Part shown: one piece after another, positions 1-33,406 of the stretch | Layout of the letters: the number at the start of each line of letters is the position of its first letter | How positions within the stretch are numbered: position 1 is the stretch's first letter | Origin: Bacillota bacterium | GTDB taxonomy: Bacteria > Bacillota > Limnochordia > Darwinibacteriales > Darwinibacteriaceae | DNA length: 33,406 nucleotides | NCBI GenBank assembly: GCA_012518645.1 | Contig: JAAYRS010000179.1 | Span: 1 to 33,406 of the forward strand | Direction of reading: 5' to 3' | Notes under the pieces: model-generated | The model's database searches: none | What the model was told of the DNA's origin: nothing | Seen by the model: only the letters and a program-made list of their open reading frames with translations | Made by a program: the position numbers and the translations under genes

Positions 1-440
1 GGGAGGAGAAAAAGATCGGAGATATCCTCAGGCAGAATATGCCGGAAGATTTGCTGCGTTTCGGGCTGATTCCGGAATTTGTTGGCCGCGTACCCGTGGT
101 ATGCACCCTTGATGCTTTGGATGCGAAGGCCTTGGTTAGGATTTTGACCGAGCCTAAGAACGCTTTAGTTAAGCAGTTCCAGAAACTGCTGCAAATGGAT
201 GGCGTCGCCTTAGAATTTGAAGAAGAGGCCCTGCATAAAATCGCTCAGCGGGCTTTAGAACAAAAGACCGGGGCCAGGGGCCTGCGGGCTGTTTTAGAAG
301 GGCTGATGCTTGATGTTATGTACAATGTCCCTTCAGAAGAAAATGTGGAAAAATGTTTGATTACAACGCCATCGGTGGAGAAAAAAGAAATGCCTTTGTT
401 GGTCCGCAGCCAAGCCAAGAAAGCGGGCGAAAGCGCTTAA
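1..440 (+). CDS. clpX: ATP-dependent Clp protease ATP-binding subunit ClpX, C-terminal part (5' end outside window)
   Basis: The reading frame is open from base 3, so the gene begins upstream of the window; only about the last 145 residues are present. ClpX is the AAA+ unfoldase that feeds substrates to ClpP in the cytoplasm. The visible part carries the typical ClpX small-domain sequence: [16 protein letters not shown] (sensor 2 side of the AAA module), [15 protein letters not shown], and the sensor-2 stretch [12 protein letters not shown]. The C-terminus ends shortly after the conserved LDVMYNVPS, as in complete family members. It is followed by a strong terminator, so it is probably transcribed separately from lonB. 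The order clpX-lonB-lonA-engB matches Bacillus subtilis. The assignment is very secure although the Zn-finger and Walker motifs are off the edge. Confidence 0.97.
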
Positions 441-450
441 ACAAAGTAAA

Positions 451-478
451 ATGAGGTGGGTGCCCACCTCATTTTTTT
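451..478 (+). terminator. Rho-independent terminator after clpX
   Basis: A perfect 10-bp arm (451-460, ATGAGGTGGG) pairs with 463-472 and runs into seven T residues (472-478). It lies 10 bases after the clpX stop and ends clpX transcription before lonB. Confidence 0.93.
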
Positions 479-531
479 ACCCTTTCAGGGCATAATAAAA
501 ATGTTAGGCCCGGAGAGGAGAATACTTAGTT

Positions 532-2220
532 ATGGTTGGGATTCTTGGGTTGATCAACTTTTTCTTCGCCGTTGTTATCGGCCTCTATTTTTGGAACCTC
601 CTTAAACAGCAGCAAGGCACCAAGTCAGCGGTGGATCGGGAATCGCGCCATGAATTGGAGAAACTTCGCAAACTTAAAAGCATTTCTCTCAGCGAACCTC
701 TTTCTGAGCTGACCCGGCCCAAGGGCTTTCAAGAGATTGTAGGCCAAGATGACGGTTTAAAGGCTTTGCGGGCCGCCCTCTGCGGCCCCAATCCCCAGCA
801 CGTTATAATTTACGGGCCCCCGGGTATTGGTAAAACTGCGGCGGCCCGTGTAGTTTTAGAAGAGGCAAAAAACAATCCCCTTTCACCTTTTCGCAAAGAG
901 GCTGTTTTCGTAGAAGTGGATGCAACCACGGCCCGTTTCGATGAGAGGGGGATCGCTGATCCCCTTTTAGGTTCGGTCCACGATCCCATTTACCAGGGGG
1001 CGGGCCCTTTAGGGGTGGCCGGAATTCCCCAGCCTAAACCCGGCGCGGTTACCAAAGCTCACGGCGGGGTTTTATTTATTGATGAAATTGGGGAATTACA
1101 CCCAATCCAGCTGAATAAGTTATTAAAGGTTTTGGAAGATCGCAGAGTTTTCTTAGACAGCGCTTATTACTCCCCGGAAGATAGTAAGATCCCCCTGCAT
1201 ATCCACGAAATCTTTCAAAAAGGGCTGCCCGCGGATTTTAGATTGGTGGGGGCCACTACCAGGCAGGCCCAGGAATTGCCGCCGGCATTGCGCTCCCGCT
1301 GTCTGGAAATATTTTTCCGCGGTTTAAGCCCGGAAGAAGTGGGTGCTATTGCTTTTAATGCCGGCCGGAAAATCAAATTCTCCCTGGAAAAAGGTGCTTT
1401 GCAGGAAATCCAGCGTTTTGCCGGCAACGGGCGGGATGCAGTTAATATTATTCAAATTGCTGCCGGCGTGGCCCTTTCCGAAAAAAGGGAGCAAATTAAA
1501 AAAACTGACATTGAGTGGGTTCTCAACTGCGGCCAGTACAGCCCCAGGCCTTTAAATCAAATCCGCCCCCGGCCCACTGTGGGAGTGGTCAACGGTTTGG
1601 CCGTTTACGGGCCGAACATGGGTGCTCTTTTAGAGGTGGAGGCTGCTGCCGTCCCGGCGGAAAGAGGAAGGGGTTCCCTGCAGGTGACAGGTGTTATGGA
1701 AGAGGAAGAATTAGGCCGTTTCGGGCGCACCCTGCGGCGCCGCTCCCAAGCCCGCTCATCGGCGGATAATGTGCTAACCGTTTTAAAATCTACTTTAGGA
1801 TTACGCCCCCAAGACTACGATCTGCACCTCAATTTTCCCGGGGGCATCCCCGTGGATGGTTCCTCTGCCGGGATAAGCATGGTTGTAGCTCTAACCTCTG
1901 CAATTACGAATAAAATGGTAGCCAATACGGTGGCCATGACCGGTGAAATCACGATCCATGGGCTAATTAAAGGGGTAGGCGGAGTGGTGCCTAAAATGCG
2001 GGCGGCCAGGGAGGCCGGGGTTAAAAGGATACTCCTTCCGGCCGAAAATTGGCAGGAAAGTTTTAAGGAAGCGTCCGGGCTGGAAGTGATCGCGGTGGAT
2101 CATATTTCCCAGGTTTTGAAAATTGCCCTGCTGGATGCTGCCGATGTCCTCTCTGTCTGTGCCCGCCCGGATAAAGGGGCGGATTTCTTATCCGCTGCTT
2201 CCAAAATCAGCCCCGGATAG
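532..2220 (+). CDS. lonB: LonB-type ATP-dependent serine protease, membrane-anchored
   Basis: 562 aa, the usual size of the LonB family found next to lonA in spore-forming Bacillota; B. subtilis LonB is a forespore protease. It has an N-terminal membrane segment (about residues 3-24), an AAA+ domain with Walker A GPPGIGKT (95-102) and Walker B VLFIDEIGEL, and a C-terminal Lon protease domain. The proteolytic dyad is visible: Ser445 in DGSSAGISM and Lys488 in GGVVPKMRAA. It lacks the large LonA N-domain. The ATG is preceded by GGAGAGGAG at about 9 bases. The last 30 residues are not conserved-looking. It lies between clpX and lonA in the standard order. Whether it is sporulation-controlled cannot be read from this sequence. 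Confidence 0.95.
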   Translation: MVGILGLINFFFAVVIGLYFWNLLKQQQGTKSAVDRESRHELEKLRKLKSISLSEPLSELTRPKGFQEIVGQDDGLKALRAALCGPNPQHVIIYGPPGIGKTAAARVVLEEAKNNPLSPFRKEAVFVEVDATTARFDERGIADPLLGSVHDPIYQGAGPLGVAGIPQPKPGAVTKAHGGVLFIDEIGELHPIQLNKLLKVLEDRRVFLDSAYYSPEDSKIPLHIHEIFQKGLPADFRLVGATTRQAQELPPALRSRCLEIFFRGLSPEEVGAIAFNAGRKIKFSLEKGALQEIQRFAGNGRDAVNIIQIAAGVALSEKREQIKKTDIEWVLNCGQYSPRPLNQIRPRPTVGVVNGLAVYGPNMGALLEVEAAAVPAERGRGSLQVTGVMEEEELGRFGRTLRRRSQARSSADNVLTVLKSTLGLRPQDYDLHLNFPGGIPVDGSSAGISMVVALTSAITNKMVANTVAMTGEITIHGLIKGVGGVVPKMRAAREAGVKRILLPAENWQESFKEASGLEVIAVDHISQVLKIALLDAADVLSVCARPDKGADFLSAASKISPG

Positions 2221-2229
2221 CCCTTGATT

Positions 2230-2258
2230 TTGCATTGTGGGCCAGAATGAAGTAAAAT
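2230..2258 (+). promoter_or_regulatory. Candidate sigma-A promoter of lonA
   Basis: TTGCAT (2230-2235), a 17-base spacer and TAAAAT (2253-2258) lie just upstream of lon. The predicted start would leave a very short leader containing the GGGGG ribosome binding site. No CIRCE or CtsR-type repeat was seen. Confidence 0.55.
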
Positions 2259-2280
2259 ATGAGCATGGGGGTGTGGAAAA

Positions 2281-4683
2281 ATGGTACAAAAAATGAATGC
2301 CCGGATTTATCCTTTACTACCTCTCCGTGGAACGCTGGTATTTCCTTTTGTAGTAACCCCGCTGGAAGTAGGCAGAGCTAGGTCTGTTGAAGCCATTGAA
2401 CAGGCTACGCAGGGAGATCGGCGTATTGTTTTAGCGGCACAGCATCATACGGCTACGGAAGAACCGCGGCCTGAAGATATTTACAAAGTCGGCACCTTGT
2501 GCGAGATTAAACAAATTCTAAAAGTACCGGAGGGACAGGCCAGAGTATTAGTTGAGGGCCTGGAGCGGGTAAATTTAGAACAGATAAATGATGCTGAGGG
2601 TTATTATGAAACAGCGATAACTGTTGTCCCTAAAACAATTGGGGATATGGATTCTTTAGAGCTGCAGGCATTGGAGCGGGTTGTGCTCAACCAGTTCGAA
2701 AAGTATGTGCGCCTGAGTAAAAGAATTCCGGCTGAGATTGTGATGTCGCTTAGAAGTATTGAAGATGTCCATCGTTTGGCAGATAGTATTGCTAACCAGT
2801 TGAATATTCCTTTCCAGGAAAAGCAGGAATTGTTAGAAATCTTTTCAGTGGACAAGCGCTTGGAAAAGATTTTGGGGCTCTTGTACCGGGAGGGCGAAAT
2901 TTTGGGTTTGGAACGGGTTATTCAGCAGCGTGTGCGCAAGCAAATGGAAAAAACCCAACGGGAATACTACCTGCGGGAGCAGATGAAAGCAATTCAAACA
3001 GAGTTGGGAGAACGGGACGAAAAAGGCACTGAAAGCGAGCAGTTCAAGAAAAAACTAAAACAAGCCCAGCTGCCTAAAGAAGCTAAAGCAAAGGTACTTC
3101 ATGAGATTCACCGCTTGGAACGGATGCCGGGTATGTCCGCCGAGGCAACAGTTGTCCGCAATTATATTGATTGGATGTTGGCCTTGCCTTGGTCTAAGCT
3201 GACCCAGGATCGTTTGGATTTGAAAAAAGCGGAAGAGATTTTGGATGCAGACCATTATGGTTTAGATAAAGTAAAAGAGCGAATTTTGGAATTTTTAGCT
3301 GTGCGCCAGCTGACTGAGCATTCCAGGGGTCCTATTTTGTGTTTGGTGGGACCTCCCGGAGTTGGTAAAACTTCCTTGGCCCAGTCGGTGGGAAAGGCTT
3401 TAAACCGCAACTTTACCAGGCTTTCCTTGGGCGGAATCAGAGATGAAGCGGAAATCAGGGGGCATAGGCGGACCTATATTGGGGCTATGCCCGGAAAGAT
3501 CATCCAGGCTATGCGGACAGTGGGCAGCCGCAATCCCGTCCTTGTCTTAGACGAGGTGGATAAACTGTCCTCAGATTATCGCGGTGATCCCTCTTCCGCG
3601 CTTTTGGAAGCTTTGGATCGGGAACAAAATCACCGCTTCGGCGATCACTATTTGGAAGTCCCCTTCGATTTGTCAGAGGTCCTCTTTATCACTACAGCTA
3701 ATGTTGTTCATTCCATTATTCCTCCTCTGCGGGATCGTTTGGAGATTATTGAAATTCCCGGCTATACAGAACAGGAAAAGCTGGAAATCGCTAAACGCCA
3801 CCTCTGGCCCAAGCAGCTCAAAAACCATGGCCTGAAAGAAGAACAGCTGCAGATTTCTGATAACACAATTTACAAGATTATCAGCGAATACACAAAAGAG
3901 GCGGGAGTCCGCAATTTAGAACGTAATTTAGCCACCGTGTGCCGCAAGGTGGCCACGGAGATCGTCAAGGGTTCAATCAGCAGTGCCCGCCTTAATATCA
4001 GTAATTTGCACAAATATCTGGGCCTGCCCCGTTACAGGCAGACTGTGGTTGAAAAGGAAGACAAAGTGGGGGTTGCTGCCGGCCTCGCTTTTACCCAGGT
4101 GGGAGGGCAAGTGCTCACCATCGAGGTTACCGTTGTCCCCGGCAAGGGCAAGCTGACTTTAACCGGCAAATTGGGCGAAGTTATGCAGGAGTCGGCACAT
4201 GCCGCTCTCAGCTATCTTCGTTCCAGGGCTCCGGAATTAGGGATAGATCCCTCTTTCCACGAGAAGAGCGATATCCACATGCATATCCCGGAAGGAGCCA
4301 TCCCGAAAGACGGCCCCTCGGCGGGGATCACCATTGCCACAGCTCTGGCCAGTGCCTTAACCAATAGGCCTGTCCGCCATGATCTTTCCATGACCGGGGA
4401 GATCACCCTGCGGGGCAGGGTTTTAGCAGTCGGAGGCGTGAAGGAAAAACTCTTGGCGGCCCATCGGGCCGGCATTACTCATATTCTCTTGCCCCGGGAA
4501 AACCGCAGGGATTTGGAAGATGTGCCCGCCAGTGTGCTTAACAAAATTCAAATCGATTTTGTAGAACACATGGACCAAGTTCTCAATCAGGCACTTTTCT
4601 CTGCACCTGCAGGTGAAGATTCTCTTGGTTTTGTTGTACCTCCCGGGGAAAGCCGGGAGCAGCCGTGGATGGGAGAACAATAA
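2281..4683 (+). CDS. lon: ATP-dependent protease Lon (LonA)
   Basis: 800 aa, normal for bacterial LonA, the cytosolic AAA+ protease that degrades misfolded and regulatory proteins. Domains in order: Lon N-terminal substrate domain (about 5-200, starting [14 protein letters not shown]), coiled-coil linker (about 210-300, with [18 protein letters not shown]), AAA+ module with Walker A GPPGVGKT (357-364) and Walker [12 protein letters not shown], and protease domain with Ser680 in KDGPSAG and Lys723 in [10 protein letters not shown], nearly the B. subtilis numbering. The start has a purine-rich site (GGGGGTGTGG). Its stop is four bases before engB's start, so the two are co-transcribed. No sign of damage. 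Confidence 0.98.
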
Positions 4684-4687
4684 GACC

Positions 4688-5266
4688 ATGAAGTTAAATC
4701 TCCACAACTCAGAATTTCTCACCAGTGCAGTTGAGGCTCGAGGCTATCCCCGGCACAGCCTAGAGGAAATTGCACTGGTGGGCCGTTCCAATGTGGGAAA
4801 GTCCTCGCTGCTGAACACTTTAGTTAATCGAAAAAAATTTGCCCGCACCTCCAATCGCCCGGGCCGCACCCAGATGATCAATTTTTACCGGGTGGACACC
4901 ATCTGTTTCGTAGACCTGCCCGGCTATGGCTTTGCCCGGGTGCCGGAAAAGGTGAGGCAAAAATGGGGGCCTATGATTGAAAGTTATTTAACTGAGCGCC
5001 CCAACCTAGCGGGGATTTTGCACTTGGTTGACCTTAGGCATAAACCAACTAAAGATGATCTTCTTATGGCTGCTTGGATTAAAAACCGGGGCCTGCCCAG
5101 TATTTTAATCGCGACTAAAACGGATAAAATCAGCCGCGGCCAACGAAACAAGCAGCAGAAAATAATTAAAGCAAGCCTGGGAAGGACCCCCCTTCTGTTT
5201 TCAGCCCATAATAGGCAGGGCCGCGACGAAATCCTCACTTTAGTTGCAGACATTGTCCAAAAATAG
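4688..5266 (+). CDS. engB: Ribosome biogenesis GTP-binding protein EngB/YsxC
   Basis: 192 aa TrmE-Era-EngA-EngB family GTPase needed for late assembly of the 50S subunit. G1 is GRSNVGKSSLLNTL, G3 is DLPGYGFA, G4 is TKTD and G5 is around FSAHN. The ATG at 4688 is chosen because it gives the standard N-terminus (MKLNLHNSEF) and has GGGAG at 4671-4675; an in-frame ATG at 4613 would overlap lon by 71 bases and add residues absent from the family. It is translationally close to lon, as in B. subtilis lonA-ysxC. Confidence 0.96.
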   Translation: MKLNLHNSEFLTSAVEARGYPRHSLEEIALVGRSNVGKSSLLNTLVNRKKFARTSNRPGRTQMINFYRVDTICFVDLPGYGFARVPEKVRQKWGPMIESYLTERPNLAGILHLVDLRHKPTKDDLLMAAWIKNRGLPSILIATKTDKISRGQRNKQQKIIKASLGRTPLLFSAHNRQGRDEILTLVADIVQK

Positions 5267-5289
5267 CAGGATTACCCAAATTATTCTAG

Positions 5290-5328
5290 AATTCTCCCCT
5301 AATAGGGGTTTACGGGAATTATTTCTTT
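5290..5328 (+). terminator. Possible weak terminator after engB
   Basis: An interrupted hairpin: AATTC and CCCC pair with GGGG and GAATT around a TAATA loop, followed by ATTTCTTT. The internal bulge makes this uncertain. Confidence 0.3.
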
Positions 5329-5342
5329 AGGGGGGCTCTTTC

Positions 5343-6539
5343 GTGGGCAATGGGCATAAATCCAAATTGTATTTCCCTGCTATTTTTTTGATTGCACTAA
5401 TGGCTTTATTTGCTTTTATCAAGTTTTATGATGGGTTTGATTGGGCCTTGTGGCCTCAGTTTGTCATCTTGGCTTTTTTAACCGCTTTTTTTCACGCAAC
5501 TCCGGTGGATTTGGGCGGCAAAATTAGTTATTCTATCAGCACAGCTGTTATTTTCCCGGTTATCTATTTGTTTGGGACAACTTCCGCCATGCTTTTAGTA
5601 ATATTGGGGGGGTTAGTGGACGGTTGCGTTAAGAAAAAAAGCTGGGATCGGATTGTGTTTAACATTTCCCAATTTACAATTAGTGCGTTGGCCGGCTCTT
5701 CTATTTCCCTGGCCTGCCAAAACTCCGGTCTCTTTTTCCTTTCCGCTCCGGCGGCGGCTATTGCCCTGGGCGGGCTGGGTTATGTTTTTACCAACATTCT
5801 CTTTGTTACGGCCATTGTTTCTATTTGGAGCGGATGCAGCTGGGCTGAACAAATAGCTAATTTTGGGGCCAGCGGTCTTTTAATCAGCCTGGGCTCAGCT
5901 TACATTGGTTTTATTTTCACCCTTTTCGCAGTTAGTTACGATTTCTGGGGAGTTTTACTATTTGGTATTCTTTTATTGCAATTGGCAACTCTGCTCCGGG
6001 TAGGCGCAGTGGCGAAAGGGGAAAAGGCCAAGCGGAAAGAGCTGGAGCAGGAGTTAGTTGTGGACGAAATGACCCAGGTTTATAATTTCCGCTACCTCAG
6101 TAAATGGCTGTCAGAGCCTCTGCAGGAACCGGTGGCTGCTTTATTTTTGGATATTGACGATTTCAAATCCTTTAACGACCGCTATGGCCATGGAGAAGGG
6201 GATCGGGTTTTGGGAGTAGTAGCCCAAACTATGGAAAAAAGTGTGCGGGCAGATGATAAAGTAATTCGCTACGGAGGCGAGGAATTTGTAGTTATCCTGC
6301 CCAAAATGGACAGCCGGGGGGCTAAGCGGGTGGCCCAACGTATCTTGGATAACCTGCGGAACTTGTCTTATGCCGATTGGCAGCAGCCCCTTACCGTTTC
6401 TATCGGGATAGCCTGCGCACCTCAGGATGCTAAGGACAAGTACGAACTTTTGTTTGTCGTAGATCAGGCAATGTATAGGGCTAAAGATGCCGGCAAGAAT
6501 ACTTTCCATGTCTGGACGGAACGAAAAGGCCCTGCTTAG
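5343..6539 (+). CDS. Membrane-bound GGDEF diguanylate cyclase
   Basis: 398 aa. Residues about 8-220 form six or more hydrophobic helices (an integral membrane sensor resembling those in front of clostridial GGDEF and HD-GYP proteins), followed by a short charged linker (KGEKAKRKELEQEL) and a GGDEF domain (about 233-393). The active-site signature is GGEEF (311-315) and an inhibitory I-site RADD (302-305) lies exactly five residues before it, so the enzyme should make c-di-GMP and be product-inhibited. Substrate-binding FLDIDDFKSFND is intact. The start is GTG at 5343, seven bases after AGGGGGG. It is monocistronic with its own terminator. The signal sensed is unknown. Confidence 0.92.
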   Translation: MGNGHKSKLYFPAIFLIALMALFAFIKFYDGFDWALWPQFVILAFLTAFFHATPVDLGGKISYSISTAVIFPVIYLFGTTSAMLLVILGGLVDGCVKKKSWDRIVFNISQFTISALAGSSISLACQNSGLFFLSAPAAAIALGGLGYVFTNILFVTAIVSIWSGCSWAEQIANFGASGLLISLGSAYIGFIFTLFAVSYDFWGVLLFGILLLQLATLLRVGAVAKGEKAKRKELEQELVVDEMTQVYNFRYLSKWLSEPLQEPVAALFLDIDDFKSFNDRYGHGEGDRVLGVVAQTMEKSVRADDKVIRYGGEEFVVILPKMDSRGAKRVAQRILDNLRNLSYADWQQPLTVSIGIACAPQDAKDKYELLFVVDQAMYRAKDAGKNTFHVWTERKGPA

Positions 6540-6549
6540 GGTCTTTTTT
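6524..6549 (+). terminator. Terminator embedded in the end of the GGDEF gene
   Basis: AAAAGGCCCT pairs with AGGGTC plus TTTT (one G-U pair) and ends in a T run. The hairpin includes the last codons and stop of the diguanylate cyclase. Confidence 0.8.
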
Positions 6550-6669
6550 GTACCTAGCGCCTTTTAGCCCGCAAAGGACTGTTTTTTGCTGCGAAAGGTA
6601 TCACAACGCCGGGAGGCGGAGCCCTGAGGCCGACACCGGATTTAAGTATTTTTTTAAGGGGAGAATGTG

Positions 6670-7644
6670 ATGAACAAGGAGCGCACTTTTTCTACACGAA
6701 GGTTTCTGGTGGGCAGGGCGGGCCCCCATCTCCGCTTAGTTTTTCGGGAAGAAGTTATGGTGCGTTTGGATCAGTTCGCCCATCTCCATGCCCACGGGGA
6801 GCACGGCGGGTTTTTAATAGGGCGAAAAAAAGAATTAAAAAGTGCTGAAAATTATGAGGTTTTTGTGGAAAGGTTTGTACCCATTCCCCAGCAGAAAGAT
6901 GCCTCCCGCCTGGTAATCAACGAAGAGCATTGGCACACTGTGCTGCGGGCCTTGGGAGAAGGGGATCAAGGGGAAGAAATCGTGGGTTGGGTTCATACTC
7001 ATCCCGGTTTTGGCGTTTTCCTTTCTAATTTTGATAAAGAGCAGCATTTACGTTTCTTTTCTCAACCTTGGCAAATTGCTTATGTAATAGATACACAGGC
7101 CCAAGAAAGGGCGGTGTATCATGTCCTGGAAGGAAAATGGCGCCGCTTGGGCGGTTACTACGTTTTGCGGCAAATGCCCGCCGAGGAAATTGGTTTACAA
7201 GCCGGCCGGCCCCGTATTTCTTGGCTTCGCCTGGGTTTTTTGACCTTACTTTTAGCATTGTTAGCCGGGGCGGGAGTCTATGGCTTCAGCTGGCTTAAAG
7301 AATTTGTACTGCCGCCGTCTCAGCCCCCCAAAGCAGAAACCTTGGTTGTGGAATCGCCCTTACCGGAAATATCCCTTTCTCGGGAAAAGGCCGGAGCGGA
7401 AGAAGAAAAAGGCCCTGAATCCCGGGAAGAGGCTGTAGCCCCCCCGGAGGCAGTTGCCTCTCCAGAGCCTAGTTATGATCAATACGTAGTTGTTGCCGGC
7501 GATAATTTATGGCGCATAGCTGATAAACTTTGGGGCGATCCCAGTCTATTCCGCTTTTTAGCGGAGGAAAACGAAATCGAAAACCCCAGCATTATTCGAG
7601 TGGGCAGGGTTTTAAAAGTACCCCCCAAACCGGAATCGGAATAG
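6670..7644 (+). CDS. JAMM/MPN+ metalloprotease-like domain - TM - LysM protein
   Basis: 324 aa with three parts. Residues about 18-170 are a JAB/MPN domain with the full zinc motif: Glu44 (GEHGGFLIG), then His109 and His111 (VHTHPGF), Ser119 and Asp122, fitting E-n-HxHP-x6-SxxD. Such domains cleave isopeptide or peptide bonds, for example in ubiquitin-like or sulfur-carrier systems. A membrane helix follows (about 186-209), then an acidic Pro/Glu linker (210-268) and a C-terminal LysM domain (about 271-318, starting YVVVAGDNLWRIADKLWG) that would bind peptidoglycan. No signal peptide precedes the MPN domain, so it is predicted cytoplasmic with LysM outside. ATG 6670 is preferred over GTG 6667 because AAGGGGAG is six bases upstream. 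The substrate is unknown and no ubiquitin-like or E1 gene is nearby. Confidence 0.85.
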   Translation: MNKERTFSTRRFLVGRAGPHLRLVFREEVMVRLDQFAHLHAHGEHGGFLIGRKKELKSAENYEVFVERFVPIPQQKDASRLVINEEHWHTVLRALGEGDQGEEIVGWVHTHPGFGVFLSNFDKEQHLRFFSQPWQIAYVIDTQAQERAVYHVLEGKWRRLGGYYVLRQMPAEEIGLQAGRPRISWLRLGFLTLLLALLAGAGVYGFSWLKEFVLPPSQPPKAETLVVESPLPEISLSREKAGAEEEKGPESREEAVAPPEAVASPEPSYDQYVVVAGDNLWRIADKLWGDPSLFRFLAEENEIENPSIIRVGRVLKVPPKPESE

Positions 7645-7734
7645 TAAAACGGCAGATGGGAATAGTGGGATAATTCTGCTGAGATTGGCAGGAACTTTAG
7701 AATCAGCGTCGAAGAAAAAGGTAAGGGATTCGTA

Positions 7735-7754
7735 AAGGAGGGATCTAAAATATT
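7735..7754 (+). promoter_or_regulatory. Strong ribosome binding site without a normal start codon
   Basis: AAGGAGGG (7735-7742) is the best Shine-Dalgarno match in this stretch, but no ATG, GTG or TTG follows within 15 bases. At the ideal distance (eight bases after GGAGG) the in-frame codon is ATA (7750). Confidence 0.6.
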
Positions 7755-8193
7755 CCCTAACAGAATTAATCACTCAAGGCCGCTGCAATTACTGCAGCAA
7801 AGCTGTGAAGCACATCCCTACCTAAAAGTTAAAATTGCGGTGGACAGCTTGCAAAAAGGATACATAACTTTTCGAGAATCGGCTGATTTCATGAATTTAC
7901 CGGAAAACAGCTGGCAGGCCTTTTTGGATAACTACCGAAAAGGTGATTTGAATCGGGTTGCACCTGAACTAAGAAACTTAGTACCTTCCGGGGAAACCCG
8001 CTTTTTGACCGGTTTTAGCGATCAGCAGCTGGAAATGATAGAATCTGCTTTAAAAACACCTATTGTAATCAGTGAAGAGCGGAAAGGCCCGCTTCTATTA
8101 TTAAAAGAGCTGCGCGTTCTTATGATCTTAGGGGTGGTCTTTGGGGGCCGGCGCCGGCGGCTTAGAAGTTTCTGCACTAAGGTAGTTTGGTAG
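7750..8193 (+). CDS. Unrecognised protein of about 147 aa, start uncertain (ATA?)
   Basis: The frame is open from 7666 to the stop at 8193. The first conventional start is GTG 7840 (117 aa), but it has no ribosome binding site; the clear site at 7735-7742 points to codon ATA at 7750, possibly a mutated ATG. The product is soluble-looking: a mixed helix region with PLQLLQQSCEAHPYL, FRESADFMNLPENSWQAF and FSDQQLEMIESALKT, then a basic tail (FGGRRRRLRSF). The repeated-looking beginning and ligand-free composition give no family. It has no operon partner: the upstream gene ends 105 bases away and thrS lies convergent downstream. It may be a real gene with a weak start or an inactivated one. Confidence 0.45.
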   Translation: MFPNRINHSRPLQLLQQSCEAHPYLKVKIAVDSLQKGYITFRESADFMNLPENSWQAFLDNYRKGDLNRVAPELRNLVPSGETRFLTGFSDQQLEMIESALKTPIVISEERKGPLLLLKELRVLMILGVVFGGRRRRLRSFCTKVVW

Positions 8194-8202
8194 TTAAAAA
8201 GA

Positions 8203-8230
8203 AAGGCTGTGTTCTTCTGAACACAGCCTT
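8203..8230 (-). terminator. Terminator of thrS (may act both ways)
   Basis: Perfect 12-bp stem (8203-8214 with 8219-8230) and a four-base loop. On the minus strand it is followed by TTTCTTTTT, so it ends thrS; in the plus direction it sits behind the unrecognised gene but lacks a good T run. Confidence 0.9.
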
Positions 8231-8255
8231 GATGCATTCTGTTTCTTATTTGCTC

Positions 8256-9995
8256 TTAATATTTCTTCAAATCTACTTCTTCTTTAATTTTGGCTGTAAA
8301 TTCCGCCAGACTCAAGACGCCCAAATCTCCTTCCCGGCGGTGGCGGACAGCAACTTGGCCTTTCTCTTCTTCTCTGCCCCCAACAATAAGCATATAAGGA
8401 ATCTGCTGCAGCTGGGCTTCGCGGATTTTTTTGCCCATTTTTTCTGCTCTTCGATCAATTTCCACCCGCAGATCCTGGGCTGAAAGAGAAGCAGCCACTT
8501 TTTCGGCGTAGGGCAGGTAATCATCGCCAATGGGGATCAGCTGGACTTGCACAGGTGCCAGCCAGGTGGGGAAGGCTCCCCCGTAGTGCTCGATCAGGAT
8601 GCCGATAAACCTTTCTAAAGCGCCGTAAAGTACCCGGTGGATCATGACCGGGCGCTGGCGCCGGTCATCTTGATCGATATAAATTAAATCGAAACGTTCC
8701 GGCATGGCAAAATCCAGCTGGATGGTTGCACACTGCCAAGTCCGCTCGAGGCTGTCTTCCAGGTGGAAATCGATTTTAGGCCCGTAAAAGGCGCCGTCAC
8801 CTTCGTTAAGAGCATAGTCTAAGCCCTTGGTCTCCAAGGCTAATTGCAAAGCTTCCGTTGCCTGTTCCCAAACGGCATCATCGCCGATGGCGTTTTCCGG
8901 TTTAGTGGAAAGCTCCACATGGTACTTAAATCCAAAAACTTTATAAACGTCATCGACAAAATCAATAACCTTCCCGATCTCATCCTGGATTTGAGAAGGA
9001 AGTATAAAGATATGGGCATCATCTTGGGTAAAGGCCCGGACCCGCATCAGCCCATGCAAAGTACCGGACAACTCGTGGCGGTGTACTAAGCCCATTTCTG
9101 CCAAGCGGAGGGGAAAATCCCGGTAGGAATGGAGTTTTCTTTTATAAAGGAGGAGGGCTCCGGGGCAATTCATAGGCTTGATGGCGTAGTCTTCTTCGTC
9201 AATTTGGGAGAAGTACATATTATCTCGGAAGTGATCCCAATGGCCGGAACGGTGCCAGAGATCCCGGCGAAGCAAAATGGGGGTTTTAATTTCTTGATAG
9301 CCCCGTTGACGGTGTTCTTGGCGCCAAAACTTTTCCAGCTCATTGCGGATAATCATGCCTTTAGGGTGGAAAAAGGGGAAACCGGGCCCTTCCTCTTGAA
9401 TGCTGAAAAGATCCAATTCCCGTCCTAAAAGCCGGTGATCTCTTTTGGCAGCTTCCTCCAGCCTGCGCAGATGAGCTTTCAGGTCTTTTTTGCTTAAAAA
9501 GGCAGTGCCGTAAATCCTCTGAAGCATGGGCCTTCTGGGATCGCCGCGCCAATAAGCTCCAGCAATATTTTGCAGTTTAAAATGGCGGACTTGGCCTGTG
9601 TTTTCCAAGTGGGGGCCCCGGCAGAGATCGACGAATTCGCCCTGGCGGTAGACACTGATTTTTTCTTCGCCTTCTTCCAGTTCTTCTAAAAGTTCTAATT
9701 TGTAATCCTGGTTTTGGCGGGCAAACATTTCTACTGCATCCCGGTTAGTAATTTCCTGCCTAATAATGGGCTGTTTTTCAGCAATAATTTTCTCCATTTC
9801 TGCTTCGATCAATTGCAAATCCTCCGGGGTGAAGCGGTGTTCTAAATCAAAATCGTAATAAAAACCGTTCTTAATTACTGGCCCAATGGCGATCTTAGTG
9901 TCGGGCCAAAGCCTTAAGACAGCTTGAGCCATGATGTGCGCAGTGGTGTGGCGCAAAATCTCTTCTTGATTCTTAGTTTTTAGATTGGTGCTCAA
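8256..9995 (-). CDS. thrS: Threonyl-tRNA synthetase lacking the N-terminal TGS domain
   Basis: Charges tRNA-Thr. The start chosen is TTG at 9995, eight bases after AAGGAG; longer in-frame starts would run through the T-box terminator. This gives 579 aa against about 640 for the usual enzyme: the protein begins directly with the editing domain (HTTAHIMAQAV with its HxxxH pair, later CRGPHL), so the roughly 60-residue TGS domain is absent. The catalytic core has motif 2 (RVRAFTQDDAHIF), the zinc-site region MNCPGALLLY and motif 3 (RTWQCATIQLDF); the anticodon-binding domain is at the C-terminus. Expression should be controlled by the upstream T-box. The identity is certain; the start codon is likely. 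Confidence 0.95.
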   Translation of the reverse strand: MSTNLKTKNQEEILRHTTAHIMAQAVLRLWPDTKIAIGPVIKNGFYYDFDLEHRFTPEDLQLIEAEMEKIIAEKQPIIRQEITNRDAVEMFARQNQDYKLELLEELEEGEEKISVYRQGEFVDLCRGPHLENTGQVRHFKLQNIAGAYWRGDPRRPMLQRIYGTAFLSKKDLKAHLRRLEEAAKRDHRLLGRELDLFSIQEEGPGFPFFHPKGMIIRNELEKFWRQEHRQRGYQEIKTPILLRRDLWHRSGHWDHFRDNMYFSQIDEEDYAIKPMNCPGALLLYKRKLHSYRDFPLRLAEMGLVHRHELSGTLHGLMRVRAFTQDDAHIFILPSQIQDEIGKVIDFVDDVYKVFGFKYHVELSTKPENAIGDDAVWEQATEALQLALETKGLDYALNEGDGAFYGPKIDFHLEDSLERTWQCATIQLDFAMPERFDLIYIDQDDRRQRPVMIHRVLYGALERFIGILIEHYGGAFPTWLAPVQVQLIPIGDDYLPYAEKVAASLSAQDLRVEIDRRAEKMGKKIREAQLQQIPYMLIVGGREEEKGQVAVRHRREGDLGVLSLAEFTAKIKEEVDLKKY

Positions 9996-10262
9996 TGAAA
10001 TCGCTCCTTTGCAAATAAATAAAAAAACCCTCATCCCTAATGGGACGAGGTACTCGCGGTTCCACCCAAATTGGCTGTTTTTACAGCCCTCTTTTTCCAA
10101 ACAACAGATAACGGTGTCCCGGCCCCGCTTACTCTTAGTTCGGCAGGCAGCTCCCAGGCGGTTTTCACCGAATTTGCCCCGGGGAAGCTTTCAGCCTGGG
10201 CTTCCTTTCCTGTCGGGTTGTTCTCCGGTTACTCGTCCTAATCATCGCCATTTGCAATTATT
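9996..10262 (-). promoter_or_regulatory. T-box riboswitch leader of thrS (Thr specifier)
   Basis: On the minus strand the leader has stem I elements (AGTAACC near its start, a distal loop region with GGTGAAAACC), a specifier loop with GA-ACT-A whose ACT (10137-10139) is a threonine codon, and the T-box proper GGGTGGAACCGCG (10055-10067), followed by the competing terminator. Uncharged tRNA-Thr pairing with the specifier and the T-box would allow read-through into thrS. The specifier position was read by eye and not folded. Confidence 0.93.
10021..10052 (-). terminator. T-box-controlled terminator upstream of thrS
   Basis: The minus strand reads CCTCGTCCC, a short loop, GGGATGAGGG and then seven T residues (10021-10027). 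It immediately follows the T-box sequence, whose pairing defines the alternative antiterminator. Confidence 0.92.
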
Positions 10263-10268
10263 GATCTT

Positions 10269-10297
10269 AGAATACTGTTCTTTAACTTTTTTGTCAA
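10269..10297 (-). promoter_or_regulatory. Sigma-A promoter of the thrS T-box transcript
   Basis: A consensus TTGACA (10292-10297) and TATTCT (10269-10274) are separated by exactly 17 bases on the minus strand. The transcript would start near 10262, at the beginning of the T-box leader. Confidence 0.85.
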
Positions 10298-10651
10298 GTG
10301 GGCTTCCGCAGCAGGATCTGAACGAAAAAAGGAGAAATTGAGGGTAGTGCCTAAGATTTTATGAAAAGTATGCCGGCCGGCGATCAAGGAATTAGAATCA
10401 GGCGCCTCTAGGAAACGTTTTTTGATGCTGCAAGTGGTGCCTGTTCCGTTGAGTAAGCGTTTGATGATTGAGGACAACCTTCTGAGATAAAGCTAAAAAT
10501 TTCTGCCGTTTGGCCGGTGTTCGGTAGTCCGCTTAGCTTGGGCACTCAGGCCGGGGACCCTCTTTCTTTAAAAGTTAAAATGGGCTGCAAAAAGCGTCAT
10601 GAACGATACAGAACTGTCTTCGCTGTCGAAACCGCTGGGGGAGGTAGAATT
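10298..10651. other. 354-base gap between thrS promoter and metallophosphoesterase
   Basis: No convincing gene or RNA is seen. A plus-strand stretch (about 10365-10489) is open for about 40 codons and reads protein-like (for example FLMLQVVPVPLSKRLMIEDN) but has no start signal; it may be a gene remnant or chance. The frame of the downstream gene is open through 10517-10651 but its residues there do not belong to the family. Confidence 0.4.
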
Positions 10652-11206
10652 ATGCTATTAGGAATTATCAGCGATACACACGGAAGTGTAAGAGCCTGGC
10701 GGGAGGCCCTGGCGGGCCCTTTGGCCGCCGCGGATCAAATCTTTCATGGGGGGGATCTGCTCTATCACGGGCCCCGCAATCCGTTTCCCAGCGAATACGA
10801 CCCTCAGGAATTAGCGCTTTTGATCAACCAGTGCTCCGTGCCTGTTTTTGCGGTGCGCGGCAACTGTGACAGTGAGGTTGATCAAATGCTTCTGGCCCCG
10901 GTTTTGCAGTGCCCTTACTTATTGGCAGATCATCCCCGCGGCAGAATTTTAGTTACTCACGGCCACCACTTCAATTATCAAGCAGCGCAGGCCTTAGCCG
11001 GCAGGCTGGGGGTTAAAATTTGGATCAGCGGGCATACCCACGAACCGCTTTTAGAGCAAAAAGGGGCTTTAATTTTCCTAAACCCCGGAAGCCCCGCTCT
11101 GCCTAAGGGTGACCTGCCCAGGCGCAGCGTGGCCTTAATTAGTTCCGAAGAGATTCAGTTAATAGATATAGATGCAAGCCGGCCCCTAAAGGTGTTCAAG
11201 TTTTAA
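10652..11206 (+). CDS. YfcE/MJ0936-family metallophosphoesterase
   Basis: 184 aa calcineurin-like phosphoesterase. The five metal-binding motifs are in order: ISDTHG (Asp8, His10), GGDLLYHG, RGNCD, THGHH and SGHTHEP. Members hydrolyse phosphodiesters with Mn or similar ions; the natural substrate is usually unknown. The ATG at 10652 is chosen because GGGGGAGG precedes it and MLLGIISDTHG is the family N-terminus. It resembles E. coli YfcE in length (about 184 aa). It is convergent with the C69 peptidase and their stop codons overlap. No other partner. Confidence 0.92.
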   Translation: MLLGIISDTHGSVRAWREALAGPLAAADQIFHGGDLLYHGPRNPFPSEYDPQELALLINQCSVPVFAVRGNCDSEVDQMLLAPVLQCPYLLADHPRGRILVTHGHHFNYQAAQALAGRLGVKIWISGHTHEPLLEQKGALIFLNPGSPALPKGDLPRRSVALISSEEIQLIDIDASRPLKVFKF

Positions 11207-12510
11207 AAACCCAGTTTTTTAGTTTGTTTTTTCCAGTATTGTTGGAAAAAGAGGTTGCCTCTGATTTTCCCGGGGTTATTTTTGTTTTGATTGATTGTCC
11301 TTTGGACGAGTTCTTTTTCCCGGTCCCAGATGGTCTTCATAATCTGCCTTTGCTTTCTAGGATCCGGGCCGCTTTCTAAAGAGCGCACCTGCTCGAGGGC
11401 TTTTCGTTCCAACTGAGCACTCTTTTTTCTGTACTGCTCTAAATTTTTGACTTTGTTTTCTAAAACCAGGCGGTGCAGTCTTTCCCGCAGCAGCCAAAAA
11501 TCCAAGGCTTTTTCCTGCTCATCCTGGGTGAAGATAGGGCTGTTTTCCAGCAGCCAATAGGGTTTGAAGATGGAAATGCAAGGGGTGGAGCTTCCTGTGA
11601 GCCAGTAGGTGCTCAAGTTTTGATCTAATGAGGCTGCATAACTTCCCGTGCAGTGGTCGCCAATAATTGAGCCTCCGTGCATGCAGATGCTTTTTAAAGA
11701 TGCTTTTCTAAAGGGGTCCCGTTCCGTTTTCCCGCGGTGAGAGCGGAGGATTTTGAACATGGTCTCCACTGTGATCTGCCCTTTTGCTTTTTCTAATTGC
11801 TCTTGGCAGCTGCTGACCCGCTGGGCGGAGCCGCTCGCTGCGGAGTAAAGGCGGTTGGAATAGCAGTCGGCGAAGTGGAAATCGTCTGCGGAGCGGCACC
11901 ACTTACGGGCGATGGCGTTGCTGATTAAATCGGGGTGGGCTAAATCGTAATCGCGGCCGATACTGAGCCGGTTGGAAATGCAGTAGATATCCTCTACTTG
12001 TTGAGCAGCCCAATAGGGTCCGGCGGTTTCTAAAACCCAGGCCGTTTCCGGGTCGGCAATTAAAAAGGAATTGTGGTAAAAGAATTTCTTTTCGTAACCG
12101 CAGTTACCGCCCTGGCCGTATTTCTCCAGGAGATTTATAAGCAGGTGCAGCGCTTCTTTGCTGGTGCGGCAGCGCTCTAAAGCCAAGCGCAGAAGATCCA
12201 TGCCCAAAAGGGCGGGCGGGCCCTGTTTGACTTTTGTAAAGACCGCTTCATTACCGATATTTAAACCAAATTCATTGGCGCCCATTTCTGCTCCCCACAT
12301 CCACGAAGGCTTTAAAAGCAGGACCTCATAGGTTTCCTCTACTTGCTCGATTTGCAGGTATGTGCACTGCAGTTGAGACCCTGAGGGATATCTTTTCCGG
12401 GGGACCCTAATCATCAAATGGGGCTCGTTCGGCTGGCGGTCGCTGTTTTTAGCAAAGATTACCCGGCCGCAGCGGGTGGAATTGCCTAAAGCTACCATAG
12501 TATCACACAC
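11203..12510 (-). CDS. Peptidase family C69 (secernin-like) dipeptidase
   Basis: 435 aa Ntn-hydrolase. The start is GTG (12508-12510), seven bases after GGGAGG, giving the N-terminus MCDTMVALGNSTR in which Cys2 is the expected nucleophile after removal of Met1. FAKNSDRQPNEPH follows, as in secernins and bacterial C69 peptidases, with GMDLLRLALER and GGNCGYEKKF further on. There is no signal peptide, so a cytoplasmic role in dipeptide breakdown is likely. It is monocistronic; the stop TAA overlaps that of the convergent phosphoesterase. The C-terminal 80 residues are highly charged helix. The exact substrate is unknown. Confidence 0.9.
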   Translation of the reverse strand: MCDTMVALGNSTRCGRVIFAKNSDRQPNEPHLMIRVPRKRYPSGSQLQCTYLQIEQVEETYEVLLLKPSWMWGAEMGANEFGLNIGNEAVFTKVKQGPPALLGMDLLRLALERCRTSKEALHLLINLLEKYGQGGNCGYEKKFFYHNSFLIADPETAWVLETAGPYWAAQQVEDIYCISNRLSIGRDYDLAHPDLISNAIARKWCRSADDFHFADCYSNRLYSAASGSAQRVSSCQEQLEKAKGQITVETMFKILRSHRGKTERDPFRKASLKSICMHGGSIIGDHCTGSYAASLDQNLSTYWLTGSSTPCISIFKPYWLLENSPIFTQDEQEKALDFWLLRERLHRLVLENKVKNLEQYRKKSAQLERKALEQVRSLESGPDPRKQRQIMKTIWDREKELVQRTINQNKNNPGKIRGNLFFQQYWKKQTKKLGF

Positions 12511-12611
12511 GTAAATTCCTCCCTGGGGCTTTTTGTTTCAATTCGCCTTTTTGGCTGCAGTTCCTCTTAGCGGCTGCAGGAAGGGGTATATTTTGGAATC
12601 TTTGTGAGGAT

Positions 12612-12640
12612 TTGTGTTAGCTGGTTTGATAAGTTATACT
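12612..12640 (+). promoter_or_regulatory. Candidate promoter of the Lol-like operon
   Basis: TTGTGT (12612-12617), a 17-base spacer and TATACT (12635-12640) lie 35 bases before the first start codon. Two GGCTGCAG copies occur further upstream (near 12553 and 12572) with no known meaning. Confidence 0.55.
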
Positions 12641-12675
12641 AATACTATTAGGTGTTATTTAGAGGAGAGGATTGG

Positions 12676-13389
12676 ATGGCCATTGTTGAGTTAGAAAAGG
12701 TAACTAGGGTTTACACCTTAGGAAAGGCTGAAGTACATGCCCTCAGGGGTGTTACTTTTGCCATTGAAAAAGGGGATTTTGCTACTATTATCGGCCCTTC
12801 CGGTTCCGGAAAATCCACCATTCTTAATCTGATTGGCTGCATTGACCAGCCCACAGAAGGGAAGGTCATTATCAACGGTAAACCCACCCAAGGGCTGACG
12901 GATAAGGTTCTGACCACTTTAAGGCACGAGACCTTAGGATTTATTTTCCAGTCTTTTAACCTTATTCCCGTTCTTAATGTCTACGAAAATATTGAATTCC
13001 CCTTACTTCTGGGACGCAATAAGATGAGTAAAAAAGAAACCAAGGAATGGATCGAATATTTGGTGGAGTCAGTGGGCTTGATCGAGCGTCTTGATCATAA
13101 ATCGAACGAACTTTCCGGCGGACAGCGCCAAAGGGTGGCTGTGGCCAGGGCTTTGGTTACCAGGCCGGAAATTGTGTTAGCTGACGAGCCCACAGGCAAC
13201 TTGGATTCCAAGACGGGCCAAAGCATTATAGAATTGATGAAAAAGATGAATGCGGATCTCAACACAACCTTTATTTTCTCCACCCATGATGCCACTATCA
13301 TGGATATTGCCGATCACGTGATCCGTCTTCTGGACGGCTTGGTTGTGGAAAACAGCAAAAATAGGGTTAGGGCAGGGGGGTTATCGTGA
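12676..13389 (+). CDS. LolD/MacB-type ABC transporter ATPase
   Basis: 237 aa nucleotide-binding subunit. Walker A is GPSGSGKST, the Q-loop region is FIFQSFNLIPVLNVYEN, the signature is LSGGQRQRVA, Walker B is IVLADEPTGNLDS and the H-loop is STHD. This subfamily (LolD, MacB, FtsE) powers mechanotransmission permeases that extrude substrates from the outer face of the inner membrane and do not pump across it. The ATG at 12676 follows AGAGGAGAGG; a start at 12652 would lie upstream of that site. Its stop overlaps the start of the next gene by four bases (GTGA). The operon partners suggest lipoprotein or lipid transfer. Confidence 0.95.
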   Translation: MAIVELEKVTRVYTLGKAEVHALRGVTFAIEKGDFATIIGPSGSGKSTILNLIGCIDQPTEGKVIINGKPTQGLTDKVLTTLRHETLGFIFQSFNLIPVLNVYENIEFPLLLGRNKMSKKETKEWIEYLVESVGLIERLDHKSNELSGGQRQRVAVARALVTRPEIVLADEPTGNLDSKTGQSIIELMKKMNADLNTTFIFSTHDATIMDIADHVIRLLDGLVVENSKNRVRAGGLS

Positions 13390-14870
13390 GGATCCTCTTA
13401 ACGATCGCTTGGCGGAACATTAGGGAAAATAAAGTTAAAACAACAATTATCGGACTGATTATGGTCATAGGGATTATGGTTTTGGTTGTGGGTAATTCCC
13501 TTATGGATACAGCCACTGCCGGCATTGAAAGATACTACACCAAAAACTATACCGGCCATTTAATGATTACCGGCTCGACTAGGGGCAAGCTGACTCTCTT
13601 CGGTTTCCAGGATATGACAGGCATGGAACAAGCCGTGCCCCGGATCCCGGAATACGAGGAGGTATTGGAATTTGCCCGCTCCCTTTCCTACGTTGAGACC
13701 CTCAATCCTCAAGTTTCAACTACGGTCATGGTTTCCCAGGATGATGAAATTCTCATGGGAACACAGCTTTTTGGAATTATCCCCGAATTATATCAAGAAA
13801 TGTTCCCCGATAATTTAGAATTAGTTTCCGGTGATTTTTGGGATGCCGGCAGCGGCGGAGTCCTTTTAAATCAACGCCTAAGCGATCATTTGGAAAAAAG
13901 GCATCAGGTCAGCCTTAAACCCGGTGATAAACTGGTCTTTACTTCCGTCAGTACGCACTCGGGGATGAAAATAAGGGAAGTGGAAGTTACGGGGATCTTC
14001 CGATTTAAACAATCAAACCCCCAATTAGACATGCTTTCGCTGATGGATGTTTCCAATGTGCGTTCTTTAGCGGGGATGGTGGTTGGCCACACTACTGCCG
14101 CTGAATTAAGCAGTGAGGAACAGCTCTTTCTGGGAAGCATTGATGAAGACAGCCTTTTTGACACATCCGATTCTCTTTTTTCTGAATTAGAAGTTGTGGA
14201 TGTGGAAAGCGATGAAGACTATTGGTATTCTCTTTTGGGCGAGGGGGGATCCTTGGATACCCTGAATTCGGAAGACGGCGGGGCCTGGCAGTATCTTTTG
14301 GTCCGCCTGCGGGATGAAAAATATTTAAAACAGGCCCAAACTGATTTTGCCCGTTTTTTCCGGGATAATAATATTGCCGCCCAGACCAGCAACTGGCTGC
14401 AGGGGGCGGGCGCTTTAGCGGAGATGTCCTATGGGATCAAGCGCATCTTTAACGGCGTGGTTCTAGTGATTGCCGTTGTGGCGGTAATTATTATCATGAA
14501 CACTCTAGTGATTGCCGTGACGGAGCGGATGGGGGAAATCGGCACCATGCGGGCTATCGGGGCCCAAAAAGGTTTTGTGCGCAAAATGGTCCTTTTAGAA
14601 ACCCTGCTTTTATCGGGTTTATCAGGCTTGGTGGGGATCATACTCGGCGCCGCGGTCCTCTTGATTTTAAATACAGTGGGCTTAGAGGCCAGCAATGTTT
14701 TCTTTGAAATTATTTTCGGGGGGAAAGTGCTTCGGCCGGAACTATCCTTCTCCTCGGTGGTTTTATCCTTAGCGGTGATAGTCATAGTTGGGGTTTTATC
14801 CAGTACTTACCCCGCCTCTGTTGTCATGCGGACTTCGCCTCTTAAAGCCATGGAAAGTCGAGGTGGTTAG
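13386..14870 (+). CDS. LolC/E-type (FtsX/MacB family) ABC permease 1
   Basis: 494 aa. It has the LolC/E/MacB topology: TM1 (about 20-42), a large extracytoplasmic loop (about 45-350, MacB periplasmic core-like), then three TM helices (about 355-380, 398-425, 455-480). The conserved FtsX-domain motif VTERMGEIGTMRAIGA sits between TM2 and TM3, where the ATPase couples. The start is GTG at 13386, overlapping the ATPase stop. The loop is rich in Asp and Glu around 240-300 (EVVDVESDEDYW). It pairs with the following permease, giving a two-permease transporter like LolCDE; MacB itself would be a single fused polypeptide. Confidence 0.93.
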   Translation: MRILLTIAWRNIRENKVKTTIIGLIMVIGIMVLVVGNSLMDTATAGIERYYTKNYTGHLMITGSTRGKLTLFGFQDMTGMEQAVPRIPEYEEVLEFARSLSYVETLNPQVSTTVMVSQDDEILMGTQLFGIIPELYQEMFPDNLELVSGDFWDAGSGGVLLNQRLSDHLEKRHQVSLKPGDKLVFTSVSTHSGMKIREVEVTGIFRFKQSNPQLDMLSLMDVSNVRSLAGMVVGHTTAAELSSEEQLFLGSIDEDSLFDTSDSLFSELEVVDVESDEDYWYSLLGEGGSLDTLNSEDGGAWQYLLVRLRDEKYLKQAQTDFARFFRDNNIAAQTSNWLQGAGALAEMSYGIKRIFNGVVLVIAVVAVIIIMNTLVIAVTERMGEIGTMRAIGAQKGFVRKMVLLETLLLSGLSGLVGIILGAAVLLILNTVGLEASNVFFEIIFGGKVLRPELSFSSVVLSLAVIVIVGVLSSTYPASVVMRTSPLKAMESRGG

Positions 14871-14872
14871 AG

Positions 14873-16219
14873 TTGATTGCCTTGAAGATAGCCTTTCGCA
14901 ACATTTCCCGCCAGAAAAAAAGGAGTTTTCTTTTAGCCGGCGCCATCGCCTTCGGTATGCTGGTGATCACCCTGCTGAATGCTTTAAGCGGAGGGGTGGT
15001 GGAGAATATCCGGGTCAATTTTTCCCACGCCCTAGGGGGCCATATCTTTATCATGGGCCGGGAATTCAGCGGCGAAGGCAGGATGATCCACAAGATCCGC
15101 CCCGATCAGCGCTTGGACCAGCTTTTGGATGAAAACGCCGCTTCTATCCGGGGCTTTAGTAAACGGAGCCAGGCCGTGCCTTCCTTGATCTTTGGTTCTA
15201 AACAAACCATGCATCTTTTGTACGGCGTGGATTTTGAGGAAGAAGATCAGCTTTTAGAAAGCCTGGCGGTCACGGCCGGCTCCCTCAGCGGGGTCAGCCG
15301 GGAAGGCAATGCCTTGATTCTCCCCAAACCCGTGGGGGAGCGCTTGGGAGTAGAGCCGGGGGAGACGGTTTTAGTTAAGCTGGAAACCTTAAGCGGGCAG
15401 CAGAATGTTGGGGAGTTTAAAGTAAAGGCTTTTATTGAAGATCAAGAGCAATTCGGCCTTTCAGCCGCTTACGCCAATCGTTCTTACCTCAATGATCTCC
15501 TCGGGATCGGTTCTCAGGAATATCAAATGCTGAATATGTTTGTAGCTGACTTATCCCGCTTAGATGATTTAACCCGGGTTTTCCGGGAAGGTTTAAAATC
15601 CCCGGAGGAACTGGAAGAAAGTAAATTCGAAGAATTGGAAGAGGAAGAAGCCCTCTTAGAGGTCAGTGTCGGCGGTGTTCCTTTAGATCCCATGATGGGC
15701 GGGGAAGAAATCAAACCCTGGGAAGGGACGCGCTATCAAGTTATGAGTTTGAATCAAATTATGGAACCGGTGGAACTTATGGTCGGAGTTTTAAACCAAG
15801 TTGGCCTCGTTATTTTCCTCATTCTGCTCTCAGTTACCATGGTGGGCATTACTAACACTTTCCGTATGATTATGATTGAACGGATTAGGGAAATCGGCAC
15901 TATGCGCGCTTTTGGCATGCAGCGCAGGGAGATCAAGCGTATTTTTCTTCTGGAGGCATTCTTCCTCGGTTTATTAGGCAGCGCAGGGGGGATTTTGCTT
16001 ACGGCCCTTTTAGCTTTTATCCTCAGTAAAATCCGTTTCGGTGCTGATCCGGCCTTACAGTTTTTCTTGCGCCAGGGCCAAATTACCTTTTCTTTTTCTG
16101 CGGCCAGTATCTTGATTAATACTGCTTTAGTCCTGGTTATTAGTTTAATTGCCGCTTATTGGCCTGCCCGGGCCAGTGCTAAACTGCCCCCGGTGGAGGC
16201 CTTAAGTTCACATACCTAA
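14873..16219 (+). CDS. LolC/E-type (FtsX/MacB family) ABC permease 2
   Basis: 448 aa with the same topology as permease 1: N-terminal TM (about 17-38), large outer domain, and three C-terminal TM helices (about 310-335, 355-385, 410-440). The FtsX motif IERIREIGTMRAFGMQ is present. The start is TTG (14873), preceded by GAGGTGG, two bases after the previous stop. The outer domain is shorter than in permease 1 and contains an acidic run near 245-265 (EESKFEELEEEEALLE). The two permeases are clearly homologous but diverged, as LolC and LolE are. Confidence 0.93.
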   Translation: MIALKIAFRNISRQKKRSFLLAGAIAFGMLVITLLNALSGGVVENIRVNFSHALGGHIFIMGREFSGEGRMIHKIRPDQRLDQLLDENAASIRGFSKRSQAVPSLIFGSKQTMHLLYGVDFEEEDQLLESLAVTAGSLSGVSREGNALILPKPVGERLGVEPGETVLVKLETLSGQQNVGEFKVKAFIEDQEQFGLSAAYANRSYLNDLLGIGSQEYQMLNMFVADLSRLDDLTRVFREGLKSPEELEESKFEELEEEEALLEVSVGGVPLDPMMGGEEIKPWEGTRYQVMSLNQIMEPVELMVGVLNQVGLVIFLILLSVTMVGITNTFRMIMIERIREIGTMRAFGMQRREIKRIFLLEAFFLGLLGSAGGILLTALLAFILSKIRFGADPALQFFLRQGQITFSFSAASILINTALVLVISLIAAYWPARASAKLPPVEALSSHT

Positions 16220-16232
16220 GGAGGTTTTCAAA

Positions 16233-16994
16233 ATGGAAAGATTACGCTTTGTCTTCTGGGCGCTCCTGGCCCTGCTGGTTTTAAGCAGCGGGGTTTTGGC
16301 TCAGGATCTTAGGGAGATTGAGAAAATTTTAGAGAAAATTGATGCTCAATCCCGCTTCGATGATCAAGACTTTTCGGCTTTAATGACCATGATTGTGGAA
16401 GATCCGGAAAAAGGGATAGAAAAAATGGTTGTGCGCCAATTCCGGCGCGATGACGGCCGGCGTTTCCTGCTCTTGATCCAAGAACCAAGTACTCAAAAGG
16501 GCCAAGGCTATCTTTTGGAAGGGGAAAACCTTTGGTTTTACGATCCTTCCAGCAGGAAATTTGCCCACACATCGCTTAAAGAAACCTTTCAGGATTCCGA
16601 TGCCCGTAATGCCGACTTCAACCAGTGGACATATTCTTCGTCTTATCAGGTGGAAGGTTACCAAGAAGATGTTTTAGGCAAGTTCCAAGTCTATCTAATT
16701 GATCTGGAGGCAGTCGATGAAACGGTTCCTTTTCCTTTTGTCCGCCTCTGGGTGACCCAAGATTCCCACTTGGTTTTAAAGTCTGAGGAATACAGCCTCA
16801 CCCGCCGGCTAATGCGCTCCAGCCTTTTTCCCAAGTACGCTCAGGTGGGCGGGGCACTGATCCCCACTCAGTTAATCCTAGTGGATGAATTGGTTGAAGG
16901 GAAAAAAACACAAATCGCACTTAGTGAAATTTCAGTAAGCAAGATCCCCGATCACGTCTTTACCAAGAGTTATGTTGAACGGGTCAGCCGTTAG
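16233..16994 (+). CDS. LolA-like outer membrane lipoprotein-sorting protein
   Basis: 253 aa with a signal peptide (MERLRFVFWALLALLVLSS, cleavage after about residue 23, VLA-Q). The mature part resembles the LolA_like family annotated as outer membrane lipoprotein-sorting protein: an all-beta carrier with the conserved pieces KGQGYLLEGENLWFYDPSSR and a strand pattern MVVRQFRRDDGRRFLLLIQEP. Such proteins carry lipidated or hydrophobic cargo between membranes. It begins 13 bases after permease 2, with AAGGAGG seven bases before the ATG. There is no lipobox Cys, so it should be soluble outside the inner membrane. Its presence with LolCD-like genes and a barrel makes trafficking towards an outer membrane the natural reading; direct evidence is lacking. 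Confidence 0.85.
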   Translation: MERLRFVFWALLALLVLSSGVLAQDLREIEKILEKIDAQSRFDDQDFSALMTMIVEDPEKGIEKMVVRQFRRDDGRRFLLLIQEPSTQKGQGYLLEGENLWFYDPSSRKFAHTSLKETFQDSDARNADFNQWTYSSSYQVEGYQEDVLGKFQVYLIDLEAVDETVPFPFVRLWVTQDSHLVLKSEEYSLTRRLMRSSLFPKYAQVGGALIPTQLILVDELVEGKKTQIALSEISVSKIPDHVFTKSYVERVSR

Positions 16995-17005
16995 GAGGCA
17001 GCCAA

Positions 17006-18229
17006 ATGCGAAAAATCATCAGTCTTATTGTTCTGTTTTTTGTTCTGGGCAGCTCGGCGGTTTGGGCCGCGGATTTTGATTTTGATCATCTTTTCCAGGA
17101 TGATTTGATTACAGAGGTGGATCTGGAATCCGGCCCGGAAAAACCCGAAGAGGCACTTTTAGTCAGTGATCGTCTGGAGGCGGGGGGCCGTTACGATTTT
17201 TCCCTGCAGGCCTCCCGTTTGTATCCTCAAGGAGGGGAATCCAAAGATAGTTTCCGTACAAGGCTTGGGGGCCAAATATTTTTAGATGCCAGGCCTGATC
17301 CTAATTTTCGTGTTTTTGGCAAGATGGGTTTGGATCTTGATTTAAATAAGCAGGGAGAAGAGGCGGGTTCAGCGTGGAAGTCCAACCTGCTGGAGCTTTT
17401 TTCCGATTTCAATTACGAAAACAAGGTTTTTTTCCGAGCAGGGAAACAAAATGCGAAATGGGGGGTAGGTTATTTTTTCAGCCCGGCGGATTTAATCAGC
17501 ATCGGGCGGATTGATCCCTTAGATCCTGAAGCGGAGCGGGAAGGTCCCTTGGCCTTGAAAATACATTACCCGCAGGGAAGCAATAACTATTACACTTACT
17601 TGTTATTGGACAAGGCTCGAAAAGCAGAAGAAATTGCGGTTGCCCCAAAACTAGAATATGTTTTGGGACGGGCCGAACTGGGCCTGGGGGGTTTTTATCA
17701 AAAAGATAAGGCGCCCCGGATGATGCTAACCCTTTCTACTTCCCTGGGTGAATCCGCTTTATTTGCGGAAGCGGTGGTCAGTAAAGGTTCAGATAAACAC
17801 TTTTTTGAAAACGGCCTTCCGGTAAAAAAAGACGGCTATTTTTTCCACGCCACCATTGGGGCTACCTTTAAGTTTGAAGATCCGGCGGGCTTTTTCGACT
17901 TTTCCGGGGCTGCCCAATATTACTATGATGGGGAAGGCACCGGTTTTGGGAGCCAGATCTTTAGGCCGGAGGATAAGCACAACTTGGCGGCAGCTTTATC
18001 CTGGAACAAAATTTTGAAGAGCAAATTTTCCGCTTCCGCCCTTTGGCTTACTAATCTTTCCGATCGCTCCGGCTTAGTCAGTACAACCTTTACCCTGCCT
18101 TCTCTGGGCTCCATTGCTCCCAGTGTGGGCTTTAGCCTAAACCACGGGGGCCCGGAGACGGAATTCGGCCTCGGCGGGCGCCACAAAACAGTTTTTGTTG
18201 CTGTGACTTTAGGCAGCGGTTCCTTTTAG
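17006..18229 (+). CDS. Predicted outer-membrane beta-barrel protein
   Basis: 407 aa. Signal peptide (about 1-21, ending VWAA), an acidic segment, then from about 50 to the end alternating hydrophobic/polar strands (YDFSLQASRLYP, FRVFGKMGLDLDL, AELGLGGFYQ, KFSASALWLTNLS) with no hydrophobic helix. The C-terminal residue is Phe in a typical last strand (VFVAVTLGSGSF), the sorting signal recognised by BamA in outer-membrane proteins. At about 146-163 GKQNAKWGVGYFFSPADL followed by DPLDPEAEREG resembles the inward-folded segment of DUF1302-like porins. No SLH domain is present, unlike OmpM porins of Negativicutes. It is the last gene of the ABC/LolA-like operon (11-base gap) and likely its client or partner. 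The barrel call rests on pattern only. Confidence 0.72.
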   Translation: MRKIISLIVLFFVLGSSAVWAADFDFDHLFQDDLITEVDLESGPEKPEEALLVSDRLEAGGRYDFSLQASRLYPQGGESKDSFRTRLGGQIFLDARPDPNFRVFGKMGLDLDLNKQGEEAGSAWKSNLLELFSDFNYENKVFFRAGKQNAKWGVGYFFSPADLISIGRIDPLDPEAEREGPLALKIHYPQGSNNYYTYLLLDKARKAEEIAVAPKLEYVLGRAELGLGGFYQKDKAPRMMLTLSTSLGESALFAEAVVSKGSDKHFFENGLPVKKDGYFFHATIGATFKFEDPAGFFDFSGAAQYYYDGEGTGFGSQIFRPEDKHNLAAALSWNKILKSKFSASALWLTNLSDRSGLVSTTFTLPSLGSIAPSVGFSLNHGGPETEFGLGGRHKTVFVAVTLGSGSF

Positions 18230-18263
18230 AAACAACCTCCGGATTTATCCGGGGGTTGTTTTA
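18230..18263 (+). terminator. Terminator of the Lol-like operon
   Basis: A long stem (AAACAACC at 18230-18237 with GGTTGTTT at 18254-18261, and inner CCGGAT/ATCCGG) ends in a T run, directly after the barrel gene's stop. Confidence 0.93.
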
Positions 18264-18460
18264 ACCGGGACGCAGATCCACATTGATCTCAAAAGCGCCG
18301 ATTTGACTCTGAAGAGGGACAACAACAACTTTGTCCGTGCTGGGGGCGGGGCCGGATTTGGATAGGCGGGGGCATTGCCGCTGATGATATTGGCCACTTT
18401 GACCCCGCTAATTACATTGGCATCCTGAATGGGGACTAATTCTCGGGTTTGAGATTGAGC
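18261..18460 (-). pseudogene. Frameshifted remnant of an unrecognised gene
   Basis: On the minus strand one frame reads RELVPIQDANVISGVKVA and then NAPAYPNPAP, after which a different frame continues as STDKVVVVPLQSQIGAFEIN, VDLRPG and a stop at 18261-18263. The two halves join naturally if one base is restored near 18345. There is no start codon or ribosome binding site. The parent family is not recognised. It lies directly downstream of the dead hemerythrin and is part of the same decaying zone. Confidence 0.5.
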
Positions 18461-18493
18461 ATAATCCGAAAAACATAAAAAGGATTTATATAT

Positions 18494-18896
18494 TCAATTC
18501 TCATCGCTTTTCCCCCCGGCAAGTATAAATTCCCCTATCTTCTGATCCTCCCGCCCTACGTGCATAATCAGCCGGGTCATAACTTTAGCTGCGAACTCCC
18601 GGACTTTTTCTTCATCAAAACTCTTTTTTTCCACCCTTTGGGCAAATTCGTCAATTTCGGCCTTAAAATCGGCGCGGATTTCGCCATGTTTTTCCGGACC
18701 CGGAGAACTATTTCCTTTTGCTAGGCTCTTAATGGGCAAAGTGGATGATTACGCAATGCTGCATAAACTCTAAGGCGTACTTAACTTTCGCTAGCCGTTC
18801 TTTCCAATCTCCTTTGCCTTAAATCACCGCAATGAAGCTGGAAACCCGCTTGAAGAATTCCCGATGCTGGTTGCCGATTTAATCCGAAGCGACCCT
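18494..18896 (-). pseudogene. Decayed bacteriohemerythrin-like gene
   Basis: The N-terminal half reads IGNQHREFFKRVSSF, then KGDWKERLAKVKYALEFMQH and CVIIHFAH, matching the hemerythrin pattern QHxELF ... HFxxEE. It has in-frame TAA codons before IGNQH, after SSFIAVI and after HFAH. The C-terminal half continues in another frame (18494 to about 18710) as PGPEKHGEIRADFKAEIDEF ... LIMHVGREDQKIGEF, matching the last helix with its His and Asp ligands. The expected HxxxH pair is HGEIR, so one iron ligand is also lost. Three stops, one frameshift and one lost ligand indicate a dead gene. A functional copy would be a di-iron oxygen-binding protein. The 140 bases upstream (18897-19040) hold nothing I can assign. 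Confidence 0.75.
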
Positions 18897-19040
18897 ATAG
18901 TGTTCTTTTCACATCATTTTCTGCCTGCACTTCTTTCTCCGGTTCCAATTCGCTTTGGAAACTTGCTTTTCGCAGTGAAAAGAAGGTTAGGGCCGTCCTT
19001 GACTTCCGGTTCCAGTCTTCGCTATTATGAAAGGGCGGGG

Positions 19041-19805
19041 TTAAAGGCGGCGGAGAATGGCAACAGGCCTGATGATCTCCCTTTTTGTCTCTTGGAGCGG
19101 CTGACTCCAGTCCCAATCGTTCCACCAGCCCAAAAGTTCGAAACGGTTCAGCTTAGTCGCCGCTAACACAAATTCCTGGGGAAAGATAGCCCGGCGCAGG
19201 CCGCTGTGCTGCAGATGTTTTTTGCAGTCTCCGTCTTGGACTAAAAACGAGATCTTTTCCTGGTAAAGCTGGCGGGCGGCGTTGTAAAGCCTGGTGGAAT
19301 AGTGGGTTGTAACGCTGATTTTGCCCCGCCTCATCACCCAGCTGTCCTGGGTGTAGTCTAAGGGTTCAAAATCAATGCACCAATCCAGAAAGTAAAGGCC
19401 GCCCGGCTTTAAGGCCCGGGCTGCACTGCGGAAATGGCTTAAAAGTTGTTCAGTGTCCTCCACATAAAGAGAACCCATCAGGATATAGATAAAATCCCGG
19501 GGCTTTTCTAACTTAAAATGCACTAAATCGGCCAGGTAAAAATGGGCATCATAATCTAAAGCCCGGGCCTTTTGGGCGGCGAACTCCAGCATGGTTGGGC
19601 TAAGATCAAGCCCGCTGTACTGATAACCTCTTTTTCCCAATTGGGGCAGGTGGGGGCTGTTGCCGCAGGCAATCTCCAAAACCCTGCGGACTTTGATTAA
19701 AGAAAACTTTTCCAGGGCCTCTTCCATAAAGTCCGCTTCCGTTTCCAAGTCGCGGTAGGAATAGGCAATCTCGTAATAATGGGGATAAGAATAGATATTA
19801 TCCAC
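19041..19805 (-). CDS. Class I SAM-dependent methyltransferase
   Basis: 254 aa from GTG 19805, chosen because AAGGA lies seven bases upstream and the product then begins MDNIYSYPHYYEIAYSYRD, a common start for this family; longer versions would overlap msrA on the other strand. The Rossmann fold is visible: motif I VLEIACGNSPHLPQLG (about 37-52), motif II GLDLSPTMLEFA, a third strand HFYLADLVHF and motif IV region PRDFIYILMGSLYVED. GGLYFLDWCIDF follows motif VI. The substrate is unknown. It is divergent from msrA with 40 bases between starts, so any msrA promoter lies largely inside this gene. Confidence 0.88.
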   Translation of the reverse strand: MDNIYSYPHYYEIAYSYRDLETEADFMEEALEKFSLIKVRRVLEIACGNSPHLPQLGKRGYQYSGLDLSPTMLEFAAQKARALDYDAHFYLADLVHFKLEKPRDFIYILMGSLYVEDTEQLLSHFRSAARALKPGGLYFLDWCIDFEPLDYTQDSWVMRRGKISVTTHYSTRLYNAARQLYQEKISFLVQDGDCKKHLQHSGLRRAIFPQEFVLAATKLNRFELLGWWNDWDWSQPLQETKREIIRPVAILRRL

Positions 19806-19845
19806 ACAATCATCCTTTTCAAAAATGGTTTTAGGAGGAATAGGC

Positions 19846-20376
19846 ATGGCAGAAGAAACTGCGATTTTAGGTGGCGGCTGTTTTTGGTGTTTAGAGGCAA
19901 TTTTTGGCGATCTAAAAGGCGTCCGCAAGGTTAACCCCGGATACGCCGGGGGTCTGATCCCCAATCCCACCTATCAACAGGTTTCTCGGGGGGATACAGG
20001 GCATGCGGAAGTGGTCCAGGTTGTCTTTAACCCGGAAACTATCAGCTTCCGGGAACTTTTGGAAATATTTTTCAGCGTTCACGATCCCACAACCTTAAAT
20101 AGGCAGGGCAATGATGTGGGCTCCCAATACCGCTCTGTTATCTTCTATCAAAACGAGGTGCAAAAGGACCAAGCAGAGGAAGTGACGGAGGAAGCGGCCC
20201 TTTTGTGGCCGGATCCCTTAGTTACGGAACTGGAGCCCTTAAAGGACTTTTATCCGGCGGAGCCTTACCACCGCAATTACTTCCATCTGAATAAAGAGCA
20301 AAATTACTGCCGCTTTGTAATTGCCCCCAAACTGGCGGCCTTCCGCGGTAAATTTGCTTCTAAATTACGTTCTTGA
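19846..20376 (+). CDS. msrA: Peptide-methionine (S)-S-oxide reductase MsrA
   Basis: 176 aa, the usual size. The catalytic motif GGCFWCLEAIF is at residues 10-20 with Cys12 as the nucleophile and Cys15 close by. It repairs methionine sulfoxide after oxidative damage. The start at 19846 follows AGGAGG with seven bases of spacing; an upstream in-frame ATG at 19825 precedes that site and is less likely. The downstream landmarks GYAGG, GDTGHAEVVQV, FFSVHDPTTLNRQGNDVGSQ and YHRNYF are intact. Its last 12 bases overlap the convergent lysA. The stop is TGA. Confidence 0.97.
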   Translation: MAEETAILGGGCFWCLEAIFGDLKGVRKVNPGYAGGLIPNPTYQQVSRGDTGHAEVVQVVFNPETISFRELLEIFFSVHDPTTLNRQGNDVGSQYRSVIFYQNEVQKDQAEEVTEEAALLWPDPLVTELEPLKDFYPAEPYHRNYFHLNKEQNYCRFVIAPKLAAFRGKFASKLRS

Positions 20377-21621
20377 GCGGAGGGGGAGATCTAAAGTGGC
20401 GAAATAATCTTGGGGGGTCTCCGCCCGCCTGATTAATTCAGTGCTTCCGTCTTCTTTTAATAAGACTTCAGCGGAACGCAGTTTTCCGTTGTAATTATAG
20501 CCCATGGAAAAGCCGTGGGCGCCTGTATCATGGATCACGATTAAATCACCGATTTCAATGGGGGGCAGGCGGCGATCAATGGCAAACTTATCATTGTTTT
20601 CGCAGAGCCCGCCGGTGATATCATATTGGCGGGTCAGGGGTTGATCCTCTTTACCCACAACTGTAATATGGTGGTAAGCGCCGTACATGGCGGGGCGGAG
20701 CAAGTTGGCGGCACAAGCGTCTAAGCCGATGTAATCTTTATAGATCTCCTTTTTCCTAATGGCCGTGGCCACTAAATGGCCGTAAGGGGCCAGCATATAG
20801 CGGCCTAGTTCTGTGACGACAGCAGCCTGTCCCAGGCCGGCGGGCACTAAAACCTCAGTAAAGGCCTTCTTTACCGCAGCTCCCACAGCCATAATGTCAA
20901 CTGCTTGATCATCGGGGCGGTAAGGGACGCCGATCCCTCCGGAAAGGTTGATAAATGTGAATCGGGCCTTTGTCTCTTTCTGGAGTTCTACTGCAGTTTC
21001 AAAGAGCATTTTTGCTAATACGGGATAATAATCGTCGGTAATAGCGTTGCTGGTTAAAAAAGCATGAAGGCCAAATTGCTGTACTCCTAAATCCAGCAGT
21101 TTTTGCACCGCCTCTGTTAACTGCGGCCTAGTTAGGCCGTATTTTGCTTCTCCGGGCACATCCATAATCTCGTTACTGATAGAAAAGCTGCCCCCGGGAT
21201 TGTAACGCAGGCAGATCTTTTTAGGGATCCGGGGCAGATGTTGAAAATAATCTAGATCTGTAAGATCGTCCAGGTTAATAATGGCGCCCAGATCGTAGGC
21301 TAAAAGAAAATCTTCCAAGGGGGTCATATTGGCAGAAAACATGATTTCATCCCCTTTAAACCCAACGGCTTCCGCCAGCATTAATTCTGTTAAAGTAGAA
21401 CAGTCGACCCCGCAGCCTTCTTCCTGCAGGATTTTTAAAATTGCGGGGTTGGGAGTGGCCTTAACGGCGAAATATTCTTTAAAATTGGGGTTCCAGGCAA
21501 AGGCTTTCTTCAGCCTGCGGGCATTGGCCCGGATCCCCGCCTCATCATAAAGGTGGAAAGGGGTTGGATATTCTGCTGCGATTTGGCGCAGTTTTTCTGC
21601 ATCGACAAAAGGTCTTTTCAT
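20365..21621 (-). CDS. lysA: Diaminopimelate decarboxylase family protein (LysA-like)
   Basis: 418 aa fold-type III PLP enzyme. Lys54 in EYFAVKATPNP is the PLP Schiff-base lysine; HAFLTSN, INLSGGIGVPYRP (phosphate-binding Gly-rich loop), and the C-terminal GGLCENNDKFAIDRRLP and HDTGAHGFSMGYNYNGKLR match diaminopimelate decarboxylases, which make lysine from meso-DAP. GLCENNDKFA in place of GPxCESGDxxA places it in a divergent branch common in anaerobes, so another D-amino-acid-related substrate cannot be excluded. ATG with GGGAGG upstream. It is transcribed alone, downstream of the deoD terminator, and overlaps msrA convergently by 12 bases. Confidence 0.88.
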   Translation of the reverse strand: MKRPFVDAEKLRQIAAEYPTPFHLYDEAGIRANARRLKKAFAWNPNFKEYFAVKATPNPAILKILQEEGCGVDCSTLTELMLAEAVGFKGDEIMFSANMTPLEDFLLAYDLGAIINLDDLTDLDYFQHLPRIPKKICLRYNPGGSFSISNEIMDVPGEAKYGLTRPQLTEAVQKLLDLGVQQFGLHAFLTSNAITDDYYPVLAKMLFETAVELQKETKARFTFINLSGGIGVPYRPDDQAVDIMAVGAAVKKAFTEVLVPAGLGQAAVVTELGRYMLAPYGHLVATAIRKKEIYKDYIGLDACAANLLRPAMYGAYHHITVVGKEDQPLTRQYDITGGLCENNDKFAIDRRLPPIEIGDLIVIHDTGAHGFSMGYNYNGKLRSAEVLLKEDGSTELIRRAETPQDYFATLDLPLRSRT

Positions 21622-21731
21622 TGAGAAGCCTCCCAGAATAAGAATTATCCGCCTGGAGCGGCGGAAAAACAGCTTTAAATATTATTTTAGACAAACTTAA
21701 GGGGATATGCAAGCTAAAAGCCTGTTAAGAA

Positions 21732-21764
21732 GGGGGGAGATGCGCCGGGGGGGCATCTCCCCCC
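21732..21764 (-). terminator. Terminator after deoD
   Basis: A perfect 12-bp stem (21732-21743 with 21753-21764) sits between the deoD stop and lysA. The minus-strand tail is CTTCTTAAC, so the T run is short, but the stem is very stable. Confidence 0.75.
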
Positions 21765-21769
21765 GTGTT

Positions 21770-22477
21770 TTAAAGATTTATTGCTAACTCCAAGGCAATT
21801 TCCATCATGGCGGTGAATCCCACTTCCCGTTCTTTGGGCGGGAGTTCTTTTCCGCTGTGGATTTCATCAGAGATAGTCAGCATGCAAAGAGCCTGCTTTT
21901 GAGCGCTGGCTGCATTCATGTACAATGCTGCGGCTTCCATCTCCACGGCTAGGACTCCCATTTTCTCCCAAGAGGTGGGGGGGCCTAATTCGTTGTAGAA
22001 TAAATCCGCGGAAAGGACATTGCCTACAAAATAGTGGCGGCCTTTCTCCTTGGCAATCTGCACTGCTTGTTCTAAAAGGTGGTAACTGGCGATGGGAGCA
22101 TAAGTCCCCGGCAGTTCATATTGATGGGCGTAATTAGAATCGGTGCAGGCACCCATCCCGAAGACCAAATCCCTAATCTTAACATCCCGGCGGATAGCAC
22201 CGGCTGAACCGATCCGGATAATGTTATCTACTTGGTACATGTGGTAAAGCTCGTAGCTGTAAATGCCGATGGAAGGCATGCCCATACCGTGGCCTTGCAC
22301 GGAAACCGGCTTGCCTTTGTATAAACCGGTGAAGCCCAGCATACCCCTTATTTCGTTATAACATTCCGCATCTTCTAAGTAAGTTTCTGCCACAAATTTG
22401 GCCCGCAGGGGATCGCCCGGCATTAGCACTGTTTTGGCAATCTGGCCGGGCTTAGCGGCATTATGTGCTGTGGTCAT
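21770..22477 (-). CDS. deoD: Purine-nucleoside phosphorylase, DeoD type
   Basis: 235 aa, standard for the hexameric bacterial enzyme that splits purine nucleosides with phosphate to base and ribose-1-phosphate. Visible are His5 near the N-terminus (TTAHNAAKPG), the phosphate-binding MPGDPLRAKFVAE, GHGMGMPSIGIYSYEL, RIGSAGAI and the purine-site VEMEAAALYM with the ISDEI loop (catalytic Asp). ATG is preceded by GAGGAGGG. It is a single gene with its own terminator, in a salvage role. Confidence 0.97.
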   Translation of the reverse strand: MTTAHNAAKPGQIAKTVLMPGDPLRAKFVAETYLEDAECYNEIRGMLGFTGLYKGKPVSVQGHGMGMPSIGIYSYELYHMYQVDNIIRIGSAGAIRRDVKIRDLVFGMGACTDSNYAHQYELPGTYAPIASYHLLEQAVQIAKEKGRHYFVGNVLSADLFYNELGPPTSWEKMGVLAVEMEAAALYMNAASAQKQALCMLTISDEIHSGKELPPKEREVGFTAMMEIALELAINL

Positions 22478-22606
22478 AGTTTCCCTCCTCTTTTAGTTTA
22501 TCCCTTGCTTAATTGGACAAAGGGCAATCATTCCCTTCTTTCTTGGAAACAAGAAGCTTGTTTGCGCATATTCTAGAATTGTTAAAGGAAAAGAGGTGCT
22601 AAACTT

Positions 22607-23038
22607 ATGCTTCCTTACAGTGTCGCTATTTTACCTTCTGTGGAAGGCGGTTTTGTTTTAAAGGATCCGGAATACAGCGAAGAAGGGCTTCAAGATCTTC
22701 AATTACTGGCTCAGCTGGTCTTTGCCGAAGCCAGGGGTGAACCTTGGCAGGGCCAAATTGCTGTGGCCGCGGTTGTCCTGAACCGTCTTTGCCATCCTGA
22801 CTTTCCTAAAAGCATCCGGGAAATAATTTTCCAACCGGGTCAATTTGAGGTGGTTGCCAGGGGTCTTTTGGAGCAGGTTCCCAATAACTTGGCTTACGAA
22901 GCAGCCCTAGAAGCCTTAGAAGGCAGTGATCCCACCGGGGGATCCTTGTTTTTTTGGAACCCGGCTGAAACTCCTTCGGCCAGCTGGGTCTGGAGCAGGG
23001 CTGTCCGAACTGTAATCGGCAATCATGTTTTTGCTTAA
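22607..23038 (+). CDS. SleB/CwlJ-type cell wall (spore cortex) hydrolase
   Basis: 143 aa Hydrolase_2 domain nearly alone: LLAQLVFAEARGEPWQGQIAV with catalytic Glu41, then AVVLNRL, FPKSIREIIFQPGQFE and the C-terminal GNHVFA. These lytic enzymes open cortex peptidoglycan during germination. There is no signal peptide and no peptidoglycan-binding domain, so it is closer to CwlJ, which is made in the mother cell, than to SleB. ATG is preceded by AAGAGGTG. It is divergent from deoD and convergent with the PFOR genes. It supports a spore-forming host, although such domains also occur in non-sporulators. Confidence 0.9.
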   Translation: MLPYSVAILPSVEGGFVLKDPEYSEEGLQDLQLLAQLVFAEARGEPWQGQIAVAAVVLNRLCHPDFPKSIREIIFQPGQFEVVARGLLEQVPNNLAYEAALEALEGSDPTGGSLFFWNPAETPSASWVWSRAVRTVIGNHVFA

Positions 23039-23051
23039 TCCGTTTTAAAAA

Positions 23052-23075
23052 ATCCGCCCCCGGAAGGGGGCGGAT
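23052..23075 (-). terminator. Terminator of the pyruvate:ferredoxin oxidoreductase operon
   Basis: Perfect 10-bp GC-rich stem (23052-23061 with 23066-23075) with a GGAA-type loop; on the minus strand it is followed by TTTTTT, 15 bases after the stop. Confidence 0.92.
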
Positions 23076-23089
23076 CATATTCCGTGTTT

Positions 23090-25054
23090 CTAACCTTCTG
23101 CCAAGCGCTTGTAAGTTTCGTAACGGCGCCGCACGTCTGCTTCTGCCTGTTTAAACAAGTCATCTGCAACTTCGGGGAACTGCCGCTTCAAACGAGCGTA
23201 GCGGACCTGGTTGGTGAGGTAATCCCGGAACTTCTCGTAATCCGGTTCTTTCGAATCCAGGATAAAGGGGTTTTTACCCTCTTTTTCCCGTCTGGGATCG
23301 AAGCGGTAGAGGTTCCAGTAGCCGCATTCCACAGCCCGTTTGCTTTCGAACATGCTCTGGCTCATATCGATACCGTGCTCAATACAAGGCGAGTAAGCAA
23401 TAATGATGGACGGGCCGTCATAACTTTCCGCTTCAATCATGGCCCGTATAAGCTGGTTGTAGTTGGCTCCCATAGCCACGGAAGCGACATAAACATACCC
23501 GTAGGAGAGGCTCATTAAGCCCAAATCCTTCTTGCGGGTGCGCTTTCCGGCGGTAGCAAATTTGGCCACTGCTGCCGTGGGGGTTGCCTTCGAAGCCTGT
23601 CCGCCTGTGTTGGAATAGACTTCAGTGTCCAGCACCAGCACGTTCACATCGGCTCCGGAAGCCAGGACATGATCTAAGCCTCCGTAACCAATATCATAGG
23701 CCCAGCCGTCTCCGCCGATAATCCAAATCGATTTCTTAATAAAGACATCCGCGTTGTGGAGCAGGGTTTCCAGGACATCTTTCAGATCGCCGGAAGCCCT
23801 TTCGATTGCCTCCGGAAGGAGTTTCTCGATTTTGGCCGCTGTCTCCGAAGCGATTTTGGAATCGCCGCTGTTTTCCATCCAAACCTTAAGGTTCTCTTTC
23901 AGCTCGGCAGGAAGATCCTCTGCCAAAAGGGGTTCCAGCATCTCCCTGATTTGGGTGCGCCGGGCTTCTTGGGCTAGGTTCATCCCAAAGCCGTACTCGG
24001 CGTTGTCCTCAAAGAGGGAGTTAGCCCAGGAAGGCCCATGCCCTAATTCATTAAAGGTGTAAGGGCAGGTGGGGGCGCTTCCCCCGAAGATGGAAGAGCA
24101 GCCGGTGGCGTTGGCCACAAGCATCCGATCTCCGAAGAGCTGAGTTGCCAGTTTAATATAAGGGGTTTCGCCGCAGCCGGCACAAGCACCGGAAAACTCA
24201 AACAAAGGCTGCCTGAATTGGCTTCCCTTTAAGGTGTGTGCAGGAATATGCTTGGCCCGATCGGGCAGGTTAAGAGCAAAGTCCCAATTGACGCTCTGAG
24301 TGTCCGCATGATTGGCCAGGGGCTCCATAACTAAAGCCTTTGTCCTCGAAGGGCAGACCTGGACGCAGACGCCGCAGCCGGTGCAATCCAAGGGCGAAAC
24401 TTGAATCCGGTACTGAAGGCCTTCCATATCCCTGCCGATTGATTTCAGAGTGGGGAAGTCCGCCGGTGCATCCTCTAAATCCTCAGCAGTGGCTAAAAAG
24501 GGCCTGATTGCTGCGTGAGGGCAGACATAAGCGCACTGGTTGCACTGGATGCAGTTTTCGGGGATCCATTTGGGGACATCAATAGCAATTCCCCGTTTCT
24601 CATATTTCGTTGTTCCGGTGGGCATAATGCCGTCAGGGCTGAAGGAGCTGACCGGTAAGGAGTCGCCCTTTAAAGCCTGGACAGGCCGCACTACATTTTC
24701 CACAAAGGGTGTTGCTTCTTCAGCTGCGGCTGCTGCTTCCGTACTATGGGCCCAGCTTTCAGGGTAATCTACCTTCTCTAAGTGGGATGCAGCGCTGTCC
24801 ACAGCGGCATAGTTCATATTTACAATTTTTTCGCCCTTATCGCCGTAAGATTCTAGAATGGCTTCTTTAATAAATTTAAAGGCATCTTCCGCCGGGATTA
24901 CATCCGCAATTTGGAAGAAGGCGGCTTGTAAAATGGTATTAATGCGCCTGCCCAGTCCAATTTCAGCGGCAATTTTAACTGCGTCGATGTTGTAAAATTG
25001 AAGTTTCTTGGAGGCAATGTCCTTCTTCAAGGCCGCGGGAAGCTCAGTTTCCAT
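23090..25054 (-). CDS. nifJ: Pyruvate:ferredoxin oxidoreductase, C-terminal part (654 aa)
   Basis: Together with the gene just upstream this makes one fused-type PFOR, which oxidises pyruvate to acetyl-CoA, CO2 and reduced ferredoxin. This part holds the two-[4Fe-4S] ferredoxin domain (CIQCNQCAYVCPHA and CTGCGVCVQVCPSRTKA), further cluster cysteines (GACAGCGETPY) and the TPP-binding domain (GGDGWAYDIGYGGLDHVLAS, then DTEVYSNTGGQ). It is in the same frame as the upstream part, separated only by a TGA and four sense codons. If translated separately it would start at ATG 25054, only two bases after GGAGG, which is poor spacing. Full length with read-through would be 1172 aa, normal for the family. 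See the TGA entry. Confidence 0.93.
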   Translation of the reverse strand: METELPAALKKDIASKKLQFYNIDAVKIAAEIGLGRRINTILQAAFFQIADVIPAEDAFKFIKEAILESYGDKGEKIVNMNYAAVDSAASHLEKVDYPESWAHSTEAAAAAEEATPFVENVVRPVQALKGDSLPVSSFSPDGIMPTGTTKYEKRGIAIDVPKWIPENCIQCNQCAYVCPHAAIRPFLATAEDLEDAPADFPTLKSIGRDMEGLQYRIQVSPLDCTGCGVCVQVCPSRTKALVMEPLANHADTQSVNWDFALNLPDRAKHIPAHTLKGSQFRQPLFEFSGACAGCGETPYIKLATQLFGDRMLVANATGCSSIFGGSAPTCPYTFNELGHGPSWANSLFEDNAEYGFGMNLAQEARRTQIREMLEPLLAEDLPAELKENLKVWMENSGDSKIASETAAKIEKLLPEAIERASGDLKDVLETLLHNADVFIKKSIWIIGGDGWAYDIGYGGLDHVLASGADVNVLVLDTEVYSNTGGQASKATPTAAVAKFATAGKRTRKKDLGLMSLSYGYVYVASVAMGANYNQLIRAMIEAESYDGPSIIIAYSPCIEHGIDMSQSMFESKRAVECGYWNLYRFDPRREKEGKNPFILDSKEPDYEKFRDYLTNQVRYARLKRQFPEVADDLFKQAEADVRRRYETYKRLAEG

Positions 25055-25066
25055 TTCCTCCAGGCT

Positions 25067-26780
<1,714 letters not shown>

Positions 26781-26811
26781 CTTGAAAAGGGGGGAGTTTG
26801 CAAAAAGTTTG

Positions 26812-28146
26812 TCAAAGGAAGACAGTTGTTAGTTTTGTAATAAGAAGACAGAGGGCTAAACCCAGTAAGGTAGGAAGCAGAGCAGCCAAAAATGCCCATT
26901 TTAGGCTGCCGGTCTCTTTTTTAATCGTCAGTAAAGTAGTTCCGCAAGGCCAATGGAAAATTGTAAAGACCATAAAGTTAAAAGCTGTAAGCCCGGTCCA
27001 TCCGTTTAAAAGCAGCACTTGGCGGACGGCGCCCAGGCTTTCTAATTCTAAAAGGGCCCCGGCGGCCAGATAGTTCATAAGCATGGCGGGGATTACAATT
27101 TCGTTGGCGGGCAGCCCTAAAATAAAACTGAGTAAAATTACTCCGTCCAAACCCATGGCCCGGCCTAAAGGATCCAGCCAGCGGGAAAAATGGTTAATTA
27201 AAGTTATCTTTTGAACACTGGTATTGGCCAGGATCCAGATCAAAACACCGGCCGGAGCCGCCACTTGCATGGCCCGGGCCAGCACAAATAAGGTCCGATC
27301 CAGAAAAGAACGGGCTAAAACTTGCCCCAAACGGGGAAGGCGGTAGGGGGGCAGCTCCAAAACAAAAAAGGAAGGTTTGCCCTTGAGGATTGTCGCCGCC
27401 AGCACTTTAGAAACAAGGAAGGTCGCCCCTACCCCTAAAAGGACAGCGCCTAAAACCAGCAGAGCCGGGGCCAAGCTTCCGCTGCCTCCGGGGAAAAGGG
27501 CTGCCCCGAGGAATGTCCCCATGGTGATCAAAAGGGGAAAACGGCCGTTGCAGGGTACTAGGTTATTGGTTAAAACTGCCAGAAGGCGTTCCCGGGGGGA
27601 ATCAATTATCCGGGCGGCGACTACTCCGGCCGCGTTGCAGCCAAAGCCCATGGCCATGGTTAAGGCTTGCTTGCCGTGTGCCCCCGCTTTTTGAAAGAGG
27701 CGGTCTAGGTTAAAAGCGAGGCGGGGCAAAAATCCCAGATCTTCCAGCAGGGTAAAGAGGGGGAAGAAAATGGCCATGGGCGGGAGCATAACTGCCGCCA
27801 CCCAGGCCAGACCCCGATAAAGGCCGGACACTAAAACCCCCAGCAGCCAAGGGGGGCTGCCCAATTTAGTAAACGCCTGCACCAAAAGGCCCTCGATCCA
27901 AAAAAAGAGGCGGGCCAGCAGATCGGAGGGGTAGTTGGCGCCAAAGATGGTAATCCAAAAAAGAAAGGCTAACAAAGCTAAAATCAGGGGCAGGGCCAAG
28001 AGGCGGGAAGTGATGATCCGATCCGCTGCTGCTGTGAAGCCTGTTTGAGGATCAGGCGGGTTGCCAACAACCCTGTCTGCAATTTCTTCCGCCCTGGCAT
28101 AAATCGAGCAGACTAGGGCATCTTGGGTGTGGGCTTCGTTTTTCAT
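26812..28146 (-). CDS. feoB: FeoB membrane (transport) domain as a separate protein
   Basis: 444 aa with about eight hydrophobic helices and two nucleoside-recognition (Gate) domains. The conserved FeoB cysteine motifs are present: AMGFGCNAAGVVAARII and NLVPCNGRFPLLITMG, the second Gate region being SFILGLPANEIVIPAML. It moves Fe(II) across the membrane when driven by the G protein. The start ATG 28146 overlaps the stop of the G-domain gene (ATGA), so translation is coupled. A longer in-frame reading back to 28233 exists but lies inside the upstream gene. The small GTPase domain normally fused at the N-terminus is encoded by that gene. Confidence 0.9.
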   Translation of the reverse strand: MKNEAHTQDALVCSIYARAEEIADRVVGNPPDPQTGFTAAADRIITSRLLALPLILALLAFLFWITIFGANYPSDLLARLFFWIEGLLVQAFTKLGSPPWLLGVLVSGLYRGLAWVAAVMLPPMAIFFPLFTLLEDLGFLPRLAFNLDRLFQKAGAHGKQALTMAMGFGCNAAGVVAARIIDSPRERLLAVLTNNLVPCNGRFPLLITMGTFLGAALFPGGSGSLAPALLVLGAVLLGVGATFLVSKVLAATILKGKPSFFVLELPPYRLPRLGQVLARSFLDRTLFVLARAMQVAAPAGVLIWILANTSVQKITLINHFSRWLDPLGRAMGLDGVILLSFILGLPANEIVIPAMLMNYLAAGALLELESLGAVRQVLLLNGWTGLTAFNFMVFTIFHWPCGTTLLTIKKETGSLKWAFLAALLPTLLGLALCLLITKLTTVFL

Positions 28147-28712
28147 GGCAGTGCTTTCACCCCCTTCTCCGGAAAGGGATCCAAAGGAAGGGGCTTGGGC
28201 CGGGGTTTTAAAATCCCGGCCGCCACCCGCCAAACAGCGTCTTTAAGCAGGGGCAGCCCTTGGCCCGTAGTGGCAGTGGTTGGGATTACGGGCAGCCCTA
28301 ATTCCTGTTCCAACAGCTCGCAGTCCAGGCGTAAATTAAGGCGCCGGGCCTGATCCATCAAGTTTAAGCAGACGACAATGTGAGAAGTGATGGCTGTAAC
28401 CTGGAGGACTAAATTAAGATTTCGTTCTAAACGGGTGGCATCGACTACCAGGACCAAGGCCGCCGGTTGGCTGAGGCAAATAAAGTCCCGGGCGATCTCT
28501 TCTTCCGGGGAACTGGCTAAGAGGGAGTAAGTCCCGGGCAGATCTACTAGTTCAAAAGTGCGCCCCAGGTAGCGAAAACGGCCCCGGGCCAGCAGAACCG
28601 TTTTTCCCGGCCAGTTGCCGGTATGTTGTTTTAAGCCGGTTAGGGCGTTGAATATGGTGCTTTTTCCTGTGTTTGGATTCCCGGCCAGTCCTATTAAATA
28701 AGTGGAAGCCAT
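28143..28712 (-). CDS. feoB: FeoB GTPase domain as a separate protein
   Basis: 189 aa. G1 GNPNTGKST (11-19), G2 region GNWPGKTV, G3 DLPGTYSL, G4 NLMD, and a G5-like TTATTGQG. This is the FeoB N-domain including most of the G fold; the GDI helical segment after it seems shortened and is shared with the start of the next gene. It would regulate Fe(II) transport by the membrane protein. Starts four bases after feoA; the first ATG follows a GGGGGTGAAGCC site. It could be mistaken for a general Era-like GTPase but its position and motif GNPNTGKSTIFNALTG are FeoB. Confidence 0.92.
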   Translation of the reverse strand: MASTYLIGLAGNPNTGKSTIFNALTGLKQHTGNWPGKTVLLARGRFRYLGRTFELVDLPGTYSLLASSPEEEIARDFICLSQPAALVLVVDATRLERNLNLVLQVTAITSHIVVCLNLMDQARRLNLRLDCELLEQELGLPVIPTTATTGQGLPLLKDAVWRVAAGILKPRPKPLPLDPFPEKGVKALP

Positions 28713-28716
28713 GGCT

Positions 28717-28950
28717 TCACCCCCTTGTTTCTGGTCTAAGCAGCACCTGCCGGGCTTGAGCGCGGCGAAAGGCGATTATAGTCCCCCGCAGGGCGTAGGC
28801 CCTGGGATCACCTCCGGGAGCAGCTAAAACGGCTGTGATCTCTGTGCCCGGTGTTAATCCCAAATCCAGCATCCTCCGGCGCACCGTCCCCGCGGTTTTA
28901 ACTTCTGCTACTTTTGCTTTTGTCCCCAATTTTAAATCGGCTAAAGTCAA
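28717..28950 (-). CDS. feoA: FeoA family protein
   Basis: 77 aa SH3-like protein that works with FeoB in ferrous iron uptake. It shows MTLADLKLGTKAKV and the typical RRRMLDLGLTPGTEI ... DPRAYALRGTIIAFRRAQA pattern. ATG with GAGGTGTT upstream. First gene of feoA-feoB(G)-feoB(membrane). No Fur box was recognised in the 135 bases upstream. Confidence 0.95.
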   Translation of the reverse strand: MTLADLKLGTKAKVAEVKTAGTVRRRMLDLGLTPGTEITAVLAAPGGDPRAYALRGTIIAFRRAQARQVLLRPETRG

Positions 28951-29085
28951 GTTAACACCTCATTTCAGTGCAGCTTACTTCTAAGTTATGAATCGAAACC
29001 GAATTGGTGCGATCCGCGGACAGAAAAAGGAGTTTTCCTTTGGCCTTAGAATTATAGAAAGGTTAGAAAAAAAGGTGGGACGATA

Positions 29086-29697
29086 ATGGATTTGGAACAA
29101 ATTAAGGAACTGGCTCAAAGTACCATGGGCCGGCGCCAATCACACCCTTACCGCCAACCCGGCTATATCTTTTATCACGGGCAGCGGGTGGGTAATTTGG
29201 CTTTGACCCTGCGGGAGTTGGTTTTTCCGGGTCAAATTGAAGATGATGATGTGATCTTAGTAGGAAGCTGGTTCCACGATGTGGCCAAGGGCCTGGAGCC
29301 CCATTGGGAGTACGGTGCCCTTTTGGCAGGCAAGCTCCTGGAAGGGCGCTGTTCCCAAAACCAGCTGGACCAGATTCAAGAAATTATAAAGGGGCACACC
29401 CTTCGCAAAGAAAAATTCTATCCCCATTACGTGCAGCTGGTCCAGGATGCGGATCTTTTGGATCATATGGGCACCCAGGAAATTTGGCTCAGCTTTTTAC
29501 ACGCAGCGGGAAGCGGAAGGGACGCGGGCAGTGTTTTAGATTTTTATAAAAAAGAGTATAAGGAGAAGATTGCCCGAGATCGCCTGCTTTTGAACTATTC
29601 TCAATCAGTGGAGATTTTCGAAGAGAAGAACCGTTTTGTAGAGGATTTTGCGGCCCGTTTGGCAAGGGAAAACCAAGGTTATATTGTTAGAAGATAG
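29086..29697 (+). CDS. HD-domain phosphohydrolase
   Basis: 203 aa. HD-superfamily metal ligands are visible: His31 (FYHGQRVGNLA), His64-Asp65 (WFHDVAKG), a His in the KGHTLR motif and the Asp in VQDADLLDHMG. Members hydrolyse phosphomonoesters or nucleotides; the substrate here is unknown. ATG is preceded by AAAAAGGTGG. It is divergent from feoA with 135 bases between and ends in a strong terminator. Soluble, no other domain. Confidence 0.88.
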   Translation: MDLEQIKELAQSTMGRRQSHPYRQPGYIFYHGQRVGNLALTLRELVFPGQIEDDDVILVGSWFHDVAKGLEPHWEYGALLAGKLLEGRCSQNQLDQIQEIIKGHTLRKEKFYPHYVQLVQDADLLDHMGTQEIWLSFLHAAGSGRDAGSVLDFYKKEYKEKIARDRLLLNYSQSVEIFEEKNRFVEDFAARLARENQGYIVRR

Positions 29698-29730
29698 AAA
29701 GGGCTGAGAGGCGGAGCCCCTCAGCCCTTT
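29698..29730. terminator. Bidirectional terminator between HD gene and veg
   Basis: AAAGGGCTGAG (29698-29708) pairs perfectly with CTCAGCCCTTT (29720-29730). It sits directly after the HD gene and 17 bases beyond the end of the veg operon, with T-rich flanks on both strands. Confidence 0.88.
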
Positions 29731-29747
29731 CGGTGGGAGGAAAATAT

Positions 29748-30011
29748 CTAATTAAAACCCACCCGCTCGTTGTCAATGGTTACTTCCACGTTTTCTGTAA
29801 GTACATCGGCATAAGTGTAGGAACGGCGGCGAACTGCATTGGATTGATCTAAATTGACAACAAATAGTTTAGGATAAGTTTCCAGGAGGATACCTTCAGA
29901 TTCTAGGAAGCGGCGACGGCCTTTGCTGGCTCGAATAAAGACCTTCTTGCCTACATTCGCTTCCAGGCGGTGTTTGATATCCTCAATGGTTGGGATTTTT
30001 TCTATGGCCAT
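29748..30011 (-). CDS. veg: Veg family protein
   Basis: 87 aa. Matches the Veg family: DIKHRLEANVGKKVFIRASKGRRR, then GILLETYPKLFVVNLDQ and SYTYADVLTENVEV, the same layout as B. subtilis Veg, which stimulates biofilm formation by acting against the SinR repressor. It has its own GGAGGG site but lies only 24 bases after the unknown gene and no terminator separates them, so it should be transcribed from the c-di-AMP riboswitch promoter. If so, Veg level here would fall as c-di-AMP rises. Confidence 0.93.
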   Translation of the reverse strand: MAIEKIPTIEDIKHRLEANVGKKVFIRASKGRRRFLESEGILLETYPKLFVVNLDQSNAVRRRSYTYADVLTENVEVTIDNERVGFN

Positions 30012-30035
30012 GCTTTTTTGCCCTCCTGTCGTGTT

Positions 30036-30347
30036 TTAATTGAAATTTTGCCTCAGGTAACAGACATCGTAGACTGTTTCTAAGCCTGGGTAGATCATAA
30101 TGCTATGATTGCGAACATTTCCTGGTTTGGGATCAGGCAGTTTTAAACCTACCAGAAAATAATTGCCGGGTTTAAGCCCTTGAACAGTGTGGGTTTTCTG
30201 TTCCCCGTATTCCAATTCCCCTTCGAAGGAGCGGAGAACTTTGGTGGGGTCGCAGACCCGGTAGAGAATAAAGTGGTATCTTCCGTCATGAGGCCGAGAG
30301 TTGCGATAAGTGTTATAAAAAGTTACTTTCAGTGTTCCTGTAGGCAT
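30036..30347 (-). CDS. Unrecognised 103-aa beta-rich protein behind a c-di-AMP riboswitch
   Basis: No family recognised. The sequence is strand-rich (TLKVTFYNTY, RYHFILYRVC, NHSIMIYPGLETVYDVCYL) with LKPGNYFLVGLKLP, a pattern seen in transthyretin-like or Cna-B-like beta-sandwiches. No signal peptide and two Cys. ATG has GAGGTG five bases upstream, inside an upstream ORF. It is the first full gene after the ydaO-type riboswitch, with veg 24 bases downstream; this implies a role in processes linked to c-di-AMP (osmotic or cell-wall state), but the function is unknown. Confidence 0.75.
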   Translation of the reverse strand: MPTGTLKVTFYNTYRNSRPHDGRYHFILYRVCDPTKVLRSFEGELEYGEQKTHTVQGLKPGNYFLVGLKLPDPKPGNVRNHSIMIYPGLETVYDVCYLRQNFN

Positions 30348-30385
30348 AAATTCACCTCATTTTTGTTAAAGTGGCAGCTTAGCAT
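30329..30385 (-). CDS. Short upstream ORF (18 codons) overlapping the 103-aa gene
   Basis: ATG at 30385 has an excellent AAGGAG site and reads MLSCHFNKNEVNLCLQEH then TGA at 30331-30329, overlapping the start of the main gene (30347) by 19 bases in another frame. It could couple or tune translation of the downstream gene. Whether it is translated is unknown. Confidence 0.4.
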   Translation of the reverse strand: MLSCHFNKNEVNLCLQEH

Positions 30386-30419
30386 AATGATCATCTCCTT
30401 ATTAAAATTTGTGCCTTTA

Positions 30420-30463
30420 AAATACAAAAAGCGTATGCACGACTTTCGATGTCGTCACACGCT
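30420..30463 (-). terminator. Expression-platform terminator of the c-di-AMP riboswitch
   Basis: AGCGTGTGACGAC and GTCGTGCATACGCT form the stem (30462-30451 with 30443-30430), followed by TTTTTG-TATTTT. It lies between aptamer and coding region. Confidence 0.87.
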
Positions 30464-30464
30464 T

Positions 30465-30585
30465 GGCGTACTCCTACGAGGTTAGCTGCCGGGTTCGGGC
30501 ACCCAAGTTGCCCTTCCTGCTTGATTTCAGGATTCACCCCTAAATATTGGTTCCCCCGTTGTCACAAAATAATGATATTCGGAGA
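30465..30585 (-). promoter_or_regulatory. ydaO/yuaA-type c-di-AMP riboswitch aptamer
   Basis: On the minus strand the conserved core of this class is present: GGGGGAACC, GGGGTGAATCC, GGGTGCCCGAACCCG and CAGCTAACCTCGTAGGAG. The CTCC near the 5' end pairs with the final GGAG to close the aptamer. Binding of c-di-AMP in this class usually turns expression off through a terminator, which is present just downstream. Confidence 0.95.
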
Positions 30586-30620
30586 TCTTGGTGCTCCTCA
30601 ACTGGAGCTGTACAACATGC

Positions 30621-30649
30621 AGTATAACATGATAATTATGGTCCGTCAA
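30621..30649 (-). promoter_or_regulatory. Sigma-A promoter of the riboswitch transcript
   Basis: TTGACG (30644-30649) and TATACT (30621-30626) separated by exactly 17 bases on the minus strand; the transcript would begin near 30614, before the aptamer. Confidence 0.85.
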
Positions 30650-30723
30650 GGGGTCAGGGGACAAATCAGGGCTGCTGCTCCAATTTTTATCCGAGGGCTC
30701 TGCTTTTGCCAACAAGGCCGGCT

Positions 30724-30750
30724 AAAAAAAAGCCGCGGAGAGCCCGCGGC
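30724..30750 (-). terminator. Terminator of the small secreted protein gene
   Basis: GCCGCGG (30744-30750 side) and CCGCGGC (30732-30738 side) form a seven-pair stem on the minus strand followed by an eight-base T run (30724-30731). Confidence 0.92.
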
Positions 30751-30756
30751 GTCTAA

Positions 30757-31104
30757 TTAGCGAAATCTTCCGCCCCAATGGTGCCCGTAGGCCGGAAATT
30801 CCTCCAACGAGGAGAAAAACCTCCGGCAGTGCCCCCGGCCCCGCCTAGGACCCCTGCCCATCATCATGGCGCCCATTCTTCCCCAAAAGACTCTTTCCTC
30901 TTGGCCTTCAAAATCGGGCCCGTCAAATTCTTCTCGGAGGGCTTTTAGTTCCTCTAAAATTTCAGGGTTGCGCCCTAAAATTTCTAAAACCCTTGTTCTC
31001 CAAGGTAGGAATTGCTCTTGGGATTCTTGGGCCCAAACCAGGGAAGTCCCGAAAACCAGGGCAGCTAAAGTGATAATTAGTAGACCTTTGATCCTTTTTT
31101 GCAT
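30757..31104 (-). CDS. Small secreted protein with Met/Arg/His-rich C-terminus
   Basis: 115 aa. Signal peptide (about 1-25, ending VWAQ), a helical charged middle (QFLPWRTRVLEILGRNPEIL, EELKALREEF) and a C-terminal stretch rich in Met, Gly, Arg and His (RMGAMMMGRGPRRGRGHCRR and YGHHWGGRFR). The composition suggests metal or cation interaction, recalling CpxP/ZraP-like periplasmic partners, but no family signature is seen. AAGGAGG lies seven bases before the ATG. It is divergent from the response regulator, sharing a region with four 11-bp repeats, and the cognate sensor also carries a Met/His/Arg-rich segment. Function is inferred only from context. Confidence 0.75.
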   Translation of the reverse strand: MQKRIKGLLIITLAALVFGTSLVWAQESQEQFLPWRTRVLEILGRNPEILEELKALREEFDGPDFEGQEERVFWGRMGAMMMGRGPRRGRGHCRRFFSSLEEFPAYGHHWGGRFR

Positions 31105-31146
31105 TCTGATTGCCTCCTTAATTTTCTCCAGGATAACATAGGATCT

Positions 31147-31190
31147 TAAAGATATTCGGAAGAAATTCTAAAGATAATCTGTAGATTTCC
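31147..31190. repeat. Four tandem 11-bp repeats between divergent genes (candidate regulator box)
   Basis: Starting at 31147, 31158, 31169 and 31180 are four 11-mers with consensus NNNAGATATTC (first copy TAAAGATATTC, third TAAAGATAATC; two copies share TAAAGATA exactly 22 bases apart). PhoB/OmpR-family regulators bind direct repeats spaced one helical turn (about 11 bases), and an OmpR-family regulator starts 46 bases downstream. The repeats also lie just upstream of the divergent secreted-protein gene. Confidence 0.6.
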
Positions 31191-31236
31191 GGAACCTTTC
31201 TTTTTTATGGTATGCTTAAAAACAGAGGTGAGGGGG

Positions 31237-31914
31237 ATGGTTTGGAAAGTATTGATTGTAGAAGATGAAAAGAAAATCAGGGAAATTGTCAAGCTCTATC
31301 TGCAGCAGGACGGCTTTTCTGTTTTAGAGGCAGCGGACGGCCAAGAAGCCCTGCAGGTCTTCCAAGAGCAGAGGCCGGATTTAGTGATCCTCGATTTAAT
31401 GCTGCCTAAACTTTCCGGGGAAGAAGTGAGCGCTTTTATTAGAAAGCAGGGGGAGACCCCCATTATTATGCTTACCGCCAAAACCAGCGAGGAAGATCGG
31501 GTTAAGGGCTTGGAAAGCGGTGTTGATGATTACGTTACGAAACCCTTTAGCCCTAAAGAACTGGCGGCCCGGGTTAAAGCAGTCCTGCGCCGCAGCGGAA
31601 AACCGCGGGAAGCGGAGCTAAAAAGCGGGGATGGCTTAATTAAAGTTAACCAAGCCCGGCATAAAACAAAAGTGGGGGGGCAATCAGTAGCCCTTACACC
31701 GACCGAATACCGGATCCTGGTTTTATTTCTCAGTAACCCCGGTGTAGTTTTTTCCCGGGCGGAATTAGCGGAAAAAGCCTTCGGCTGGGATTATGAAGGT
31801 TATGAAGAAACCATTTACGTTCATATTAAGAACTTAAGGAAAAAAATAGAACCTCACAGTAACCGAGAGTATATTGATACAGTTTACGGTGTGGGTTATA
31901 GGTGGTTGGGATAA
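31237..31914 (+). CDS. OmpR/PhoB-family response regulator
   Basis: 225 aa. Receiver domain with acidic pocket (VEDEKK), phospho-acceptor Asp53 (VILDLMLP), conserved Thr (LTAK) and Lys (VTKPFSP), then a winged-helix DNA-binding domain (about 125-224, LTPTEYRILVLFLSNPG ... YVHIKNLRKKIEP ... YGVGYRW). The start at 31237 follows GAGGTGAGGGGG; the in-frame ATG at 31207 precedes that site and is less likely. Stop and next start overlap (TAATG). It probably binds the 11-bp repeats at 31147-31190 and controls itself and the divergent secreted protein. Confidence 0.95.
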   Translation: MVWKVLIVEDEKKIREIVKLYLQQDGFSVLEAADGQEALQVFQEQRPDLVILDLMLPKLSGEEVSAFIRKQGETPIIMLTAKTSEEDRVKGLESGVDDYVTKPFSPKELAARVKAVLRRSGKPREAELKSGDGLIKVNQARHKTKVGGQSVALTPTEYRILVLFLSNPGVVFSRAELAEKAFGWDYEGYEETIYVHIKNLRKKIEPHSNREYIDTVYGVGYRWLG

Positions 31915-33239
31915 TGGTGCTTAAACTGAGCTGGAAAGTTGCCTTGGCCATGGTTTTGGTCAGTGCCTTAACAACCCTTTTTGCCGCTGTTTTAACCGAT
32001 CGGGCCCTTGATCGCCAGTTTTCTTCCTTTCTAGATGCAGCTCAGCGGGACAGAAACCAACAAGTGCTGGAAACAGTGAAGGAACTTTATGCCCAAGATG
32101 GTGCAGAACCTAGTTTGGAACGGCAGCTGGAGTTGCTGAGTTTGGCGGCGGACGTCCAAATTACAGTAACGCCGCCTCCTTCCCGGCGGCCCATGCACGG
32201 CCATATGGGTATGGGCAGGCAGATGATGCGGCAGCAGGCCTCGGAGGAAATTACTCTGCCCAGCGGAGGGGAGGCCACTATTACTGTGCTTCCCGTGATC
32301 AGCGGAGAAAACACGGTGAATGAAGCCGCTTTCAGGCGGACAGTAAATAAATCTATCTTCTTGGCAGCCCTCTTCTCTTTAGGGGCTGCTTTGGTAATCA
32401 GCGCCTTTCTTTCCTGGGGCCTAACTAAACCCTTTAATCAGCTGGTGGGCATGGTGCGCCGGGTAGGCCGGGGCGAGTGGGACGCAAAGATCGAATTCAA
32501 AGGTGATAATGAATTTAGTTTCCTGGGCCGGGAGTTTAACCAAATGGCTGCTAATTTACAGCAAATGGAAGAGATGAGGATTAAGCTCACCAACGATGTA
32601 GCTCACGAGCTGCGCACGCCGCTGGCTGGTATCCAAGCTTACTTGGAGGCTATGCACGATGGGGTTTTGACTGCAGACAACGAAAACCTGGAGTTAGTCC
32701 TGGAAGAAACGGAGCGTTTAAAGCGGCTTCTGCAGGGCCTGCAAGAATTAGCCCAAGCGGAAACGCCCCTCCGGACCCAAGAAAAGGTGGACTTAAACCG
32801 GATGATCGCCGGGCTTTTGGATCCCCTCCGGATTCTAGCGGAGGAAAAGGATCTCAGCCTTAACTGGCAGCCCGGGGCCCCGCTTTACACCCGGGGTGAT
32901 CCGGAAGCCCTGGCCGCAGCTGTGCGCAATGTGGTTATTAACGGGATCAAATATACGCCGGAGGGCGGCGCCGTAAGTGTGAAATTAAAAGAGGCCGGCG
33001 CTTGGTCCTTAATCGAAATTTCCGATACGGGAATTGGGATTGAAGCCCAAGAACTGCCCTTGATTTTCGAAAGATTTTATCGGACGGATTCATCCCGTTC
33101 CAGGGAAACCGGGGGGACCGGAATCGGCCTGGCCCTCACCGCCGAGATAATTAAAGGCCACGGCGGGCGGATTGAAGTCAGCAGCGAACCCGGTTCCGGC
33201 AGTACTTTTAGGATACTCTTACCCAGAAAGGGGGACTAG
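31914..33239 (+). CDS. Sensor histidine kinase with Met/His-rich sensor loop
   Basis: 441 aa from ATG 31914, overlapping the regulator stop by one base. TM1 (about 7-29), a short extracytoplasmic domain (30-146) containing RRPMHGHMGMGRQMMRQ (91-107), TM2 (about 148-170), HAMP, HisKA with phospho-acceptor His231 (NDVAHELRTPL), and the HATPase domain with NVVINGIKYTPEGG, DTGIGI and GTGIGLALT. It resembles BaeS/CpxA-type kinases. The Met/His-rich loop suggests a metal, cation or protein-partner signal. Forms an operon with the regulator and the following membrane protein. Confidence 0.94.
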   Translation: MVLKLSWKVALAMVLVSALTTLFAAVLTDRALDRQFSSFLDAAQRDRNQQVLETVKELYAQDGAEPSLERQLELLSLAADVQITVTPPPSRRPMHGHMGMGRQMMRQQASEEITLPSGGEATITVLPVISGENTVNEAAFRRTVNKSIFLAALFSLGAALVISAFLSWGLTKPFNQLVGMVRRVGRGEWDAKIEFKGDNEFSFLGREFNQMAANLQQMEEMRIKLTNDVAHELRTPLAGIQAYLEAMHDGVLTADNENLELVLEETERLKRLLQGLQELAQAETPLRTQEKVDLNRMIAGLLDPLRILAEEKDLSLNWQPGAPLYTRGDPEALAAAVRNVVINGIKYTPEGGAVSVKLKEAGAWSLIEISDTGIGIEAQELPLIFERFYRTDSSRSRETGGTGIGLALTAEIIKGHGGRIEVSSEPGSGSTFRILLPRKGD

Positions 33240-33242
33240 CTT

Positions 33243-33406
33243 GTGTCTAAAAAAATTATTGCCTTGATAATTCTCGTGTTTTTGGCCGGGGGTGCCTTAA
33301 CCGTTTGGCACTTTTGGCGATCAGATCCGGCGGCGGCGGCGGAAGAATTTTTGCGGCAAGTAGCAGCGGAAGATTTCTCCGGGATAGAAAAACATTTCGG
33401 GGAAGA
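33243..33406 (+). CDS. Membrane-anchored or secreted protein, truncated at window end
   Basis: Starts at GTG 33243, three bases after the kinase stop, with AAGGGGG upstream; TTG 33241 is in another frame that stops at once. The visible 54 residues show a TM or signal segment (about 4-25, IIALIILVFLAGGALTVW) and then an Ala/Glu-rich helix (AAAAEEFLRQVAAEDFSGIE) like the start of NTF2-like/DUF4878 proteins. Too little is present to assign it. Probably an output or accessory of the two-component system. Confidence 0.65.
   Translation, partial: MSKKIIALIILVFLAGGALTVWHFWRSDPAAAAEEFLRQVAAEDFSGIEKHFGE

Follow-up and report, generated by a model that had tools for sequence, protein, structure and literature searches.

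Introduction

The c-di-AMP riboswitches of the ydaO/yuaA class (RF00379) have been described as controlling transport, osmotic, and cell wall genes. In the Gram-positive bacteria studied, low c-di-AMP accompanies low K+. Veg is a conserved protein that is common among the Bacillota. The ydaO riboswitch of Bacillus subtilis is an OFF switch (PMC5575661). Veg is associated with mRNA in C. difficile; in B. subtilis, a cspB cspD double mutant is reported to be rescued when veg is lost, which makes Veg a genetic antagonist of the cold-shock proteins, and expression of biofilm genes is impaired in a veg mutant (PMC8307031). The RNA-binding protein KhpB of Lactococcus provides a precedent in c-di-AMP-linked osmoresistance (PMC12542702).

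Here, we report a locus at which a c-di-AMP riboswitch leads to a gene of the Veg family. It lies in a contig of 33,406 nt (JAAYRS010000179.1, assembly GCA_012518645.1) from a member of the Limnochordia, and this whole stretch of DNA is referred to below as the window. A preliminary description had placed an orphan gene and a veg gene within one c-di-AMP riboswitch unit, and the parts and their order support that proposal. The locus shares with the known ydaO/yuaA systems a full-length aptamer, a promoter, an intrinsic terminator as the expression platform, and a loop-tail complementarity resembling the known pseudoknot. However, the known systems control transport or wall-hydrolase genes, whereas the window riboswitch precedes genes for an unnamed small protein (two such proteins in relatives) and for a paralogue of Veg.

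Results

The leader is an ordinary member of the ydaO class

The ydaO aptamer with its promoter and terminator, as proposed in the preliminary description, was recovered in each of its parts (Table 1). The covariance model matched over its full length (positions 1 to 134) and above its gathering score of 38, and the aptamer is typical of RF00379. Eight promoter candidates were observed in the region compared with 2.0 expected from shuffled sequences, and most relatives carry a TTGAC...TATACT-type promoter at the same position. The complementary segments CUUGG and CCAAG occupy the position of CUCCUUCG and CGAAGGAG in the solved ydaO RNA (sequence quoted in PMC5393176) and probably form the aptamer pseudoknot. 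The tail of this pairing shares AAG with the 5' arm of the terminator. The leader terminator (30464-30419) escaped a simple terminator scan, and its bulge is the presumed reason. In nearly all of the relatives read, a hairpin and a run of U lie right 3' of the aptamer. The leader RNA is predicted to bind c-di-AMP. The ligand is likely made by the organism, since its genome encodes two diadenylate cyclase-domain proteins.

Table 1. Positions in the window of the features of the riboswitch-veg2 unit
Feature	Coordinates	Strand	Basis or score
Promoter, sigma-70, TTGACG-17 nt-TATACT, extended -10	30621..30649	-	Top of 8 regional candidates
c-di-AMP riboswitch aptamer (RF00379, ydaO class)	30455..30594	-	94.2 bits, E 3e-21
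P1 helix, CUCC 30584-30581 / GGAG 30474-30471	30471..30584	-	Rfam alignment; sequence checked
Probable pseudoknot, loop CUUGG 30507-30503 / tail CCAAG 30466-30462	30462..30507	-	Suggested by complementarity
Intrinsic terminator, expression platform	30419..30464	-	Hairpin 30464-30429, U tract 30430-30419, -18.9 kcal/mol
18-codon ORF MLSCHFNKNEVNLCLQEH, SD AAGGAG; probable deletion relic of the zinc-ribbon gene found in relatives	30329..30385	-	Flanking similarity
103-aa orphan protein	30036..30347	-	ORF; predicted seven-stranded beta sandwich
Gap of 24 nt with Shine-Dalgarno AGGAGG	30012..30035	-	Sequence inspection
veg2, Veg paralogue, 87 aa	29748..30011	-	PF06257, 91.1 bits (cut-off 25)
Strong intrinsic terminator after veg2, ending the unit	29697..29731	-	Terminator scan

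The unit carries a second copy of veg

The minus strand from 30649 to 29697 reads as a single transcription unit. As had been proposed, no terminator separates the 103-aa gene from veg: the gap between them holds a ribosome-binding site alone, with no promoter either, and the promoter scan found no promoter-like site on this strand within the 103-aa gene. The riboswitch, the 103-aa gene, and veg are predicted to be cotranscribed.

Assignment of the last gene to veg stood as far as the family is concerned (PF06257), but the gene proved to be a second, paralogous copy, with the ordinary veg located elsewhere and free of a riboswitch. A search with the window Veg found two Veg genes in this genome. 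The ordinary protein, Veg1 (G000:C77:5119-5364), is 56% identical to the window protein, Veg2; identities between Veg2 and Veg1 are about 50 to 56%. The Veg1 gene is flanked by ksgA-like and ispE-like genes, with a LysM-like gene adjacent (names assigned by eye), and the ksgA-ispE interval is, we presume, where veg resides in B. subtilis. Window veg2 lies outside this context, the place being held by the copy on C77, and no RF00379 riboswitch was found at the Veg1 locus.

Veg2 belongs to the same family as B. subtilis Veg by its profile match (91 bits) and is related to the solved Veg structure (PDB 3FB9) by phmmer (E 1.2e-6). It differs from Veg of the B. subtilis type in being a second copy linked to a riboswitch and in scoring 95.8 bits with NF046033, short of the equivalog cut-off of 135. 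Judged by sequence and gene context, the window Veg is a paralogue and does not correspond to B. subtilis veg. It had been suggested that the locus connects c-di-AMP directly to the biofilm stimulator Veg. With a paralogue as the target this does not follow, and biofilm stimulation is not transferable to Veg2 because it is a paralogue found in uncultured bacteria. Of the molecular links published for Veg, the one to RNA has the better support (PMC8307031).

Second copies of veg lie behind the riboswitch throughout the class

PF06257 and RF00379 were searched in 73 genomes of the class, and the coordinates were intersected. The aptamer census comprises the matches listed, about 150 (one added from a separate search), to which a few weak aptamers may have to be added. 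Veg was present in 67 of the 73 genomes, as one copy in 47 and as two copies in 20. A lack of conservation in relatives had been set beforehand as grounds for refuting the proposed arrangement, and the arrangement withstood this check clearly. In all 20 two-copy genomes, a same-strand aptamer lay 114 to 633 nt upstream of the second Veg, and the sole single-copy genome with a riboswitch-linked Veg was G023, whose Veg groups with Veg2. None of the remaining 66 Veg genes had an aptamer within 2 kb among the matches listed. Linkage was seen in two families. Where Veg1 shared a contig with an aptamer, the two were at least 80 kb apart among the matches listed, except in G105, where they were separated by 4.8 kb and the aptamer was on the downstream side.

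A second scan covered named contigs, many of which are census genomes under public names. Aptamers were found at 18 of 18 Veg2-type loci (L033 to L050) and at 0 of 20 Veg1-type loci. These contigs represent uncultured Bacillota, nearly all metagenome assembled (e.g., Natronincola sp., Candidatus Fermentithermobacillaceae, and Limnochordia bacterium). Among 398 genomes of the phylum, Veg was found in 280, usually as a single copy. Outside the order, two Veg matches occurred only in G246, G256, and G421, and RF00379 was not found in those of their Veg loci that were examined. Because the riboswitch-veg arrangement recurs in relatives, it is not a product of chance.

Recurrence of this kind could still arise if the riboswitch served only the 103-aa and zinc-ribbon genes, with veg2 as a passenger transcribed mostly from elsewhere. 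Such a division of labor is consistent with genome G015, where no veg follows the 103-aa homologue that the riboswitch leads. However, 13 of the 21 genomes with a linked veg2 lacked both the 103-aa gene and any visible relic of it, and in 12 of these, all of family f1, the aptamer and terminator stood directly before veg2, with 114 to 139 nt to the Veg domain. The lack of a promoter-like site inside the 103-aa gene also speaks against a passenger, as does the fact that Veg2 is the most conserved member of the unit. We consider a passenger role for veg2 quite unlikely. Given the 13 genomes without the 103-aa gene or its relic, veg itself would be the target.

In the L033-L034 pair, dN/dS was 0.010/0.90 (about 0.01) in veg2, 0.054/1.25 (about 0.04) in the 103-aa gene, and 0.070/0.59 in the zinc-ribbon gene, which places all three under purifying selection; many other pairs were saturated at synonymous sites.

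Riboswitch-linked Vegs group together

A tree of 54 rows placed the 22 riboswitch-linked Vegs on one side of a branch with bootstrap support of 96/83. The corresponding values were 93/83 in a set of 48 rows and 93/77 upon removal of the long-branched f3 forms; when the main Veg2 group was removed, the rest of the tree had no resolution. The gene order in G033 (f3), aptamer, 103-aa homologue, and veg, gives extra support to the placement of the f3 Vegs with Veg2. From the tree grouping, we favor one origin for the riboswitch-linked Vegs. The veg2 gene would then be a duplicate of veg that was retained behind the riboswitch in this lineage, the ordinary veg having stayed riboswitch-free.

Because the tree fits a single origin, the 20 cases of linkage are not independent. 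The same fit would be expected if the proximity were mere lineage inertia, an ancestral arrangement kept by chance and devoid of regulatory meaning. Several observations argue against this. The flanking genes differ between f1 and f3. The 103-aa and zinc-ribbon genes were lost in several lines, but the aptamer, terminator, and veg2 remained together. Furthermore, the aptamer core and terminator were kept even though the linked Vegs are less than 50% identical (46% for L032). Inertia is thus a very improbable account of the linkage, and we retain the reading in which the riboswitch controls veg2.

Small proteins encoded between the riboswitch and veg2

The 103-aa product, previously noted as unrecognized, indeed had no match in Pfam or NCBIfam. 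No viral relatives and no sequence match in the PDB were found. The protein shows no apparent signal peptide or sorting motif and is probably located in the cytoplasm. AlphaFold2, run from five sequences, predicted seven strands (pLDDT 82, with the five models ranging from 58 to 82; pTM 0.75). In Foldseek, the model matched best a CnaB2 domain from L. plantarum (E 1e-4, TM 0.50-0.57), along with the GBS52 pilin. The predicted fold may resemble CnaB/SpaA-like pilin domains (8BDW, 3PHS; E 1e-4, TM about 0.5-0.58), from which the 103-aa protein differs in being free-standing, apparently cytoplasmic, and without a Pfam match. A CnaB/transthyretin-type sandwich is plausible for this protein but not secure.

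Relatives of the 103-aa protein were found in seven genomes, the window genome included, from three families: G000, G001, G006, G007, and G009 (f1), G033 (f3), and G015 (f4). All seven genes lie behind an RF00379 aptamer, starting 107 to 256 nt downstream of it, and in six of the seven genomes veg follows after 14 to 28 nt. The exception is G015, where the homologue is followed by a terminator-like hairpin. As the preliminary description anticipated, the 103-aa protein gains a physiological context, because its homologues occur only behind a c-di-AMP riboswitch. The 103-aa gene is absent from G014 and G032, in which the stretch preceding veg resembles, by eye, the C-terminus of the protein (SDINCSRCLGKHTFRM in G032) and seems to be its relic. 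One candidate relative from outside the class, in G293 (E 1.6e-4), was rejected as an unrelated-looking protein without a riboswitch.

Four f1 relatives encode a further protein of 55 to 59 aa with a CxxC...CxxC pattern between the aptamer and the 103-aa gene. It is similar to Spt4 and zinc-ribbon proteins, but the matches are below threshold and no family reached its cut-off. In the window, there seems to be a relic alone: the 18-codon ORF retains the ribosome-binding site and start of the zinc-ribbon gene and runs into the start of the 103-aa gene, and it is probably what a deletion left of that gene.

Genomic setting and other c-di-AMP riboswitches

In several f1 relatives, the K+ uptake genes trkA and trkH are divergent from the riboswitch; their place in the window is taken by a 115-aa ORF and a two-component system. 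The window genome contains two further RF00379 sites. One (L123) precedes an Mrp-type Na+/H+ antiporter operon, and the other (L124) precedes a small orphan gene (G000:C190:25060-25227). Orphans of the latter type are about 55 aa long, carry the motif QVEKYLALESHPRQK, and have no Pfam match; all 16 class-wide matches (the window genome and 15 others) were located about 71 to 149 nt downstream of RF00379. At L125, L128, L130, L131, and L132, RF00379 precedes a CPA2-type Na+/H+ exchanger, and a PII-like gene follows the exchanger in several relatives, where the loci were read that far.

Elsewhere in the window, a T-box leader (10038-10254, minus strand, 120.9 bits) precedes a threonyl-tRNA synthetase-like gene (8256-10100). 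After feoA, feoB is apparently split (26812-28950, minus strand) into overlapping genes for a 189-aa G-domain and a 473-aa transport-domain protein, a split also found in the relatives L033 and L034. The gene at 6667-7644 (plus strand) encodes a 325-aa protein in which a JAMM/MPN-type-looking domain (HTHPGF...D) and a LysM-like repeat at the C-terminus were recognized by eye, together with a membrane segment. In G032, a group II intron match (L113 1889-1970, minus strand; 42.1 bits, cut-off 40) lies just downstream of the riboswitch-linked veg.

Discussion

We propose that the locus is a c-di-AMP-controlled operon composed of a promoter, a ydaO-class aptamer, a terminator, the zinc-ribbon relic, the CnaB-like 103-aa gene, and veg2. 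At high c-di-AMP, which would signal high K+ or osmotic conditions, the aptamer would fold and the terminator would halt transcription. At low c-di-AMP, and hence low K+, the polymerase would read through and the 103-aa gene and veg2 would be expressed. Veg2 would act as a small RNA-associated factor whose dose matches RNA metabolism to cellular ionic conditions. We assign a probability of about 70% to this explanation as a whole, that is, a c-di-AMP operon with an OFF switch and an RNA-associated Veg2.

The direction of the switch was taken from the ydaO precedent, because folding gave no clean two-state choice: in ViennaRNA predictions for 14 leaders, free and with P1 forced, no conserved exclusive antiterminator was found. 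A candidate antiterminator in the 5' leader, CACA-CGUUUUGG paired with CCAAGCGUGUG, was noted by eye in a subset of leaders and was rejected, as it is absent from the window. The same operon could instead be governed by an ON switch, with c-di-AMP promoting read-through and Veg2 produced at high c-di-AMP and high K+. In favor of ON, the tail CCAAG of the probable pseudoknot reaches into the terminator base, and cation antiporters of the CPA2 and Mrp types, which would make sense as ON targets, lie behind the sister riboswitches. However, the overlap is limited to three nucleotides and the residual stem is still a good terminator, whereas the ydaO riboswitch that has been studied is OFF (PMC5575661). 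By analogy, OFF is likely to be the correct direction, and the ON version has a modest chance of being right.

For Veg2, an RNA-related role is our leading guess and follows from the mRNA association of Veg and its antagonism to the cold-shock proteins (PMC8307031). Those properties were established for the ordinary Veg of other species, from which the riboswitch-linked Veg2 may differ.

No earlier association of veg with ydaO was found in the literature covered; the ydaO surveys 10.1128/JB.00450-10 and 10.1038/nchembio.1363 are outside that coverage and could list one. As far as the literature covered shows, an operon that ties a dedicated Veg paralogue to a c-di-AMP switch, together with one or two small proteins in part of the lineage, is new. 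It is possible, though we hold it doubtful in this full form, that a Bacillota lineage duplicated an RNA-associated Veg and that a c-di-AMP riboswitch came to control the copy directly, along with a zinc-ribbon protein and a cytoplasmic protein of CnaB fold.

If true, the riboswitch-controlled Veg copy would be a posttranscriptional arm of K+ and osmotic signaling. The retention of the linkage in every related genome examined that carries the second copy makes Veg-type proteins a plausible new output of such signaling. Two unnamed small proteins gain a physiological setting through the c-di-AMP riboswitch. A dedicated Veg copy under a known second messenger would also offer a handle on the function of Veg, which could be tested by tracing the changes that arise as Veg2 responds to c-di-AMP.
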